From Mesorhizobium loti (GTDB taxonomy: Bacteria > Pseudomonadota > Alphaproteobacteria > Rhizobiales > Rhizobiaceae), in the NCBI GenBank assembly GCA_002356515.1, contig AP017605.1:3100001-3164000 (forward strand): a stretch of DNA of 64,000 nucleotides. The letters run 5' to 3'. Under the pieces are notes generated by a model. It had not been told where the DNA came from, did not search any database, and worked only from the letters and a program-made list of their open reading frames with translations. Made by a program: the position numbers and the translations under genes. This document shows, in pieces, positions 1 through 64,000 of the stretch (within the stretch, counting starts at the first letter, position 1; each line of letters starts with the position of its first letter).

Positions 1-1063
1 GCAGGTTCCAGTTGAACTCCTTCGAGGCGCCGCTCATCACCGCAAAACCTTGCGCGTACGCCGCGATCTTGCCGGCGAAGAGCGCCAGCTCGAGATCGTG
101 CAGCAACGCATCCTTGTCGCCGGAAATTTTCGTCACGCCGATGTTGCCATAGGCCTTTTCCGCCGCCTGACGCTCATCCTTGATCGACGACAGCACGCGC
201 GCCGCTACCGCCGCCTCGATCGCGGTTGCCGGAATGCCGAGCTGCTGCGCCTCGATGACGGACCATTTGCCGGTGCCCTTCTGGCCGGCGCGGTCGAGGA
301 TGATGTCGACCACCGGCTTGCCGGTCTTCGGATCGTCGGCGGCCAGCACCTTGGCGGTGATCTCGATCAGGTAGGAATTGAGCCGGCCCTTGTTCCAGTT
401 AGAAAACACCGTGCCGATCTCTTTCGGCCCCATGCCCAACCCGTCTCGCAGGATGCCGTAGATCTCGGCGATCATCTGCATGTCGGCATATTCGATGCCG
501 TTGTGGATGGTCTTGACGAAATGCCCGGCGCCGTCGGTTCCCAACCAGGCAGCGCAAGGCTCGTCCTTGAACTTGGCCGAGATCGCGGTCAGCACGTTTT
601 CGACGCGCTTCCAGCTATCTTCGGTGCCGCCGACCATGATCGACGGGCCGTGGCGCGCGCCCTCCTCGCCGCCGGAGACGCCCATGCCGATGAAGGTGAG
701 GCCCGAGCCGGAGAGTTCGGAGAAGCGCCGCATCGTGTCACGGAAATTGGCGTTGCCGGCATCGATGACGATGTCATTGTTGGATAATACGCCGCGCAAG
801 GCCGCGATCTGCTCGTCGACCGGCTTGCCGGCCAGCACCATGATGATGATCGGGCGCGGCGGCCGGATCGCCGCGGCAAGTTCTTCCAGGCTGTAGCAGG
901 GGACAACCATATCCCTGAGCGCGCCGGCATTCTCGACGAAAGCGTCGGTGCGTGCCCTTGTGCGGTTGAAGACGGCGATGCGGTGCCCGTGTTCGGCGAT
1001 GTTCAGCGCCAGGTTGGAACCCATCGTGCCAAGGCCGATCAGGCCGATTTCGGCTTTTTCCAT
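1..1063 (-). CDS. gnd: 6-phosphogluconate dehydrogenase, decarboxylating (3' end beyond window)
   Basis: Oxidative decarboxylation of 6-phosphogluconate to ribulose 5-phosphate with NADP+, in the cytoplasmic pentose phosphate pathway. Reading leftwards from the ATG whose complement is at 1061-1063, the protein opens with the Rossmann motif GLIGLGTMGSN. It continues with FNRT, the substrate-site stretch GVSGGEEGARHGPSIMVGG and KTIHNGIEYADMQMI, which carries the family's catalytic Lys and the H-N-G-I-E-Y signature. A good ribosome site (AGGGAAG) precedes the ATG. About 354 residues are present and the C-terminal helical part lies off the window. The assignment is firm; only the far end is unseen. 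Confidence 0.96.
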   Translation of the reverse strand, partial: MEKAEIGLIGLGTMGSNLALNIAEHGHRIAVFNRTRARTDAFVENAGALRDMVVPCYSLEELAAAIRPPRPIIIMVLAGKPVDEQIAALRGVLSNNDIVIDAGNANFRDTMRRFSELSGSGLTFIGMGVSGGEEGARHGPSIMVGGTEDSWKRVENVLTAISAKFKDEPCAAWLGTDGAGHFVKTIHNGIEYADMQMIAEIYGILRDGLGMGPKEIGTVFSNWNKGRLNSYLIEITAKVLAADDPKTGKPVVDIILDRAGQKGTGKWSVIEAQQLGIPATAIEAAVAARVLSSIKDERQAAEKAYGNIGVTKISGDKDALLHDLELALFAGKIAAYAQGFAVMSGASKEFNWNL

Positions 1064-1158
1064 CGTTTCTTCCCTGCTTTCGGATCTTGTTGGTTGGAGC
1101 CCGCGATTTTGCCGGGATGATTGACGGGCCTTTCGCGCCGCGTCAACCGCCTCGCCGA

Positions 1159-1179
1159 ATTGTGTTGCAGTTGCACAAT
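1159..1179. promoter_or_regulatory. Inverted repeat in the gnd/copper operon gap
   Basis: ATTGTG (1159-1164) and CACAAT (1174-1179) form a dyad with a 9 bp centre, in the 150 bp between the gnd start and the end of the copper operon. It is well placed to be an operator for gnd, which is transcribed leftwards. No regulator can be named. Confidence 0.35.
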
Positions 1180-1213
1180 ACAGACCGTTCGACAACGGTA
1201 TCACATCTGTCGG

Positions 1214-2848
1214 TTACGGCCTGATTTCGATCGGCGCCTCTATCTTCACCATGTCGAAGTCCGAGACGAGGATATCGATACGCACCGTCCAGCGGCCGGG
1301 AACCGGGATGACGAGGTTGTCGACACGCCAGCTGCCGTCGCCGGGCTTGGTCGCCGCGCGCTTCATGGGCTCGATGCCGGAATCCGGTTTCGACAGCACC
1401 AGCGTCACTTCCTTGGCGTCGAGCGGCCCGAAATCGCCGGTCATGATGATCATCGAGGCCGCGACAGGCCCGGCATGGCCCGGCGTGATGCTGAGATCGG
1501 CCATCGCCTGCAGCGCGTGGATATGGACCGAAACCGGCTGTGCCGCCGCGATCGCCAGGGCCCGTGGCGGCGGCGTGAAGCGCCAGCCCGCGGCAACGCC
1601 GAAGATTGCCAGCACGATCAGCATCTCGACGCCGATCGAGCGGGTGAGCCTGCGCTGCACCTCCGTTGCCCCTGCCTCGGCGGAGACCGTGAGTTTCCAG
1701 CGATTGACCGCGGCCAGCGTGAACAGGAAGACCAGCAGCGCCAGCTTGACCAGCAGCAGCCGGCCATAGGCGGTGCCGATCAAGGCCGAGGGCGTCTGAA
1801 CCTGGATGACGGCCAGCACAATGCCAGCCACGGCAAGCACGGCCACGACAGGCAGGATCGCTGCGGAGAAACGGCGCAGGAAAGCGACGGCACCGGTCGT
1901 TTGGCGCTTCAACGCGAGACCGAGCGGCACCAGTGCGCCGGCCCAGAAGGCGATGCCGACACCATGCACGAACACCAACGGTCGCGTCAGCCATTGCGGT
2001 TCGGCCGCGCTGGCATGGCCGCTGGCGGCCAGCGCGACACCGACACCAGCCAGGCCGGCAAGGGCAAATGGCCTGGCAAACACACGCGGTCCGGCCAGCG
2101 ACAACAGACCGAGCCCCAGCGCGATCAGAGCGACCAGCACCGTCCAGCCGAAGCTGGTGCCGAGCCCGGTCCGCCAGATCACTGCTTGCGCGAGATGGGA
2201 GAGTGGCGCCCCGAGCGCGTCGAGACCCTGAAAGCCGAGCGACAAGGGTGCCGCCACCAGGCCGCACAGGATCGCGGTCGTGACAAAGCGCTGACCGGCG
2301 CGTCCATCGCCGGCCAGCCAGGCAAGGGCGAAGGCGCCGCCGACCCCGAGGAAAAGACCGACGTAGAGCAAGACCTTGCTAATCCAGATCGCCGACCGCG
2401 ACGGCCAGTCGACGGCTTCGGACACGGCGGGCGGTTCGCTTGGCGCGCCGATGGAAAACAGCAGCGAACCACCGACCGGATGGCCGTCGGCGGAAATGAC
2501 GCGCCAGCTCAGCACATGCGTGCCGGATTTGAGCGCTTGCGGATTGTCGATCTCGATCGTCTGGTCGGTGAGGCGGAAGGAGGTCAGCGCAACCGGCGTA
2601 CCGTCAGGCTTCACCAGCGTCAGCACCAAGGGCGAAACCGGCTCGCTGAAGGTCAGCGAGAATTGCGTCGGAGCCTGCGCCAGGACCGCACCGTCGGCCG
2701 GATCGGTCTTGATCAGCGCGGCATGGGCAAAAGCCTGATCTGTCGATGCCATGACCATGAGCCCCACGAGCAGGCCCAGCAGCCCGCCGGCGATCCAGTC
2801 GATAAGCTTGTTGTTGGTATCGACCATTCGGGAAAATACTGCGGTCAT
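1214..2848 (-). CDS. CopC-CopD fusion copper import/resistance protein
   Basis: Inner-membrane copper-handling protein of the YcnJ type. From the ATG at 2848 it has 544 residues. They comprise a hydrophobic signal or first membrane segment (about 17-40), then a CopC domain starting AHAALIKTDP with the mature N-terminal His (H42) that family members use for copper. A CopD multi-pass domain (about 175-430) follows, and then a periplasmic C-terminal YtkA/FixH-like beta domain. Longer upstream starts would run into the preceding gene, so 2848 is preferred, although no clear ribosome site is visible. It is the last gene of the operon DUF2946-PCuAC-YcnI-CopCD, which suggests a shared role in periplasmic copper acquisition or cytochrome oxidase metallation. 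The exact start is uncertain. Confidence 0.88.
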   Translation of the reverse strand: MTAVFSRMVDTNNKLIDWIAGGLLGLLVGLMVMASTDQAFAHAALIKTDPADGAVLAQAPTQFSLTFSEPVSPLVLTLVKPDGTPVALTSFRLTDQTIEIDNPQALKSGTHVLSWRVISADGHPVGGSLLFSIGAPSEPPAVSEAVDWPSRSAIWISKVLLYVGLFLGVGGAFALAWLAGDGRAGQRFVTTAILCGLVAAPLSLGFQGLDALGAPLSHLAQAVIWRTGLGTSFGWTVLVALIALGLGLLSLAGPRVFARPFALAGLAGVGVALAASGHASAAEPQWLTRPLVFVHGVGIAFWAGALVPLGLALKRQTTGAVAFLRRFSAAILPVVAVLAVAGIVLAVIQVQTPSALIGTAYGRLLLVKLALLVFLFTLAAVNRWKLTVSAEAGATEVQRRLTRSIGVEMLIVLAIFGVAAGWRFTPPPRALAIAAAQPVSVHIHALQAMADLSITPGHAGPVAASMIIMTGDFGPLDAKEVTLVLSKPDSGIEPMKRAATKPGDGSWRVDNLVIPVPGRWTVRIDILVSDFDMVKIEAPIEIRP

Positions 2849-2903
2849 GCCATGCCACGGGGATGCGGCGCGCTCCGCAGGCAGAGCGCGCCAGGGGAGA
2901 AAG

Positions 2904-3422
2904 TTATTTCTTCGGCGTGAGCTTGATGCCGGGCGCCGGGTTTTCGAGCGCGTCTTCATCCTGCCCGGCCGCCGGGATTTCGATCCAGCGGTCGGCGGCG
3001 TCGCCGCATTCCTGCACCACCGGGAAATAGAGTTTCTGGCCGACGGGCAAATCCGCCGTCAGCGTCGCGCGGAAGACGAACTCGTCGTAGAATTCGTCCG
3101 GCAGATTGCCGCCGCTCCAGTCGACTTCCTTGACGCCGTCGGTCACCGCCTGGCCATAGAGCTGGTAGGATTTTTCATATTTGCCCTTCTTGGTCTGCAG
3201 CGTCCAGCCCGACTTCGGCATCGGCTTCACCGCGATCACCCCTTCCGGAATCTGCACGCGCACGGCGGTCGTCGCCTTGCCGTCGCAACCATGCGGCACG
3301 CGCAACACGGCCTTGTAGGTCGAGCCGACCGCCGCTTCCTGGGTTTCGAGCGTGATGTGCGCAAAGGCGGCATTTGTCCCAAGCACCAGAAGCGCTGCGG
3401 CCGACAGAAAATACTTGTTCAT
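2904..3422 (-). CDS. YcnI-family (DUF1775) periplasmic copper-binding protein
   Basis: 172 residues with a clear signal peptide (MNKYFLSAAALLVLG, then cleavage after AFA). The mature protein would start with His (AHITLETQEA, H22), as in characterised YcnI proteins where the N-terminal His takes part in copper binding. The rest is the beta-rich DUF1775 domain with the typical GxxxW and YF-P-V-V-Q-E-C-G-D stretches near the C terminus. It lies between the PCuAC gene and copCD, all on the same strand, supporting a copper relay from chaperone to membrane importer. The function is family-based; nothing here shows the direction of copper flow. Confidence 0.88.
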   Translation of the reverse strand: MNKYFLSAAALLVLGTNAAFAHITLETQEAAVGSTYKAVLRVPHGCDGKATTAVRVQIPEGVIAVKPMPKSGWTLQTKKGKYEKSYQLYGQAVTDGVKEVDWSGGNLPDEFYDEFVFRATLTADLPVGQKLYFPVVQECGDAADRWIEIPAAGQDEDALENPAPGIKLTPKK

Positions 3423-3461
3423 GATGGTCCCTCTAGAATCTTGATCGGTACGACGGCCGGT

Positions 3462-4001
3462 TCAGTCGTTGTCTTCTTGAGGCGCCGCGCTGCCCATGGC
3501 CTGCACGGCGAATTTGATCGTCACCGTCCCGGCCTTTTCGAAGGTCAGCGTGGCGGCGAACATCTCGCCTTGCTTGGGTGGCTGCTTCAAATCCATGAAC
3601 ATCACATGATAGCTGCCGGGACCCAGAACGACCTTGCCGCCGGCTGGGATCTCCAGGCCGCCGACAACGGGCCGCATGGTCATGACGCCGTCCTTGACAC
3701 CCATCTCATGCAGTTCGGCCTTGTCCGAGATGTCGGAGGAAATCGACAGCAGCCGGTCCGGTGCGCTGCCGTTGTTTGTAATGCTAAAATAGCCGCCGGC
3801 CACCTTGGCGCCGGCCGGCGTGGCGCGAGACCAGGGATGGCCGATCTCGATATCGCCGACCTTGAACTCATGCGCCAAGACGGACTGGGCGCCGACGAGC
3901 ATGATCGCGAAAGCCAGCGTGACAATGCCGAGATGCTCCTGGAAGCGGGACAGAATGCGGCTGAACAGCGTGCCTATCGCTGTGGGGGAAGAATGGGACA
4001 T
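3462..4001 (-). CDS. PCuAC-family periplasmic copper(I) chaperone
   Basis: 179 residues from the ATG at 4001, which has GGAG at a good distance. A signal or anchor segment (about 25-43, ending VLAHEF) leads into the PCuAC domain. Copper(I) ligands of the family are present: H98 and M100 (LHEMG), M109 (MTMRPV), and H132 and M134 (SYHVMFMDL). Family members deliver copper to the CuA or CuB centres of terminal oxidases. It sits between a DUF2946 gene and ycnI/copCD in one operon. Longer reading frames upstream exist but would swallow the neighbouring gene. Confidence 0.9.
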   Translation of the reverse strand: MSHSSPTAIGTLFSRILSRFQEHLGIVTLAFAIMLVGAQSVLAHEFKVGDIEIGHPWSRATPAGAKVAGGYFSITNNGSAPDRLLSISSDISDKAELHEMGVKDGVMTMRPVVGGLEIPAGGKVVLGPGSYHVMFMDLKQPPKQGEMFAATLTFEKAGTVTIKFAVQAMGSAAPQEDND

Positions 4002-4098
4002 GGTTGCTCCATGAAGTGATGATCGCGCCGTTGCCGGTCGCGAGCCGTTTGATCTTTGGATGGGTGCGCCCGCGAAAGGTTCCGACGGGCAAAAAGGC

Positions 4099-4482
4099 TC
4101 AGGCCGGCGGCGGCGGCGCGCGCGGGTTCGACGGCGAGCGTTCGCGCGCGAGATCGAGATGGATGCTCGACGGAAAGACGAAGGCGACCGTTTCAACGGA
4201 CAGGCTGCCCAAGGCCAGCCCGGCATCGGGCGGCGGCGCGAAGGCCGATGAAAACATGCCGCAGCCAAGCGCACAGCAGGCCGGCAGATGGGACGGGTGC
4301 TGGTCACCGCCGGGAAGCTGGGTGGCGCCATCGCGGGTACAGATGACGTTGCCGAAAGCGTCGAGTTGCGCGGCATTCGGGCCGGTGCCGAAGGCGAACG
4401 CGCCGAGCGTCGACTGGAGCAGCAACAGGCAGGCCGCGACAAGCACGGCCGGCATGCTCCAGCGTCTCCCCCGGCGGTTCAA
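4099..4482 (-). CDS. DUF2946-family small exported protein
   Basis: Small protein with a basic N-terminus (NRRGRRW), a hydrophobic signal/anchor (MPAVLVAACLLLLQSTLG) and a Cys-containing middle (VICTRDG, PACCALGCGMF). The C-terminal tail is Pro-rich. It resembles DUF2946 proteins, which are often found at the head of copper operons, as here. The molecular role is unknown; the Cys and His residues (HPSHLPACC) could bind metal, but that is inference. The start is uncertain: TTG at 4482 gives a normal signal peptide, TTG at 4503 is the longest option, and ATG at 4455 is the shortest. Confidence 0.7.
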   Translation of the reverse strand: MNRRGRRWSMPAVLVAACLLLLQSTLGAFAFGTGPNAAQLDAFGNVICTRDGATQLPGGDQHPSHLPACCALGCGMFSSAFAPPPDAGLALGSLSVETVAFVFPSSIHLDLARERSPSNPRAPPPPA

Positions 4483-4573
4483 GCCATCTGCCTCTTCAAG
4501 CAATTCCTGGAAGGATACGTATCATGGCAGCGGCAGGTCGAAAATCGCCAATTCGATGCTGCGGCAACGCGGC

Positions 4574-5476
4574 TCAGGATTTTTGCGGCGGACGGCTTTC
4601 GGGGATCGAGGTCAAAAGCGTCTGGCGCGCCGATTTCAGGTGCTTGCGGCAGGCCGCGTCGACCTTGCCGAGGTCGCGCGATTTGAGCGCCTCGATATAG
4701 GCAAGGTGCTCGCCGACCGCGACTTCGTTGCGCTCGCGCTCCTGCGCCTTGTTCCACTGGTAGTGGTAATGGAAGATCATGGCGATGACGTCGTAGAAAT
4801 CGACGATGAAGCGGTTGCGCGAGGCGCGGTGGATGAGCCGGTGGAAGCGCTCATCCAGCTCGGAAAACGCGTTGAAGCGCGTGGCGATCTCGCGGGCCAG
4901 CTGGCGATGTTCGTCCTCTAGGCGGTCCAGATCGGCCCAGACCGGGCTGTCCTGCGGCAGTGCGGCGAAGGCAGCAGCCGAGCGCAGTTCGAACATTTCG
5001 CGGATCTCGGTCAGTTCGAGCGCGAAGGCCCGGGTAAAGCCCTTCAGCACCCAATGGCTGTTGCGGCGTTTCTCGATCAGGCCGAAGCGCGAGAAGCGGA
5101 TCAGGAACTCGCGCACGCTGGTGGTGCCGACGCCGATCTCGCGCGCCAGTTCGAGCTCGTTGATCTGCATACCGGCCTCGGCGCCGCCGGCGAGCAGGCG
5201 CCGCATGAATGAGCGCTCGATGATCTCAGCCAGCGTGTCGGTCTCTTCCTCGGGGAAGAAATCGTCGGGGCGCGGGTCGCGCAGCACCGTCTTGGCGCGT
5301 TTGTTCCAGGCGATCAGCCCGGTTTCCTCCATGCGCGCCAGGATGCTGCGCACGGTCGTGCGGCTGACGCCGAGCAGTGTGCCCAGTTCCGGTTCCGACG
5401 GCAGGCTGCGCGTTTCGTCGAGCAGCCTGAGGCACCTGTTGTAGGCGTCCTTGTAGACGTTGTTGCTCTTCGACAT
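4574..5476 (-). CDS. GntR-family regulator, FadR/FCD subfamily
   Basis: About 300 residues. The N-terminal winged helix-turn-helix carries LPSEPELGTLLGVSRTTVRS and RMEETGLI, followed by an all-alpha FCD ligand-binding domain with its metal-site histidines spread over FHRLIHRAS and later. It is divergent from the UxaA-type dehydratase operon at 5730, the classic arrangement for FCD regulators that sense sugar acids. A perfect inverted repeat (5627-5657) lies over the predicted promoter between them. The ATG at 5476 is taken; a TTG at 5488 is the alternative. The ligand (an aldonate or uronate) is inferred from the neighbouring genes only. Confidence 0.88.
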   Translation of the reverse strand: MSKSNNVYKDAYNRCLRLLDETRSLPSEPELGTLLGVSRTTVRSILARMEETGLIAWNKRAKTVLRDPRPDDFFPEEETDTLAEIIERSFMRRLLAGGAEAGMQINELELAREIGVGTTSVREFLIRFSRFGLIEKRRNSHWVLKGFTRAFALELTEIREMFELRSAAAFAALPQDSPVWADLDRLEDEHRQLAREIATRFNAFSELDERFHRLIHRASRNRFIVDFYDVIAMIFHYHYQWNKAQERERNEVAVGEHLAYIEALKSRDLGKVDAACRKHLKSARQTLLTSIPESRPPQKS

Positions 5477-5626
5477 CCCCTGACCCAATCATGCCGGTGC
5501 TTGCGGCGGCCGGCTTGAAGCGCAATATGACGTTCCCGTGACCCTGAAAAGCAGGAATCGCTTTCGCCGGGGTCCGGTTCATCGGTTGCAGCGCCACCAC
5601 ACACACGGGGCACGCGGAACGCCCGC

Positions 5627-5666
5627 GAAAAAACAATTGACGCAAAACTGTTTTTTCACGATAAAA
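5627..5666. promoter_or_regulatory. Predicted promoter with overlapping operator for the uxaA-type operon
   Basis: The arms GAAAAAACA (5627-5635) and TGTTTTTTC (5649-5657) form a perfect 9 bp inverted repeat with a 13 bp centre. A -35-like TTGACG (5637-5642) and a -10-like ATAAAA (5661-5666), 18 bp apart, face the dehydratase gene. The dyad overlaps the -35 box and spacer, as expected for repression by the divergent GntR/FCD protein. The pairing of operator and regulator is inferred from position. Confidence 0.55.
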
Positions 5667-5729
5667 GACATTAACTCTTAACAGGCGCGTGTCAATCAGC
5701 GCATCCCAGGATCACCCAGGAAACCGCCC

Positions 5730-7235
5730 GTGAACGTCTCGAACACCATTCTTCTGTCTCCCGCCGACAATGTCGCCGTTGCCAATGGCCGCATCGAGAT
5801 CGGCACTGCTCTGCCGGGCGGCGCGCTTGCCACCTCAATCATCGAGCCCGGCCACAAGGTGGCGATCAAGCCGATTGCCGCCGGCGAGGCCGTGGTCAAA
5901 TACGCCCAGGCGATCGGCCGCGCCACGCAGGACATCGCGCCGGGCGAACACGTTCATTCGCACAATCTGGTGTTCGAGGCCGGCCGCCTGCCGGTGGTGC
6001 CGCCGAGCGAGGCCGAGCACGCGACGGAGGCCGACCGCGCCCGCACCTTCATGGGCTACCGCCGCGCCGATGGCCGCGCCGGCACGCGCAACTTCATCGG
6101 CATCATCGCCAGCGTCAATTGCTCGGCCACGGTCTGCCATTCCATCGCCGACACCGCCAACCGGACCTTGCTGCCGAAATATCCTGGTATCGACGGCTTC
6201 GTGCCCATCGTCCACGGCCAGGGCTGCGGCATGAGCGCTACTGGCGACGGCATGATGGTGCTGCACCGCACGCTCGCCGGCTATGCCCGCCACCCGAATT
6301 TCGGCGGCGTGCTGATGGTCGGCCTGGGATGCGAGGTCAACCAGCTCACCCTCTACGGCCAGAAAGGTGCGGCTGCCGGCAAACGCCATTTCAACATCCA
6401 GGACGCCGGCGGATCGCGCAAATCGGTGGAAAAGGCGATGGGCGTGCTGGCCGAGATCGCCGAGGAAGTCGGCCAGTTGAAGCGCGAGCCGATCCCGGTC
6501 TCAGAGATCGTTGTCGGCCTGCAATGCGGCGGCTCCGACGGCATGTCGGGCATCACCGCCAATCCGGCGCTGGGCGCGGCTGTCGACATACTGGCCGGCG
6601 TCGGCGGCATCGGCATCCTCTCCGAGACCACGGAAATCTACGGCGCCGAGCACCTGCTTGCCTACCGCGCGGCGACGCCCGAGATCGCCAAGAAGCTCGA
6701 CGGCTATGTGAAGTGGTGGGAAGATCACGTCGCCAAGCATGGCGCCTCGATCGACAACAACCCCTCGCCCGGCAACAAGCGCGGCGGCCTCACCACCATC
6801 CTGGAAAAGTCGCTGGGCGCGGTCGCCAAGGGCGGCCAGACACCGCTCAATGGCGTCTTCGGCTATGCCGAGAAGGTCACCGGCAACGGACTGGTGTTCA
6901 TGGACACGCCCGGTTACGACCCGGTCTCGGCCACCGGCCAGGTCGCGGGCGGCGCCAATGTCATTGTCTTCACCACCGGCCGCGGCTCCTGCTTCGGCTG
7001 CCGGCCGACGCCGTCGATCAAGGTCGCCACCAACTCGACCATGTATCACCAGATGGAAGAGGACATGGACGTCAATTGCGGCGTCATCGCCTCGGGCGAA
7101 AAGACCATCGCGGGCATGGGCCGCGAGATTTTCGAACTGATCGTCGAGACGGCTTCCGGCCGTAAGACCAAGAGCGAGGATTTCGGCTACGGCGACAACG
7201 AGTTCGTGCCCTGGCACCTCGGCGCGACGCTCTGA
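5730..7235 (+). CDS. UxaA-family altronate/galactarate-type dehydratase
   Basis: 501 residues, GTG start at 5730 with AGG upstream. The N-terminal SAF-like domain (about 1-90; GHKVAIKPI, then GEHVHSHNL) is followed by the large UxaA catalytic domain. That domain carries conserved Cys and motifs such as FIGIIASVNCSATV, VHGQGCGMS, GLGCEVNQ, LQCGGSDGMSGI and GRGSCFGCRPTPSIK. Family enzymes dehydrate altronate, galactarate or related aldonates to 2-keto-3-deoxy acids using an iron or Fe-S centre. It is the first gene of a set that includes an aldose dehydrogenase, a CUT2 importer and a zinc dehydrogenase. The substrate may therefore be a sugar acid made from an imported sugar and need not be altronate itself. 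No gene symbol is given for that reason. Confidence 0.88.
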   Translation: MNVSNTILLSPADNVAVANGRIEIGTALPGGALATSIIEPGHKVAIKPIAAGEAVVKYAQAIGRATQDIAPGEHVHSHNLVFEAGRLPVVPPSEAEHATEADRARTFMGYRRADGRAGTRNFIGIIASVNCSATVCHSIADTANRTLLPKYPGIDGFVPIVHGQGCGMSATGDGMMVLHRTLAGYARHPNFGGVLMVGLGCEVNQLTLYGQKGAAAGKRHFNIQDAGGSRKSVEKAMGVLAEIAEEVGQLKREPIPVSEIVVGLQCGGSDGMSGITANPALGAAVDILAGVGGIGILSETTEIYGAEHLLAYRAATPEIAKKLDGYVKWWEDHVAKHGASIDNNPSPGNKRGGLTTILEKSLGAVAKGGQTPLNGVFGYAEKVTGNGLVFMDTPGYDPVSATGQVAGGANVIVFTTGRGSCFGCRPTPSIKVATNSTMYHQMEEDMDVNCGVIASGEKTIAGMGREIFELIVETASGRKTKSEDFGYGDNEFVPWHLGATL

Positions 7236-7297
7236 ATTCAACGCATATGTGGTAGAACTGCCGGGCTGGACAGCGCCCGGCAACGGGGAGGGTTTGC

Positions 7298-8296
7298 ATG
7301 GAAAAACGCCGCATCGGCAAGACGGCGCTCGAGGTCACCGAGGTCAGCTTCGGGGGTGCCGCGATCGGCGGCCTCTACCGCGCCTGTTCGCGCGAGGCGG
7401 CGATGGAGACACTGCAAGGCGCCTGGGAGGCGGGCTTGCGCTATTTCGACACCGCGCCCTTCTATGGTTTCGGCCTGTCGGAGCGGCGTTTCGGCGACTT
7501 CCTGCGCTACAAGCCGCGCGATTCCTACGTGCTGTCCACCAAGGTCGGACGTCTGTTTCGCCCGGTGCCGGAAGACAAGGTGCCCGATCATTCCTATGTC
7601 GATCCGCTGCCCTTCGCGCTCGACTACGACTACTCCTATGACGGCATCATGCGCTCGGTCGATTTCAGCTATGCGCGGCTTGGGCTGAACAAGATCGACA
7701 TCCTCTATGTGCACGACATCGGCGTCTACACGCATGGCGTCGAGAAGACCAAGCTGCACTTTCGCCAGCTGATGGATGGCGGGCTCAAGGCGCTCGAGGA
7801 GCTGAAGCGGGCCGGCACGATTTCCGCCTATGGGCTCGGCGTCAACGAAGTCCAGATCTGCCTAGATGTGATGCGCCGGGCGCCGCTCGACTGCATCCTG
7901 CTCGCCAGCCGCTATTCCTTGCTCGACCGCAGCGCCGAAGCCGAACTGCTGCCGCTGTGCCGGGCGCAGCAGACGTCACTGGTGATCGGCGGCGTGTTCA
8001 ACTCCGGCATATTGGCGACCGGGCCGGTGCAAGGCGCGCATTTCGACTACCTGCCCGCCAGCCGCGATATGCTCGACCGGGTCGACGCCATGGAGAAGAT
8101 CGCCGGCGAAGGCGACTACCCGCTGGCCGCCGCCGCCTTCCAGTTTCCTCTGTACGAGCCGACGGTCGCCACTGTGCTGACCGGCACCGCCAAACTGGCG
8201 AATCTGACGCGCAACCTCGAACTGCTCGACGTCGACATCCCGGAGACGGAATACCAGAAATATCGTCCCTACACGGTGGTGCAGGAGCTGGCGTGA
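7298..8296 (+). CDS. Aldo-keto reductase, aldose (L-fucose/L-galactose-type) 1-dehydrogenase family
   Basis: 332 residues, ATG preceded by GGGGAGGG. It has a TIM barrel with the aldo-keto reductase tetrad: D51 and Y56 in FDTAPFYGFG, K82 in STKVGR and H139 in LYVHDIG. It resembles D-threo-aldose 1-dehydrogenases (L-fucose or L-galactose dehydrogenase), which oxidise the aldose to an aldonolactone with NAD(P)+. It follows the dehydratase gene by 62 bp and precedes a CUT2 sugar importer. The order import, oxidation, dehydration therefore makes chemical sense. No lactonase gene is visible nearby. The family is sure and the sugar is inferred. Confidence 0.87.
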   Translation: MEKRRIGKTALEVTEVSFGGAAIGGLYRACSREAAMETLQGAWEAGLRYFDTAPFYGFGLSERRFGDFLRYKPRDSYVLSTKVGRLFRPVPEDKVPDHSYVDPLPFALDYDYSYDGIMRSVDFSYARLGLNKIDILYVHDIGVYTHGVEKTKLHFRQLMDGGLKALEELKRAGTISAYGLGVNEVQICLDVMRRAPLDCILLASRYSLLDRSAEAELLPLCRAQQTSLVIGGVFNSGILATGPVQGAHFDYLPASRDMLDRVDAMEKIAGEGDYPLAAAAFQFPLYEPTVATVLTGTAKLANLTRNLELLDVDIPETEYQKYRPYTVVQELA

Positions 8297-8608
8297 AAGC
8301 GGCACTATGGGCCTTGGCGGGAAAGGCCCGCCCTGGAAGAAAGAATGAATGTTCCATATTGACTAACACATGGAATTAATATTCCATGTGTTTACGGAAC
8401 GGAACGGGAGCGTTGGCTGCGTCCAGGGAGGAGCGGCATGAGTCTGTGCCCGCCATGGGAGGTCAGGCGCGAAACACCGCTTGCATCGTCCAGATCGATG
8501 CACTATCAAAACAGCGTAAATGTTTTTTATTGATAAAGTTCTGTTTGGGCCACGCCTATCCGAACGGAGCTTCCGTAACGTTCACCAGGCGACTTAGGGA
8601 GGAATCCT
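8297..8608. promoter_or_regulatory. 312 bp gap holding a 28 bp palindrome before the CUT2 importer
   Basis: A near-perfect operator stands out: arms AACACATGGAAT (8365-8376) and ATTCCATGTGTT (8381-8392) around TAAT. A partial extra half-site TTCCAT lies at 8352-8357. A second, weaker dyad (AAAACA 8508-8513, TGTTTT 8521-8526) lies about 90 bp before the binding-protein gene. TTGATA (8530-8535) could serve as a -35 box, but the -10 is poor. No convincing gene lies in the gap. The binding-protein gene probably has its own regulated promoter here. Confidence 0.5.
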
Positions 8609-9604
8609 ATGAAATTCGTGACCAGCATTCTCAACCGCCGCGCCGTGATGGCTCTGGCAGCAGCCTCGATGCTCGCCGGCGTCATGCATTCGGCGCCGGT
8701 TTCGGCGGCGGACGTGACCATTCCGATCATCGTCAAGGACACAACGTCCTTCTACTGGCAGATCGTGCTCGCTGGCGCCCGCAAGGCCGGCAAGGATCTC
8801 GGCGTCAACGTGCCGGAGCTCGGCGCCCAGGCTGAAACCGACGTCAACGGCCAGATCTCCATCCTCGAGAACGCCGTCGCCGGCAACCCGGCCGCCGTCG
8901 TCATCGCGCCGACCGAAGCCAAGGCGCTCGGCAAGCCGATCGACGAGGCAGCAAGCAAGGTCAAGGTGATCGGCATCGACTCCAGCGCCGACTCCAAGGC
9001 CTTTACCTCGTTCCTGACCACCGACAACGTCCAGGGCGGCCGCGTCGCCGCGGACGGTCTTGCAGCGGCCATCGGTGCGGCCAATGGCGGCAAGGTCGAA
9101 GGCAAGGTAGCCCTGATCACCGCGCTGCCCGGCGCCGGCTCGCTCGAGCAGCGCGCCCAGGGCTTCAAGGAACAGCTCAAGGCCAAATATCCCGGCCTCG
9201 AACTGGTCGCCGACAAATATGCCGACGGCCAGGCCACCACCGGCCTCAACATCGCGACTGACCTGATCACCGCCAATCCGGACCTGAAGGGCATCTTCGC
9301 CTCCAACCTGATCATGGCGCAGGGCGTCGGTCAGGCGATCGCCGAGAACAATCTTGCCGGTAAGGTCGGGCTGATCGGCTTCGATAGCGACGAGAAGCTG
9401 ATCAAGTTCCTGAATGACGGCGTCATTTCCGGCCTCGTCGTCCAGGATCCCTATCGGATGGGCTATGACGGCATCAAGACCGCGCTCGCCGCTTCGAAGG
9501 GCGAGAAGGTCGAGGCCAATGTCGACACCGGTGCCAACCTCGTCACCAAGGCCAACATGAAGGAACCCAAGATCGACGCGCTGCTCAACCCGAAGCTCAA
9601 CTGA
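8609..9604 (+). CDS. CUT2 sugar ABC transporter, periplasmic binding protein
   Basis: 331 residues with a signal peptide ending in SAPVSAA, then a Peripla_BP_4-type type I fold. The fold shows DTTSFYWQIVLAGARKAGKDLG, an APTEA(K) ligand loop, GIDSSAD, FASNLIMAQG and GFDSDEKLI. It delivers a sugar to the ATPase/permease pair encoded downstream. The ATG has a strong GGGAGGAAT ribosome site. A perfect stem-loop (9626-9650) separates it from the ATPase gene, probably allowing more binding protein than membrane components. The sugar cannot be read from sequence; context suggests an aldose oxidised by the upstream dehydrogenase. Confidence 0.92.
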   Translation: MKFVTSILNRRAVMALAAASMLAGVMHSAPVSAADVTIPIIVKDTTSFYWQIVLAGARKAGKDLGVNVPELGAQAETDVNGQISILENAVAGNPAAVVIAPTEAKALGKPIDEAASKVKVIGIDSSADSKAFTSFLTTDNVQGGRVAADGLAAAIGAANGGKVEGKVALITALPGAGSLEQRAQGFKEQLKAKYPGLELVADKYADGQATTGLNIATDLITANPDLKGIFASNLIMAQGVGQAIAENNLAGKVGLIGFDSDEKLIKFLNDGVISGLVVQDPYRMGYDGIKTALAASKGEKVEANVDTGANLVTKANMKEPKIDALLNPKLN

Positions 9605-9625
9605 GCCTTCGCGTAGCCGTACTCG

Positions 9626-9650
9626 TTTCCGGGGCCTCGTGCCCCGGAAA
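9626..9650. terminator. Stem-loop after binding-protein gene
   Basis: TTTCCGGGGC (9626-9635) pairs perfectly with GCCCCGGAAA (9641-9650) around a 5 nt loop. No T-run follows. It is more likely an mRNA-stabilising or attenuating hairpin between the binding-protein and ATPase genes than a full terminator. Confidence 0.6.
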
Positions 9651-9735
9651 CGACAGCCATATCGCTTGGAAATCCGCCAAGCTGGGCTAGGTTGCTCTTG
9701 CGGGCATTTCAAAGCCTCGCCGCGCGCCAAATCGT

Positions 9736-9761
9736 GAGGCCAATCTGGGAGGCCAATCTGG
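9736..9761 (+). repeat. 13 bp tandem duplication carrying the ribosome site
   Basis: GAGGCCAATCTGG occurs twice head to tail (9736-9748 and 9749-9761), followed by GAGGA just before the ATG at 9772. The second boundary therefore recreates the Shine-Dalgarno sequence, leaving several GGGAGG-like sites in a row. Confidence 0.8.
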
Positions 9762-9771
9762 GAGGATTGTC

Positions 9772-11325
9772 ATGACATCGACGGCGCAAGACCTGCACCC
9801 TGCCCCCGTGCTGGAGCCCGGCAGGACGATCCTCGAACTGCGCGGCCTCGAGAAGAAATATCCCGGCACCCATGCGCTGAAGCCGGTGACACTGGCTTTC
9901 AAGTCCGGCGAAATCCACGCCATCGTCGGCGAAAACGGTGCCGGCAAATCCACCCTGATCAAGCTTCTGACCGGCGTCATGCCGCGCACATCAGGCGATG
10001 TCATCTGGGAAGGCAAGCCGGCGGCGCTGGCAACCCCGCATGAGGCGATGGCGCTCGGCATCAATGCCGTGCATCAGGAAGTCGTGCTCTGCCGTCATTT
10101 GACCGTCGCCGCCAACATGTTCCTCGGCGAGGAGAATTCGCGTTTCGGCATCCTGCAGCAGCGCGCCATGGTCAAGGAAGCGCAGAAGATCATCGACGAT
10201 CTCGGCTTCGACCTGCCGGCGCATGTCGTGCTCGGCGACCTTACCATCGGCCAGCAGCAGTTGATCGCCGCCGCCCGCGCCACCGTGCGCGGCACCAAAT
10301 TCCTGATCTTCGATGAGCCGACCGCCTACCTCACCCGCAAGGAGGCAGACCAGCTTTTCACGCTGATCCGCCGGCTGAAGGGCGAAGGCGTGACGATCAT
10401 CTACATCAGCCATCGCATGGAGGAAGTCTTCGAGCTCGCCGATCGCGTCTCCGTGCTGCGCGACGGCACGCTGGTCGGCACCAGGAACATTGCCGAGACC
10501 AACGATGCCGAACTGGTCAAGATGATGATCAACCGCTCGATCGAGCAGGTCTATCACAAGGAGCACTTCACGCCGGGAGCCGTGATCGTCGAGGCCAGGA
10601 ACCTCTCGGGCAAGGGTTTCGAAAATGTCTCGATGACGGTCCGCGCTGGCGAGATCGTCGGGCTCTACGGGCTGATCGGCGCCGGACGTAGCGAGTTCGT
10701 CACCACCCTCTATGGGCGTCATAAGAAGTCGGCTGGCCAGATCCTGTGGGAGGGCAAGCCGGTTCAGATCAATTCCGAACATGACGCGATCAAGCTCGGC
10801 ATGGCGCTGGCGCCGGAAAGCCGCCGCGACCAGGGCCTCTGCCTCAATTTGCCGGTCGGGCTCAATCTCAACCTGCCGATCTACAAGCGCATTTCCAAGA
10901 ACCTGTTGATCTCCGGCACGCAGGAAAAGACCCAGGCCGACCGCCAGATCGCGGATCTGCGCATCAAGACGCCGACACGCAATGCGCTGGCCTCCAGCCT
11001 GTCGGGCGGCAATCAGCAGAAGATCGTCATCGGCAAATGGCTGGCGCATGGCGCCAAGCTGTTCATCTTCGACGAGCCGACGGTCGGCGTCGATGTCGGC
11101 ACCAAGGCTGAGATCTACCGCCTGTTCGGCGCACTCTTGTCGAAGGGCGCCGGCATCATCCTGATCTCGTCCTATCTGCCGGAAGTCTATGAGCTGGCCG
11201 ACACGCTGCATGTGTTCCGCCGCGGCAAGCTGGTGGCGACACACGGCTTCCGCACCGCCGATCACGAGGAAATTCTCACACAGGCGCTCGCCGAGAAACA
11301 AGAAAAGCTGGGAGGAAAGACATGA
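9772..11325 (+). CDS. CUT2 sugar ABC transporter, double ATPase (RbsA/MglA type)
   Basis: 517 residues with two fused nucleotide-binding domains. Domain 1 has Walker A GENGAGKST (about 55-63), an atypical signature LTIGQQQL, Walker B FLIFDEPT and H-loop YISHRM. Domain 2 has the degenerate Walker A usual for this family (GLIGAGRSE), signature LSGGNQQK and Walker B LFIFDEPTVGVDVG. It powers sugar import with the permease whose start overlaps its stop by 4 bp (ATGA). A tandem-duplicated ribosome site precedes it. The family is sure and the substrate unknown. Confidence 0.93.
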   Translation: MTSTAQDLHPAPVLEPGRTILELRGLEKKYPGTHALKPVTLAFKSGEIHAIVGENGAGKSTLIKLLTGVMPRTSGDVIWEGKPAALATPHEAMALGINAVHQEVVLCRHLTVAANMFLGEENSRFGILQQRAMVKEAQKIIDDLGFDLPAHVVLGDLTIGQQQLIAAARATVRGTKFLIFDEPTAYLTRKEADQLFTLIRRLKGEGVTIIYISHRMEEVFELADRVSVLRDGTLVGTRNIAETNDAELVKMMINRSIEQVYHKEHFTPGAVIVEARNLSGKGFENVSMTVRAGEIVGLYGLIGAGRSEFVTTLYGRHKKSAGQILWEGKPVQINSEHDAIKLGMALAPESRRDQGLCLNLPVGLNLNLPIYKRISKNLLISGTQEKTQADRQIADLRIKTPTRNALASSLSGGNQQKIVIGKWLAHGAKLFIFDEPTVGVDVGTKAEIYRLFGALLSKGAGIILISSYLPEVYELADTLHVFRRGKLVATHGFRTADHEEILTQALAEKQEKLGGKT

Positions 11326-12290
11326 GCACCGAGGCGATTCCTGCCGAAAAACCCAAGCGCAATTACAACGCCCTGTTCGGGCTGACGCTGCTGGCGCTGC
11401 TGGTGCTGCTCTGGGTCATCCTGTCGCTGTCGACATCGAGCTTCGCCTCGGCCAACAACATCTCGAACCTTCTGCGTCAGGGTTCGATGATCGCCATCCT
11501 GGCGGTCGGCCAGACCTTCGTCATCATCACCGGCGGCATCGATCTGTCCGTCGGCGCGGTGGTCGGTTTTGCCACCGTCATCGCGGCGATGCTGATCAAT
11601 GCCGGGGTGCCCGTCTTCCTCGCCATCCTCCTCACCTTGCTGGTCGGCGTTGCCATCGGCCTGTTTCACGGCTTCGGCATCGTCAAGATGGGCCTGCCGC
11701 CCTTCATCATCACGCTGGCGACGCTGACCTCGCTACGCGGCATCGGCCTTCTGATGACCAACGGCAACTCGATCTCGATCAACAACGATGCCTTCCAGGA
11801 GTTCTCGCGCAACTCCTTCCTCGGCGTGCCCAATCTGTTCTGGATGGTGATCCTGGTCGGCATTCCGGCCTATATCTTCCTGCATCACAGCCGTTGGGGC
11901 CGCTACCTCTTCTCGGTCGGCTCCAACGCCGAAGCCTCGCGCCTCTCGGGCGTCAATGTCCAGCGCACCATCTACATGGCCTACACGCTGTCGGGCCTGT
12001 GCGCGGCTTTTGTCGGCGTGCTTCTGGCTTCGCGCATCGGCATCGGCAACCCGACCCAGGCCGAGGGCTGGGAACTGCAGGCGATCGCGTCCTCGGTGAT
12101 CGGCGGCACCTCGCTGTTCGGTGCGGTCGGCTCGGTGCACGGCCCGCTGCTCGGCGCCTTCATTCTGGCGACCATCAACAACGGCGCCAACCTGCTCAAC
12201 GTCAACGCCTTCTGGCAGCGCATCATCACCGGCGTGCTGATCATCGTCATCGTCTACTTCGACGGCCTGCGCCGCCGCGGCGGCAAGTGA
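11322..12290 (+). CDS. CUT2 sugar ABC transporter permease (RbsC type)
   Basis: 322 residues with eight to ten hydrophobic segments and the family motif GQTFVIITGGIDLSVGAVVGF near residue 65. Conserved loops FHGFGIVKMGLPPFIITLAT and QAIASSVIGGTSLFGAVGSV follow. The start overlaps the ATPase stop (ATGA), indicating translational coupling. It forms the membrane channel for the sugar bound by the protein encoded at 8609. A 10 bp perfect stem-loop lies just after the stop. Confidence 0.93.
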   Translation: MSTEAIPAEKPKRNYNALFGLTLLALLVLLWVILSLSTSSFASANNISNLLRQGSMIAILAVGQTFVIITGGIDLSVGAVVGFATVIAAMLINAGVPVFLAILLTLLVGVAIGLFHGFGIVKMGLPPFIITLATLTSLRGIGLLMTNGNSISINNDAFQEFSRNSFLGVPNLFWMVILVGIPAYIFLHHSRWGRYLFSVGSNAEASRLSGVNVQRTIYMAYTLSGLCAAFVGVLLASRIGIGNPTQAEGWELQAIASSVIGGTSLFGAVGSVHGPLLGAFILATINNGANLLNVNAFWQRIITGVLIIVIVYFDGLRRRGGK

Positions 12291-12305
12291 TCACCACCGA
12301 GATCG

Positions 12306-12335
12306 ATCGCCGGCCTGTCATGACGGGCCGGCGAT
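12306..12335. terminator. Stem-loop after the CUT2 permease gene
   Basis: ATCGCCGGCC (12306-12315) pairs perfectly with GGCCGGCGAT (12326-12335), followed by TTTCAT. It lies 15 bp after the permease stop and 27 bp before the alcohol dehydrogenase start. It may act as a partial terminator. Confidence 0.5.
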
Positions 12336-12361
12336 TTCATAAACCTTGACTGGATTGAAGC

Positions 12362-13378
12362 ATGAAAGCCGTCGTTTGCCGCTCGCCCGGCGACCTTGTC
12401 CTGGAAGACCGCCCCGCACCCGGTTCGCCATCAGCCGGCTGGGCGCTGGTCGCGGTCAGCCATGTCGGCATCTGCGGCACCGACTACCACATTTTCGAGG
12501 GCAAGCACCCGTTTCTCGCCTACCCCCGCATCATGGGCCATGAAGTGTCGGGAACGATCGTCGAGACCGGTGACGGTGTCGATCTTGCCATTGGCGAACC
12601 GGTCGTCATCAACCCCTATCTCTCCTGCGGCAAATGCATCGCCTGTCGGCACGGCAAACCGAATTGCTGCGTCAGGATCGAGGTACTCGGCGTCCATCGC
12701 GACGGCGCCATGTGCGAACATATCCTTGTCCCGGCGCAAAATCTCTATCCGGCCAATGGCCTGTCGCTGGCCGACGCCGCCGCCGTCGAATTCCTGGCCA
12801 TCGGCGCGCATGCCGTGCGGCGCTCGCGCGCCGATCCAGGCGCCCGTGCGCTGGTCATCGGCGCCGGCCCGATCGGGCTCGGCAACGCCATCTTCGCCCG
12901 CATTGCCGGCCTCGACGTGACGCTGCTCGACATGAGCAGTGAACGCCTTGCCTTCGCCGAAAACGAACTTGGTTTCAGTGTGCTCGACGGCTCGCGCGGA
13001 GCGGTGCCCGACCTGGTCAGGGAGGCGACATCAGGCGAAGGCTTCGACGTGGTCTTCGACGCCACCGGCAACACCCAGTCGGTGCAATCGGCCTTCGCCC
13101 ATGTCGCGCATGGCGGGACGCTGGTGCTGGTCAGCGTCGTCAAGGACGACATTACCTTTTCCGACCCGGAATTCCACAAGCGTGAAATGACGCTGGTCGG
13201 CAGCCGCAATGCGCTCAAGGCCGATTTCGACCACGTCGCCGCCTCGATCCGCAACGGCGCCGTGCCCATGGCCAAGCTCGTCACCCACCGCACAACGCTG
13301 GCCGGCACGCCGAGCGATCTCGCGCGCTGGGCGCACGAAAAGTCCGGCCTGATCAAGGCTGTGATCGAGGTGGGGTAG
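12362..13378 (+). CDS. Zinc-dependent medium-chain alcohol/sugar-acid dehydrogenase
   Basis: 338 residues. Catalytic zinc ligands are C38 (GICGTD) and H60-E61 (MGHEVSG). The structural zinc lobe has the four-Cys set CGKCIACRHGKPNC (89-102), and the NAD site is IGAGPIGLG. It resembles L-galactonate 5-dehydrogenase, threonine dehydrogenase and sorbitol dehydrogenase relatives. As the last gene of the group, it may oxidise the aldonate or the 2-keto-3-deoxy acid formed by the upstream aldose dehydrogenase and UxaA-type dehydratase. Which of these applies cannot be decided from sequence. Confidence 0.85.
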   Translation: MKAVVCRSPGDLVLEDRPAPGSPSAGWALVAVSHVGICGTDYHIFEGKHPFLAYPRIMGHEVSGTIVETGDGVDLAIGEPVVINPYLSCGKCIACRHGKPNCCVRIEVLGVHRDGAMCEHILVPAQNLYPANGLSLADAAAVEFLAIGAHAVRRSRADPGARALVIGAGPIGLGNAIFARIAGLDVTLLDMSSERLAFAENELGFSVLDGSRGAVPDLVREATSGEGFDVVFDATGNTQSVQSAFAHVAHGGTLVLVSVVKDDITFSDPEFHKREMTLVGSRNALKADFDHVAASIRNGAVPMAKLVTHRTTLAGTPSDLARWAHEKSGLIKAVIEVG

Positions 13379-13393
13379 CCGGCCGCCGCCCCC

Positions 13394-14143
13394 CTACAGC
13401 GCCGACAGCCTCAGCTCCACCCGCTCCGCCGGAAAGCGCGAGTCGGAAAACTGGATCGGCTGGCCGTCCGGCGTGACGTTGACCGCCACCGTCACCAGCA
13501 CGATGGCACCTGGCTGCAGGTCGAGGTCGGCAAGATCGGCCGCATCGGCATGGCGCGCCGACAGCACGGTCGATTGCCTGAGATAGTCGTCGATGCCGAA
13601 GCGGGCCAGCGACGCGGTGATCGAGCCGGTCTCGGCCATCGCCTTGTCGATGCCGGCAAAGCGCCTGGCCTCGAACCAAGCGGCAGCGCGCGACACAGCC
13701 CGTCCATCGGCTTCGCCGCGTGTCTCCAGCCTGATCACCTCGGTCCCCCTGGTTAATCCGAGGCCCTCGGCGACGCGCGGGCTGGCCGGCTCGACCGATG
13801 AGGCAAGCAGCACGATGTGCCGTTCCGAGGTCTGCCCTTGCAGGCCTGTCGAAAACCGCGTGCGCGCGCCGATCGGATAGGATAGCCGCTTGCGCGACAA
13901 GACGAAGGTGCCGCGCCCCTGCTCCGCCCGCAGCACGCCTTCCTGCACAAGCGCCGATATGGCGCTGCGCACCGTGTGGCGGTTGACGCCATAGCGCTCG
14001 GCCAGCACCACCTCTGGCGGCAGCGCGGCATTCTCGGCGAAATCGCCGGTGGCGATCGCCTGCAGGATCCTATCGGCAATCTGCCGCCATAGCGAGACGC
14101 CGCTGCGCCGCTCGATGCTGTCGGCTTCCTGTCGCCCGATCAT
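13394..14143 (-). CDS. phnF: GntR/HutC-family regulator of phosphonate use (PhnF)
   Basis: 249 residues from the ATG at 14143. The N-terminal winged helix (LPPEVVLAERYGVNRHTVRSAISALVQEGVLRAEQGRGTF, about 40-80) is followed by a UTRA ligand domain ending FSDSRFPAERVELRLS. It is divergent from phnG with 126 bp between, containing a Pho box and an 8 bp-arm dyad that is probably its operator. PhnF proteins repress phn genes until a phosphonate or related ligand is present. Longer upstream frames cover the promoter and were not used. Confidence 0.9.
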   Translation of the reverse strand: MIGRQEADSIERRSGVSLWRQIADRILQAIATGDFAENAALPPEVVLAERYGVNRHTVRSAISALVQEGVLRAEQGRGTFVLSRKRLSYPIGARTRFSTGLQGQTSERHIVLLASSVEPASPRVAEGLGLTRGTEVIRLETRGEADGRAVSRAAAWFEARRFAGIDKAMAETGSITASLARFGIDDYLRQSTVLSARHADAADLADLDLQPGAIVLVTVAVNVTPDGQPIQFSDSRFPAERVELRLSAL

Positions 14144-14166
14144 GATTTGCCCCAGCCTTCTATCCC

Positions 14167-14184
14167 CTGTCATCCACCCGTCAT
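14167..14184 (+). promoter_or_regulatory. Pho box upstream of phnG
   Basis: CTGTCAT (14167-14173), four bases, then CCGTCAT (14178-14184). This matches the PhoB consensus CTGTCATNNNNCTGTCAT with one difference and the correct 11 bp period. Two TATAAT-like hexamers follow at 14206-14211 and 14215-14220. Phosphate-starvation induction of the phnG operon is expected. Confidence 0.75.
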
Positions 14185-14219
14185 GGACTCGCGCTACGTA
14201 GTATGTATAATTTGTATAA

Positions 14220-14239
14220 TTGTCTATATCAATAGACAA
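14220..14239. promoter_or_regulatory. Probable PhnF operator
   Basis: TTGTCTAT (14220-14227) and ATAGACAA (14232-14239) form a perfect dyad around ATCA. It sits immediately after the -10-like sequences and 30 bp before the phnG start. The GTCTATA core resembles HutC-subfamily operators, to which PhnF belongs. Binding would block transcription or early elongation. Confidence 0.65.
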
Positions 14240-14268
14240 ATTTAACAAAGAGGAATTTAACAAAGAGG
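14239..14268 (+). repeat. 15 bp tandem duplication carrying the phnG ribosome site
   Basis: AATTTAACAAAGAGG occurs twice in a row (14239-14253 and 14254-14268), directly before the phnG ATG at 14270. Each copy contains the AAAGAGG Shine-Dalgarno, giving two ribosome sites 15 nt apart. Confidence 0.85.
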
Positions 14269-14269
14269 A

Positions 14270-14740
14270 ATGCTGCCGATGCGAGGACAGGAAGCCCGCG
14301 ACCAGGCCGAACGCAAGGCCGCCATGGCGACGCTGGCGCAATCGAGCGGTGACGACATCGTCCGGCTCTGGAATGAGGCCGGCCTGCCTTCGCAGGCCGA
14401 ACTGCTGCGCGGTCCCGAGACCGGGCTGGTGACGCTGCGCGGCCGCATCGGCGGCGGCGGCGCACCCTTCAATGTCGGCGAGGCGACCGTCACCCGCGCC
14501 ACCGTCCGGCTGCCGTCGGGACAGGTCGGCCATTGCTACGCGCTTGGCCGCGACAAGCAGAAGGCGAAGCTGGCGGCAATAGCCGACGCGCTCTGGCAGG
14601 ACCCAGCCCGCCGCGCCGAGGTGGAGACCAGGCTGATCGCGCCTTTGCGGTCGGCGCTCGCCACCGCCCAGGAAAAACGTCGCGCCGAGACGGCGGCAAC
14701 GAAGGTGGATTTCTTCACCATGGTTCGCGGAGAAGACTGA
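14270..14740 (+). CDS. phnG: C-P lyase core subunit PhnG
   Basis: 156 residues, first gene of the carbon-phosphorus lyase operon. It carries the PhnG pattern LLRGPETGLVTLRGRIGGGGAPFNVGEATVTRATV and VGHCYALGRDKQKA near the middle. PhnG, H, I and J form the core complex that converts alkylphosphonates to ribosyl phosphonates and then releases the hydrocarbon. Its stop overlaps the phnH start. Expression is probably controlled by the Pho box and PhnF dyad upstream. An ATG three codons in (14279) is an alternative, but the ribosome site favours 14270. Confidence 0.95.
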   Translation: MLPMRGQEARDQAERKAAMATLAQSSGDDIVRLWNEAGLPSQAELLRGPETGLVTLRGRIGGGGAPFNVGEATVTRATVRLPSGQVGHCYALGRDKQKAKLAAIADALWQDPARRAEVETRLIAPLRSALATAQEKRRAETAATKVDFFTMVRGED

Positions 14741-15351
14741 TGGATATCGCAGCGCAATCGATCGAGGGCGGCTTCGCCGATCCGGTCTTCAACGCCCAGA
14801 CGGTGTTTCGCGCGGTGATGGACGCGATGGCGCGGCCGGGCAGCGTGCAGCCTTTGCCGGCCTTGGCCCGCCCACCCGCGCCGCTCTCGGGAACTGCTGG
14901 CGCCGTGGCATTGGCGCTGTGCGACAACGACACGCCGCTCTGGCTCGACCCCGCCTTGCACACCTCCGCCGCGATCGGCTCATGGCTTGGCTTCCACACC
15001 GGCGCGCCACTCGCCAACACGCCTGCCGACGCGCATTTCGCCTTTGTCGCCACGCCTGCCGAGATGATGGCGCTCGACGGCTTTTCGCAGGGAACGCAGG
15101 ATTATCCCGATAGGTCGACCACCCTGATCCTGCAGGTCGGCGATCTGACCTCCGGCGTTCCGCTGTTGCTCGAAGGCCCAGGCATCGAAGCCAGCGCCAC
15201 GATCGCCCCGGCGCAGATGCCGCGTCACTTCATCGAGCAGTGGAAGCAGAACATCCAGCGCTTTCCACGCGGCGTCGACATCATCCTCGCTACGCCGGAA
15301 GGCATAGCCTGCCTGCCGCGCACCACGCGCATCAAGACGATGGAGGCTTGA
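14740..15351 (+). CDS. phnH: C-P lyase core subunit PhnH
   Basis: 203 residues from the ATG overlapping the phnG stop (TGATG). It shows PhnH hallmarks: GGFADPVFNAQTVFRAVMDAMARPG at the N-terminus, a central TGAPLANTPADAHFAF, and a C-terminal WKQNIQRFPRGVDIIL. It is a structural core subunit with a PLP-transferase-like fold lacking cofactor. The next gene, phnI, starts 2 bp after its stop, so the genes are tightly coupled. Confidence 0.95.
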   Translation: MDIAAQSIEGGFADPVFNAQTVFRAVMDAMARPGSVQPLPALARPPAPLSGTAGAVALALCDNDTPLWLDPALHTSAAIGSWLGFHTGAPLANTPADAHFAFVATPAEMMALDGFSQGTQDYPDRSTTLILQVGDLTSGVPLLLEGPGIEASATIAPAQMPRHFIEQWKQNIQRFPRGVDIILATPEGIACLPRTTRIKTMEA

Positions 15352-15353
15352 AG

Positions 15354-16466
15354 ATGTATGTCGCGGTAAAAGGCGGCGAAGCCGCAATCGCCAACGCCCA
15401 CAGCCTGCTTGCCGACCGCCGGCGCGGCGACCGTTCGGTGCCGGCGCTGCGCCTCGACCAGATCGTCGAGCAGCTGGCGCTCGGCGTCGACCGGGTGATG
15501 AGCGAAGGCTCGCTCTACGACCGGGAACTCGCGGCACTCGCCATCGTCCAGGCGCGCGGCGACATGATCGAGGCGATCTTCCTGGTGCGCGCCTATCGCA
15601 CCACGCTGCCGCGCTTCGGCTACACCAAGCCGATCGACACCGGCGCCATGCTGGTCGAACGGCGCGTCTCGGCGACCTACAAGGACCTGCCCGGCGGCCA
15701 GCTTCTCGGGCCGACCTTCGACTACACGCACCGGCTGCTCGATCCCGAACTTGCCGCCGGCGCCGATGTCGCCGAACCCTTGCAGCGCGAGACGGAGGCC
15801 CAGGCCATGCCGCGCGTCTCGGCGATCCTCGCCCGCGAGGGCCTGATCGAACCGGATGGCGAGATGCCTGGGGATCATGTGCCCGGCGACATCACCCGCG
15901 AGCCGCTGGAATTCCCGATGGCGCGCGACATCCGCTTGCAGGCGCTGTCGCGCGGCGACGAGGGTTTTCTGCTGGCGCTCGGCTATTCCACCCAGCGCGG
16001 CTATGCCCGCAACCACCCCTTCGTCGGCGAAATCCGCATCGGCGAGGTCGAGCTGGAACTCGACGTCCCCGAACTGCCCTTCGCCGCGCCACTCGGCAAG
16101 GTCCGCGTCACCGAATGCCAGATGGTCAACCAGTTCAAGGGTTCGGCCAAGGCGCCGCCGCAATTCACCCGCGGCTACGGCCTAGTCTTCGGCCAGAGCG
16201 AGCGCAAGGCGATGGCCATGGCGCTGTGCGACCGCGCCCTGCGCGCCTCCGAGCTCGGCGAGGACATTGTCGCCGCCGCCCAGGACGAAGAGTTCGTCAT
16301 CTCGCATTCCGACAATGTCCAGGCGACCGGCTTCGTCGAGCACCTGAAGCTTCCGCACTATGTGGACTTCCAGGCCGAACTCGACCTAGTGCGGCGCATG
16401 CGCGCCGAATACGAGGCACGCGAAAACCCCACCAGGGTGGAAGAAAAGCGGGAGGGCGCGGAATGA
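15354..16466 (+). CDS. phnI: C-P lyase core subunit PhnI (nucleosidase)
   Basis: 370 residues from the ATG at 15354. PhnI, with PhnG, H and L, displaces adenine from ATP by the phosphonate to form ribosyl-1-phosphonate triphosphate. Conserved blocks include MYVAVKGGEAAI, RAYRTTLPRFGY, VSATYKDLPGGQLLGPTFDYTHRLL, FLLALGYSTQRGYARNHPFVGEIR and SHSDNVQATGFVEHLKLPHYVDFQ. The stop overlaps the fosX start (ATGA). Length and motifs are normal. Confidence 0.96.
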   Translation: MYVAVKGGEAAIANAHSLLADRRRGDRSVPALRLDQIVEQLALGVDRVMSEGSLYDRELAALAIVQARGDMIEAIFLVRAYRTTLPRFGYTKPIDTGAMLVERRVSATYKDLPGGQLLGPTFDYTHRLLDPELAAGADVAEPLQRETEAQAMPRVSAILAREGLIEPDGEMPGDHVPGDITREPLEFPMARDIRLQALSRGDEGFLLALGYSTQRGYARNHPFVGEIRIGEVELELDVPELPFAAPLGKVRVTECQMVNQFKGSAKAPPQFTRGYGLVFGQSERKAMAMALCDRALRASELGEDIVAAAQDEEFVISHSDNVQATGFVEHLKLPHYVDFQAELDLVRRMRAEYEARENPTRVEEKREGAE

Positions 16467-16882
16467 TCGAAGGCCTGTCCCACATGACCTTCATCGTCAG
16501 GGATCTCGACCGGATGACTGCCATCCTCAAGGGCGTCTTCGACGCGCGCGAGGTCTATGCCAGCGATGCCGAGCAGTTCTCGCTGTCGCGCGAAAAATTC
16601 TTCCTGATCGGCGACATCTGGATCGCCATCATGCAAGGCGAGGCGCTGCCGGAGCGCAGCTACAACCACATCGCCTTCAAGATCGACGACGCCGATTTCG
16701 ACCACTACGCCGAACGCGTCGGCAGGCTAGGCCTAGACATGCGCCCACCACGCCCACGTGTCGAGGGTGAAGGTCGCTCGATCTATTTCTACGATGACGA
16801 CAACCACATGTTCGAACTGCACACCGGCACGCTCAATGAGCGGCTGGCGCGCTACGCCAGGGGATTGGAGGCCGCGGAATGA
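16463..16882 (+). CDS. fosX: FosX-type Mn-dependent fosfomycin epoxide hydrolase (VOC fold)
   Basis: 139 residues. Metal ligands of the vicinal-oxygen-chelate fold are at the positions known for FosX: H7 (LSHMTF), H69 (YNHIAF) and E118 (MFELHTG). E44 (SREKFF) matches the general-base Glu that distinguishes the hydrolase FosX from thiol-transferase FosA/FosB. A FosX from Mesorhizobium loti encoded with phn genes is known and has modest fosfomycin activity. The native substrate in such operons may be a different phosphonate. It is translationally coupled to phnI. Its stop is 3 bp from the end of a convergent small gene. Confidence 0.92.
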   Translation: MIEGLSHMTFIVRDLDRMTAILKGVFDAREVYASDAEQFSLSREKFFLIGDIWIAIMQGEALPERSYNHIAFKIDDADFDHYAERVGRLGLDMRPPRPRVEGEGRSIYFYDDDNHMFELHTGTLNERLARYARGLEAAE

Positions 16883-16884
16883 CC

Positions 16885-17085
16885 CTAGTTGCCTACGCCG
16901 CCATGCCCACCGTCGGGGAAATGGCCGCCGCCATACCCTCCATTGTAGCCACGGCTGCCGGCAACGGTCTCGCCTGTAGCGCCTTCCTTCGGTGCTGGCA
17001 GAACCATCCGTCGAAGGAAAAACAGCACCGCGCCAGCGAACACCACCAGCAGAATTCCGAGATGTATCCAACCGTCTTGGGTCAT
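16885..17085 (-). CDS. Small membrane protein with Gly/His-rich tail, convergent to fosX
   Basis: 66 residues read leftwards: MTQDGWIH, one membrane segment (LGILLVVFAGAVLFFL), a basic RRM stop-transfer, then a Gly/His-rich tail (GYNGGYGGGHFPDGGHGG). AGGGG lies 10 nt before the ATG. It occupies the 268 bp fosX-phnJ gap on the opposite strand and ends 3 bp from the fosX stop. Similar short membrane proteins with Gly-rich tails are common in rhizobia. No function can be given. An overlapping plus-strand frame from 16879 looks less protein-like. Confidence 0.55.
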   Translation of the reverse strand: MTQDGWIHLGILLVVFAGAVLFFLRRMVLPAPKEGATGETVAGSRGYNGGYGGGHFPDGGHGGVGN

Positions 17086-17150
17086 CGGAATTCGCCCCTA
17101 GTTCCGCGTCCTGGACGTCAAATCAATAGCACAATGTGGATGTGATCGCC

Positions 17151-18050
17151 ATGACCGACATCACCACCTACAACTTTGCTTATCTCGACGAACAGACCAA
17201 GCGGATGATCCGCCGGGCGATCCTCAAGGGCATCGCCATCCCCGGCTATCAGGTGCCGTTCGCCTCGCGCGAAATGCCGATGCCTTATGGCTGGGGCACT
17301 GGCGGCGTCCAGGTCACCGCCTCGATCATCGGCCCCGACGATGTGCTGAAGGTCATCGACCAGGGCGCCGACGACACCACCAACGCGGTCTCCATCCGCG
17401 CCTTCTTCAAGAAGGTCGCCAACGTCGCTGTCACCACCGACACCGCCAGCGCCACCATCATCCAGACCCGCCACCGCATCCCCGAACATCCGCTCACTGC
17501 GGGCCAGGTGCTGGTCTACCAGGTGCCGATCCCCGAGCCGCTGCGCTTCCTCGAACCGCGCGAGACCGAGACGCGCAAGATGCATGCGCTGGAAGAGTAC
17601 GGTCTCATGCATGTCAAGCTCTACGAGGACATCGCCAAGCACGGCCGCATCGCCACCACCTATGCCTATCCGGTCAAGGTCGAGGGCCGCTATGTGATGG
17701 ACCCCTCGCCGACGCCGAAATTCGACAATCCCAAGATGCACCGCTCGCCCGCGCTACAGCTGTTCGGCGCCGGCCGCGAAAAACGTATCTACGCGGTGCC
17801 GCCCTTCACCGATGTCGTCAGCCTCGACTTCGAGGACCATCCGTTCGAGGTGCAGACCTTCGACCAGCCGTGTGCACTGTGCGCGGCCGAGAATGTCTAT
17901 CTCGACGAGGTCATTCTCGACGACCATGGCGGCCACATGTTCGTCTGCTCCGACACCGACCACTGCGAGAAGCGGCGGGCAGATGGCCATCGCGGCCATC
18001 TTGCCCCCGAAAATCATTCTGCCCCAGAAAACATGGAGCCGGCACAATGA
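17151..18050 (+). CDS. phnJ: C-P lyase catalytic subunit PhnJ (radical SAM)
   Basis: 299 residues from the ATG at 17151. It cleaves the C-P bond of ribosyl phosphonate by radical SAM chemistry. The four key cysteines fall at C241, C244, C266 and C272 (QPCALCAAE, FVCSDTDHC), the same numbers as in E. coli PhnJ. There three bind the [4Fe-4S] cluster and Cys272 forms the thiyl radical. A short Asp/Glu/His tail follows. It is separated from fosX by 268 bp and coupled to phnK by an ATGA overlap. An in-frame start 15 bp upstream is possible. Confidence 0.97.
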   Translation: MTDITTYNFAYLDEQTKRMIRRAILKGIAIPGYQVPFASREMPMPYGWGTGGVQVTASIIGPDDVLKVIDQGADDTTNAVSIRAFFKKVANVAVTTDTASATIIQTRHRIPEHPLTAGQVLVYQVPIPEPLRFLEPRETETRKMHALEEYGLMHVKLYEDIAKHGRIATTYAYPVKVEGRYVMDPSPTPKFDNPKMHRSPALQLFGAGREKRIYAVPPFTDVVSLDFEDHPFEVQTFDQPCALCAAENVYLDEVILDDHGGHMFVCSDTDHCEKRRADGHRGHLAPENHSAPENMEPAQ

Positions 18051-18823
18051 CCGACGAACCGCTGCTGCGCGTCTCGGCGCTCTCCAAATTCTACGGCTCG
18101 CGCGTCGGCTGCGACAACGTTTCCTTCGACCTGTGGCCGGGCGAAGTCCTGGCAGTGGTTGGCGAATCCGGTTCCGGCAAGACGACGCTGCTCAACTGCC
18201 TGTCGACGCGGCTCCTGCCGTCTTCCGGCACCGCCAGCTACCGCATGCGCGACGGCCAGTTCCGCGAGCTCTACCGCATGAGCGAGGCCGAGCGCCGCTT
18301 CCTGATGCGCACCGACTGGGGCTTTGTCCACCAGAACCCGGCCGACGGCCTGCGCATGACGGTGTCGGCCGGGGCCAATGTCGGCGAGCGGCTGATGGCG
18401 GTCGGCGACCGCAACTATGGCAAGATCCGCGCCACGGCCGTCGACTGGCTGTCGCGCGTCGAGATCGAGCAGGACCGCATCGACGACGAGCCGCGCGCCT
18501 TCTCCGGTGGCATGCGCCAGCGCCTGCAGATCGCCCGCAACCTCGTCACCGGTCCACGGCTGGTGTTCATGGACGAGCCGACCGGCGGCCTCGACGTCTC
18601 GGTGCAGGCGCGCCTGCTCGACCTGTTGCGCGGGCTGGTCACCGATCTCGGCCTCGCGGCCATCGTCGTCACACACGATCTCGCCGTGGCGCGCCTGCTG
18701 TCCCAGCGCATGATGGTGATGAAGGACGGCCGCGTCGTCGAAAGCGGCCTCACCGACCGCGTGCTCGACGACCCGCGCGCGCCCTACACGCAGCTTCTCG
18801 TTTGCTCGATTCTTCAGGTTTGA
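18047..18823 (+). CDS. phnK: C-P lyase ABC-type subunit PhnK
   Basis: 258 residues. It has Walker A GESGSGKTT, a family insert with WGFVHQNPADGLRM, signature FSGGMRQRLQ, Walker B LVFMDEPTGGLDVSVQ and H-loop VVTHDL. PhnK docks on the PhnGHIJ core and has no membrane partner. It starts within the phnJ stop (ATGA). A 153 bp palindromic repeat separates it from phnL, a break in an otherwise tight operon. Confidence 0.95.
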   Translation: MTDEPLLRVSALSKFYGSRVGCDNVSFDLWPGEVLAVVGESGSGKTTLLNCLSTRLLPSSGTASYRMRDGQFRELYRMSEAERRFLMRTDWGFVHQNPADGLRMTVSAGANVGERLMAVGDRNYGKIRATAVDWLSRVEIEQDRIDDEPRAFSGGMRQRLQIARNLVTGPRLVFMDEPTGGLDVSVQARLLDLLRGLVTDLGLAAIVVTHDLAVARLLSQRMMVMKDGRVVESGLTDRVLDDPRAPYTQLLVCSILQV

Positions 18824-18839
18824 TGATGGCGCCAAGTCA

Positions 18840-18992
18840 CCCCCCTCTGACCTGCCGGCCATCTCCCCCTCAAGGGGGGAGATTAGCTGTCGTTGCCGGT
18901 TTCGCCAGACTTCGACGTAGCAGAAAAAGCGAGGCAGAGACGCTGCTGATCTCCCCCCTTGAGGGGGAGATGCCTGGCAAGGCAGAGGGGGG
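18840..18992. repeat. Palindromic repeat family A, copy 1 (between phnK and phnL)
   Basis: Begins CCCCCCTCTG and ends CAGAGGGGGG. Inner arms with ATCTCCCCC and GGGGGAGAT occur on each side, so each half also folds on itself. It is 153 bp and matches the copies at 55924-56076 and 58179-58339 in its ends and layout. It lies inside the phn operon and may act as a processing or attenuation hairpin. Confidence 0.85.
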
Positions 18993-19031
18993 CGGCGCCC
19001 CGCAAACGAACGACAATTGGAGAACCTTCTG

Positions 19032-19739
19032 ATGCCGACGCCCCTCGTTGTTTCCGACGTCGCCAAGAGCTTCACCATGCATCTGCGCGACGGCATCAAG
19101 CTGCCGGTCGTCGCCGGTGTCTCGTTCTCGATCAAGGCGGGCGAATGCACCGTGCTCGGCGGCCCGTCCGGCGCCGGCAAGAGCTCGATCCTGAAAATGC
19201 TCTACGGCAACTATGCTGTCGACGAGGGCCAGATCATCGTCAGGCACGAGGATGGACTGATCGATCTCGCCCATGCCAGCCCGCGTACCGTGCTTGCCGT
19301 TCGCCGGCAAACGATCGGCTATGTCAGCCAGTTCCTGCGCACCGTGCCGCGCGTCTCGGCGCTCGACGTCGTCGCCGAACCGCTGGTCGAGCGCGGCGAG
19401 GAGCGCGAGACCGCCAGAGGCAAGGCACGCGCCCTGCTTGCGCAGCTTAACCTGCCGGAAAAACTCTGGGCTCTGCCGCCAGCAACCTTCTCCGGTGGTG
19501 AGCAGCAGCGCGTCAACATCGCGCGCGGCTTCATCACCGAGCACCCGATCCTGCTGCTCGACGAGCCGACCGCCTCGCTCGACGCCACCAACCGCGACGT
19601 GGTGATCCAACTCATCGCTGCCAAGAAGGCGGCGGGCGTTGCCCTGCTCGGCATCTTCCACGACCATGACGTGCGCGAGGCGGTGGCCGACCGCATCATC
19701 GACGTCACCGCCTTCGCTCCGGGAAAACTCGCGGCATGA
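19032..19739 (+). CDS. phnL: C-P lyase ABC-type subunit PhnL
   Basis: 235 residues from the ATG at 19032, which has GGAG eight bases upstream; an in-frame TTG at 19017 is less likely. It has Walker A GGPSGAGKSS, signature FSGGEQQRVN, Walker B ILLLDEPTASLD and H-loop GIFHDHDVRE, the usual PhnL form. It assists PhnGHI in forming the ribosyl triphosphate intermediate. The stop overlaps the acyltransferase start (ATGA), so that gene belongs to the operon. Confidence 0.95.
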   Translation: MPTPLVVSDVAKSFTMHLRDGIKLPVVAGVSFSIKAGECTVLGGPSGAGKSSILKMLYGNYAVDEGQIIVRHEDGLIDLAHASPRTVLAVRRQTIGYVSQFLRTVPRVSALDVVAEPLVERGEERETARGKARALLAQLNLPEKLWALPPATFSGGEQQRVNIARGFITEHPILLLDEPTASLDATNRDVVIQLIAAKKAAGVALLGIFHDHDVREAVADRIIDVTAFAPGKLAA

Positions 19740-20353
19740 CCAGGAAACTGTCGGAAACGCCGTTGGTCCACCCGACGGCGGAGGTGCACAATTCGACCCT
19801 TGGCCGCTGGACGGAGATCGCCGACCGCAGCCGAGTTTCGGAATCTGAACTCGGCGACTATTCCTACATGATGCAGGATTGCGCCGTCTGGTGCGCGACG
19901 ATCGGCAAGTTTGCCAACATCGCGGCAAGCGTGCGCCTCAATGCCACCAATCACCCGACCTGGCGGCCGACGCTGCACCACTTCACTTACCGCGCCTCGG
20001 ACTATTGGGACGACGCCGAGCACGAGAGCGAATTCTTCGCCCAGCGCCGCGCCAAGCGCGTCACCATCGGTCACGACACCTGGCTCGGCCACGGCTCGAC
20101 CGTCCTGCCCGGCGTCACCGTCGGCGATGGCGCGGCAGTCGGCGCCGGCGCGGTTGTGTCGAAGGATGTCGCGCCCTACACCATCGTCGCCGGCGTGCCT
20201 GCCAAGCCGATCCGCGAGCGCTTCGACCGCCGCACCGCCGAACGCTACCAGGCCCTTGCCTGGTGGGACTGGGACCACGCCAGGCTGCGTGCTTCGCTCG
20301 ATGATTTTCGCGAGCTTTCGGCCGAGGCATTCCTGGAGAAATACGAGGGATAG
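19736..20353 (+). CDS. Hexapeptide-repeat acyltransferase of phosphonate operons
   Basis: 205 residues with a left-handed beta-helix pattern in which hexapeptide turns recur (VHPTAEVHNSTLG, then VTIGHDTWLGHGSTVLPGVTVGDGAAVGAGAVV). A C-terminal helix region follows. It belongs to the xenobiotic acetyltransferase-like family regularly found after phnL. By position it may N-acetylate aminophosphonates, as PhnO does with a different fold. That role is inference. It starts within the phnL stop codon. Confidence 0.88.
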   Translation: MTRKLSETPLVHPTAEVHNSTLGRWTEIADRSRVSESELGDYSYMMQDCAVWCATIGKFANIAASVRLNATNHPTWRPTLHHFTYRASDYWDDAEHESEFFAQRRAKRVTIGHDTWLGHGSTVLPGVTVGDGAAVGAGAVVSKDVAPYTIVAGVPAKPIRERFDRRTAERYQALAWWDWDHARLRASLDDFRELSAEAFLEKYEG

Positions 20354-20440
20354 TTCCTCACGTCATCGTCATCAGGGGAGCCTGTTCACATCTCTGACAC
20401 AGGACTCGGACAGGACGCCATCTCCCCCAAGGAGATCGCC

Positions 20441-21151
20441 ATGCTCGACACCGTCAGACCCTCGCTTGCCGGATTCTTTGCCGGCTCCAATCCGATGCCG
20501 CCAGTACATCTCGGCACGCGCTACGACACCTCAGGCAATTTCCTGACCGAGCCCGGCAACACCGTCGTCAGTCATCTCGTCGGCGGTTCGCCGTCCAAGG
20601 CCGTGGTGCTTGCGGTGCGCGAGAAGATGCTGGCGATGCCCGACGCCGACCGGCTCGCCTTCACGCCCGTCTCCAGCCTGCACATGACGCTGTTCCAGGG
20701 CATTATCGAATATCGCCGCCGCTTGCCCTACTGGCCGCATGACGTACCGCTCGACACCGGCATCGACGCCATGACCCGCCTTTATCTGGAACGCTTGAAG
20801 GGGTTCAAAGGCTTCGGCCCGTTCAACATCAAGGTGGTCGAAGTCGTGCCGACCGGTCTCACCGTTGCCGGCGCCACGGACGAGGATGTGCGCATCATGC
20901 GTCAATGGCGCGATGCGCTGGCGGTGCCTTTCGGCTACCGGCACCCCGATCACGACACGTACGTCTTCCACATCACCTTCGCCTATCAGATCCAGCGTCT
21001 TGCGGATGACGGGGCAGCGGCGTGGGAGGCGCTGTTCGACGATTGCCTGGCGCTTTTCGCAAGGCAGGCGCCGGTGATCGAGATCAAGCCGCCCGCCTTC
21101 TGCGCTTTCCGCGACATGAAGCATTTCGAGGAATTGCTGGTGTTCGGCTGA
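20441..21151 (+). CDS. DUF1868 protein, 2H-phosphoesterase-like
   Basis: 236 residues, ATG after AAGGAGA. Two His-x-Thr motifs typical of the 2H phosphoesterase fold are visible: HMTLF (about residue 83) and HITFAY (about 172). 2H enzymes open cyclic or 2',3'-type phosphodiesters. The locus has no phnP visible, whose product opens ribosyl 1,2-cyclic phosphate after C-P cleavage. This protein could fill that step. That is a hypothesis from fold and place. It lies 87 bp after the acyltransferase on the same strand. Confidence 0.8.
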   Translation: MLDTVRPSLAGFFAGSNPMPPVHLGTRYDTSGNFLTEPGNTVVSHLVGGSPSKAVVLAVREKMLAMPDADRLAFTPVSSLHMTLFQGIIEYRRRLPYWPHDVPLDTGIDAMTRLYLERLKGFKGFGPFNIKVVEVVPTGLTVAGATDEDVRIMRQWRDALAVPFGYRHPDHDTYVFHITFAYQIQRLADDGAAAWEALFDDCLALFARQAPVIEIKPPAFCAFRDMKHFEELLVFG

Positions 21152-21211
21152 TTGTCCGCAAGGCGCCAATGCATGTCGCCCGAAAGTGACCCTCGGTTTT
21201 GGGAGAACGAC

Positions 21212-21295
21212 ATGCATAAAAACAAAGACCTGAAGCGCGTCGCACGAATTCGTTTCAGCGCGACGCGCTTCGGCGGCCAAGCCTGTGGAGCGTAA
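21212..21295 (+). repeat. Rhizobial palindromic element containing a 27-codon frame
   Basis: GAAGCGCGTCGC (21232-21243) and GCGACGCGCTTC (21260-21271) are perfect arms. The loop contains the palindrome ACGAATTCGT. An ATG at 21212 with GGGAGAACGAC upstream opens a 27-codon frame (MHKNKDLKRVARIRFSATRF and a short tail) through the whole element. Whether it is translated is unknown. It lies before the phnC promoter. Confidence 0.5.
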
Positions 21296-21300
21296 CAAAA

Positions 21301-21329
21301 CTGACATGCTGGCGACATGGCAGGTTCAT
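21301..21329 (+). promoter_or_regulatory. Pho-box-like triple repeat upstream of phnC
   Basis: CTGACAT (21301-21307), GCGACAT (21312-21318) and GGTTCAT (21323-21329) repeat at exactly 11 bp spacing with CAT conserved. This is the geometry of tandem PhoB sites. The match to CTGTCAT is partial. phnC starts 57 bp downstream. It supports a separate, phosphate-controlled promoter for phnCDEE. Confidence 0.55.
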
Positions 21330-21385
21330 GTGGCTGCGCTAGGCGAATGCCTGACGATCAATAAGGTCCGGACTGGAACCTGCCT

Positions 21386-22243
21386 ATGTCAGCAAGCTCT
21401 GCCACGCTCGAAATCCGCGGTGTCAGCCGACGATTTGGCAAGAACACCGCCGTCAGCGACGTCAACATCTCGATCCCGCAGGGTCAGATGGTCGGCGTCA
21501 TTGGCCGTTCGGGCGCCGGCAAATCGACCCTTCTTCGCATGATCAACAGTCTTGTCGACCCCAGCCAGGGGTCGATTTTTTTTGACGGCGCCGAAGTTTC
21601 CCAGTTGCGAGGCTCGCCGCTGCGGCGCTGGCAGCGCGACTGCGCCATGATCTTCCAGCAGTTCAACCTGGTGCCGCGCCTCGACGTGCTGACCAACGTG
21701 CTGCTTGGCAAGCTGAACCACCGGTCGACCCTGTCCAACCTGCTCGGCATATTCTCGCGCGCCGAATGCGCCGAGGCCGTCGCCGCGCTCGAGCGGCTCG
21801 ACATCGCCCGCACCGCACTTCAGCCCGCCGGCACCTTGTCCGGCGGACAGCAGCAGCGTGTCGCCATCGCCCGCGCCCTGATGCAGCAGCCCAAGGTGGT
21901 CCTCGCCGACGAGCCGATCGCCTCGCTCGACCCGCTCAACGCCAAGGTGGTGATGGATTCGCTGCAGGACATCAATCTGCGCGAAGGCATCACCGTGGTC
22001 ACCAATCTGCATACGCTGGATACCGCGCGCGCCTATTGCAACCGCATCATCGGTATGGCCGCTGGCAAGGTCGTCTTCGACGGCCCGCCCGAAGAGCTCA
22101 CTCGTGAGGCCGTTCGCCTCGTCTACGGCGCCGACAGCAATGGCGCAGAGATATCGGAGGCCATCACCTCCACAAGCGTTGCCTTCAAGCAAAAGATCGC
22201 TGCATCCGCCGGACCGCTCGAACCTGCATTCCCAGGTTACTGA
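21386..22243 (+). CDS. phnC: Phosphonate ABC transporter ATPase PhnC
   Basis: 285 residues. It has Walker [10 protein letters not shown], a Q-loop [21 protein letters not shown] characteristic of PhnC, signature [10 protein letters not shown], Walker [13 protein letters not shown] and H-loop TNLHTL. It drives phosphonate uptake with PhnD and the two PhnE proteins. It heads the second phn transcription unit, after a Pho-box-like array. It has a C-terminal extension of about 25 residues beyond the usual end ([20 protein letters not shown]). Confidence 0.95.
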
Positions 22244-22345
22244 GTTCAAGAAAGAGCGGCTCGGATCGTCCGCCCGCGTCAAGGGCAATTGTCAAGATCA
22301 AGAACGCTGCCGGCGCGGGGCCGGAACTTACAGGAGAGACATCAA

Positions 22346-23254
22346 ATGTTCAGGAAGATGGTTTTCAGCGCCGTTTCGGTGCTCGCCATGGCGACCAGCA
22401 TGGCCCACGCCGCCGATCTGAAGGAATTCCGCGTCGGCATCCTCGGCGGTGAAAACGAGACCGACCGGCTGCGCAACTACCAGTGCCTGGCCGATCATCT
22501 GAAGACCGAATTCGGCTTCGAGAAGGTCTCGCTGTTCCCCGCCGCCGATTATGACGGCGTCATCCAGGGCCTGCTCGGCGGCACGCTGGACTTCGCCGAA
22601 CTCGGCGCCTCCGGCTATGCCAGCGTCTATCTCAAGGACCCCAAGGCGGTCACCCCGATCCTCACCACCAAGCAGACCGACGGCTCGACCGGCTATTATT
22701 CGATCGGCCTGGCTCTGAAGACCTCGGGCATCACCGACATCAAGTCGGCCAAGGGCAAGAAGCTCGGCTACGCCGATCCGGATTCGACCTCCGGCTACCT
22801 GATCCCGCTGACCCAGATTCCGAAGACCACCGGCGCCTCGAACGAGACCTTCTTCGCTTCGACCCAGTTCAACGGCGGTCATGAGAACAACGTCCTGGCC
22901 GTGCGTGACGGCAAGGTTGACGTCGCGGTCGACGATTCCTCCGGCATCGGCGACTTCAAAAACGGCTACACTTCGGGTACCTTCCACAAGGAAGTCGCCA
23001 AGGGCGCCGTCGACCCGAACGACTTCGTCGAAGTCTGGCGTTCGGGCCTGATCCCGAACGGCCCGCTGGTCGTGCGCACCGCGCTCGGCGACGAGATGAC
23101 CGCCAAGCTCACCGCTTTCTTCACCGACCTGCCGAAGAAGGACAAGGCCTGCTTCGAAGGCGTCGAAGGCGGCGATTTCACTGGCTACGTCCCGGTGAAG
23201 CCGGACTTCTACAGCGTCATCGTCGAAGCCCGTAAGGCAGCCATCGGCGGCTAA
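22346..23254 (+). CDS. phnD: Phosphonate ABC transporter, periplasmic binding protein PhnD
   Basis: 302 residues from the ATG at 22346 (CAGGAGAG upstream) with signal peptide ending in AHAA. It shows a type II binding-protein fold with PhnD motifs FRVGILGGENETDRLRNYQ, LFPAADYDGVIQGLLGGTLDFAELGASGYA and YADPDSTSGYLIPL. It captures phosphonates in the periplasm. An intrinsic-type hairpin with a T-run sits between it and phnE, probably raising its level over the membrane parts. Confidence 0.95.
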   Translation: MFRKMVFSAVSVLAMATSMAHAADLKEFRVGILGGENETDRLRNYQCLADHLKTEFGFEKVSLFPAADYDGVIQGLLGGTLDFAELGASGYASVYLKDPKAVTPILTTKQTDGSTGYYSIGLALKTSGITDIKSAKGKKLGYADPDSTSGYLIPLTQIPKTTGASNETFFASTQFNGGHENNVLAVRDGKVDVAVDDSSGIGDFKNGYTSGTFHKEVAKGAVDPNDFVEVWRSGLIPNGPLVVRTALGDEMTAKLTAFFTDLPKKDKACFEGVEGGDFTGYVPVKPDFYSVIVEARKAAIGG

Positions 23255-23266
23255 CGGCGAAATCGG

Positions 23267-23297
23267 AAAGGGCGGTGCTGAAAACACTGCCCTTTTT
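23267..23297 (+). terminator. Rho-independent-type terminator or attenuator between phnD and phnE
   Basis: AAAGGGCGGTG (23267-23277) pairs with CACTGCCCTTT (23285-23295) over 11 bp with a single G-T pair. The loop is 7 nt and five T follow (23293-23297). It starts 13 bp after the phnD stop and ends 13 bp before phnE. Confidence 0.75.
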
Positions 23298-23309
23298 GCA
23301 TCTCCGATC

Positions 23310-24281
23310 ATGACCCTTTCCGTGACAACCCCCTCGTTGACAGCCTCTTCTGGCGCCACCCACCCGATGGCCGATGCCTGGCGACGCCAGACGTCGCTGC
23401 GCAGATTCTATACCGTGCTCGGCGTCGGCCTGCTGCTCGCCGCGATGTTCGCCAGCATGTGGTTCGCCGACGAAGCCAATGCCGGGCATTTCTTCGACCG
23501 GCTGCCGCATATTCTGGATTTCTTGAGCTGGCTGGTCCCCAAGCACTGGAACGACGTCTGGCGGGCATTGTTCGACATTGCCTCGCCGCATGACACCGGC
23601 ACCCAGGAATACAACTTCCCGCTCGGGCGCGTTTATGTCTGGGGCGGATTTTACATTCCCGAATATTTCGAGCTGATGCTGACCACGGTGAACGTGGCGC
23701 TGGTCTCGACCTTCATCGGCTTCACCTTCGCCGTGCCGTTTTCCTTCATCGCCGCGCGCAACCTGACGCCCCATCCGGCGCTGAGGCTGATCGTCAAGCG
23801 CTTCATGGAGCTGCTGCGCGCCTTCCCCGAAATCGTCATTGCGGGCCTGTTCGCGGCCATCGTTTCCATCGGCCCGATCGCCGCCATCATCGCCATCGGC
23901 CTGCATTCGATCGGCGCGCTCGGCAAGCTGTTCTACGAGATCAACGAAAACATCGACATGCGTGCCGAGGAAGGCTTGCGCGCGGTCGGAGCCAACTGGT
24001 TCGAGCGCGTGCGCTTCGCCGACCTGCCGCAGGTGCTGCCGAATTTCATGTCCTACACACTGCTGCGCGTCGAGATAAATGTCCGCGCCTCGACCATCAT
24101 CGGCGCCGTTGGCGGCGGTGGCATCGGCGAGGAGTTGAAGCTCTCCATCTCGCGCGGCTTCGGCGCCAAGACACTGGCGCTGGTGCTGCTCCTGTTCACG
24201 ACCATCTTCATCATCGACCAGTTCTCCGCCTGGCTGCGCCGCAAGCTGGTCGGCGAGCAGGCCTTTATGATGGGAGCGTGA
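23310..24281 (+). CDS. phnE: Phosphonate ABC transporter permease PhnE, first copy
   Basis: 323 residues. It has an N-terminal membrane segment (about 33-50), a periplasmic stretch, then the conserved permease core. The core includes TTVNVALVSTFIGFTFAVPFSFIAARN, the coupling loop EEGLRAVGANWFERVRFADLPQVLP and GAVGGGGIGEELK. It pairs with the second PhnE directly downstream (3 bp gap). Twin phnE genes are common in rhizobial phosphonate importers. Confidence 0.94.
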   Translation: MTLSVTTPSLTASSGATHPMADAWRRQTSLRRFYTVLGVGLLLAAMFASMWFADEANAGHFFDRLPHILDFLSWLVPKHWNDVWRALFDIASPHDTGTQEYNFPLGRVYVWGGFYIPEYFELMLTTVNVALVSTFIGFTFAVPFSFIAARNLTPHPALRLIVKRFMELLRAFPEIVIAGLFAAIVSIGPIAAIIAIGLHSIGALGKLFYEINENIDMRAEEGLRAVGANWFERVRFADLPQVLPNFMSYTLLRVEINVRASTIIGAVGGGGIGEELKLSISRGFGAKTLALVLLLFTTIFIIDQFSAWLRRKLVGEQAFMMGA

Positions 24282-24284
24282 ACC

Positions 24285-25652
24285 ATGACGACCATGACCG
24301 CCGAGGAGATACTGTCGATCGAGGAACGTTACCCCCAGGTGTTCCGGCGGCCGCTGTACAAGCGCTTCGCGCCGCTCTTCCTGTTCGTCGGCATCCTGAC
24401 GTACCTCATCTATGTCCTATGGTTCTTCAGCCTGCCGCAAGTGCTGCGGGAATCGCACTGGGAGCGTCTGCCGCTCTTCCTCACACAATGGATCAGCTAC
24501 GATCTACAGCCCGAGTTCCGCCTCGACCAGCCGGAGATCACGCCAAAATACCCGCGCTTTTCCGCGCTTGGCGAAAACCCCAACCCCGACTGGGTGATCA
24601 GGAACCCGGACGGCACCTTCACCGTGCTGATCGACGGTCCGGCGAAATCCGTCACCTTCGACAAGGCGCAGGCAACGATCGTGGCCAATGGCGAAACGGT
24701 GCCGGTTGCGCTGAGCAGCGGCAAGCCGGTGATATCAGGCCCGGTGCCGGACTGGATCACCGCGCATGACGACGAGGTGGTCGCCAAGATGGGCTTCGTC
24801 GGCGAGGTGCGCGTCACCGTCGACCGCGTCAAGGTGCGCAAGCGCTTCCTCGGCTGGGCGAATTTCGTCTTCGACACACGCTCGCCTTTCTTCGGCAAAT
24901 CGGCCGGAGAAGTGGTCTCGCTGATCGTGTCCGGTCCTGAGCTGAAGCCGGGCACCTCGAACCTCGCGCTGGCCGGCGACAACATCTGGAACAACGCCCA
25001 GTGGCAACACGGCGACGTTTGGACGAAGCTTTTGCAGACCATCGTCATGGCGTTCCTGGGCACGCTGCTCGGCGGCATCGTCGCTTTCCCGCTTGCCTTC
25101 TTCGCCGCCCGTAACATCACGCCGAGCGGCGTGCTCAGTCAGGTCCTGAAACGCTTCTTCGACTTCATGCGCTCGGTCGACATGCTGATCTGGGCGCTGT
25201 TCTTCACCCGCGCCTTCGGCCCCGGTCCGCTGGCGGGCAGTGCCGCGATCTTCTTCACCGAGATCGGCACGCTCGGCAAAACCTACTCCGAGGCGCTGGA
25301 GAACATCGACGACAAGCCGCGCGAAGGTGTGTTGTCGACCGGCGCCAACGGCCTCCTGGTGCAGCGCTACGGCGTGATGCCGGAAGTGATACCGGTCTTC
25401 ATCAGCCAGACGCTCTACCAGTGGGAATCCAACACCAGGGGCGCCACCATCATCGGCGCCGTCGGCGCCGGCGGCATCGGCCTGAAACTGTGGGAAGCGA
25501 TGCGCACCAACTCCAACTGGGCCAACGTCTTCTACATGGTGCTGCTGATCCTGTTGGTCGTCTTCATCTTCGACAACATCTCCAACTTCCTGCGCCGCCG
25601 ACTGAGCCGGACGATCCACGACTACAACAGGCTGCAGGCCGAGCACGGTTAA
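24285..25652 (+). CDS. phnE: Phosphonate ABC transporter permease PhnE, second copy with large periplasmic insert
   Basis: 455 residues, about 150 longer than an ordinary PhnE. After a first membrane segment (about 29-48) comes a predicted soluble region (about 60-240). It is rich in beta-prone sequence (NPDGTFTVLIDGPAKSVTFD, VGEVRVTVDRVKVRKRF). The standard permease core follows (TIVMAFLGTLLGGIVAFPLAFFAARN, coupling loop EGVLSTGANGLLVQRYGVMPEVIP). The insert probably faces the periplasm and may contact PhnD. This is the last phn gene seen; phnM and phnN are absent. Confidence 0.92.
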   Translation: MTTMTAEEILSIEERYPQVFRRPLYKRFAPLFLFVGILTYLIYVLWFFSLPQVLRESHWERLPLFLTQWISYDLQPEFRLDQPEITPKYPRFSALGENPNPDWVIRNPDGTFTVLIDGPAKSVTFDKAQATIVANGETVPVALSSGKPVISGPVPDWITAHDDEVVAKMGFVGEVRVTVDRVKVRKRFLGWANFVFDTRSPFFGKSAGEVVSLIVSGPELKPGTSNLALAGDNIWNNAQWQHGDVWTKLLQTIVMAFLGTLLGGIVAFPLAFFAARNITPSGVLSQVLKRFFDFMRSVDMLIWALFFTRAFGPGPLAGSAAIFFTEIGTLGKTYSEALENIDDKPREGVLSTGANGLLVQRYGVMPEVIPVFISQTLYQWESNTRGATIIGAVGAGGIGLKLWEAMRTNSNWANVFYMVLLILLVVFIFDNISNFLRRRLSRTIHDYNRLQAEHG

Positions 25653-25699
25653 CCTTGTGACCCACAGGCGCGGGCATCGCATAGTGCCGCGCCATGGTT

Positions 25700-25861
25700 C
25701 GACCCCCACTCCGTCGAGCTGCGCTCGACACCTCTCCCCCGATCGACGGGGGAGAGGAAAGGCGCCAGGCTGTCCGAGCCGACACCTGTCCTTCTAGGCC
25801 GAGGCTTCGAGCCACCAGGCTCCCTTTCCTCTCCCTCCGGAGGGGGGAGAGGTGGCTCGGC
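25700..25861. repeat. Palindromic repeat family B, left part, interrupted by the IS
   Basis: GTTCGACCCCCACTCCGTCG and the self-paired GTCGAGCTGCGCTCGAC open the element. ACCTCTCCCCC and GGGGGAGAGG follow, then a mirrored block ending GAGGTGGCTCGGC. Its right end, AAGCCGAGACGGAGTGGGGG, is now found beyond the IS at 27191-27210. The IS therefore split a complete intergenic palindrome. Confidence 0.75.
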
Positions 25862-27185
25862 TGTCCGAACCGGATAGATAGGTAACAGAATGGACCGATA
25901 GCATGGGTGACAGTTTTCTTGTCCGCCGGAGGACCGGCGATGGTTTGGCGAGAGACTGGCATCATGGACGAGCGGCTACGGTTTGTTGTGGATTGCCTTG
26001 CGGGTGAGGAGACGATGAGTGCGCTTTGTGCGGGTTACGGCATCTCGCGCAAGAGCGGCTACAAATGGCTTGGGCGTTATCGGGAGTTTGGCCCGGAAGG
26101 TTTGCACGATCGGCCGCGAGCGCCGCTCAATCACGGCCGGGCGACGCCTTGGGATGTGGTGGAGCGGATCGTGGCTATGAAGGAGGTCCACCCGTTGTGG
26201 GGACCCAAGAAGATCATGGCCAGGCTCAAGCGTGCGGAGCCCTGCTGCGGCTGGCCTGCGGTCTCGACGGCCGGTGAGATTCTGAAGCGGCATGGACTTG
26301 TGGGGCGTAAGCGCAGGCGCTGGAAGGCGGCAGGCAATGGTCCATGGCCGAAAGCTTCAGAGCCGAACGCGGTGTGGACCGGGGACCACAAGGGCTGGTT
26401 CCGGACCCGTGACGGGTGGCGTTGTGAGCCGTTGACGGTGATGGATGCATCGAGCCGCTACCTTCTGGCGCTGGAAGCGACGGGTTCGACGGCGGACGCC
26501 GAGGCCTGGCCGGTGTTCGAGCGGCTGTTTGAAGAGCATGGGCTGCCGGATCGCTTCAGAAGCGACAATGGCCCACCCTTCGCATCGCCCGGCGTCACGG
26601 GTCTGACGCCGCTTGCGGCGCGCTTCATCAAGCTTGGCATCACGCTGGAGCGGATTGCGCCCGGCAAGCCGCAGCAGAACGGACGCCATGAGCGCTTTCA
26701 TCTGACCATGCTGCCGATGGCTAAGGAACCCGCGGTCGACAGAACAGCCCAGGGCCAAGCCTTCGAGGCCTTCCGGCGCAGCTACAATGAGGAACGCCCG
26801 CATGAGGCACTGGCCATGGACACCCCAGCCCAGCATTACCGCCCCTCACGGCGCGCCATGCCAAGAACGCCGCCCGAGCCCGATTATCCGGACGAGGCGG
26901 CGGTGCGCCGTGTGCGCCACAATGGCGAGATCAAGTGGAATGGCGGCTTCGTCTATGTCTCGCAAACACTGGCCGGCGAAGCGGTCGCCGCCGCAGAGAC
27001 CGAAGACGGCGAATGGATGCTCAGCTTCCATGCTCATCCGCTCGGCATCATCGACACCAGGCGCATGAAGCTTGTCCGTCGCAGCGCCGCGCCAACCAAA
27101 CCGCTTGGCGCTGCGACGGACGCATAGGGGGAGAACTGTTACCCATGTATCCGGTTTAAAGTGTTACCCATCTATCGGCTGGACA
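25862..27185 (+). mobile_element. IS481-family insertion sequence, complete, 1324 bp
   Basis: Long imperfect terminal inverted repeats of about 55 bp. The left end starts TGTCCGAACCGGATAGATAG and the right end, complemented, starts TGTCCAGCCGATAGATGGG. Both contain GGTAACA and CATGGGT(A/G)ACAGTT. The 4 bp CGGC at 25858-25861 and again at 27186-27189 is the target duplication. It encodes one transposase and inserted in a palindromic repeat after the phn genes. Confidence 0.88.
25940..27127 (+). CDS. IS481-family transposase (DDE integrase core)
   Basis: About 395 residues from ATG 25940; GTG 25907 and ATG 25964 are alternatives. The N-terminal helix-turn-helix carries MSALCAGYGISRKSGYKWLGRYREFG. 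The rve catalytic core has D in VWTGDHKGWF, D in RSDNGPPFAS and E in QQNGRHERFH. A C-terminal beta domain follows. The frame is intact, so the element may be active. The transposase would act on the terminal repeats at 25862 and 27185. Confidence 0.93.
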   Translation: MVWRETGIMDERLRFVVDCLAGEETMSALCAGYGISRKSGYKWLGRYREFGPEGLHDRPRAPLNHGRATPWDVVERIVAMKEVHPLWGPKKIMARLKRAEPCCGWPAVSTAGEILKRHGLVGRKRRRWKAAGNGPWPKASEPNAVWTGDHKGWFRTRDGWRCEPLTVMDASSRYLLALEATGSTADAEAWPVFERLFEEHGLPDRFRSDNGPPFASPGVTGLTPLAARFIKLGITLERIAPGKPQQNGRHERFHLTMLPMAKEPAVDRTAQGQAFEAFRRSYNEERPHEALAMDTPAQHYRPSRRAMPRTPPEPDYPDEAAVRRVRHNGEIKWNGGFVYVSQTLAGEAVAAAETEDGEWMLSFHAHPLGIIDTRRMKLVRRSAAPTKPLGAATDA

Positions 27186-27329
27186 CGGCAAAGCCGAGAC
27201 GGAGTGGGGGAACCACTCGGCAATCGCCGCGAACGCAAATAGAAAATGGACAAGGCTCAACATTGGCTCGCCTCGCGCCAAGGGTCGCCGACGCAGTCTT
27301 CTTTGCGTCACCCTCACCCGACCAGGGCG

Positions 27330-28181
27330 CTAAGCCGCCTTCTTCCACCCGTTCCTGATATGCTTGTACCCCTCCCGGTACACCGCCTCCGGCGTCTCCG
27401 CGAAATCGCGCCACACCTTCGTCGCCGCCGCCAGGTCCTTCAGCGACCGGCCAAACGACTCGATCGTCAGCCAGTCGTCATAACCGCTCTTGCGGATCGC
27501 CGCGAACGTCTCTTTCCATGGGATGTTGCCGCGCCCCGGCACGCCGCGATCGTTCTCCGATATGTGGATGTGCACGACATTCCTGCGATGCTTCGTATAG
27601 GCGCCGATCGGGTCGGCCTCCTCGATATTGGCATGAAAAGTGTCGTACATCGCCTTGATGTGTGGTCGGCCGACGGCATCGATGTGCTCCGACAGGTCCG
27701 CCATCGTGTTGAAGAGATAACATTCGAAGCGGTTCAGAGCCTCCAGCCCGATGGTCACGTTGCGCTTGCCGGCATGGTCGCCGATGGCGCGCTGCGAGGC
27801 GACGGAACGGTTCTTCTCGGCGGGTGTCGGCCCGCTGCCGGAAAAGGCGCCGAGCGTCGAATGCAGCGGCCCGCTAAGCGTCCTGGCGCCGAGCGCATCG
27901 GCGCAATCGACAGCCCATTTCATGTAAGCGATACCGGCCTTGCGCGTTGCCGCATCCGGCGAGATCAGGTTCATCGAGGGATCGCCCATCGCCGAGACCG
28001 CGGTCCGCTCCAGCCCGATGCGGTCGAGCAGGTCGCCAAGCTTTTTGTAGTCGTCTGGCGTGCCGGCGAAAATCGGTATCTCGACACCGTCGAAACCCGT
28101 CGCCTTGATGTCGCGAAGCAGCGGCTCGTGTTTTTTCGAGACGCTGGTCGTCCACAAGAACATGCACATGCCGATTTTCAT
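27330..28181 (-). CDS. TIM-barrel sugar isomerase/epimerase (ketose 3-epimerase-like)
   Basis: 283 residues from the ATG at 28181, which has GGGGAGGGG upstream. Metal-site residues of the tagatose/psicose 3-epimerase fold are visible: E in IGLEALNRFE, D in MYDTFHANIEE, H in HIHISENDRG and E in LTIESFGR. It probably isomerises or epimerises a ketose or keto-inositol. It is transcribed with the Gfo/Idh/MocA gene and another TIM-barrel gene upstream, separated by repeats. The exact substrate is unknown. Confidence 0.85.
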   Translation of the reverse strand: MKIGMCMFLWTTSVSKKHEPLLRDIKATGFDGVEIPIFAGTPDDYKKLGDLLDRIGLERTAVSAMGDPSMNLISPDAATRKAGIAYMKWAVDCADALGARTLSGPLHSTLGAFSGSGPTPAEKNRSVASQRAIGDHAGKRNVTIGLEALNRFECYLFNTMADLSEHIDAVGRPHIKAMYDTFHANIEEADPIGAYTKHRRNVVHIHISENDRGVPGRGNIPWKETFAAIRKSGYDDWLTIESFGRSLKDLAAATKVWRDFAETPEAVYREGYKHIRNGWKKAA

Positions 28182-28239
28182 CGACGCCCCTCCCCCATTT
28201 GATGGCGCGTTCTGGCTGTCCCCGCCAGCTTCGCGCAAA

Positions 28240-28390
28240 CTCCCCCTCATCCGGCCGCTCCGCGGCCACCTTCTCCCCGAGGGGAGAAGAGATTTAGCGT
28301 TGGCGCCGGCACCTCCTCTCCCCTCGGGGAGAGGTCGGATTGCCCCGAATTGCCCTTTGCAATTCGGCTGGCAATCCGGGTGAGGGGGAG
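28240..28390. repeat. Intergenic palindromic repeat (family C)
   Basis: Starts CTCCCCCTCA (28240-28249) and ends TGAGGGGGAG (28381-28390). Internal pairs include GGCCGCTCCGCGGCC and the CTTCTCCCCGAGGGGAGAAG hairpin. It lies between the 27330 and 28401 genes and could shape the mRNA between them. Confidence 0.75.
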
Positions 28391-28400
28391 GCGCGCGCGA

Positions 28401-29588
28401 CTACAGTTTCGTCCACGCTCCGTTCTTCTTCGACGACTTCACGCAGGCCTCGATGAAGGCCATGCCTTCGACGCCGTCGTGGATGGTCGGGAAGACGACA
28501 TCCTTTGCCGGTTTGCCACCCTTCTTGCGCGCCGCGCGGATGGCGCGTGCAGCCTCCTGGTAGATGTTGGCGAAACCTTCGAGATAGCCTTCCGGGTGGC
28601 CAGATGGCACGCGGCTGACGCGGCCCGCCACCGGCAACGCCCCGGCGCCGTTGCGGGTGATCAGCTGCTTGGGTTGGCCGAACGGCGTGTACCAGAGATA
28701 GTTCGGATCAGCCTGCACCCATTCCAGCCCACCCTTCGAGCCATAGATGCGCAGCTTCAGCCCGTTCTCATGGCCCGGCGCCACCTGGCTGGCCCAGATC
28801 ATGCCCTTGGCCGGATGCGTCTTGCCGGTGGGCTTGAAGCGCAGCATGACGTTGACATTGTCGTCGAGCAGACGCCCCGGCACGAAGGCATCAAGATCGG
28901 CCGACAGCGAATCCAGTTCCAGCCCAGAGACGAAGCGGGCGAGATTGTAGGCATGGGTGCCGATGTCGCCCAGCGCACCGCCCGCCCCCGCCTGTTTCGG
29001 ATCACCGCGCCATGAGGCCTGCTTCTGGCCGGTGGCGGCGAGATCCTCGGTCAGCCAGTCCTGCGGATATTCCGACTGCACGATGCGGATGTCGCCAAGC
29101 ACGCCCTTGGCCACCATTTCGCGTGCCTGCCGCACCATCGGATAGGCGGTGTAATTGTGGGTCAGCACGAACACCTTGCCGGTTTTCTCGACGACCGCGG
29201 CGAGCCTTTTCGCCTCGGCCAGTGTCGTTGCCAACGGTTTGTCGCAGATCACGTGGATGCCGGCCTCGAGGAAGGCCTTGGCAGCCGGCACGTGGACATT
29301 GTTAGGCGTGACGATGGCCACCGCCTCGATGCCGTCAGGGCGCTTGGCTTCGGCCTTGGCCATCTCGGCATAAGAAGCGTAGCTGCGGTCCGGATCGAGC
29401 CCGAGTTCGGCCGCCGAGGCCTTGGCGCGCTCGGGGTTCGCCGATAGCGCACCAGCCACCAGCACGAACTCATTGTCCAGACGCGCCGCGATGCGGTGCA
29501 CCGCACCGATGAAGGCGCCTTGCCCGCCACCGACCATGCCATAGCGGATCGGGCCGCCTCCCGTTTCCGACTTCGATGCGCCGACCAT
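28401..29588 (-). CDS. Gfo/Idh/MocA-family NAD(P)-dependent sugar dehydrogenase
   Basis: 395 residues. It has a Rossmann motif GMVGGGQGAFIGAVHR near residue 17 and the family EKP-type motif as CDKPLATT (K in the catalytic position). The substrate domain carries GDIGTHAYNLARFVSG, giving D and H of the catalytic set. Relatives oxidise inositol, glucoside or 3-keto sugars. It sits between two TIM-barrel epimerase genes on the same strand, the usual pairing for oxidation/isomerisation of a ring sugar. The ATG at 29588 has a weak ribosome site. Confidence 0.88.
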   Translation of the reverse strand: MVGASKSETGGGPIRYGMVGGGQGAFIGAVHRIAARLDNEFVLVAGALSANPERAKASAAELGLDPDRSYASYAEMAKAEAKRPDGIEAVAIVTPNNVHVPAAKAFLEAGIHVICDKPLATTLAEAKRLAAVVEKTGKVFVLTHNYTAYPMVRQAREMVAKGVLGDIRIVQSEYPQDWLTEDLAATGQKQASWRGDPKQAGAGGALGDIGTHAYNLARFVSGLELDSLSADLDAFVPGRLLDDNVNVMLRFKPTGKTHPAKGMIWASQVAPGHENGLKLRIYGSKGGLEWVQADPNYLWYTPFGQPKQLITRNGAGALPVAGRVSRVPSGHPEGYLEGFANIYQEAARAIRAARKKGGKPAKDVVFPTIHDGVEGMAFIEACVKSSKKNGAWTKL

Positions 29589-29611
29589 GTTTTTTCTCCT
29601 GGCTGTTGCTC

Positions 29612-29728
29612 ACCTCCCCCTTGAAGGAGGTCGATCCGCGCAGCGGATCGGGTGGGGTCGTAGAGGTGGAGCTCGGCCTGAACCGACCCACCCGGCCCTT
29701 CGGGCCACCCTCCCCTCGAGGGGGAGGG
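29612..29728. repeat. Intergenic palindromic repeat (family D)
   Basis: Bounded by ACCTCCCCCTTGAAGGAGG and CCCTCCCCTCGAGGGGGAGGG. CGATCCGC/GCGGATCG and GGTGGGGTCG/CGACCCACC lie inside. It occupies the gap between the Gfo/Idh/MocA gene and the upstream TIM-barrel gene. Confidence 0.7.
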
Positions 29729-29737
29729 AAAGTAGCG

Positions 29738-30793
29738 CTAGATACCCATCATGGCGCGCAGCAGCTTCTTGTCCGTGGTGCCGCTGGCAAAATCGTCGAA
29801 TGCCCTTTCCGTCACGCGGATGATGTGATGCTGGATGAAAGGCGCGCCTTCGGCCGCGCCGTCTTCGGGATGCTTCAGGCAGCACTCCCATTCCAGCACC
29901 GCCCAGGAATCATAATTGTACTGCGTCAGCTTGGAGAAGATGCCGCCGAAATCCACCTGCCCGTCGCCGAGCGAGCGGAAGCGGCCGGCGCGGTTGGTCC
30001 AGCTCTGATAGCCGGAATAGACGCCTTGCCGACCGGTCGGATTGAACTCGGCGTCCTTGACGTGGAACGCCTTGATGCGCTCGTGATAGATGTCGATGAA
30101 TTCGAGATAGTCGAGCTGCTGCAGCAGGAAGTGCGACGGGTCGTAGTTGATGTTGCAGCGCTTGTGGCCGCCGACTGCATCAAGGAACATCTCGAAGGTC
30201 GCGCCGTCGAACACGTCCTCGGAGGGGTGAATTTCGTAGCCGACATCGACGCCATTGTCCTCATAGACATCGAGGATCGGCTTCCAGCGTTTGCCGAGTT
30301 CGCCAAAGGCCTCCTCGATCAGTCCGGCCGGCCGCTGCGGGAAGGGATACAGGTAAGGGAAAGCCAGCGAGCCCGTGAACGACACCGAAGCGTTCAGTCC
30401 GAGATTGCGCGATGCCTTGGCGCCGAACTTCATCTGTTCGACCGCCCATTTCTGCCGCGCCTTCGGATTGTTGTGGACCGAGGGCGGCGCGAAACCGTCC
30501 ATCTGGGCGTCATAGGCCGGGTGCACCGCCACCAACTGCCCCTGCAGATGCGTCGACAATTCCGTGATCTCGACGCCGGCATCGGCACAGATGCCCTTCA
30601 CCTCGTCGCAATAGGCCTTGGAAGAGGCCGCTTTTTTGAGATCGAACAGGCGCGCGTCCCAGGTCGGGATCTGCACGCCTTTGTAGCCGAGACCGGCGGC
30701 CCATTTGGTGATCGAGGCCAGCGAATTGAATGGCGCTGCGTCACCCGCGAACTGCGCCAGAAACAGTCCAGGGCCCTTCATTGTCGTCGGCAT
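29738..30793 (-). CDS. TIM-barrel sugar phosphate isomerase/epimerase-like protein
   Basis: 351 residues. GGAGG abuts an ATG at 30799, whereas the in-frame ATG at 30793 has the proper 6 base gap, so 30793 is preferred. AP endonuclease 2-like TIM barrel: E in VGYEIHPSEDVFDG, D and H in NYDPSHFLLQQ, H in AFHVKDAEF and E in AVLEWECCL are candidate metal ligands. It is the first gene of the leftward operon. Its promoter is predicted to be covered by the operator at 30898. The substrate is unknown. Confidence 0.85.
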   Translation of the reverse strand: MPTTMKGPGLFLAQFAGDAAPFNSLASITKWAAGLGYKGVQIPTWDARLFDLKKAASSKAYCDEVKGICADAGVEITELSTHLQGQLVAVHPAYDAQMDGFAPPSVHNNPKARQKWAVEQMKFGAKASRNLGLNASVSFTGSLAFPYLYPFPQRPAGLIEEAFGELGKRWKPILDVYEDNGVDVGYEIHPSEDVFDGATFEMFLDAVGGHKRCNINYDPSHFLLQQLDYLEFIDIYHERIKAFHVKDAEFNPTGRQGVYSGYQSWTNRAGRFRSLGDGQVDFGGIFSKLTQYNYDSWAVLEWECCLKHPEDGAAEGAPFIQHHIIRVTERAFDDFASGTTDKKLLRAMMGI

Positions 30794-31194
30794 CGGCATC
30801 CTCCCTCATTGTGTCGCGACCAAGCATAGCGCCGATTGGAAGCAGGGCCAGCCATTTTGGTCTTTTCGCACCGGGCGCTTTGCAGGCACTGCCATTCTGG
30901 TATTACCAAATAGCGAAATTTGGTCAAGCCTAACAATGCACCGGCAAAGCCCTCGGCACATCTGAAGTATCGGCATATATCGCAATACAATCAATGGAGT
31001 AATTCGCACAAAAAGTTGCGCCTCTGCGCTTCTTGCCGTTCCAGGCAATTTGCTGTAGACCTCGCTTCAGGCCCAATTGGTCGAACCAGTTTGCGAGAAA
31101 AGGCTGGGGATGCCTTGGGGAGGAACCCTTGCGTCGCCTTTCGGCGATGCATGTCGCAGGCAAACCATACGGACGAATTTGGGAAGGACAGACC
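30794..31194. promoter_or_regulatory. Divergent promoter region with FadR-type operator
   Basis: For the leftward operon, TTGACC (complement of 30922-30927) and TAATAC (complement of 30900-30905) are 16 bp apart. The dyad TGGTATTACCA (30898-30908, inside TCTGGTATTACCAA) covers the -10. A further half-site TTGGTC lies at 30920-30925. The remaining 270 bp before the rightward gene at 31195 holds no clear gene or other motif. Confidence 0.65.
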
Positions 31195-32082
31195 ATGCAT
31201 CTTTCGACGCACAACTGGATGCGTGCGGAGCCGTTGGAGACGACGCTCAAGCGCATCAAGAAGTTCGGCTATGAGTCGATCGAGATTTCCGGTGAGCCCG
31301 ACCAGTACAAGACCAAGGAGACGCGGGCACTCTTGAAGGAGCATGGCATCCGTTGCTGGGGCGCGGTGACCTTGATGCTGGGCGAACGCAACCTTGCCGC
31401 CAAGAACCAGGGCCAGCGCGAGCGCTCGGTGCAGTACGTCAAGGACGTGCTGACCATGGTCAGCGAGCTTGACGGCGAGATCATCACGCTTGTCCCCGCG
31501 ACCGTCGGCAAAGTGGTGCCGGACGGTACCGAGGAGGAGGAATGGAAGTGGGTGGTCGACGCGACCCGCGAGTGCTTCACCCACGCCAAGAAGGTCGGCG
31601 TCAAGATCGCCGTCGAGCCGCTCAACCGCTTCGAAACCTATCTGTTCAATCGCGGCGCCCAGGCGCTGGCGCTGGCCGACGCGGTCAGCCCCGAATGCGG
31701 CGTCTGCCTCGACGCCTACCACATCCATATGGAGGAATTTAACGTCCATGACGCCATCCGTCAGGTCGGAAAGCGCCTGTTCGACTTCCATGTCGCCGAC
31801 AACAACCGCTTCGCCGCCGGCCTCGGCCAGATCGACTGGCCCAGGATCGTCGCCACCTTGAAGGAAGTCGGCTACGACGGTGCATTGACCAACGAGTTCG
31901 TCGCCCCGGTCGACCGCACGCCGGCAGCGCCCTATCCCGACATGGTCGAGCGCCACCCGGTCGATATCTCGCCTGAGCAGCTGAAGTTCATCCAGGACCA
32001 CGGCTCCAGTGTGCTCACCGAAAAATTCTACACCGACCAGATGCGCATCACCGCCGAAACGCTGCTGCCGCTGATCAAGTAG
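31195..32082 (+). CDS. TIM-barrel sugar isomerase/epimerase, second divergent operon
   Basis: 295 residues from the ATG at 31195 (GGGAAGGA upstream). Metal-site residues: E in IAVEPLNRFE, D in CLDAYHIHMEE, H in FDFHVADNNRF and E in LTNEFVAP. It resembles ketose 3-epimerases and hydroxypyruvate-isomerase-like proteins. It is the first gene of a rightward set with an enolase-superfamily enzyme, a GntR regulator and a 2-hydroxyacid dehydrogenase. It shares its control region with the leftward operon. Confidence 0.86.
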   Translation: MHLSTHNWMRAEPLETTLKRIKKFGYESIEISGEPDQYKTKETRALLKEHGIRCWGAVTLMLGERNLAAKNQGQRERSVQYVKDVLTMVSELDGEIITLVPATVGKVVPDGTEEEEWKWVVDATRECFTHAKKVGVKIAVEPLNRFETYLFNRGAQALALADAVSPECGVCLDAYHIHMEEFNVHDAIRQVGKRLFDFHVADNNRFAAGLGQIDWPRIVATLKEVGYDGALTNEFVAPVDRTPAAPYPDMVERHPVDISPEQLKFIQDHGSSVLTEKFYTDQMRITAETLLPLIK

Positions 32083-32142
32083 TCGACGTCTGTTGGGAAA
32101 TTCGCCTTTCCGCCCTGACCGGCGGCAGGGCCGGGGAAGAAT

Positions 32143-33312
32143 ATGCGCATCAAGACCGTCCAAGCCTGGTGGGTCCGCATCCCGATCGAAGCCGCGCGGC
32201 AGCACCGCAGCGACTTCGGCCATGTGACGACCTTCGACGCCGCCATCCTGCGCATCGAAACCGATGACGGGCTCATCGGCTGGGGCGAAGGCAAGAACGC
32301 CGCCGGCAGCGCCGGCAGCTACGGCGCCCTTGTCCATATGCTGAACCATGAGGTCGGGCCGCAGTTGATCGGCCGTGATCCGGCCGATATCGGCATCATT
32401 TGGGAGATGCTCTACAATGGCGTGCGCCACGACAGCGCCGCGCGCGCCGGCCACGCCATGCCGCAACTGGCGCGGCGGGGCATGAGCATCGCCGCCATCA
32501 GCGCTGTCGACATCGCGCTCTGGGATATCCTCGGCAAGTCGCTCGGCCAGCCGGTCTGGCGACTGCTCGGCGGCCGCAAGGTCGATCGCATGCAGGCCTA
32601 TGCCTCGGGCGGCTGGGCCTCAGCCGATGCCATAGGCGAGCAGTTGAAATCCTACATCGCCCGGGGCGGCTTCAAGGCGCTGAAGATGCGGGTCGGCGCC
32701 ATGGATGGCGCAGCACACATTTCCGCTGCCCGTGTCCGTGCCGCGCGCCAGGCGCTCGGCCCCGATGTCGAGCTGATGGTCGACGCTCACGGCACCTATA
32801 CGGTTGCCGAAGCCAAACGCTTCATCCATCTCGTCGGCGACCTCGATCTCGCCTGGTTCGAGGAACCCGTGATCGCCGACGACAAGCCGGGCATGGCGGA
32901 GGTGCGCGCCTCCGGTACCGTGCCGATCGCCACCGGCGAAAGCGAGGCGACGCGCTATGCTTTCCGCGACCTCGCAATGCTCAAGGCCGCCGACATCTTC
33001 CAGCCCGATCCCGCCTTTTGCGGCGGCATCAGTGAGGCGATGAAGATCGGCACCATCGCCAGTGCCTTCAACCTGCGCTTCGCGCCGCATCTGTGGGCCG
33101 GCGCCCCCTGCTTCTTCGCCGGCTTGCATGTCTGCGCCGCCTCGCCATCGAGTTTCACCGTCGAATATTCGCTTGGCGCCAACCCGATGATCCACGATCT
33201 GATCGAAGAGACTGTCGAAGCTAGGGACGGTATGATAGCGATCCCGGAAAAGCCCGGATTGGGGTTCACCGTTTCAGAGCGATTCCTGGAGGCGCACGCG
33301 CAACGCAATTGA
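32143..33312 (+). CDS. Mandelate racemase/muconate lactonizing (enolase superfamily) sugar-acid dehydratase-like enzyme
   Basis: 389 residues. The N-terminal capping domain has TDDGLIGWGEG. In the barrel, FKALKMRVG gives a K-x-R catalytic pair. Metal ligands are D in LMVDAHGTY, E in WFEEPV and E in ATGESE; FAPHLWAG provides the late His. Family enzymes remove a proton next to a carboxylate, most often dehydrating sugar acids. It is next to an epimerase and regulator, which fits. The substrate is undetermined. The stop overlaps a possible TTG start of the next gene. Confidence 0.88.
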   Translation: MRIKTVQAWWVRIPIEAARQHRSDFGHVTTFDAAILRIETDDGLIGWGEGKNAAGSAGSYGALVHMLNHEVGPQLIGRDPADIGIIWEMLYNGVRHDSAARAGHAMPQLARRGMSIAAISAVDIALWDILGKSLGQPVWRLLGGRKVDRMQAYASGGWASADAIGEQLKSYIARGGFKALKMRVGAMDGAAHISAARVRAARQALGPDVELMVDAHGTYTVAEAKRFIHLVGDLDLAWFEEPVIADDKPGMAEVRASGTVPIATGESEATRYAFRDLAMLKAADIFQPDPAFCGGISEAMKIGTIASAFNLRFAPHLWAGAPCFFAGLHVCAASPSSFTVEYSLGANPMIHDLIEETVEARDGMIAIPEKPGLGFTVSERFLEAHAQRN

Positions 33313-33314
33313 CG

Positions 33315-34034
33315 ATGAAAGAAAAGAACCTTCTCGCGGAACTCGCAGCCTATCTGTTCTCCCACTCGGACAGCGAGACCGGCCGCACGCCGTCGGAGCG
33401 TGAACTGGCGGAGCATTTCGCTGTCAGCCGCGGCCAGATCCGCGAGGCGCTGGCCATCCTGGAAGCGATGCGCATCGTCGAGCGCCGCGCCAAGTCCGGC
33501 ATTTACATCGACACCAAGCAGGCGAGCGTCGAGGCGCTAGCGCTGTTCGCGCGCGCCGGCCTGCCGCTCGATCCCTTGCAGATTTACGAGACGGTCGAAT
33601 TGCGCAAGATCCACGAGATCAAGGCCGCCGAGCTTGCCTGCTCGCGTGCCACCGAGGAGAATTTCGAACGGCTGCGCGAAATCCTCAAGGCTTCCGAGGA
33701 GCGCATAGCCGCCGGCGAAGGTCTGGCCAAGGAGGACCGCGAATTCCACCTGGAGATCGTGCGCGCCACCAAGAACAGCGTGTTCCACAACATCTGCAGC
33801 GTCTACTATCTGATGGGCGAACAGCGCCTGCCGATCTACTTCAACGACCCTGAACGCAGCGTGCGTTCGCATGCTGAACACGTGCAGATCTACGAGGCGC
33901 TGCTGCGCCGCGACGGCAATCTCGCCCAGGCGCTGATGAGCGCCCATCTGCAAGGGGCGGAGAGCTACTGGAAGGGTCTGATCGAGGGCGGCAATGCGGC
34001 AGCGCCCCTAAGCCCGGCGCTCGAAAAGGCCTGA
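33315..34034 (+). CDS. GntR-family regulator, FadR/FCD subfamily
   Basis: 239 residues from the ATG at 33315; a TTG at 33309 overlapping the previous stop is the alternative. The winged helix carries TPSERELAEHFAVSRGQIREALAILEAMRIVERRAKSGIYI, and the FCD domain has DREFHLEIVRATKN and RSHAEHVQIYEAL. It lies inside the carbohydrate cluster, so it probably controls it. FadR-type proteins bind TNGTNNNACNA dyads, which matches TGGTATTACCA at 30898 and 48533. That match makes this the best candidate for the shared operator. Confidence 0.88.
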   Translation: MKEKNLLAELAAYLFSHSDSETGRTPSERELAEHFAVSRGQIREALAILEAMRIVERRAKSGIYIDTKQASVEALALFARAGLPLDPLQIYETVELRKIHEIKAAELACSRATEENFERLREILKASEERIAAGEGLAKEDREFHLEIVRATKNSVFHNICSVYYLMGEQRLPIYFNDPERSVRSHAEHVQIYEALLRRDGNLAQALMSAHLQGAESYWKGLIEGGNAAAPLSPALEKA

Positions 34035-34036
34035 GC

Positions 34037-35029
34037 GTGGCCCAGACCGTGCCCAAGATCCTGTCGACCCATCCGCTGCATCCACGCGCCTCGGCCAAGC
34101 TTGCCGGCGCCGGCCAGCTTGTCATCGCATCGGCGCTCGACCCCGCCACCTTGACCGCGGAGGCCAAGGATGCCGATATCGTCATCGTGCGCGCGCCCCT
34201 GCCGCCGGCGCTGTTCGAGGGCGCCTGGAAGCTGAGAGCCGCCATCCGCCATGGCGCAGGGCTCGACATGATCCCGATGGAGGCAGCGACGGCCGCCGGC
34301 GTGCTGGTGGCCAACGTGCCGGCCGTCAATGCCCGCTCGGTGGCGGAACATGTGATATTCACCGCACTTGCGCTGCTGCGGCAATTCCGCAGGGTCGACC
34401 GCGACCTGCGCGCCAAGGGCTGGCTCGCCGGACGCGAACATGCCAACGCCAACATCGAGCTCGCCGGCAAGACCATCGGCATTGTCGGTCTCGGCGCCGT
34501 CGGCCAGGCCGTCGGGCATATCGCGGCGCACGGCTTCGACCTGAAAGTGGTGGCTACGACGCGCAGCATGCAGCCGGCGCCCGAAAAAGTCGGTTTCCTC
34601 TCCATCGACGCGCTGGTCGAGCAGAGCGACATCATCGTGCTCTGCTGTCCGCTGACGCCGGAGACGCGCGGCCTGATCAGCCGCGAGCGCATCGCCCGCA
34701 TGAAACCCACTGCGCTTTTCATCAACGTGTCGCGCGGGCCGGTGGTCGATGACGACGCCCTGATCGAGGCCTTGCGGGAACGCCGCATCGGCGGTGCAGC
34801 ACTCGACGTGTTTTCGACGCAGCCGCTGCCGTCCAATCATCCCTATTTCGGCTTCGACAACGTCATCATCACCCCGCACATGGCAGGCATTACCGAGGAA
34901 TCGATGATGCGCATGGGCGTCGGCGCGGCGGGTGAAGCCTTGCTGGTGCTGGCCGGCAAACTGCCGGTCAATCTGCGCAATCCAGAAGTGGTCGATCACT
35001 ATCGGCGGCGGTTTCCGCTCGACCTATAG
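34037..35029 (+). CDS. D-isomer-specific 2-hydroxyacid dehydrogenase
   Basis: 330 residues, GTG start two bases after the regulator stop. NAD site GIVGLGAVGQAVG (about 147-159), catalytic Arg in NVSRGPVVDD and His in ITPHMAGIT. The acid/base helper Glu usually found in the DVF-x-x-E-P motif is Gln here (DVFSTQPLP), a change that could alter activity or reflect a subfamily. It probably reduces or oxidises a keto/hydroxy acid of the cluster's pathway. A hydroxypyruvate or sugar-acid substrate is a guess. Confidence 0.87.
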   Translation: MAQTVPKILSTHPLHPRASAKLAGAGQLVIASALDPATLTAEAKDADIVIVRAPLPPALFEGAWKLRAAIRHGAGLDMIPMEAATAAGVLVANVPAVNARSVAEHVIFTALALLRQFRRVDRDLRAKGWLAGREHANANIELAGKTIGIVGLGAVGQAVGHIAAHGFDLKVVATTRSMQPAPEKVGFLSIDALVEQSDIIVLCCPLTPETRGLISRERIARMKPTALFINVSRGPVVDDDALIEALRERRIGGAALDVFSTQPLPSNHPYFGFDNVIITPHMAGITEESMMRMGVGAAGEALLVLAGKLPVNLRNPEVVDHYRRRFPLDL

Positions 35030-35069
35030 CAATCGCGGTTTCGCCCCAATTCTCCGCGACGGTGCGGCC

Positions 35070-35459
35070 ATGTCCGGTCTTCGCCTCGCATTTTTGATTG
35101 CCGCAGCCTCGTCCATCTGCACATTGCCGGCATTCGCCGCGGCCGAAAGCAGCTATGTCTATTGCGACAATGGGCTGCGCTGCTTCAAGGCGCCCTGCCC
35201 GTCGAACAGCGTGCTCGACCTTGCCACCGGCAAGATCATCAACGGTGTGTCGATCGATGCCAGCGGGCTGCCGCAGGCCGACAAGGCGATAGTGGATCAG
35301 TCCGACGTGCTGTACAGCGGGAAAATTGTCGTCAGGGGTTCGATCGAGCAGCGCACCCAGACCATCACCGGCAAGGATTACAGCCTGCCCTGGCTGGTCG
35401 CGACCCGGATCGTGCGCACCGCCAAGGACAGCGAACGCAAGCACTGTTCATCGCCCTGA
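35070..35459 (+). CDS. Small exported Cys-containing hypothetical protein
   Basis: 129 residues with a signal peptide (MSGLRLAFLIAAASSICTLPAFAAA). It then has a Cys-rich start YVYCDNGLRCFKAPCPSNS, a beta-rich body and a C-terminal Cys (RKHCSS). The even number of mature Cys suggests disulphides. No function is recognised. It follows the 2-hydroxyacid dehydrogenase by 40 bp and converges with the amidase gene. Confidence 0.7.
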   Translation: MSGLRLAFLIAAASSICTLPAFAAAESSYVYCDNGLRCFKAPCPSNSVLDLATGKIINGVSIDASGLPQADKAIVDQSDVLYSGKIVVRGSIEQRTQTITGKDYSLPWLVATRIVRTAKDSERKHCSSP

Positions 35460-35474
35460 TCCGCCAATCGCCGA

Positions 35475-36770
35475 TCAGCCGGCCAGCAGCCTCTCCACCT
35501 CGGCGGCAATCCGCAGCAGATTCCGGTCATGGCCATTGCGCGCCACCAGCATCAGTCCGGCCGGCAGCGCCATATCAGGCATCGGCAGCGAGATCGCGCA
35601 GAGATCGAACTGGTTGGCGACCTGTGTGTTGTGCAGCAGCAGGCCTTCGACGCGGTCGCGCAGTTCGGCATCCTCGGCCATCGAACCAATGGTCGGCGCC
35701 GTCACCGGCGTGGTCGGCAGCGCCAGCACATCAACCGATGTCAGCCGCTCATCCATGGCGGCGGCCAGAGCGGTGCGGCGGCGCAGGGCCCTGATATAGA
35801 CCGGCGTCGGCAGCATCGATGCCCGCGACAGAGGTCCGCTGACATGCGGGTCGACTGGCACCGCCGCGCCCGTCGCCAGCCAGTCGGCATGCACTTCGGC
35901 CCCCTCCATGGCAGCGATCGAGCCACGTTTGGTCGCCGCGCGCAGATCGGCAATCATGTCGTCGATCGATAGATCCGCAATGCGCGCGCCAGCCTGTTCG
36001 ATCTTGCCGAGACAACGTTCGAACGACGTCATGACCTCACCTTCCGTGTCGCCGAAAAGAACGCCCCGCGGCACACCAACGCGAAGTCCCGCGAGCGATA
36101 TGGCCACCAGTTCGGTCGGCACCTCGCCGGCCATCACGGCGTCGGCGGCGGCACATTGCGCGACGGTTCGGGCAAGCGGCCCGATCGAGTCCAGCGTGCC
36201 CGACAGCGGAAAGGCACCAGAGAGCGGCACGCGCCGCGCCGTGGGCTTGAAGCCGACGACACCATTGAGCGCCGCCGGAATGCGGATCGAGCCACCAGTA
36301 TCGGATCCGATCGATATGTCGCTCGTCCCCTCGCCGACGGAAACACCGGCGCCCGAGGACGAACCGCCGGGGATACGGCTGGCATCGACGGCGTTACCTG
36401 GCGTGCCGTAATGCATGTTGTCGCCGATCGCGGTGAAGGCGAATTCGGTCATGTTGGTCTTGCCGATGATGACCGCTCCGGCCTGCCGCAGCCGGCTGAC
36501 GATGGCCGCATCGCGCAACGCGGGTGCCGCTGTCCTGCGCATCAGCGAGCCTGCAGCGGTCGCCTCGCCGGCGACATCGAACAGATCCTTGATCGAGACG
36601 ATTGTGCCGTCGAGTGGTCCCAGCGTGACGCCGGCTCGGGCGCGGGCGTCGCTGGCGTCAGCCGCGGCCCGCGCAGCCTCGGCATAGAGCTTGGTGAAGA
36701 CCTTCTCGTCGGCCGCACGATTGGCAAGACGTGACAGGATGATTTCGAGATGGTCGTGAATGGATTGCAT
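35475..36770 (-). CDS. Amidase-signature family hydrolase
   Basis: 431 residues. The Ser-cisSer-Lys triad is visible: K61 in VSIKDLF, the Ser cluster at 137-139 in RIPGGSSSGAG, and S161 in GSDTGGSIRIPA. Related to AtzF/GatA-like and mandelamide-type amidases that hydrolyse carboxamides or ureas. It stands alone between convergent and divergent neighbours, so the pathway is not indicated. Start ATG at 36770. Confidence 0.9.
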   Translation of the reverse strand: MQSIHDHLEIILSRLANRAADEKVFTKLYAEAARAAADASDARARAGVTLGPLDGTIVSIKDLFDVAGEATAAGSLMRRTAAPALRDAAIVSRLRQAGAVIIGKTNMTEFAFTAIGDNMHYGTPGNAVDASRIPGGSSSGAGVSVGEGTSDISIGSDTGGSIRIPAALNGVVGFKPTARRVPLSGAFPLSGTLDSIGPLARTVAQCAAADAVMAGEVPTELVAISLAGLRVGVPRGVLFGDTEGEVMTSFERCLGKIEQAGARIADLSIDDMIADLRAATKRGSIAAMEGAEVHADWLATGAAVPVDPHVSGPLSRASMLPTPVYIRALRRRTALAAAMDERLTSVDVLALPTTPVTAPTIGSMAEDAELRDRVEGLLLHNTQVANQFDLCAISLPMPDMALPAGLMLVARNGHDRNLLRIAAEVERLLAG

Positions 36771-36808
36771 GTCGATGTCGGACTCCGCCAGGATGCAACG
36801 TCTTTAAA

Positions 36809-36852
36809 GCAATTCCAGGAAAAGTGTGTAGCGGTTTTCCGTTCGGAATTGC
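36809..36852. repeat. Rhizobial nested palindrome
   Basis: Outer arms GCAATTCC (36809-36816) and GGAATTGC (36845-36852); inner arms GGAAAA (36818-36823) and TTTTCC (36835-36840). This is a familiar intergenic element of rhizobia and lies in the control region between the divergent amidase and GFA genes. Confidence 0.7.
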
Positions 36853-36945
36853 GAAAAAACAATGACTTAACGCGGCCGCTTGGGCTTGCGGAAGGGATAA
36901 CCCGGCCAGCGTGCCTTTGCACCTGCCAGCGATAGGAAGATGCTG

Positions 36946-37293
36946 ATGCTGTACAAAGGCAGCTGCCACTGCGGCAAGGTCGCCTTCGAATTCAAGGCGG
37001 AACTGGCCGGCGCCATCAGGTGCAATTGTTCGATCTGTTCGCGCAAGGGCGCGCTCTTGTGTGCCATCCCGCATAAGGACCTGACGGTCCTGGCCTGGGG
37101 CGATGATCTGGGCACCTATTCATTCGGCAATCAAGCGATGGCGCACCGCTTCTGCCGCACCTGCGGCATCCACCCTTTCGCCGAGGATGTCCGCGAAGGC
37201 GGCGAACGCAGCGCCTATATCAACCTCAACTGCGTCGCCGATCTCGACCCGTCCACCCTGTCGGTCTTCGATTTCGACGGGCGCTCGGCCTGA
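36946..37293 (+). CDS. GFA-family (glutathione-dependent formaldehyde-activating enzyme/CENP-V fold) zinc protein
   Basis: 115 residues. The ATG at 36946 has AGGA eight bases upstream; the ATG at 36940 is too close to it. Zinc-binding Cys are in GSCHCGKV, RCNCSICSRKGAL and FCRTCGIHPF, the GFA pattern. Biochemical roles of most such proteins are unclear and formaldehyde chemistry should not be assumed. It converges with the SDR gene, their ends 5 bp apart. Confidence 0.88.
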   Translation: MLYKGSCHCGKVAFEFKAELAGAIRCNCSICSRKGALLCAIPHKDLTVLAWGDDLGTYSFGNQAMAHRFCRTCGIHPFAEDVREGGERSAYINLNCVADLDPSTLSVFDFDGRSA

Positions 37294-37298
37294 TTGCC

Positions 37299-38207
37299 TT
37301 ACCGGTAACCCGTTGCGTCGGCGGGCTTGCCGGCGTCCTGGACCTCCGGCACATAGCGCCAGGCATCGGGCCGCGAACCGTCGAGATCGGTAAAGCCATA
37401 GACCTGCGCCAGCCCGCCGCTGGACAGCGACTGCCCGTTCCAGCGCGAACGATCCGGATCGGCAGCCAAAGCGGTAACGGCACGGCCGATAAAGCGCGGC
37501 GTCTCCGAAATAATGAAATGCGGCACTTTTGCCGTGGCATCGCGCCAATTCTCCTCGCGTACTCCAAAGGCCTCCAGCATCATCTCCGACCGCAGCCAAC
37601 CTGGCGTCAAAGAGACGGAGGTAGCACCGTGTTTCGCGAGATCCTTGGCATGAGTCCAAGCCATACGGTTCACCGCGACCTTGGCAAGGTCGTAGAACGG
37701 CGACAGGCGGTAGTGCTCGGCATTGTATTCGGCCGTGCCGTCGGTGACTTCCACCAGCAGTCCGCCCGGCCGCTCGATCATGAGGGGCAGCGCATGGTGG
37801 GCGGTGATCAGATGCGTGTCGATGGCTAGGCGCAGCATGCGCAAGCCATTGTCCAGATTGTGCTCCCAGACCGGCTTGTCCCATTCGAACAGCTTTTCAC
37901 CGCCCCAGATGTCGTTGACCAGTATGTCGAGGCGGCCCTGTTCGGTGCGGATGCGCTCGACCAGCCTGCGCACATCCTCGGCCACAAGATGATCGACCTG
38001 CACGGCGATGCCCTTGCCGCCGTTCGCGTTGACCAGTTCCGCCGTCTCCTCGATTGTTTCGGGCCGCGCATATTCGGATTGCTGGGCACGCGTGCTCCGT
38101 CCCGTGACATAGACCGTGGCGCCGGCGGCGCCGAGCTCGACCGCTATGCCGCGTCCGGCACCTCGCGTGCCGCCGGCGACCAGGGCAACTTTTCCTTGCA
38201 ACGTCAT
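37299..38207 (-). CDS. Short-chain dehydrogenase/reductase
   Basis: 302 residues. NAD(P) site VAGGTRGAGRGIA (about 10-22), and NDIWGG in place of NNAG. The catalytic Tyr-x3-Lys is FYDLAKVAV. The usual Ser is replaced in a VTDGTAEYN stretch. It resembles DHRS1-like SDRs with a C-terminal extension. It is divergent from a TetR gene with 98 bp between, containing a dyad; that regulator probably controls it. The substrate is unknown. Confidence 0.87.
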   Translation of the reverse strand: MTLQGKVALVAGGTRGAGRGIAVELGAAGATVYVTGRSTRAQQSEYARPETIEETAELVNANGGKGIAVQVDHLVAEDVRRLVERIRTEQGRLDILVNDIWGGEKLFEWDKPVWEHNLDNGLRMLRLAIDTHLITAHHALPLMIERPGGLLVEVTDGTAEYNAEHYRLSPFYDLAKVAVNRMAWTHAKDLAKHGATSVSLTPGWLRSEMMLEAFGVREENWRDATAKVPHFIISETPRFIGRAVTALAADPDRSRWNGQSLSSGGLAQVYGFTDLDGSRPDAWRYVPEVQDAGKPADATGYR

Positions 38208-38269
38208 TGAACTCTCCCAAGAACGGCACCATCGATGAAACCCGAGCTGGCCTGCGCCGCTCGCATCAT

Positions 38270-38293
38270 ATATAAATGATCATTCGGTTATAT
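38270..38293. promoter_or_regulatory. Probable TetR operator between SDR and tetR genes
   Basis: ATATAA (38270-38275) and TTATAT (38288-38293) flank the palindrome AATGATCATT (38274-38283). It is located between the divergent starts at 38207 and 38306, just before the regulator's ribosome site (AGGATG). Confidence 0.5.
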
Positions 38294-38305
38294 CAGGATG
38301 TCAAG

Positions 38306-38881
38306 ATGACCCGGCCCAAAACCCAATCCGACGAGCAGGTGCTGGAAGCCGCATTGCGATTGATCCACGAGCATGGCCCGGAAGCGCTCACCTTCGAGCG
38401 CCTGGCCAAAGCCTGTGGTCTCTCCGGTGCGACCCTGGTGCAGCGCTTTGGGAACAAGGCGCGGTTGAAGCAGCGCACCTTGCTGCATGCCTGGGATGGT
38501 CTTGACGAAAAGACCGGGACGCTGGCGGCCACCGTTCCAAAAACGCCGGCCGGCGCGATCGAATTGCTGGTGGCACTGTCGCAAGGCTATGGCGGCATCG
38601 AATCCTATGCCGAGGGCCTGCTCGTCTTGCGCGAGGATTTGCGTGACCCCATGCTCAGGACGCGCGGTGCGGCCTGGAAGACAGCCCTGTGCAATGCACT
38701 CGCGGCTTGCTTTACCGGAACGCCCGGCCCGCCGCAGGATATCGGCCTGCTGATGGCGTCGCATTGGCAGGGATCGTTGCTGTGGTGGAGTTTCGATCCG
38801 ACGATCGAAGTCGCCGTCTATGTCGAAGACAGTCTCAACCGCTTCGTTGCCGCCATCACGACAGCGGCCCGAAAACCATGA
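38306..38881 (+). CDS. TetR-family regulator
   Basis: 191 residues from the ATG at 38306 with AGGA eight bases upstream. The N-terminal helix-turn-helix carries ALRLIHEHGPEALTFERLAKACGLSGATLVQRFGNKARL (about 13-52). The helical C-terminal domain is of TetR_C type. It is divergent from the SDR gene, which it probably represses through the dyad between them. The inducer is unknown. Confidence 0.87.
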   Translation: MTRPKTQSDEQVLEAALRLIHEHGPEALTFERLAKACGLSGATLVQRFGNKARLKQRTLLHAWDGLDEKTGTLAATVPKTPAGAIELLVALSQGYGGIESYAEGLLVLREDLRDPMLRTRGAAWKTALCNALAACFTGTPGPPQDIGLLMASHWQGSLLWWSFDPTIEVAVYVEDSLNRFVAAITTAARKP

Positions 38882-38917
38882 TGGTTCCCGGGCCGCTGGA
38901 TAGGTTGGGATAAGGGA

Positions 38918-40132
38918 CTATTCGGCCTGCTTCGGGCCGCGCAGGAACACCACGATGGCCGCCAGCAGCGTTGCGACGCCGCAATAGGCGAAGGCGCTGG
39001 CCACGCCGGCATGGTCGACCAGCAGGCCGCCGAAGACGGCGCCCAGCGCAATCGCCACCTGGAAGGTCGCCACCATCAGTCCGCCGGCGCTTTCGGCCTG
39101 GTCAGGCGCTGCCCGCACCAGCCAGCTCTGCAGCCCGACCGGCACCGCGCCGAAGGCAAAGCCCCAGGCGGCAACGGCGGCCGCGGCGATCGTCGGCGAG
39201 GCGCCAAGGATCAGCATCGACGCAGCTGCCAGGGCGATCAGCAGGGGCGCCAGCGCCACGGTTATCTTGAGGTTGCGCTCCGCCAGGAAGCCGCCAGCGA
39301 TATTGCCGAAGAAACCGCCAATGCCATAGGCCAGCAGCACCAGCGAGATCGTCTCGATGTGCAGCACCGGTACTTTTTCGAGGAAGGGGCGCACATAGGA
39401 GAAGCCAGCAAAGTGCCCCGAGGCAACCAGCAGCACGACCAGCAAGGCCACCCGGATCGACGGCCGCTCCAGCACCTCGAGCAAGGTGCGGAAGCTCGCG
39501 ACACCCATCGGCGGCAGCTTCGGAATGGTGGCCAATTGCACAAGCAGCGCCAGGGCGCCGACGATGGTCGCGATCATGAACGCCGTGCGCCATCCCCAGA
39601 TGTCGCCGACATAGGCACCGACCGGGGCGGCGGTGACCGTGGCCAGCGAAACACCGGTCAGGATGATCGACATGGCGCGCGGCATCAGCCGCATCGGCAC
39701 CAGCCGCAGCGCCATGGCCGCCGACATCGCCCAGAAGCCGCCCAGCGCCACGCCGAGCACGACGCGGGCCAGCAGAAGCATGGGCAGCGATGCGGCAAAG
39801 GTGGCGAGAAGGTTGGACAGGATGAGGAACGAGGTCAGCATCCACATCACCAGCCTGCGGTCCATGCGCCTTGTGATGATGGCCATGGTGGGCGCGGCAA
39901 TGGCGCCGACGATGGCGGTTGCGGTCACCGCTTGCCCCGCGACACCCTCGGTGACGCCGAGGTCACGCGCCATCGGCGTCAGCAGGCTGGCGGGCAGGAA
40001 TTCGGCGGTGACGAGACCGAAAACGCCAAGCGCCAGTGAAACAACCGCGCCCCACGCCGGTTCTGTTCGTTCATCATTGTCTGCGGGGTTCAGAAGTGCG
40101 GCGTCGATGACATCAGTCGCGGGGTCGGCCAT
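38918..40132 (-). CDS. Major facilitator superfamily exporter (DHA1-like)
   Basis: 404 residues with about 12 membrane segments from the ATG at 40132 (GGAG seven bases upstream). The segment 2-3 loop motif MDRRLVMWMLTSF and the helix 5 motif LTGVSLATVTAAPVGAYVGDIWGWR are typical of drug/sugar efflux proteins of the arabinose-efflux/YdhP type. It is divergent from an AraC-type gene with a duplicated block in the control region. Longer frames upstream cross that region and were not used. Confidence 0.9.
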   Translation of the reverse strand: MADPATDVIDAALLNPADNDERTEPAWGAVVSLALGVFGLVTAEFLPASLLTPMARDLGVTEGVAGQAVTATAIVGAIAAPTMAIITRRMDRRLVMWMLTSFLILSNLLATFAASLPMLLLARVVLGVALGGFWAMSAAMALRLVPMRLMPRAMSIILTGVSLATVTAAPVGAYVGDIWGWRTAFMIATIVGALALLVQLATIPKLPPMGVASFRTLLEVLERPSIRVALLVVLLVASGHFAGFSYVRPFLEKVPVLHIETISLVLLAYGIGGFFGNIAGGFLAERNLKITVALAPLLIALAAASMLILGASPTIAAAAVAAWGFAFGAVPVGLQSWLVRAAPDQAESAGGLMVATFQVAIALGAVFGGLLVDHAGVASAFAYCGVATLLAAIVVFLRGPKQAE

Positions 40133-40150
40133 GGTCAGTCTCCGATCTGT

Positions 40151-40288
40151 TTGCAACGCCACATAGAGAATGACCGCCCGAGGCTTCCACCCGTTCCATG
40201 CCTTGCCGTCAGGGCCTGGCTTTGGGCCGGTCTGCGATTTGTTTGCGGCGCAACATTTGGCTGCACTGCAACATAGGGAGTGACCGCC
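40151..40288. repeat. Direct repeat of about 28 bp in the MFS-AraC control region
   Basis: The block TTGCAACGCCACATAGAGAA plus TGACCGCC (40151-40178) recurs as CTGCACTGCAACATAGGGAG plus TGACCGCC (40261-40288). A shorter GCGCAACATTTGG lies between. Repeated asymmetrical sites are typical of AraC-family binding. One copy is next to each divergent gene. Confidence 0.65.
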
Positions 40289-40315
40289 TGGAGTTTCCAT
40301 GCTAGAAACCCCATT

Positions 40316-41302
40316 ATGTCTAGCCATTCGTCCAAAATTCCGATCACGGGTGACCCGTTGACGGACATATTGCGCGGGCTGCGCCTCGATGGCGTCGAAT
40401 ACGGCCGTTGCGAAATGAAGGAGCCCTGGGGCATCCAGTTTCCGGCTCAGCCCGGGGCGCGGTTCCATTTCATCGGCCGCAAGGGCTGCTGGCTGAAGCA
40501 GCCCTCCGGCGAGTGGGTTGAACTCAATGCCGGCGATGCGGTGCTCTTACCGCGCGGCGAAGCCCATGTGCTCGCCAGCGAACCCGGTGCGAAGGCCTGG
40601 CCGATCCATGGCTATGAGCTCGAGGAAGTCTGCAAGGACGTCTATTGCACGTCGAACGCCGAGATGTGCGACAAGAATTGCCAGCCGGGAACGCTGCTGT
40701 TCTGCGCCGCAATGTACTTCAACCTCGATGGCCTGCATCCGCTGCTCGGCATGATGCCGGACGTGATGCGCTCGCATGAGCTGGAAGCCTATGAGCCGGG
40801 CATTCCGCATCTGCTGGAATCCATGGCGCGCGAAGTGACGATGGAGCGCGTCGGCTCCGGCGGCATCCTGGCGCGGCTGGCCGATGTGCTGGCCGCCACC
40901 GTCATCCGCTCATGGGTCGAACGCGGCTGCGGCGATTCTTCCGGCTGGATCGCCGCGGTCCGGGATCGCGACATCGGCCGCGTGCTGGCCGCCATCCATC
41001 TCGAACCCGACCATGACTGGACGGTCGAGTCGCTCGCCCGGATGATGGGGGCTTCGCGCTCGGGCTTTGCCGAGCGCTTCGCCACCATCGTCGGCGAAAC
41101 GCCGGCAAGATATGTCACCCAGGTCAGGATGCATCAGGCACGGCAGTGGCTGGTCCGCGACCGGATGAAAATATCCGTCGTTGCCGCACGCCTCGGTTAT
41201 GAATCGGACGCCGCCTTCAGCCGTGCCTTCAAGCGCGTCATCGGTTCGGCGCCCAGCCATCTGCGCGCCGAGGAACAGGCTGAAATCCGCCAGGCCAGTT
41301 GA
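40316..41302 (+). CDS. AraC-family regulator with cupin N-terminal domain
   Basis: 328 residues from the ATG at 40316. The N-terminal cupin-like sensor (PAQPGARFHFIGRKGCWL, LNAGDAVLLPRGEAHVLAS) has a Cys cluster (VYCTSNAEMCDKNC) that could sense metal or redox state. The C-terminal double helix-turn-helix has WTVESLARMMGASRSGFAERFATIVGETP and ISVVAARLGYESDAAFSRAFKRVIGSAP. It is divergent from the MFS exporter and probably acts through the direct repeats at 40151 and 40261. Confidence 0.9.
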   Translation: MSSHSSKIPITGDPLTDILRGLRLDGVEYGRCEMKEPWGIQFPAQPGARFHFIGRKGCWLKQPSGEWVELNAGDAVLLPRGEAHVLASEPGAKAWPIHGYELEEVCKDVYCTSNAEMCDKNCQPGTLLFCAAMYFNLDGLHPLLGMMPDVMRSHELEAYEPGIPHLLESMAREVTMERVGSGGILARLADVLAATVIRSWVERGCGDSSGWIAAVRDRDIGRVLAAIHLEPDHDWTVESLARMMGASRSGFAERFATIVGETPARYVTQVRMHQARQWLVRDRMKISVVAARLGYESDAAFSRAFKRVIGSAPSHLRAEEQAEIRQAS

Positions 41303-41350
41303 GACAATATCCTTCGTTGCAGGCTACCCGGCTGAGCCGAAAACAGCGCT

Positions 41351-42115
41351 TCACCCGGCGTGGCGCAAGCTGACACCGCTACCCTTGTCGAACAGCACCA
41401 CCTTGTCGGGGTTCCAGGCAAAACGCACCGGCTGTTCGATCGCGACATCGGTCCTGGCCGGCACCGTGGCGCGCAGTGTTGTGTCGCCAACCCGCAGCGT
41501 CAGGATCTTTTCGACGCCATGGTTCTCGACATCATGGACGCGCGCCTCGACCGGCGCGCCGCTCTCGAGATAGACGTCTTCCGGACGGATGCCGAAGACG
41601 AGCGGGCGACCGTCGGTCGCTCCACTCGCCTTGGCTCCCCCTGAAAAGGGCAGTTCGAAATTCAGCGGCGCCATCACCGCGCGGCCATTCACCAGCTTGC
41701 CGTCGATGAGGTTCATCGGCGGCGAGCCGACGAAGCTCGCCACATAGGTGTCGCGCGGATTGTTGTAGATCTCGTGCGGCGTGCCGGTCTGCACGATGCG
41801 GCCGTGGTTCAACACGCCGACCTTGTCGCCCATCGACATCGCCTCGATCTGGTCGTGGGTAACGAACAGGAAGGTGGCGCCGAGCTGTATCTGCAGGTTC
41901 TTCAGTTCCGTGCGCAGCGCCTCGCGCAGCTTGGCGTCGAGCGCCGACAGCGGCTCGTCCATCAGGAACACGCGCGGCTTGCGCACGATGGCGCGGCCGA
42001 TCGAGACGCGCTGCATCTCGCCGCCCGACAGCCGGTCGGTCTTGCGGTCGAGCAGATGCTCGATGCGTAGCGTACGGGCCGCGCGATCGACACGATCCTT
42101 GATCTCGGCATCGGG
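41351..42115 (-). pseudogene. CUT1 ABC transporter ATPase lacking its N-terminal third
   Basis: The recognisable sequence starts at PDAEIKDRVDRAARTLRIEHLL. It contains signature LSGGEMQR, Walker B VFLMDEPLSALD, H-loop FVTHDQIEA and the C-terminal OB-type domain (VFGIRPEDV). Walker A and the Q-loop, about 100-110 residues, are missing. The break coincides with a hairpin repeat at 42116-42136. The frame runs on to an apparent start at 42166, but that part is non-homologous. It is probably non-functional as an ATPase, although its regulatory domain could still be made. Confidence 0.8.
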
Positions 42116-42136
42116 TCCTCCGGTCAAGCCGGAGGA
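42116..42136. repeat. Hairpin repeat at the ATPase truncation point
   Basis: TCCTCCGG (42116-42123) pairs with CCGGAGGA (42129-42136) around TCAAG. Such TCCTCCGG hairpins are frequent intergenic elements in rhizobia. Here it marks the exact limit of homology of the truncated ATPase gene. Confidence 0.65.
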
Positions 42137-42221
42137 TGACGGCGTGAGAGTTGAGAGGCGACGCACACCGACCGTCGTGGACCGGCGCGAGCGCGACCTG
42201 CCGGATAGCGTCAGCTGCTGA

Positions 42222-42662
42222 TCATCGCGCTGTCTTGTTGAGAGCGGTGACGACCAGCGCGAGAATCACCGCCGCGGCGGCGATTTCCCACACGAAAGCC
42301 TGCTTGTAGAAAGGCGGCGTGGCGAGCTGCGCCTTGCCGGCGAGAGTGTTGGGGTCCGGTGGATTGAGGAAGAAGACGCCGTAGAGATGCGCCGCCGTGA
42401 TCGAAACCAGCAGCACAATGCAGAAGACCAGCGCCACGACCAGCGCTACTGTCACCACACTGCGCACCTTGACGCCCGGCTGGGCCAACGGCAGCAGGTT
42501 GTTGATGAGTCCGGCAAGCACCACGAGACCGCTGCCGACCGCGTACAGGCCGATGGAAAAGGGTTGGAAGATCAGCACCAGCGCCACGACGCCGAGGCCA
42601 ATGATGAAGACCTCGAGGCAGAACGCGCCGGCCCGGCTCATGCCGGAAGAACTGTCGCTCAT
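42222..42662 (-). CDS. Four-segment membrane protein of a sugar ABC operon, function unknown
   Basis: 146 residues with about four hydrophobic segments (LEVFIIGLGVVALVLIF, YAVGSGLVVLAGLINNLL, VVTVALVVALVFCIVLLV, AFVWEIAAAAVILALVV). A conserved-looking loop LNPPDPNTLAGKAQLATPPFY follows segment 3. Its start overlaps the stop of the upstream ATPase gene. It may be an accessory subunit of the importer, as small membrane proteins are in some CUT1 operons. No family is recognised. Confidence 0.75.
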   Translation of the reverse strand: MSDSSSGMSRAGAFCLEVFIIGLGVVALVLIFQPFSIGLYAVGSGLVVLAGLINNLLPLAQPGVKVRSVVTVALVVALVFCIVLLVSITAAHLYGVFFLNPPDPNTLAGKAQLATPPFYKQAFVWEIAAAAVILALVVTALNKTAR

Positions 42663-43747
42663 GACCGCACCGCCTTTCCGGCGCCATCGAAGACATGCGT
42701 TTGCCTGGGATCGGGGCGTAGATTCAGCGCCTCGCCGACCTTGACCCGCTGGCTTCTCGTCACCACGACGCGGATGTCGGCGCCTGCCGCCGTGCGGGCA
42801 TGAATAAGGGTTTCGGCGCCCATGGGCTCGATGAGCTCGGCCCGGGCGGAGATGGTGCCACGGTCCCCCGTATCGGTCGGGGTGAAGGCGCGGGGGCGGA
42901 CACCGATCGTCACCTTGCCGGGCTGCAGGCGCGCGACCGCCGCGTCCGTGCGGATCGCCAGACTAATGCCGGCCACGGTCATGTCCGCCGTGCCATCGGC
43001 GAAGGTCTTGAGGTCGGCCTCGAGAAGATTCATCTGCGGCGTGCCGATGAAGCTCGCCACGAAAGCATTGGCGGGCTTGGCAAATACCTCGTGGGGTGAG
43101 CCGACTTGCTCGATCAGGCCGTCCTTCATGATGGCGATTCGGTTGGCCATGGTGAGCGCTTCGAGCTGGTCATGGGTCACGATCACGGTCGCTTTGGAGA
43201 GGCCCTGCAGCACTTCCTTGATCTGGCCACGCATGGTCTGGCGCAGTTCGACATCGAGACGCGACAAGGGCTCGTCGAAGAGGAAGCAATTGGGGTCGCG
43301 GACGATGGCGCGGGCCATGGCGGCGCGCTGCTTTTCGCCCTCGGATATCTGGTTCGGCAGCCGGTCGAGAACGTGCTCCAAGTGGAGGATCGCGGCGACG
43401 CGGTTGACGCGGGCAGTCCGCTCAGCCCCGGAAATGCCGTCGTGATAGAGCGGGAAGGCGATGTTCTCGGCGATCGATGCCGACGGGTAGAGCGCGTAGA
43501 ACTGGAACACCATGGCGATGTCGCGCTTTTCGGGCGGCAGGTTGTTCATCACCTTGCCGGCGACGACGACCTCGCCGTCAGTGACGCGTTCCAGCCCGGC
43601 GATGACGCGCAAGGTCGTCGTCTTGCCACAGCCGGACGGGCCGAGAAGGCAGACGACCTCACCGGCGGCTACCGACAGGTCAACGTCCTTGACCGCGGTG
43701 AAGGAGCCGAAGCGTTTGGTGACTTTGCGGAGTTCGATGGTTGACAT
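42659..43747 (-). CDS. CUT1 ABC transporter ATPase with degenerate signature
   Basis: 362 residues. Walker A GPSGCGKT (36-43), Walker B FLFDE (155-159) and the switch His H192 (VTHDQLEA) are intact. The signature, however, reads ISEGE (134-138) instead of LSGGQ. A MalK-type C-terminal domain follows. It is probably the catalytic partner of the 47313-48425 ATPase, whose signature is normal but whose switch His is lost. It is packed between the permease and small membrane protein genes. Confidence 0.92.
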   Translation of the reverse strand: MSTIELRKVTKRFGSFTAVKDVDLSVAAGEVVCLLGPSGCGKTTTLRVIAGLERVTDGEVVVAGKVMNNLPPEKRDIAMVFQFYALYPSASIAENIAFPLYHDGISGAERTARVNRVAAILHLEHVLDRLPNQISEGEKQRAAMARAIVRDPNCFLFDEPLSRLDVELRQTMRGQIKEVLQGLSKATVIVTHDQLEALTMANRIAIMKDGLIEQVGSPHEVFAKPANAFVASFIGTPQMNLLEADLKTFADGTADMTVAGISLAIRTDAAVARLQPGKVTIGVRPRAFTPTDTGDRGTISARAELIEPMGAETLIHARTAAGADIRVVVTRSQRVKVGEALNLRPDPRQTHVFDGAGKAVRS

Positions 43748-43748
43748 C

Positions 43749-44687
43749 TCAGCGCTTCACCGTGCCGAAGGTAACGCCGCGCAACAGATGGTTTTGCAAG
43801 AAGAAGGTGACTAGGAAGACTGGAACAAGGAACAGGGTTTCGATGGCGGCAAGCAAAGTCCAGTCGGTGCCGCGTCCACCCGACGACACGGCCTGGTTCA
43901 TGGCGACCGGGACCGTCCTCGTGTCGGGCCCCGAGAGCAACAGGGCGAAGAGGAACTCGTTCCAGGTGAGGATCAGGCCGAACACGAACGTGGCGGCGAG
44001 CCCGGCAATGACCTGGGGCAGGCAAATCTTGAAGAACACCCGCATTCCGGACGATCCGTCGATGCGGGCGGCATCCTCGACGTCTGGCGACAATTCATCG
44101 AAGAAGCTCTTCATCATCCAGATGGTGAAGGCCAGGTTGAAGGCGGTGTAGAGCATGATGATGCCGAGATACGAGCCCGACAGGCCCACCACGCGGAACA
44201 TCAGGATCACCGGAATGATCACCACAATCGCCGGCAGCATGCGCGTGGTCAGGATGATGAACAGGTAGGTGTCATTGCCTTTCAGCGGATAGCGCGAGAA
44301 GCCGAAGGCCGCCAGGGTGCCGATGACCAGCGCCAGCAGCACCGACGCCGAGGCGATGAAGATCGAGTTGAAGAAATAACGGTCGAATCCTGTCGCTTCC
44401 GGGGCACCGTCCGGCGTCATCGAGCGGGAAAAGACGGACCCAAAATTTTCGAGCGTTGGCTTGAACACAAAATGGTCCGGAATCAAGCCGAACAGCGACG
44501 TGGGCGACAGCGTCGGAGGCACCAGGAGCGCGTCGCCCTGCGGTTTGAAGGCGGTGAATATGATGAACAGCACCGGCAGAAAATAGATAAAAGCGACGAC
44601 GGCCACGGCGAGCGTCCGCCCCCAGCCGGCCTCGTCTACTCCGCTGGCCCTGCGGAAGCCGAGCTTTCCCAATATCGATTCGGCCAC
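43749..44687 (-). CDS. CUT1 sugar ABC transporter permease (MalG type)
   Basis: 312 residues, GTG start at 44687. Six membrane segments, with the coupling loop ELSPDVEDAARIDGSSGMRVFFKICLPQVIAG near residue 200. A large first periplasmic loop (about 45-100) carries SLFGLIPDHFVFKPTLENF. It begins 3 bp after the upstream permease stop. With the MalF-type partner it makes the channel of the importer. Confidence 0.93.
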   Translation of the reverse strand: MAESILGKLGFRRASGVDEAGWGRTLAVAVVAFIYFLPVLFIIFTAFKPQGDALLVPPTLSPTSLFGLIPDHFVFKPTLENFGSVFSRSMTPDGAPEATGFDRYFFNSIFIASASVLLALVIGTLAAFGFSRYPLKGNDTYLFIILTTRMLPAIVVIIPVILMFRVVGLSGSYLGIIMLYTAFNLAFTIWMMKSFFDELSPDVEDAARIDGSSGMRVFFKICLPQVIAGLAATFVFGLILTWNEFLFALLLSGPDTRTVPVAMNQAVSSGGRGTDWTLLAAIETLFLVPVFLVTFFLQNHLLRGVTFGTVKR

Positions 44688-44690
44688 GGG

Positions 44691-45752
44691 TTATGCTCCC
44701 TGCGTACGGCGGTTTGCGAGGTACAGGTAGAGGTTGGTGAGAACGATCACCATGAACAGCATCAGATAGGAGATCGCCGCGCCCTCACTCGTCTTGTTCT
44801 GCTCGTTGGCGATGCGGATCAAGTGATAGGAGATCGTCAGTGTGTCGTTGCCGCCCTTGGTGAGGAGGATGACGAGATCCGCCAGCTTGAATGCCTCGAT
44901 AGTGCGGAAGAGAAGGGCCAACATCAGAAGGCCGCGGATGTAGGGGAAGGTGATCATCCAGAATTGCCGCCAGCTGGAAATACGGTCGATGGCAGCGGCC
45001 TCGTAAAGGTATTTCGGCACCGAGACGAGGCCCGCCAGCACAAGGAGCATGACGAAGGGCGACCACATCCATGCGTCGGCGAAAACGATTCCCGCCACGG
45101 CACCGACTTTGTTGCTCATCAGGATGAACTGGTTGCCGGAGATGGAATTGATGACGTAGCTGAGAATCCCGAATGTCGGGTCATAGTAGTAGGTGAAGAA
45201 CACGCCAGAGGCGACAACCGAAAGCATCATCGGTGTCAGCACCAGGATCAACAAATACTTGCGCAGCGGAAATTGCTTGGCGAACAGGATGGCCAGCAGA
45301 AAGCCGACGATCATCTGCGCGGAGACGGTGAACACGACGAACATGGCGGTATTGATCAGCGCGCCCCAAGTCGCGTGAGCAGCCAGATCGTTGGTAAGGA
45401 TCCGGGTGTAGTTCCCGAGTCCGACGAAGCGGATCGTCTGCTGGTTTGCCTGGTAGGCGAAGAACGAAAGGCCCAGCGACCACAGCAGGGGGAAGATATT
45501 CATCACAAACAGAACGGCGATTGCCGGAGCGACCAGCAAGGCGCCGAAGTAGTGGCGGCGATACGCGTTGACGGTAAATGCGGCCGCGACCAACGCCGCC
45601 GTGGCGCCCACCACCCAGAAGGAGACAGCCGCCGGCAAGCCCGCCATTGATATGGCCGACACGACGACAGCGACAGCGATGGCGAGTTTCCAGTTGTGGG
45701 CAACAACCGTGGTAAGGCGTGGTGTCAGCAGCGTGCTTGAAACAGCGGTCAT
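44691..45752 (-). CDS. CUT1 sugar ABC transporter permease (MalF type)
   Basis: 353 residues, ATG at 45752. There are two extra N-terminal membrane segments (about 20-50), then the six-segment core. The coupling loop VPKYLYEAAAIDRISSWRQFWMITFPYIRG is near residue 250. It lies 80 bp after the binding-protein gene, with an intervening hairpin. It pairs with the 43749-44687 product. Confidence 0.93.
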   Translation of the reverse strand: MTAVSSTLLTPRLTTVVAHNWKLAIAVAVVVSAISMAGLPAAVSFWVVGATAALVAAAFTVNAYRRHYFGALLVAPAIAVLFVMNIFPLLWSLGLSFFAYQANQQTIRFVGLGNYTRILTNDLAAHATWGALINTAMFVVFTVSAQMIVGFLLAILFAKQFPLRKYLLILVLTPMMLSVVASGVFFTYYYDPTFGILSYVINSISGNQFILMSNKVGAVAGIVFADAWMWSPFVMLLVLAGLVSVPKYLYEAAAIDRISSWRQFWMITFPYIRGLLMLALLFRTIEAFKLADLVILLTKGGNDTLTISYHLIRIANEQNKTSEGAAISYLMLFMVIVLTNLYLYLANRRTQGA

Positions 45753-45790
45753 GGGAGTCCGAAATATGGAGCGCCTGACGTGGCAATGAC

Positions 45791-45814
45791 GGGAAGCGGC
45801 TTTTGCCCGCTCCC
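45791..45814 (-). terminator. Stem-loop after the CUT1 binding-protein gene
   Basis: On the transcribed strand GGGAGCGG pairs with CCGCTTCCC with one bulged T, around a GCAAAAG loop. It lies 18 bp after the binding-protein stop and 38 bp before the permease start. No T-run follows, so it is a stabilising or attenuating hairpin. Confidence 0.5.
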
Positions 45815-45832
45815 CGCAGCTATGTCGGAAGG

Positions 45833-47266
45833 TTACTGGATAAGGCCAGCGTTCTTCAGAAGGTCCTCCTGGAACTTGGCGATGTTATCCAGGGTGGTCT
45901 TGGCGTCCTGCTTGCCAGTGATGGCCAGGTCGTACTGGTCCTGCTGCTGGGTGAGCAGTTCGAAGAACTGCGGCACGTGCCACATGTCCTTCTGCCAGTC
46001 GAGCGAGTTCGCCCAGGCGCGGTCCCACGGACGATATGTCACATACTTCGGATCGCTGTAGACCGACTTGATCGCGGACTGGCCGCCGCCGGCGGCGAAC
46101 TGGTTCTGGATGTCAGGCGAGAGCCACCACTTCACGAAGCCCACCGCTTCCTTGATTTGCTCAGGCGTCGTCCAGGTGGTGAGAACGAAAGGCTGTCCGC
46201 CGATCTGTGACGTACGATTCACCTTGCCGTCGGGACCGCGCAGGCCTGGCGCCAATCCGAACACCAGCTTGTCGGCAACCTTCGACGTCTTGGGATCGAG
46301 CGAGGCTTCGGCGAGACCGATCCAGTCGATGTTCATGGCCACCTTGCCTTCACGGAACAACTGGTCCGAGACGAAGATGTCCATGGTGCCGGTCTTGACC
46401 ACCGGCGGCATGAACTTCAGCAATTTGAGGAAATGCTCCATGCCCTCGATGGACTTCGGGGAGTTTACAACGCCTTCGGCATGTCCGGTCGGGGCCTTGG
46501 TTTCATCCCAGATGCCGCCGCCATGCTGCCAGACGAACGAGTGGACCGAGCTCGTCGAGAAGTCGTAGCCTTTGCCTGCCTGATAGGCGATGCCGTAGAA
46601 ATCGTCATCCAGCACCTGGCCGGCGAGCTTGTCGCCCTTCTTGCGCTGGAAGAATTCGCCAACATGCTCGAACGTGTTCCAGTCCATGGCGTCGATTTCT
46701 TCGCCGGTGCAGGGCAGCTTCTCATTGTACTTCGCCTTGAAGGCGGCCTGCTCGTCGGCGTTGCAGAGCACGTCCTTGCGGCCGTAGGTGACCAGCACGT
46801 CCGGGAACTGCGGGAAGCCGTAGTAGTTCGGCGTGCTGTTGGGATAGGTCGAATAGGCGTTGAGCACGGCGGGATGCATCGACTCCATCGTCGCCTTGAG
46901 TTCCGGGTCGGCATCGATGAGATCGTTGATCTTGCGGAAGTAGCCGCCTTCGACGAAGGCGCCCAGCCATTGCGAGTCCGACACGATGAAGTTGTACTTC
47001 TTTTCGCCCGAGGTCAACGAGGCGTTGACGCGGGTGTAGAAATCCGGCCACGGAATGAAATCGACATCGAGCTTCACGGTATTGCCAGACTTGGGCTTGT
47101 ACTGCTCGTCGAAGAACTTCTTCATAATGCGGGTCGGGGGCCAATCCGGCACCGCCATCGTCAACGTCACTTCTTCGGCAGAGGCATAGGTCACGCCTCC
47201 CACCAGTAGCGTGGCAGCGAAGCTTGCGGCTGTCGCTAGCCCTTTCACTTTGGTCATCGCCGGCAT
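45833..47266 (-). CDS. CUT1 sugar ABC transporter, periplasmic binding protein
   Basis: 477 residues. The signal peptide ends near GVTYASAEE, followed by a large type II binding-protein fold. NFIVSDSQWLGAFVEGGYF, NYYGFPQFPDVLVTYGRKDVL, SFVWQHGGGIWD and GGQPFVLTTWT mark the extracellular solute-binding protein 1 family. GGGAGG lies 9 bases upstream of the ATG at 47266; an ATG three codons in is an alternative. The ligand is unknown, but shared operators hint at the carbohydrate handled by the 27-35 kb cluster. Confidence 0.92.
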   Translation of the reverse strand: MPAMTKVKGLATAASFAATLLVGGVTYASAEEVTLTMAVPDWPPTRIMKKFFDEQYKPKSGNTVKLDVDFIPWPDFYTRVNASLTSGEKKYNFIVSDSQWLGAFVEGGYFRKINDLIDADPELKATMESMHPAVLNAYSTYPNSTPNYYGFPQFPDVLVTYGRKDVLCNADEQAAFKAKYNEKLPCTGEEIDAMDWNTFEHVGEFFQRKKGDKLAGQVLDDDFYGIAYQAGKGYDFSTSSVHSFVWQHGGGIWDETKAPTGHAEGVVNSPKSIEGMEHFLKLLKFMPPVVKTGTMDIFVSDQLFREGKVAMNIDWIGLAEASLDPKTSKVADKLVFGLAPGLRGPDGKVNRTSQIGGQPFVLTTWTTPEQIKEAVGFVKWWLSPDIQNQFAAGGGQSAIKSVYSDPKYVTYRPWDRAWANSLDWQKDMWHVPQFFELLTQQQDQYDLAITGKQDAKTTLDNIAKFQEDLLKNAGLIQ

Positions 47267-47312
47267 TCACGTTTCCTCCCTTGGTTAACCGGATTGCTTC
47301 TCGCCGTTCGCG

Positions 47313-48425
47313 TCAGGTCATTGCCTGGCCGCTCGCGGCGCGGAAGACGTGGATTTTCCTGTTATCGATGGCGATCGATGCCGAATCGCCGGTCCTGATG
47401 CTGGCGGCGATCGCTTCCGGCAGCACCATGCGCAACATCTCGCCGCCGGCCACGACCGAGACGATCGTGATGTCGCCGAGCGGTTCGACCAGATGCACCT
47501 TCGAGGCAACCCCGGCTTCGCCCTTGGCGGCGAGCCGAATGTCGCTCGGGCGAATGCCGATCAGCGCGGCCTCGCCGGCATCGGCAGTCTTTGGCGCCGT
47601 CGCCGGAACCAGAGTCCCAAGCGGCGTGTCGAAAGACCTGGTGTCGGCGCGCACCGAGGCCGTGAACAGATTCATGTGCGGCGAGCCGATCTTGCTGGCG
47701 ACATAGGTATGGATCGGCTGCTCGTAAAGCTCGTCCGGCGTGCCGATCTGGACGATGCCGCCATCGCGCATGACGGCGATCGCCTCGCCCATCGAGAGAG
47801 CCTCGAGCTCGTCGGGCGTGGCATAGATCACGGTCATGCCGAACTGGCGGTGCAGCCGCTTCAGCTCGGCGCGCGTCTCGTGCCGAAGCTTGGCGTCGAG
47901 ATTGGTGAGCGGCTCATCGAGGAGAAGAATCTTTGGCCGGCGGATCAGGGAGCGGCCGAGCGCGACGCGCTGCTGCTCTCCGCCGGACAGCGTTGCCGGC
48001 TTGGCCTTCAGGCGGTGTGTCAGTTTCAGGATCTCGGCGGTCTCTTTCACCCGCTTGTCGATCTCGGCGCGCGCGGCTTTCTCCTCGCGCAGCGGATAGG
48101 CGAGATTGTCATAGACCGTGAGGTGGGGGTAAAGCGCGAAAGACTGGAAGACCATCGAGATGCCGCGGCCGGCGATCGGCGCATGGGTCATGTCGCGGCC
48201 GCCTATCTCAAGCGTGCCGGAGTCGGCCTGGACGAGGCCGGCGATAGTGCGCAGCGTCGTCGTCTTGCCAACCGAGCTCGGCCCGAAGAGTACGAAGAAG
48301 CGGCCTTCGTCGACGGAGAAGCTCAGGTCGTTGATGGCACGCACGGATCCATAGGCCTTGCTGAGCCCATCGAGGCGCAGCGCAATCCCCTTGCCGGCAC
48401 TGGCGCGAGGCGACGTCTGCGTCAC
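47313..48425 (-). CDS. CUT1 ABC transporter ATPase lacking the switch histidine
   Basis: 370 residues, first gene of the importer operon. Walker A GPSSVGKT (48-55), signature LSGGE (146-150) and Walker B LLLDE (167-171) are normal. The H-loop reads YATPDELEA, so the switch His is Pro204. A C-terminal regulatory domain follows. It is likely half of a heterodimer with the 42659-43747 ATPase. A FadR-type operator lies 108 bp upstream of its start over the predicted promoter. Confidence 0.92.
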   Translation of the reverse strand: MTQTSPRASAGKGIALRLDGLSKAYGSVRAINDLSFSVDEGRFFVLFGPSSVGKTTTLRTIAGLVQADSGTLEIGGRDMTHAPIAGRGISMVFQSFALYPHLTVYDNLAYPLREEKAARAEIDKRVKETAEILKLTHRLKAKPATLSGGEQQRVALGRSLIRRPKILLLDEPLTNLDAKLRHETRAELKRLHRQFGMTVIYATPDELEALSMGEAIAVMRDGGIVQIGTPDELYEQPIHTYVASKIGSPHMNLFTASVRADTRSFDTPLGTLVPATAPKTADAGEAALIGIRPSDIRLAAKGEAGVASKVHLVEPLGDITIVSVVAGGEMLRMVLPEAIAASIRTGDSASIAIDNRKIHVFRAASGQAMT

Positions 48426-48863
48426 GATGCGCCACCTCGTGCGGACGGAACACGTGACATCCGTATGATCCTCCTCGCCCTACCGAAATGGACTGCGGCT
48501 GTCATTCCCGATCCGCCTTTTCTTTCCTAATCTGGTATTACCAATCTAAGATGCCCGTCAAGCGCTTTCTTGAAATTCGCCGTCACCAAAATAAGCTGAA
48601 TACGTCCGCTATATGTTCGTATTTCCTTCATTTTTGGCAGTTCTCCACCTTCATCCCGTTCGCAAAACGCCAATCCCCAAAATTATTGAAATCGCCGACC
48701 TTCAAATCTGGTCGAACCAGATTCGCTCCGAGCTACCGCGGCTACCGCCCCGGATTGCCCTCGACGACCCCCCAATCGGTCCGCATCGGGAGAAGTCTCA
48801 TATCCTGCATCCGCCTTCGTCCAGCCCTCCTCCATGCCCAACTCACGCCGCCACCGCCGCTGG
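48426..48863. promoter_or_regulatory. 438 bp gap with two FadR-type operators
   Basis: TCTGGTATTACCAA (48531-48544; dyad TGGTATTACCA at 48533-48543) overlaps a leftward promoter. The promoter is TTGACG then, 15 bp on, TAATAC, both read on the minus strand. A second, perfect dyad AATCTGGT (48705-48712) / ACCAGATT (48716-48723) lies 170 bp further right. No convincing gene is present. The GC content is lower than in the flanks. Confidence 0.65.
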
Positions 48864-49523
48864 TCAGGATGGCGTCCGGAGTCGCGCCTGCCGCACCAGC
48901 GCTGAGGCCGCCCACTGGGCGACGGCCAGGGTCTTGCCGCTGTCCAGGCCCCAGATGTCCTTGAGCACGATCAGCACTTCGACGCCGAAGACCAGCGACA
49001 GCGCCTGCGCAAGGCGTTTGAACTCACGCGGCGGCAATTGGCCCTTGAGCGGCGCGATCGCTTGCTGCAGCAGATCGACACGATGACCGCGCGTGAAGGC
49101 AGGTTCGCCGCCCAGCGTGCCGGCCTGGCGTTGCGCCCATTGATCGAGCGACAGCTTCAGCGCCGCCTTGAACGTTGCCTCAAAAGCCTCGATCCGCGGC
49201 ATGGCCGTGTCGAACAGCTCCGCGACCCGGCGCTCGGCATCCGCCGAGGTCGATTGCCAGGTCAGGATCGGACCAAGTCCCTCGTCGACGACGGCCTGCA
49301 CCAGCGCCGCCTGGCTGGGGAAATAGCGGTAGGCGGTGGCGCGGGAGACTTGCGCGGCTTCCGCCACCTCGCTGACCGACGGCGTGACGCCGGCCTGCAT
49401 CAGCAGTGTCGCCGTCTCCAGCATCAGCCGTTTTGTCCGCGCCCGGGGTCCGCGCTCGGCGGCCTCGCCGCTTCTCCGCTCGGTGTCGCCGCTTGCAGCG
49501 GGTCGTTGACGTGAGACATCCAT
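48864..49523 (-). CDS. TetR-family regulator
   Basis: 219 residues from the ATG at 49523. A basic disordered start precedes the helix-turn-helix ATLLMQAGVTPSVSEVAEAAQVSRATAYRYFPSQAALV (about 40-76). It is divergent from the Tm-1-like gene at 49576 with only 52 bp between, filled by nested dyads. It probably represses that operon and itself. The ligand is unknown. Confidence 0.87.
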   Translation of the reverse strand: MDVSRQRPAASGDTERRSGEAAERGPRARTKRLMLETATLLMQAGVTPSVSEVAEAAQVSRATAYRYFPSQAALVQAVVDEGLGPILTWQSTSADAERRVAELFDTAMPRIEAFEATFKAALKLSLDQWAQRQAGTLGGEPAFTRGHRVDLLQQAIAPLKGQLPPREFKRLAQALSLVFGVEVLIVLKDIWGLDSGKTLAVAQWAASALVRQARLRTPS

Positions 49524-49546
49524 ATCAATATGATACGCGCGTCTCA
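49512..49546. promoter_or_regulatory. Nested dyad, probable TetR operator
   Basis: TGAGAC (49512-49517) and GTCTCA (49541-49546) enclose CATAT (49521-49525) and ATATG (49528-49532). It overlaps the regulator's start codon and lies 30 bp before the Tm-1-like gene. Confidence 0.5.
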
Positions 49547-49575
49547 AAAATTTGCAATGACCTTGGAAGGCGCCA

Positions 49576-50772
49576 ATGAAGCGCATCTATGTGGTGGGCA
49601 CCGCGGACACCAAGGGTGAGGAGCTCGCCTTCCTGGCCGATGTGATTGCCGCCACGGGTGCCGATGTTTGCCGCGTCGATGTCGGAACGCGCGACGCAAC
49701 CGTCTCCGTCGACGTCACAGCGAAGGAAGTCGCCGGCCATCACCCAGACGGCAGCACAGCCGTGCTCGGCGGCAACGACCGGGGTGCCGCGGTCGCAGCC
49801 ATGAGCGTCGCCTTCAGCCGCTTCGTCCAGTCGCGAAACGACATCGCCGCCATGATCGGCATTGGCGGTGGCGGCGGCACGTCGATCATCACATCGGGCA
49901 TGCGCGCTTTGCCGCTCGGCCTACCGAAGATCATGGTCTCGACGCTCGCCTCCGGAGATACCGCTCCCTATGTCGATGTCTCGGACATCATCATGATGCC
50001 GTCGGTGACCGACATGGCCGGGCTGAACCGGCTCTCCCGCGTCGTGCTGCACAATGCCGCCCAGGCGATAGCGGGCATGGCGGCGAGCCCAGCGCCGGCG
50101 CCTGACGGCAAGCCGTCGATCGGGCTGACCATGTTCGGCGTCACCACGCCTTGTGTGACGGCCATCGCCGACCAGCTTCGCTTGACCTACGACTGCATGG
50201 TCTTCCACGCCACCGGCACTGGCGGCCGCAGCATGGAAAAACTGGCCGACAGCGGCCTGCTGTCCGGCGTCATCGACATCACCACGACCGAGGTCTGCGA
50301 CCTCTTGTTCGGCGGCGTGCTGCCGGCAACGCAAGATCGCTTCGGCGCGATCGCCCGCACCGGCCTGCCTTATGTCGGCTCGGTCGGCGCGCTCGACATG
50401 GTCAATTTCTGGGCGCCGTCGGCTATTCCCGAAAGGTATCGAGGAAGACTGTTCTACGAGCACAATCCCAACGTCACGCTGATGCGCACGACGGCGCAGG
50501 AATGCCGCACGATCGGCGAATGGATCGGCGCCAGGCTCGCCCTCTGCGAGGGGCCGGTGCATTTTCTCATTCCGGAAAAGGGTGTCTCGGCGCTCGACAT
50601 CGAGGGCGGCGCCTTCTTCGACCCGGAGGCCGATGCCGTGCTGTTCGAAGCCATCGAGCGGACCATCAAGCCGAATGCCAATCGTCGCGTCACGCGCTTG
50701 CCGCTGCACATCAACGACCCTGAATTCGCCACGGCGGCAACCGCCGCCTTCCTCGACATAGCCAGACACTGA
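49576..50772 (+). CDS. Tm-1-like ATP-binding domain protein (UPF0261)
   Basis: 398 residues, ATG with GGAAGG upstream. The start [23 protein letters not shown] and the glycine loop [19 protein letters not shown] are typical of the Tm-1-like N-terminal domain. The second half has [26 protein letters not shown] and [16 protein letters not shown]. Family members bind ATP in two Rossmann-like domains, but no bacterial reaction is established. It is always close to a PEP-hydrolase-family TIM barrel, as here (11 bp gap). Confidence 0.9.
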
Positions 50773-50783
50773 GGTTCAAAAAA

Positions 50784-51650
50784 ATGCCCGCCATACCGCG
50801 CAAGGACATACTCAAGAAATTCAGGGGAATGATCGACAAGGGCGTGCCGATCGTCGGCGGCGGTGCCGGCACCGGCCTGTCGGCCAAGGCCGAGGAGGCC
50901 GGCGGCATCGACCTGATCATCATCTACAATTCCGGCCGCTACCGCATGGCCGGGCGCGGCTCGGCCGCCGGCCTGCTCGCCTATGGCAATGCCAACGAGA
51001 TCGTCAAGGAAATGGCCTATGAGGTGCTGCCGGTGGTCAGGCACACGCCTGTGCTGGCCGGCGTCAACGGCACAGACCCGTTCGTCATCATGCCGCTGCT
51101 TCTGGCAGAGCTGAAGACGATGGGCTTTTCCGGCGTGCAGAATTTCCCGACCATCGGCCTGTTCGACGGCACCATGCGGCAGAGTTTCGAAGAGACCGGC
51201 ATGGGCTTCGGGCTCGAGGTCGACATGATCGCCGAAGCGCACAAGCTCGATCTGCTCACCACCCCCTATGTCTTCAATCCCGACGAGGCGCGCGCCATGA
51301 CCAAGGCCGGCGCCGACATCGTCGTCGCCCATATGGGCGTGACGACAGGCGGCTCGATCGGCGCCACCTCGGCCAAGTCGCTCGACGACTGCGTGGTTGC
51401 GATCGACGCCATCGTCGAGGCCGCCCGCTCGGTGCGCAAGGACGTCATCCTGCTTTGCCATGGCGGGCCGATCTCCATGCCGGATGATGCCCGTTACATT
51501 CTGTCTCGCGCCAAGGGCCTCCACGGCTTCTATGGCGCGAGCTCGATGGAACGGCTGCCGGCGGAAGCGGCGATCGCCAGGCAGACGGCCGATTTCAAGG
51601 CGGTGACGCTCGGTGGTGAGAAGACCAAGCCAAAGAAAAAGAAGGGATGA
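50784..51650 (+). CDS. PEP-hydrolase-family TIM-barrel protein (PF09370 type)
   Basis: 288 residues. Glycine-rich start [41 protein letters not shown], then [24 protein letters not shown] and HMGVTTGG; the end is Lys-rich (TKPKKKKG). It shares the fold of PEP mutase/isocitrate-lyase-like or signal-transduction TIM barrels. The substrate is unknown. It is the constant partner of Tm-1-like proteins. It is followed by a cupin gene after 4 bp. Confidence 0.88.
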
Positions 51651-51654
51651 GACC

Positions 51655-52071
51655 ATGACCGACAAGAGCAAGGTGTTTGTCTATCCAAAGGACGTCAGCG
51701 CCTTCGGCTTCGACTGGGGCAGACTGGCACTGACCGTGGCGCCCGAAGTGAATGGCGCGACGCGCTTTTCCGGCGGCGTCGTCGACCTGCCCTCCGGCAA
51801 GGGCCACACCCGCCACAACCATCCGGGCGCGGAGGAAATCATCTTCGTCATCTCGGGCCATGGCGAACAGATGGTCGAGGACGAGCAAGGCAATCCGGTG
51901 GTGGCGAAGGTCGGCCCCGGCTGCACCATCTACGTGCCGGAGAGCCGGTTTCATTCGACGCTAAATACGGGCGACGGGCCGATGCAGCTCTTCGTCGTCT
52001 ATTCGCCGGCTGGGCCGGAGCTGGTGTTGCGGGAGCTGCCGGATTTCAGGCTATTGCCGGCGGGCGCATAG
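51655..52071 (+). CDS. Cupin-domain protein
   Basis: 138 residues. The single cupin has motif 1 GHTRHNHPGAEEIIFVISG with metal ligands H, H, E (HNH and E), and motif 2 PESRFHSTLNTG with the last His. It is the third gene of the Tm-1-like operon. It could be a small-molecule isomerase or a binding protein; no activity can be assigned. Confidence 0.88.
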   Translation: MTDKSKVFVYPKDVSAFGFDWGRLALTVAPEVNGATRFSGGVVDLPSGKGHTRHNHPGAEEIIFVISGHGEQMVEDEQGNPVVAKVGPGCTIYVPESRFHSTLNTGDGPMQLFVVYSPAGPELVLRELPDFRLLPAGA

Positions 52072-52133
52072 ATTTTCACATCGTGGAAATTTGCACATAA
52101 ACGCCTTCGAATAACCGGCTTCGAGGCGAAACC

Positions 52134-52688
52134 ATGGGAAGCCAGCTGATTGCCCGCTCGAAAAGGAATATATTCTTGCGCCGGTACTTCGTGATAATTC
52201 CGATAGTGGCCGCGCTATCACTTTGGATTGGATGGGACCATTACAGAGATGCTTTTTATACGAAAGCACTGCCCGATAAAATACAGACATACCGCGTCAA
52301 CACACAGGGAAGCGACGCGGTGCCTCTTCTCAGGAAGGCATGTGGCGGAGTCATTTTCGACCTGACCGATGAGACACTTTCCGCAATTGGGCAACAGGGG
52401 TTGTCGTTTTTCCAAAATGCCCGTCAGGGTCGGGGTTATCCAGCGACAGATCGGAACGCTTACTACCACAGCTATGCGGAATGGCAGGAGACGCCGGTGC
52501 CGGAAGGCTGGGTCGGTCCAGAGGGCTTTTTCTCACTATCTTTGCAGTGCATGAACAACTCACCCGAAACGGACAAAGCCATATCCGAGGCGCTAAAATT
52601 GCATGGCTCGTATTTTACGACAAAGCAGTCCGGAGAGCTCGTCGTGGTACCGAGCCTAAAAATGGCAATCCTGGCTTACTACAATTAG
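52134..52688 (+). CDS. Hypothetical membrane-anchored protein of low GC
   Basis: 184 residues, ATG with GAGG upstream. Basic start then one membrane segment (YFVIIPIVAALSLWIGWD, about 18-35), and an extracytoplasmic domain with two Cys (RKACGG, LQCMNN). No family is recognised. Its base composition and codons (many ATA, AAA, TTT) differ clearly from both neighbours, suggesting recent acquisition. Its last 4 bp overlap the end of the convergent M24 peptidase gene. Confidence 0.65.
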   Translation: MGSQLIARSKRNIFLRRYFVIIPIVAALSLWIGWDHYRDAFYTKALPDKIQTYRVNTQGSDAVPLLRKACGGVIFDLTDETLSAIGQQGLSFFQNARQGRGYPATDRNAYYHSYAEWQETPVPEGWVGPEGFFSLSLQCMNNSPETDKAISEALKLHGSYFTTKQSGELVVVPSLKMAILAYYN

Positions 52689-53875
52689 GACGTCCCACCC
52701 CTATTCCACCCCCGGCCCCGATCACCAAACATGACATAACCAGTCTCCGTCACCGCCAGCGTATCCTCCAGCTTGATGAACCCCCGCGTCGGGTGAAGCA
52801 TCGTCGTCTCGACCGACAGCACCATGTTCTTCTCCAGCGGCTTGGCCGCATAGGTGCCTTCATAGGCCACGGGATGGTTGGTCATCAGGAACGGCGCCTC
52901 ATGCGTGATCAGGCCCATGCCGTGCGCGAAGAAATCCGTATAGGCCGCGACCTTCGACGCCTTCAAGACACCCTCGGCGTGCGAAATCATATCACCGCCG
53001 AGCGTGCCTGCTTTGACCTTGGAAAAGGCCGCCTGCTGCACCGTCTCCACTTCAGCCAGGAGATCCTCGAGCTCGGCATCCGGTTCGCCGAGAATGCCCA
53101 TGCGGCAGAGGTCGCCGATATAGCCGTGATAATTGCCGCCGGAATCGATCGACAGCACCTCGCCCTTCTTCCACGCCTGCGGTGAAGCGGCGCGGTTGTG
53201 GCTGGAGCCCAGCGTCAGCAGGCAATATTCGAAATGTGCGCCGCGGTTGGTTTCCTCGCGCCGCAACTGCTCGATCATCTCGGCCTTGGTCGTGCCTTCG
53301 CGCGCCCAGGCAATGGTCGCCAGCATGGAATCGGTGATCAGTTCGGAGGCGGTGCGCAGCTTCTCCAGTTCGGCGTCGGTCTTGATGGCCCGCATGCTTT
53401 CCAGCATGTCGGTCGCGTCTAACAGCTTGGCGTCCGGCAGCGCCTTGCGGATCAGCGTATAGGCATCCGACGGCAGGAAGCCGGGCTCGATGCCGATGCG
53501 CGCGCCGGCCTTGCCAATCTTCTGCAGATGCTCGACAGCAAGGTTCGCGGCATCGAGCGTGCCCCAGCAGGCGGCGTGCAGCGTCGGCGTCCAGAATGGA
53601 TGGTTCTGGTGCTCGCCGCCCTCCATGCGGTTGCCGATATAGGCGGCATGATCGGGTCCGCCTTTTTCGTAGACGACGATCGGCAGGTAGCGGCTGTGGC
53701 CGATCGCATCCATGGCGGCGAAGAAGATGAATTTGTAGCCGCCCAGCAGATATTGCGTGTTGTGCTTGGAGGTTGCGAGCAGCACATCGATGCCGGCCTC
53801 CTCCATCAGCCGGTCGACCCTTGCCTGGTCGAACGGAATATTGCTGACGGCATTCTTGCCCGGCGCAATGTTCAT
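52685..53875 (-). CDS. M24-family peptidase (Xaa-Pro aminopeptidase/creatinase-like)
   Basis: 396 residues from the ATG at 53875 (GGGAGAGAAG directly upstream). An N-terminal creatinase domain (about 1-150) precedes the pita-bread catalytic domain. Metal ligands are visible as D in LSIDSGGNYHG, D in IGDLCRMG, H in FAHGMGLITHEAPF, E in LSVETTM and E in IKLEDTLA. It is divergent from a peptide importer operon, so it may cut imported or exported di/tripeptides. FadR-type operators lie between. Confidence 0.9.
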   Translation of the reverse strand: MNIAPGKNAVSNIPFDQARVDRLMEEAGIDVLLATSKHNTQYLLGGYKFIFFAAMDAIGHSRYLPIVVYEKGGPDHAAYIGNRMEGGEHQNHPFWTPTLHAACWGTLDAANLAVEHLQKIGKAGARIGIEPGFLPSDAYTLIRKALPDAKLLDATDMLESMRAIKTDAELEKLRTASELITDSMLATIAWAREGTTKAEMIEQLRREETNRGAHFEYCLLTLGSSHNRAASPQAWKKGEVLSIDSGGNYHGYIGDLCRMGILGEPDAELEDLLAEVETVQQAAFSKVKAGTLGGDMISHAEGVLKASKVAAYTDFFAHGMGLITHEAPFLMTNHPVAYEGTYAAKPLEKNMVLSVETTMLHPTRGFIKLEDTLAVTETGYVMFGDRGRGWNRGGTS

Positions 53876-54241
53876 CTTCTCTCTCCCTGAATTTGCCTGG
53901 GATCGACGCTGTTTCGCTCCCAATCCCTTGGCTGCGATCAAATCTGCACCATTTTGCCCGCTCTGGTCTAGCCAGAAATGTGCCAACAGCGCGGCTGGAC
54001 GGTCACTAAGTCGTCAACCGTCGACTATCCGCCAAATCTGGTCCTACCAGATTGGCGAAATTGAACCGCTCTCTTAAACTGGTCCAACGGACGAAAATTT
54101 CAAAGCCAAGCCAGGATGCGCCAATTCCGTCTCTGGCGAAACCCTCGGCAAGGCTCATAATCGCCGCCGCAAGAATGCCGATGCCGGCATTCGAGGGGTG
54201 TTGTCGCGCCTATCGGGTCGCGGAGAGGACGGAGTTCGATC
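53876..54241. promoter_or_regulatory. 366 bp divergent region with FadR-type operators
   Basis: TCTGGTCTAGCCAGA (53962-53976) and the perfect dyad AATCTGGT (54035-54042) / ACCAGATT (54046-54053) lie between the M24 peptidase and peptide-importer genes. A half-site ACTGGTCCAAC starts at 54078. The dyads have the same form as those at 30898, 48533 and 48705. No gene is seen. Confidence 0.65.
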
Positions 54242-55852
54242 ATGTCAGGTTTCACGATTTCCAGACGCAAAATGCTTGCCGGCTCGGCGATGCTGCTCGC
54301 CTCCACCGCCATGCCGACATTGGGCTGGGCGCAGACACCGAAGAAGGGCGGCCGGCTGGTGCTCGCCGCCGATTCCGAGCCGCGCAACCTCAACCCGGCG
54401 ATCGTCGCCTCCAATGGCGTCTTCTTCATCTCCAGCAAGATCGTCGAGACGCTGGCCGAAGCCTCCTTCGACGGCAAGGACGGGCTTGCGCCACGCCTGG
54501 CGCTGAGCTGGGAAGGCGCCGCCGACGGGCTCTCCGTCACCTTCAAGCTGCGCGAGGGCGTGAAATGGCATGACAGCAAACCGTTCACCTCGGCCGACGT
54601 CGCCTTCTCGGCGCTGCAGATCTGGAAGCCGCTGCAGAATCTCGGCCGCACCGTGTTCAAGGATCTGGCCAGCGTCGAGACGCCTGACGAACTCACGGCC
54701 GTGTTCAAATTCACCAAGCCGACGCCGTTCCAGCTGATCCGCAACGCGCTGCCGGCGCTGTCGAGCGTCGTGCCGAAACACATCTACGAAGTCGGCAAGA
54801 TCGAGGACAATCCCGCCAACAACGCCCCCATCGGCACCGGTCCATTCAAATTCGGCGAGTACAAGGCCGGCCAGTATTACAAGCTGACGAAAAACACCGA
54901 TTACTGGGGCAAGGACGAGCCCTATCTCGACGAGATCATCTACCAGGTGCTGCCCGACCGCACATCGGCTGCGAGCGCGCTGGAAGCGGAAGAAATCCAG
55001 CTCGCCGCCTTCTCCGCCGTGCCGCTGGCCGACCTCGACCGCATCTCCAAGGTGCCGGGCCTGAAGGTGATCACCAAGGGCTACGAGGGGCTGACTTACC
55101 AGCTCATCGTGGAGATCAACCATCGCCGCAAGGAACTGGCCGATGTGAAAGTGCGCCAGGCGATCGCGCATGCCATCGACAAGGATTTCGTCGTCAAGAC
55201 GGTGTTCCTCGGCTATGCCGCCACCGCCACCGGCCCGGTGCCGAAGAACGATCCGCAATTCTACACCGCCGACGTGCCGACCTATGCCTTCGATGTCGCC
55301 AAGGCCAACGCGCTGCTCGACGAAGCCGGCTACAAGAAAGGCCCGGACGGAAAGCGCTTTACGCTGAAACTTCTGCCGGCGCCCTATTTCAACGAGACCA
55401 AGCAGTTCGGCGACTATTTGCGCCAGGCGCTCGCGGCCATCGGCATCGACGCGCAACTGGTCAACAACGACTCCGCCGCGCACATCAAGGCCGTCTACAC
55501 CGACCACGCCTTCGATCTCGCCGTCGGCCCGCCGGTGTTCCGTGGCGACCCGGCGATCTCAACCACCATCCTGGTGCAGAGCGGCATTCCGGACGGCGTA
55601 CCGTTCTCCAACCAGGGCGGCTACAAGAACGACGCGCTCGACGCGCTGATCGCCAAGGCCTCGGAAACGCTCGACACATCGGCCCGCACCGACCTCTACA
55701 AGGCGTTCCAGAAGGAGGTGGCCGCCGACCTGCCGCTGATCAACGTCGCCGAATGGAGTTTCATCAGCGTCGCGCGTGATACGGTGGGCAATATTGCCAA
55801 CAACCCGCGCTGGGCCGTGTCGAACTGGGCGGACACGTATCTGGAATCGTGA
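54242..55852 (+). CDS. Peptide/opine-type ABC transporter, periplasmic binding protein (DppA family)
   Basis: 536 residues with a twin-arginine-like signal (ISRRKMLAGSAMLLAS) ending near LGWAQ. The SBP_bac_5 fold follows, with GGRLVLAADSEPRNLNP, the strand FKLREGVKWHDSKPFTSADVAFS, PIGTGPFKFGEYK and RQAIAHAIDKDFVVKTV. It binds peptides or related compounds for the DppBCDF-type importer. A large palindromic repeat separates it from dppB. Confidence 0.92.
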   Translation: MSGFTISRRKMLAGSAMLLASTAMPTLGWAQTPKKGGRLVLAADSEPRNLNPAIVASNGVFFISSKIVETLAEASFDGKDGLAPRLALSWEGAADGLSVTFKLREGVKWHDSKPFTSADVAFSALQIWKPLQNLGRTVFKDLASVETPDELTAVFKFTKPTPFQLIRNALPALSSVVPKHIYEVGKIEDNPANNAPIGTGPFKFGEYKAGQYYKLTKNTDYWGKDEPYLDEIIYQVLPDRTSAASALEAEEIQLAAFSAVPLADLDRISKVPGLKVITKGYEGLTYQLIVEINHRRKELADVKVRQAIAHAIDKDFVVKTVFLGYAATATGPVPKNDPQFYTADVPTYAFDVAKANALLDEAGYKKGPDGKRFTLKLLPAPYFNETKQFGDYLRQALAAIGIDAQLVNNDSAAHIKAVYTDHAFDLAVGPPVFRGDPAISTTILVQSGIPDGVPFSNQGGYKNDALDALIAKASETLDTSARTDLYKAFQKEVAADLPLINVAEWSFISVARDTVGNIANNPRWAVSNWADTYLES

Positions 55853-55923
55853 CACGTTTGCGCGGATGAAAGTTCGCGAAGAAATCGGTGGTGAGACATG
55901 GCCTAAGGCCGAGTTTCGTCACA

Positions 55924-56076
55924 CCCCCCTCTGTCCTCCCGGACATCTCCCCCTCAAGGGGGGAGATCAGCAGCTTGTCTGTCCCGCGAATTCTTCAACG
56001 TTGAACATTGGCGAAGCCAAAAATGACAGCCAATCTCCCCCCTTGAGGGGGAGATGTCCGCCAGGACAGAGGGGGG
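55924..56076. repeat. Palindromic repeat family A, copy 2 (between binding-protein and dppB genes)
   Basis: Begins CCCCCCTCTGTCCTCCCGGA and ends TCCGCCAGGACAGAGGGGGG. Each end carries an inner ATCTCCCCC / GGGGGAGAT hairpin. At 153 bp it is the same size and structure as copies at 18840 and 58179. Confidence 0.85.
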
Positions 56077-56125
56077 CACTCACGCGCGACATTTCCTTTA
56101 GTCGTCGCGCACCGCCGACGCCCCC

Positions 56126-57112
56126 ATGACCCGCGCCCTGATCCTTCTCCGTCGCCGTCTCGCCGGCAGCGTCTTCGTGCTGTTGATCGTCGTCATCGGC
56201 ACTTTCCTGCTGCTCGAAGCAGCCCCCGGCGACGCCGTCGATGCCTATATCGTCTCGACAGGCGGCGATGCCGGCATGATCGAATTGCTGCGCCATCGCT
56301 GGGGTCTCGACCAGTCGGAGCTGACGCGGCTGGCCAACTATCTCTGGGCGCTGCTGCATCTCGATCTCGGCCAGTCGGTGACCTTCTCCAGGCCAATCCG
56401 CGACGTGATCCTCGAACGCCTGCCCAACACGCTGCTGTTGATGGTCAGCGCCACCGCGCTGTCCTTCGGGCTCGGCTCGGCACTCGGCATCTATGCCGGC
56501 GCCAGGCCCGGCAGTTTCCGCGACCGCTTCCTGTCGATCGGCTCGCTGGCGCTTTATGCCGTGCCGGGTTTCTGGCTTGGCCTGGTGCTGATCGTCGTCT
56601 TCGCCGTCGACCTGCGCTGGCTGCCGATCGGCGGTATCGAAACCTTGGCCTCGGACAAGGCCGGCCTCGACCGCGCCGCCGACATCGCCATCCATCTCAT
56701 CCTGCCGGTGGCCGCACTCGGCTTCATCTATCTCGCGCTCTATCTGCGGATGATGCGCGCCGGCATGGCCGAGGTCTGGCGGCAGGATTTTGTGCTGGCC
56801 GCCCGCGCCAGGGGGCTTTCGCGCCGCCGCATCGTGCTCGCCCATGTCGCCCGCAATGCGCTGCTGCCGCTCATCACCATGCTCGGCCTGCAATCGGCGC
56901 AGATGCTTGGCGGCAGCGTCGTCATCGAGAGCGTGTTTTCCGTGCCGGGCCTCGGTCGGCTGGCGCAGGAAGCGGTGGCTTCGCGCGACACGCCGCTGCT
57001 GCTCGGCATCATTCTGGTCAGCGCCGTCCTGGTCATCGTCATCAACCTGCTCGTCGACATCGCCTATGCTTTCCTCGATCCGCGCGTCGGCGCCAATGAG
57101 GCCGGCGCATGA
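56126..57112 (+). CDS. Peptide ABC transporter permease (DppB type)
   Basis: 328 residues with six membrane segments. Conserved GDAVDAYIV, RHRWGLDQSEL and LGQSVTFSRPI near the N-terminus, and the coupling loop MAEVWRQDFVLAARARGLSRRRIVLAHVARNALLPL. It ends with the family motif VIESVFSVPGLGRLAQEAV. Its stop overlaps dppC (ATGA). The ATG at 56126 has little ribosome site, and the preceding palindrome may affect its expression. Confidence 0.92.
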   Translation: MTRALILLRRRLAGSVFVLLIVVIGTFLLLEAAPGDAVDAYIVSTGGDAGMIELLRHRWGLDQSELTRLANYLWALLHLDLGQSVTFSRPIRDVILERLPNTLLLMVSATALSFGLGSALGIYAGARPGSFRDRFLSIGSLALYAVPGFWLGLVLIVVFAVDLRWLPIGGIETLASDKAGLDRAADIAIHLILPVAALGFIYLALYLRMMRAGMAEVWRQDFVLAARARGLSRRRIVLAHVARNALLPLITMLGLQSAQMLGGSVVIESVFSVPGLGRLAQEAVASRDTPLLLGIILVSAVLVIVINLLVDIAYAFLDPRVGANEAGA

Positions 57113-57939
57113 GCCCGCTGCGCCGCTTTCTGCGCACGCCCGAGGCGGTCGCCGGCGCGATCCTTCTGGCCGCACTGATAGCGATGGCGCTCATCGCGCC
57201 GCTGCTTTTCCCCGGCGATCCACAAGCCATTGCTGGACCGGCGCTGCTGCCACCGTTCCGGGACTGGTCGCTGCCGCTCGGCACCGACCGGCTCGGCCGC
57301 GACGTGCTGGCCGAACTGTTCCATGGCGCTCTTACCTCGCTTGCCGTCGGGCTGGCGGCAGCGGCAGCGGCACTCGCCATCGGCGCGGTGGTCGGCACGC
57401 TGGCCGGCTTTGCCGGCGGCCTCGTCGACGAGGTGCTGATGCGCATCACCGATGCTTTCCAGACCGTGCCGAGCTTCCTGCTGGCGCTGGCTTTCGTCAG
57501 CGTTGTCGGGCCGTCGCTCGGCGTCGTCGTTGCGGCAATAGCGCTTGGCACCTGGACGGGGCCGGCGCGAATTGCCCGCGCAGAAGTCCTCTCCATCCGT
57601 GAACGCGACTATGTCGCCAGTGCGCGTGCCATCGGCATGCATCCGCTGGAAATCGCCTTTCGCGAGGTGCTGCCCAACGCCTTGCCGCCAGTGCTGGCAA
57701 TGTCGTCGGTGATCGTCGCCGCCGCGATCCTCACCGAGGCGGCGCTGTCCTTCCTCGGCCTCGGCGACCCCAACCGGGTCACCTGGGGCGGGATGATCGC
57801 TGAAGGCCGCGCCGTGCTGCGCACCGCACCCTTCCTGTCGATCGTCCCGGGCATCGCGCTGGTGCTGACCGTGCTCGGCGTCTATCTGGCCGGTGAAGGC
57901 ATCGTCGAGACGACAGCGGTCAGGAGAGGCCTTTCGTGA
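57109..57939 (+). CDS. Peptide ABC transporter permease (DppC type)
   Basis: 276 residues. LPLGTDRLGRDVLAELFHGALTSLAVGLAAA is the family N-terminal signature. The coupling loop RERDYVASARAIGMHPLEIAFREVLPNALPP and LSFLGLGDPNRVTWGGMIAEGR follow. It pairs with the DppB-type permease, overlapping it by 4 bp, and overlaps the ATPase start (GTGA). Confidence 0.93.
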   Translation: MSPLRRFLRTPEAVAGAILLAALIAMALIAPLLFPGDPQAIAGPALLPPFRDWSLPLGTDRLGRDVLAELFHGALTSLAVGLAAAAAALAIGAVVGTLAGFAGGLVDEVLMRITDAFQTVPSFLLALAFVSVVGPSLGVVVAAIALGTWTGPARIARAEVLSIRERDYVASARAIGMHPLEIAFREVLPNALPPVLAMSSVIVAAAILTEAALSFLGLGDPNRVTWGGMIAEGRAVLRTAPFLSIVPGIALVLTVLGVYLAGEGIVETTAVRRGLS

Positions 57940-58946
57940 CGATGCTCGCTTCGATCCGCGACCTGACGGTGACCTACCGCCGCGACGGTCGCGAAGTGGC
58001 GGCACTGAAGGACATCAGCTTCGATATTGCGGCTGGCGAGCGCCTGGCCATTATCGGCGAAAGTGGTTCAGGGAAAAGCACGCTGGCGCTGGCGATTGCC
58101 GGGTTGCTGCCGGCATCGTCCGGGATCGATGGGCGCATCGATTGGTTTTCGCAAACACAGCCAACCTCGGGTGCCCAGGCGCCCCCCTCTGTCCTGCCGG
58201 ACATCTCCCCCACAAGGGGGGAGATCGGCAGCTCCGTCGCCGGCACTCCCTCTGCAGCGTTGGAGATTGGCGAAAGCGGTGGCGACAGCGCAATCTCCCC
58301 CCAAGTGGGGGAGATGTCCGGCAGGACAGAGGGGGGCGCCGTAGAGCGCCAACTTCGTCATTTTCGCAGTGGAACGCCCCTCCTCGGCCGCGACATCGGC
58401 TTCGTCTTCCAGGATCCCTCCGCCAGCCTCGACCCGGTGATGACCATCGGCAAACAGATCGCTGAAGTCGTCCGCACCCATCTCAGCCTCTCATGGCCGC
58501 AGGCATTCAGCAAAGCCAAAATCCTGCTCGAACGCGTCCGCCTGCCCGACCCGGACTCCGCCCTGCATGCCTTCCCGCATCAGCTGTCCGGCGGCCAGAA
58601 GCAGCGCGTGGCGATTGCCGCGGCCATCGCAGCGGGACCGAAACTGCTGATCGCCGACGAGGCGACCAGCGCGCTCGACACCATCGTGCAGGCCGAGATC
58701 GTCGCCTTGATCCGGAGGCTGGTGGCCGAGGATGGCATGACGCTGCTGTTCATCAGCCACGACATCGCGCTGGCCGCCGAACTCGCCGAGCGCATCGCCG
58801 TGTTTCGCCACGGCCGGCTGGTCGAGCTTGGCACGACGGCGCGGATTGTTGGCGCCCCAACCCAAGCCTACACACGCACCTTGCTCGACGCCCATATCGG
58901 CCTCGACGCCGCGCCATTGCTGAACCGGACTGGGCTCCCCGCATGA
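57936..58946 (+). CDS. Peptide ABC transporter ATPase (DppD type) carrying an in-frame palindromic insertion
   Basis: 336 residues, GTG start overlapping dppC. Walker A GESGSGKST (41-49), signature LSGGQKQRVA, Walker B LLIADEATSALD and H-loop FISHDI are all intact. Between Walker A and the Q-loop (GFVFQDPSASLD, 155-166) there are about 75 extra residues (71-145). The core of these (82-135) is encoded by a family A palindrome (SVLPDISPTRGEIGSS ... SAISPQVGEMSGRTEGG). The frame stays open, so the gene may be functional with a surface loop. Without the insert the length would be near 260. Confidence 0.9.
   Translation: MTMLASIRDLTVTYRRDGREVAALKDISFDIAAGERLAIIGESGSGKSTLALAIAGLLPASSGIDGRIDWFSQTQPTSGAQAPPSVLPDISPTRGEIGSSVAGTPSAALEIGESGGDSAISPQVGEMSGRTEGGAVERQLRHFRSGTPLLGRDIGFVFQDPSASLDPVMTIGKQIAEVVRTHLSLSWPQAFSKAKILLERVRLPDPDSALHAFPHQLSGGQKQRVAIAAAIAAGPKLLIADEATSALDTIVQAEIVALIRRLVAEDGMTLLFISHDIALAAELAERIAVFRHGRLVELGTTARIVGAPTQAYTRTLLDAHIGLDAAPLLNRTGLPA
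58179..58339. repeat. Palindromic repeat family A, copy 3, inside the dppD-type gene
   Basis: Perfect 33 bp arms at 58179-58211 and 58307-58339, with inner ATCTCCCCC/GGGGGAGAT hairpins on each side. The outer ends (GCGCCCCCCTCTG) match copies 1 and 2. TTTTCGCA occurs on both sides (58146-58153 and 58361-58368), 215 bp apart, and may be a trace of the insertion. The repeat is translated in frame. Confidence 0.9.
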
Positions 58947-59722
58947 GCCTGCTCGCAGTATCCAACCTCACCAAACGCTACCGTCGCGGCGGCAAGACCA
59001 TTGCTGCCGTCGACGATGTCTCTTTTCACATCGAGCCCGGTGAAACATTGGCGCTGGCCGGCCCCTCCGGCAGCGGCAAATCGACGATCGCCCGGCTGGT
59101 GCTGCGCCTGATCGAGCCGGACGCCGGCCGCATCGACTTCGAAGGTGATGATTTCCTGGCCTTGCGTGGCGCTGCCCTGCGCGCTCGCCGCGCGCACCTG
59201 CAAATGGTGTTCCAGGATCCACTTGCCGCCTTCAATCCGCGCGCCTCGGTGGCGCGCGTACTCGACGATCCCTTGCGCATCCATGGTATCGCCTCCCGCG
59301 CCGAGCGCCCGCGCCGCATCGCCGCCTTGCTCGAGCGCGTCGGCCTGACGGCCGATCTCGCGCCGCGCGCCATCCATGAAATCTCCGGCGGGCAGCGGCA
59401 GCGTGTGGCCATCGCCCGCGCCATCGCCACGAAACCGTCGCTGATCGTGCTTGACGAGGCGGTATCGGCGCTCGATGTCTCGGTGCGCGGACAGATCCTC
59501 GACCTTTTGCTCGACCTGCAAAGGCAGGAGCGGATCGCCTATCTCTTCATTTCGCATGATCTCGGCGTCGTCCGTGCCGTCGCCCACCGCGTCATCCTTC
59601 TCGACGCCGGGCGGATTACCGAAAGCGGCGATGCCCGCACCGTCATCGACGCCCCACAATCGGCCATCGGCAGAGCGCTGGTGGCGGCAGCACCCAGGCT
59701 CATTCGACAAGAGGCATCATGA
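58943..59722 (+). CDS. Peptide ABC transporter ATPase (DppF type)
   Basis: 259 residues from the ATG overlapping the previous stop (ATGA). Walker A GPSGSGKST, Q-loop MVFQDPLAAFNPR, signature ISGGQRQRVA, Walker B LIVLDEAVSALDVS and H-loop FISHDL. It is the second ATPase of the peptide importer. Its length is normal for the family, in contrast to the DppD-type partner. Its stop overlaps the next gene. Confidence 0.93.
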   Translation: MSLLAVSNLTKRYRRGGKTIAAVDDVSFHIEPGETLALAGPSGSGKSTIARLVLRLIEPDAGRIDFEGDDFLALRGAALRARRAHLQMVFQDPLAAFNPRASVARVLDDPLRIHGIASRAERPRRIAALLERVGLTADLAPRAIHEISGGQRQRVAIARAIATKPSLIVLDEAVSALDVSVRGQILDLLLDLQRQERIAYLFISHDLGVVRAVAHRVILLDAGRITESGDARTVIDAPQSAIGRALVAAAPRLIRQEAS

Positions 59723-60218
59723 CCGACCCCGAAACCAGAGCCGAAAAGCTGTCGCGTGAACTCGATTCCGCCTTCCGCAACCGCGCCGATCTCTACCGCC
59801 TGTTCCTCGAAGAACTGACCGGAGAGCTGGGCGCCGAAAGGGCCGAGACGATCATGATCCGCGCCATCGAGCAGCGCGGCAAGGAAGTGGCAGCGACCGC
59901 CTTCGCCAGCTTCGGCGCCAACGATGCGCGCGCGATCGGCGAGGCCTTCCTGGCGATCAGCCCGGATGGCGGCCTGATGTATCCGACCGACGTCAAGCGT
60001 GGCGACGACCGCATCGCCTTCAACGTTGCCCGTTGAAGGACGCCTGGGTCGGGGCCGGCGTAGGCGACGAAAAGCTCGCCACGCTCTGCCGCATCGCTGG
60101 CGCCTTCGACCGCGGCCTGTTCGAGGCGACCGGCGTGCGTTTCGACAATGTCACCTGGACCCCGGGCCACGGCTCCGGCTGCTGCCACATCGCCCTGACG
60201 AATCGGGACGCAGCTTAG
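59719..60218 (+). pseudogene. L-2-amino-thiazoline-4-carboxylate hydrolase-like gene, frameshifted
   Basis: The first part (59719-60036, 105 residues) reads ETRAEKLSRELDSAFRNRAD to DDRIAFNVAR and stops. A second frame, open from 60033, continues with CPLKDAWVGAGVGDEKLATL and ends TWTPGHGSGCCHIALTNRDAA, the C-terminal Cys motif of this family. Together they make one protein of about 165 residues, so a small deletion near 60025-60036 has shifted the frame. Family enzymes open a thiazoline ring to give cysteine derivatives. It is the last gene of the peptide importer operon. A sequencing error is possible. Confidence 0.7.
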
Positions 60219-60221
60219 AAA

Positions 60222-60977
60222 TCAGCCGCCGACCATCAGCTTGACAACTTCGTCATGGTTGGTCTCGGAGATCTTGCGCTCGCCGGCCTGGACGCCTCGC
60301 CGCAGCACGACGATGCGGTCCGATACGGCGAAGATGTCCTGCAGATTGTGCGAGATGAAGATCACGCCGCGCCCCTGCGCCTTGAGCTGATGGATCAGCG
60401 AGATCACCTTGCGCTGCTCCGGCACGCCAAGGGCGGCGGTCGGCTCGTCCATGATCAGGATCTGCGCGTCCCAATAGACGGCGCGGCCGATAGCGACGGC
60501 CTGGCGCTGGCCACCGGAGAAATTGCTGACCGGGGCCTCGAGCCGGCTGACATGGAAGTCCAGCCGGCCCATCGTCGCCTTGGCGGCCTCCGCCATGGCC
60601 TTACGGTCCAGCACCGGCAGGAAGCCGAACGCCTTGCGCATCGGTTCGCGGCCAAGAAAAATGTTGGCGCCGATCGATAGATTGTCGGCGAGAGCCAGAT
60701 CCTGGTAGATCGTCTCGATGCCCTTTTCGCGCGCTTCCTGCGGCGTCGCGAACGTCACCGGCTGGCCTCGCAGCAAGATCTCGCCGCCGGTCGGCTGGAA
60801 CACCCCCGATATCGCCTTGATCAGCGTCGTCTTGCCGGCGCCGTTGTCACCGGCCAGCGCCACCACTTCACCCGGCCGCACGGCCATGGAGAAGTCGTTG
60901 AGCGCACGCACGGCGCCGAAGTGCTTCGACAGATTGCGGACTTCCAGCAAGGGGCCGTTCTGGTTGGTGCTATTCAT
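60222..60977 (-). CDS. CUT2 sugar ABC transporter, single-domain ATPase (FrcA type)
   Basis: 251 residues from the ATG at 60977, overlapping the permease stop by 8 bp. Walker A GDNGAGKTT, Q-loop TIYQDLALADNLSIGANIFLGRE, signature FSGGQRQAVA, Walker B ILIMDEPTAALG and H-loop FISHNL. Unlike RbsA it has one nucleotide-binding domain, as in the fructose-type FrcBCA importers of rhizobia. It ends 3 bp from the convergent frameshifted hydrolase gene. Confidence 0.92.
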   Translation of the reverse strand: MNSTNQNGPLLEVRNLSKHFGAVRALNDFSMAVRPGEVVALAGDNGAGKTTLIKAISGVFQPTGGEILLRGQPVTFATPQEAREKGIETIYQDLALADNLSIGANIFLGREPMRKAFGFLPVLDRKAMAEAAKATMGRLDFHVSRLEAPVSNFSGGQRQAVAIGRAVYWDAQILIMDEPTAALGVPEQRKVISLIHQLKAQGRGVIFISHNLQDIFAVSDRIVVLRRGVQAGERKISETNHDEVVKLMVGG

Positions 60978-62031
60978 CCTGACGGGCTCCACTGAACCGG
61001 CGCTGCGCCTGGTCGATAAGGACGGAAATGATGATGACGACGCCGACGGCGATGAACTGCCAGAACGGTTCGACATTGACGAAGACCAGCCCATACTGGA
61101 TGACCGCGATCACCAGCGCGCCGGCCACCGTGCCGAAGATGGTGCCGGAGCCACCAAACAGGCTGGCGCCACCGATCACCACCGCCGCGACGCTGTCGAG
61201 CAGCAAGGGCTCGCCGGCCTGCGCCGCACCCGCGGTGAAGCGCGCGGCATAGAGCGCGCCGCCAAGGCCGGCGCACATCGCCGACAGCACATAGAGCCGC
61301 AATATGTGGCCCCTGATGTCGATGCCGGCGCGCCGCGCCGCCTGCACATTGGCGCCGATGGCATAATTGTGCTGGCCGAACCGGGTCTGGCTGAGCAGAT
61401 AGTGCATCGCGATGACGAAGATTGCGGTGATCAGCACCAGATAGGGCACGCCATAAAACCTGCCGTTGCCGAGCAGAGCGAACCAGGAGTTCTGCACCGG
61501 CACCGTGGTGCCGCCGGCAAGCAGAAAGGCGGCGCCGCGCGCGACGCCAAACATGCCGAGCGTGCCGATGAAGGGCGGCACTTTGAGCCGCGAGATCAGC
61601 AGGCCGTTGATGACGCCAGGCACGCCGGCAACGATCACCGAGGCGAGGATGCCGGCCAGCATGGCCAGCGGCAGGGGAATGGCGGCGCCCGCCATGTTGG
61701 TGGCATGCGCTGCAATGACGGCGGCAAGGCCCATGATAAAGCCGAGCGAGAGATCAATGCCGCCCGAAATGATGACGAAGGTCTGACCGGTCGCCAGCAG
61801 CAGCGGCGCCACGGCGAAGATCGCGATGGACTGCAGGTTGAACGGGTTGAGCACGAAGGTCGCGCCGAAGGCGAGCCGCGACCAGATCTCGAAACAGATG
61901 AGCAGGCCGGCGAGGAACAGCCAGGCGCGCCCTTCGGCGATGCGTGCGACCAGGCTCCTGGCCGGATCGCCATGATCGGCCTGAGGGGCGACATGCTTCT
62001 CGGCAGGCTGGGCTGGTGATGTCGAGGTCAT
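60970..62031 (-). CDS. CUT2 sugar ABC transporter permease (FrcC/RbsC type)
   Basis: 353 residues with a soluble N-terminus of about 35 residues and eight to ten membrane segments. The family motif GQTFVIISGGIDLSLGFIMGL, then ISRLKVPPFIGTLGMFGVARG and LLDSVAAVVIGGASLFGGSGT. It works with the 62125-63102 binding protein and the single-domain ATPase. A strong stem-loop lies between it and the binding-protein gene. Confidence 0.92.
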   Translation of the reverse strand: MTSTSPAQPAEKHVAPQADHGDPARSLVARIAEGRAWLFLAGLLICFEIWSRLAFGATFVLNPFNLQSIAIFAVAPLLLATGQTFVIISGGIDLSLGFIMGLAAVIAAHATNMAGAAIPLPLAMLAGILASVIVAGVPGVINGLLISRLKVPPFIGTLGMFGVARGAAFLLAGGTTVPVQNSWFALLGNGRFYGVPYLVLITAIFVIAMHYLLSQTRFGQHNYAIGANVQAARRAGIDIRGHILRLYVLSAMCAGLGGALYAARFTAGAAQAGEPLLLDSVAAVVIGGASLFGGSGTIFGTVAGALVIAVIQYGLVFVNVEPFWQFIAVGVVIIISVLIDQAQRRFSGARQDE

Positions 62032-62083
62032 GGATACTCCGCGGCGCCTTCAAACAGGTCTCGACTGGCGAGGACCTAGTGCA

Positions 62084-62109
62084 GCTCCTCCCGGCGGACC
62101 GGGAGGAGC
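62084..62109. terminator. Stem-loop after the second CUT2 binding-protein gene
   Basis: GCTCCTCCCGG (62084-62094) pairs perfectly with CCGGGAGGAGC (62099-62109) around CGGA. It lies 15 bp past the binding-protein stop and 52 bp before the permease start. No T-run follows. Confidence 0.65.
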
Positions 62110-62124
62110 AAAGCAGGTCTGGGC

Positions 62125-63102
62125 TTACTCGGAGTAGAGATACTTCGAGATGTTCGGATCCGCGATGTTGGACTTGTCCATGATCGTGAAGCCGGTGCCG
62201 ATGGTGACCGGGATCGAATGACCAGTCAGATGAGCATAGGCCGAGACGACGCCGTAATAGCCGATCTCGGCCGGATGCTGGGCGATCGCCACGTCGACCA
62301 GCCCGGTGTTGATGTTGTCGACGATGCTGGTCGGAGCATCGAAGGCGACAACTTTGACGGTGCCCGTCTGTCCGGCCTGCTTGACGCCGTTGGCCGCACC
62401 CAGCGCCGAGAACAGATTGGCGCCGAAGACGCCGACCAGGTCGGGATTGCGGGCGAACACCGCCTGCAGCTGCGAGGCCGCCTTGTTGGCGTCGTCGTCA
62501 TTGAACTGGGTCTCCAGCACGGTGATGCCCGTATGCTTGGCCATCTCCTTCTTGAAGCCCTCTTCACGCTGGTCGGTGGTCGAGATGCCGGGCTTGACGT
62601 TCGACACATAGACCTTGCCCTTGTCGCCAATGGCGGTGGCAAGAGCGCGCGCGGCGATCTCGCCGCCAAGCACATTGTCCGACGCGATATAGGCCAGCGG
62701 GAAATCGGCATCGCCGGCACCGGTCTGGTAGACGCCGCTGCCGATGAAAGTGTCGACGGTGATGACCGGGATGCCGGCGTCATTGGCCTTGCGCAGCGGC
62801 TCGACCAGCTGAACCTTGTCGGTCGGCGCGATCAGGATCGCGTCAGGCTTCTTGGCGATGACCGCGTCAAGCACCGGCACCTGGGTGACCGGGTTGAAGT
62901 CCGGCGCGCCCTGGAAAACCAGGTTCACGCCGAGCGCGTCGGCGGCCGCCTGGGCGCCCTTGCGCATGGTGATATAGAAGCCGTCGGTGGTCAGGCCCGG
63001 AATGAGCGCAATGGTGTATTTCTTGTCCTGCGCCTGCGCGGGCGCCATCAGCACCGTCGCACTGACGGCAAGCGCCGCGAGTGCGGCAACAATCTTCTTC
63101 AT
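62125..63102 (-). CDS. CUT2 sugar ABC transporter, periplasmic binding protein
   Basis: 325 residues from the ATG at 63102 (GAGGAGGA upstream), signal peptide ending MAPAQAQ. Peripla_BP_4 fold with LIPGLTTDGFYITMRKGAQAAADALG, the APTDK ligand loop, VITVDTFIGSG, YIASDNVLGG and VFGANLFSALG. Distant from the 8609 protein, so the sugar is probably different. The SorC-type regulator at the window edge is a likely controller. Confidence 0.92.
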   Translation of the reverse strand: MKKIVAALAALAVSATVLMAPAQAQDKKYTIALIPGLTTDGFYITMRKGAQAAADALGVNLVFQGAPDFNPVTQVPVLDAVIAKKPDAILIAPTDKVQLVEPLRKANDAGIPVITVDTFIGSGVYQTGAGDADFPLAYIASDNVLGGEIAARALATAIGDKGKVYVSNVKPGISTTDQREEGFKKEMAKHTGITVLETQFNDDDANKAASQLQAVFARNPDLVGVFGANLFSALGAANGVKQAGQTGTVKVVAFDAPTSIVDNINTGLVDVAIAQHPAEIGYYGVVSAYAHLTGHSIPVTIGTGFTIMDKSNIADPNISKYLYSE

Positions 63103-63516
63103 GACATCCTCCTCATTGTTGGCAGATCTGCCGTTGCAAGTGACATTGGAATGGCCGCCATCCGTGCGGATGCCGACGGCCGGGAACGCCTGTTTGCCTT
63201 TCGCGGGCAGCTCCTCCCAAGCGCCCTCCAGTCGATATGTCAGCCGGTCAGCCGACCGGCGCACCTGGCCACAACCCCGTTCCTCCGCCTCCGCGAGGGC
63301 CGGCAAACTGTGCCCGACGCCTCGCCTTGCCGGCGGGCGCTCGAACTTGTAACACTTTGCAGAAATAAATTGCAACCCGGTTTTTCCGAGCTGACAGCGC
63401 CGGGCTTTTCACACCGTGCAACATCCGACTGCTCCGCAGAGCCCCCAGTCAACTATCGCCCGGGGCTTTCAGCGGCACAACTGGTTTTCGCGGGCAGCAT
63501 CCTGCCCGTTCCATGG
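63103..63516. promoter_or_regulatory. 414 bp gap with a predicted promoter for the CUT2 operon
   Basis: On the minus strand TTGCAA (complement of 63370-63375) and TTACAA (complement of 63347-63352) are 17 bp apart. A TTGCA/TGCAA dyad (63357-63361, 63371-63375) overlaps them and could be an operator. A CGGGCAG/CTGCCCG hairpin (63491-63508) lies next to the regulator's stop. No gene is seen in the rest. Confidence 0.5.
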
Positions 63517-64000
63517 CTACGCGAGCGCCGTGAGGATGGCCTGCGCCGTCTTGGTGTCCGTCACCAGCGTGTTGATGAGGCCGGCGCGAACGGCGGCAAT
63601 GATTGCCGTCGCCTTTTCCGGCGAAGCGGCAAGGCCGATAACCAGCGGCACGGCGCGCAGCTGCGCCGGCGACATGGCGATCATCCGGCTCTCCCCTTCC
63701 CAGGCGATCAGCGCCCCCTCGGCATCGAAGTAATGGCGAAGCACGTCGCCGGCGGCATGAACCAATGCCTGCTCGCTCGGCGTGGCGGCACTTGCCTCGG
63801 GGGCATTGATGGCATGCGGCAGACCGATGCCGACGATCGCGACATCGGTCCTCTCCCACAAAGCGACGGCATCGCGGATGGCGGCGTCGCGCAGGAAGAC
63901 CTCGCGCAATTCGGTGGAGGGCAGATAGGGCGCGTGGATGAAATGCGGCGTGCCGCCGAACTCCTCGGCGGCGAGCCGCACGAATTCGTTGACCTGAAAA
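63517..64000 (-). CDS. SorC/DeoR-type sugar-binding transcriptional regulator (5' end beyond window)
   Basis: About 161 residues of the C-terminal effector domain are visible. FVRLAAEEFGGTPHFIHAPYL, the sugar-phosphate-binding core VAIVGIGLPHAIN, VGDxxxxYFD-like DVLRHYFDAEGALI and VIGLAASPEKATAIIAAVRAGLINTLVTDTKTA match the SorC sugar-binding domain. The DNA-binding part lies to the right of the window. It is upstream of, and on the same strand as, the CUT2 importer, which it probably controls. Confidence 0.9.
   Translation of the reverse strand, partial: FQVNEFVRLAAEEFGGTPHFIHAPYLPSTELREVFLRDAAIRDAVALWERTDVAIVGIGLPHAINAPEASAATPSEQALVHAAGDVLRHYFDAEGALIAWEGESRMIAMSPAQLRAVPLVIGLAASPEKATAIIAAVRAGLINTLVTDTKTAQAILTALA

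Follow-up and report, generated by a model that had tools for sequence, protein, structure and literature searches.

The best-known coding palindromes are those of Rickettsia, obligate intracellular bacteria whose Rickettsia palindromic elements (RPE) were reportedly described by Ogata et al. in 2000; among rhizobial repeats, RIME1 is a palindromic mosaic. In the relevant passages of two reports, RPE appear as palindromic repeats of about 105-150 bp, intergenic as well as in frame in conserved genes, and the one tested protein named there, the gmk product with its RPE, was still an active enzyme with a changed substrate affinity (PMC2229807, PMC10969869). RIME are described in an excerpt as rhizobial repeats lying in intergenic regions (PMC2245857). 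Intragenic REP elements, with units of 20-40 bp, occur in frame in bacterial genes (PMC3733652) and ERIC/RU fusions carry repeats in frame inside genes (PMC2759123), so that, as far as these excerpts go, coding palindromes beyond Rickettsia are not new as such; the same excerpts make no mention of genus-wide retention at one site or of orientation switching. Long inverted repeats also coexist with coding sequence in the mitochondria of Nematomorpha (PMC6649704), where, according to the passage available, both arms encode conserved protein, whereas the arms described below are foreign to their host protein. Among the titles, abstract openings and passages of the open-access literature, we recognised no earlier report of such an element inside Mesorhizobium genes.

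The window, a stretch of 64,000 nucleotides from Mesorhizobium loti, contains a gene for a DppD/OppD/NikD-type ABC transporter ATPase with a palindrome of 163 bp lying in frame between Walker A and the Q-loop (Table 1). The arms are 96% complementary and their outermost 36 bp are perfect (58178-58213 / 58305-58340); the 33-bp arms given by the first-pass annotation (58179-58211 / 58307-58339) are exact reverse complements of each other. A smaller hairpin lies inside each arm, and as RNA the segment 58146-58368 has a folding energy of -148.9 kcal/mol (z = -10.9). A 28-nt arm pattern, searched with up to 3 mismatches, matched five times in the window and not once in any of 100 shuffles (maximum 0), and both intergenic copies that the annotation had proposed were recovered. 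It had also held that the frame and all catalytic motifs survive, which is so: the reading frame is open throughout and Walker A, the Q-loop and the LSGGQKQR signature are intact. Its estimate of about 75 added residues was somewhat high, as the distance from Walker A to the Q-loop is 339 nt here and 126 nt in a short allele, a difference of 213 nt or 71 residues. A pair of TTTTCGCA matches flanking the insert was considered as a target-site duplication and rejected; it is present in only one of 67 orthologous loops, that of this genome, and looks like a chance match.

Table 1. Coordinates of the host gene, its motifs, the palindrome and the intergenic copies in the window.
Feature	Position	Strand	Remarks
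DppD/OppD/NikD-type ABC transporter ATPase gene, palindrome-bearing	57936..58946	+	336 aa; ABC_tran domain
Walker A	58056..58082	+	GESGSGKST
Palindrome arm 1 (48 nt)	58178..58225	+	read as (A)PPSVLPDISPTRGEI; inner hairpin 58203-58225
Spacer (67 nt)	58226..58292	+	orientation a here; reverse complement at the same place in 23 of 67 orthologous copies
Palindrome arm 2 (48 nt)	58293..58340	+	read as ISPQVGEMSGRTEGG(A)
Q-loop region	58404..58418	+	VFQDP
Intergenic copy, same element family	18840..18994	.	arm-pattern match
Intergenic copy	55924..56077	.	in the same transporter cluster, with the substrate-binding-protein gene on one side and the first permease gene on the other

The host gene stands in a transporter cluster: the three genes before it encode one substrate-binding protein and two permeases, and the ORF next after it is, from its sequence, a second ATPase. 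An AlphaFold2 model built with 52 sequences had a mean pLDDT of 73.8, and its best matches among solved structures were chain C of E. coli DppBCDF and OppBCDF. Most of the protein outside the insert was modelled as a confident ATPase; pLDDT fell below 50 at residues 74-141, which include the insert, and at 323-336. Low pLDDT is usual for disorder and no proof of it, and on this model the insert is probably a floppy, disordered-like extra loop.

Copies of the element were found at no fewer than 40 distinct places in the 8.45-Mb genome, where 40 of 97 candidates were scored, and three genes have an internal copy: the DppD-type gene, cobG and cobN. No fourth host gene was recognised among these 40 places or among the 30 best-matching loci of four other genomes. 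Several open frames run across copies, but by eye these elements seem to lie just upstream of signal peptides and hence to be intergenic. In a survey of the GTDB family in which five candidates were scored per genome, the element occurred in at least 55 of 151 sampled genomes and at least 45 of 109 genera. Rfam gave no match at the gathering score. Two Y1_Tnp transposase genes lie close together (G000:C1:6053343 and 6055611), the nearest listed copy being at 6116954; among the copies listed, none has a Y1_Tnp gene beside it that would link the element to RAYT.

Orthologues of the DppD-type gene were surveyed in 146 Mesorhizobium genomes, one genome per species and one locus per genome. A homologue at E<=1e-60 was present in 135, and 130 loci were read, the five weakest being left out. 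The loop is full-length and in frame in 66 of these, intermediate and in frame in 30, short in 25 and full-length with a frameshift in three; three further loci have assembly gaps (N) and three could not be placed. Motif anchors alone gave 64 full in-frame, 29 intermediate, 24 short, three frameshifted and three N-gap loci with seven unanchored; the seven were read by eye and with earlier anchors as two full in-frame, one intermediate, one short and three unclassifiable, the last being at contig ends or on a fold-back contig. Whatever the loop length, 121 of 124 readable alleles are in frame. Among named genomes, carriers are for example M. carmichaelinearum, M. sangaii, M. amorphae CCBAU 01570 and M. 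muleiense, and the short loop is found in M. loti DSM 2626 and M. qingshengii; the orthologues thus do not all carry some unrelated loop of the same length. Rather than being private to this strain, the insert is old and occurs widely across Mesorhizobium.

Single loci of the survey showed further features. Three draft genomes have N gaps inside the loop (L183, L186, L203), and one contig (C15 of G126, L161) folds back at the palindrome so that the gene is present in two opposed copies; this probably arose in assembly. Some assemblies break or fold back at the loop, which is a warning to annotators. The frameshifted full copies (L155 in G008, L157 in G050, L194 in G076) belong to nearly closed genomes, each on the main contig, and may be real or may be homopolymer errors. 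A symmetrical in-frame deletion has left a shorter perfect palindrome at L181 (G140).

On a FastTree phylogeny of about 1.75 kb of flanking sequence, which may itself be recombined, presence and absence of the element need 9 Fitch changes against 18.0 after shuffling, with 0 of 500 shuffles as low; presence was labelled from loop length and a motif, with intermediate loops counted as remnants. Presence of the element tracks this tree and is therefore inherited. Some short-loop alleles are placed among carriers, and a single gain followed by loss is therefore not the whole history.

The reading that we consider likely is that an old rhizobial repeat is carried here as a tolerated, in-frame passenger whose spacer has been turned and exchanged, and not as a demonstrated exaptation. 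A non-autonomous palindromic repeat, brought by its original mobilising agent, would have entered what is predicted to be a surface loop of the ATPase beta-subdomain early in Mesorhizobium and would have persisted since then as a passenger of about 54 residues, translated and disordered, with selection on the open reading frame and none on the peptide sequence. Recombination at the locus would shuffle arms and spacer between species, and the spacer would be turned occasionally; recombination between the inverted arms, or template switching from one to the other, would be the simplest route and would leave length and frame the same. In-frame deletion, to which palindromes are prone, may remove copies, as may replacement with insert-free alleles.

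The element would thus work like an RPE, a likeness of behaviour with no membership claimed. As RPE do with palindromes of about 100-150 bp, it combines intergenic and intragenic copies, here of 163 bp, and the conserved genes into which it is inserted, dppD-type, cobG and cobN, keep their reading frame and are not lost. The comparison with Rickettsia made in the first-pass annotation is apt in this sense, as a rhizobial repeat is in frame in a conserved gene with its motifs intact. The differences are the bacterium, the three host genes whose sites are kept across dozens of species, and the occurrence of both spacer orientations together with sharing between species. RIME are alike in being rhizobial repeats, a likeness between descriptions, the published one in excerpt, and not between sequences. 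Mesorhizobium keeps the element at one gene site in dozens of species, and the short, partial, full and inverted alleles found there together offer a natural experiment on protein tolerance, on translation of a 48-nt mRNA hairpin and on the upkeep of palindromy in inverted repeats.

The spacer was oriented in 67 copies at the DppD site (the full copies of G113 and G119 were not included): 44 have orientation a, as in the window, and 23 have its reverse complement, b. All 64 in-frame copies are free of stops, and 55 of them would stay open with the spacer inverted. What is new here is a spacer that occurs in both orientations at one site, open either way. Inverted repeats here surround a segment that occurs in both orientations at one locus, as in an invertible cassette, the two states being found in different species. 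On the flank tree, orientation gives no signal (21 changes against 19.4 shuffled; 449 of 500 shuffles needed no more), and on a tree of the spacers it gives a partial one (11 changes against 19.2, minimum 13 in 1000 shuffles), and there has therefore been more than one turn-round; the spacer has only 67 nt, so that its tree is weak and the 11 changes may be inflated.

Turned copies with otherwise similar spacers are few. At 0.85 identity or above there are 6 opposite-orientation pairs among 1012 and 43 same-orientation pairs among 1199, and no opposite pair of DppD copies reaches 0.90; G009/G129 and G133/G086 come just under it after reverse complementing. The six opposite pairs involve just two a-copies and four b-copies, and recent inversions are therefore few. 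Ancient insertions in both orientations, combined with exchange, could mimic some inversions. It is possible, though we doubt it, that the spacer is a living in-frame switch which flips by arm recombination within populations, with parallels in CobG and CobN; one gene would then yield two equal-length versions of the loop and the transporter would not be lost.

Exchange at the locus is suggested by the distribution of near-identical spacers. At 0.88 identity or above we found 36 of 2211 DppD pairs (32 in the same and 4 in opposite orientation), and none between DppD and cobG (0 of 1474), cobN (0 of 1541; this class may include a few cobG copies) or the intergenic copies of this genome (0 of 2479). 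Near-identical spacers thus occur, among the copies compared, only between DppD copies, which points to exchange at the locus itself. Ectopic conversion from intergenic copies was considered as a source of spacer turnover and finds no support in those 2479 pairs, which cover the copies of this genome. Normalised spacer identity hardly drops with gene distance, from 0.75 to 0.66, and left flank, spacer and right flank are weakly correlated (0.07-0.20), so that the loop is a mosaic.

The same site might instead be a hot spot where species gained their copies independently, in either orientation at random. The absence of orientation signal on the flank tree would fit this, as would the 40 closest pairs, 37 of which have spacer identities of 0.63-0.82, and the presence of two insertion sites in cobN, where other repeat families are found too. 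We nevertheless hold recurrent insertion to be unlikely, since presence of the element follows the tree, near-identical spacers are confined to DppD copies when set against the intergenic copies of this genome, and the in-gene spacers are peculiar in length. All 67 are 1 mod 3 (67 nt in 63, 70 nt in two, 64 nt in one and 61 nt in one), unlike most copies in this genome: in the 37 others read here, a few of them incomplete, the spacer has 66 nt in 26, 65 nt in six, 67 nt in three and 64 nt in two, with 5 of 37 being 1 mod 3.

The conservation of frame is not matched by conservation of peptide. The codon comparison used 56 in-frame copies, 11 of the 67 being left out for a frameshift, a spacer other than 67 nt or arms other than 48 nt. 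Their spacers have no stop in the used frame, whereas 26 intergenic spacers have 4 stops forward and 10 in reverse. Spacer pN/pS is 0.73 in orientation a and 0.95 in b. Read in their unused frames, these spacers have values of 0.61-0.88, and the 26 intergenic control spacers give 0.68-1.08 over six frames, their reverse frames corresponding only roughly because they have 66 nt. The ATPase core has a pN/pS of 0.23 and the N-terminus 0.32. The frame is kept, and no peptide-level constraint was detected in the spacer. The arms have a pS of 0.06-0.11 against 0.43 in the core and are therefore held largely at the DNA level; their pN/pS of 0.58-0.73 has no intergenic arm control beside it, so that weak constraint on the arms is possible.

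These figures bear on the proposal of the first-pass annotation that the repeat has been exapted as protein sequence, that is, that the loop peptide is selected for transporter function, for example through contact with the permease or a partner. It could draw on the 66 of 130 loci with the loop in frame, on the small variation of the arm peptides across the genus and on the arm pN/pS. The synonymous sites of the arms are nearly as conserved, however, which makes their constancy mostly a matter of DNA, while the spacer evolves as codons much like intergenic spacers, its two orientations encode unrelated peptides, pLDDT stays below 50, and the loop is missing, wholly or in part, from many species. 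The proposal does not hold up well, and we regard exaptation as distinctly improbable. That the gene is a decaying pseudogene, open by chance, has the three frameshifted full copies in its favour and is very improbable, given the core pN/pS, motifs kept in 52 aligned proteins and the 121 of 124 readable alleles that are in frame.

Complementarity between the two arms of a locus is 0.925, against 0.902 when partners are shuffled between species (sd 0.003, maximum of 2000 shuffles 0.912). The arms covary at one loop position, where 57 of 61 copies pair (T-A 21, A-T 20, G-C 16); over all 48 arm positions, 2928 cells, there are 216 mismatches and 68 alternative pairs, 36 of the latter at one position, so that few positions contribute to the covariation. 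The data fit arm-to-arm correction, shared ancestry being another possible cause.

The other two host genes were identified by TIGR02435 (cobG, 490 bits, cut-off 234.8) and PRK12321 (cobN, 1366 bits, cut-off 1235), and in both the internal copy is read in the same frame; the cobN copy of this genome has a nested insertion in arm 2. Among 61 genomes of the genus, 41 of 60 with cobG have a match in one piece across the insert. The 30 best-scoring cobG loci were fetched and all have both arms. The likely start is residue 27, and from there on 29 of them are free of stops; in the exception, L296 (G028), a stop at query residue 310 closely follows the insert. Stops are listed in 13 of the 41 one-piece matches: three of these lie outside the fetched 30, and in nine of the fetched loci every stop falls within the first 20 query residues and so precedes the likely start. 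The cobG spacers are in orientation a in 12 and b in 13 of 25 readable copies, with 7 changes on the tree against 7.9 shuffled, the orientation of 85-nt spacers being less certain.

In cobN, two sites are used. At site 2, 19 of 30 fetched loci were read with the element and five without, and six were unreadable. Eight of the 19 are in orientation a and 11 in b, with 4 changes against 6.4 shuffled (30 of 500 as low), and orientation at site 2 carries some tree signal. The other site, site 1 near residue 186, holds in some species this element or a different palindrome family. A repeat family other than the present one, read as VPLPLEGRVRPQAGGGVL...HPPLEGEGK, lies in frame at site 1 in L324, L334 and L335, and another (SPSPLWGGSVRDIREADG...) at site 2 in L333 (G059). 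L311 (G000) and L315 (G129) have in common a nested in-frame insertion in arm 2 at site 2 (GGEEWSAQRTE...GSGRTEGG), although the two genomes are not close neighbours on the flank tree.
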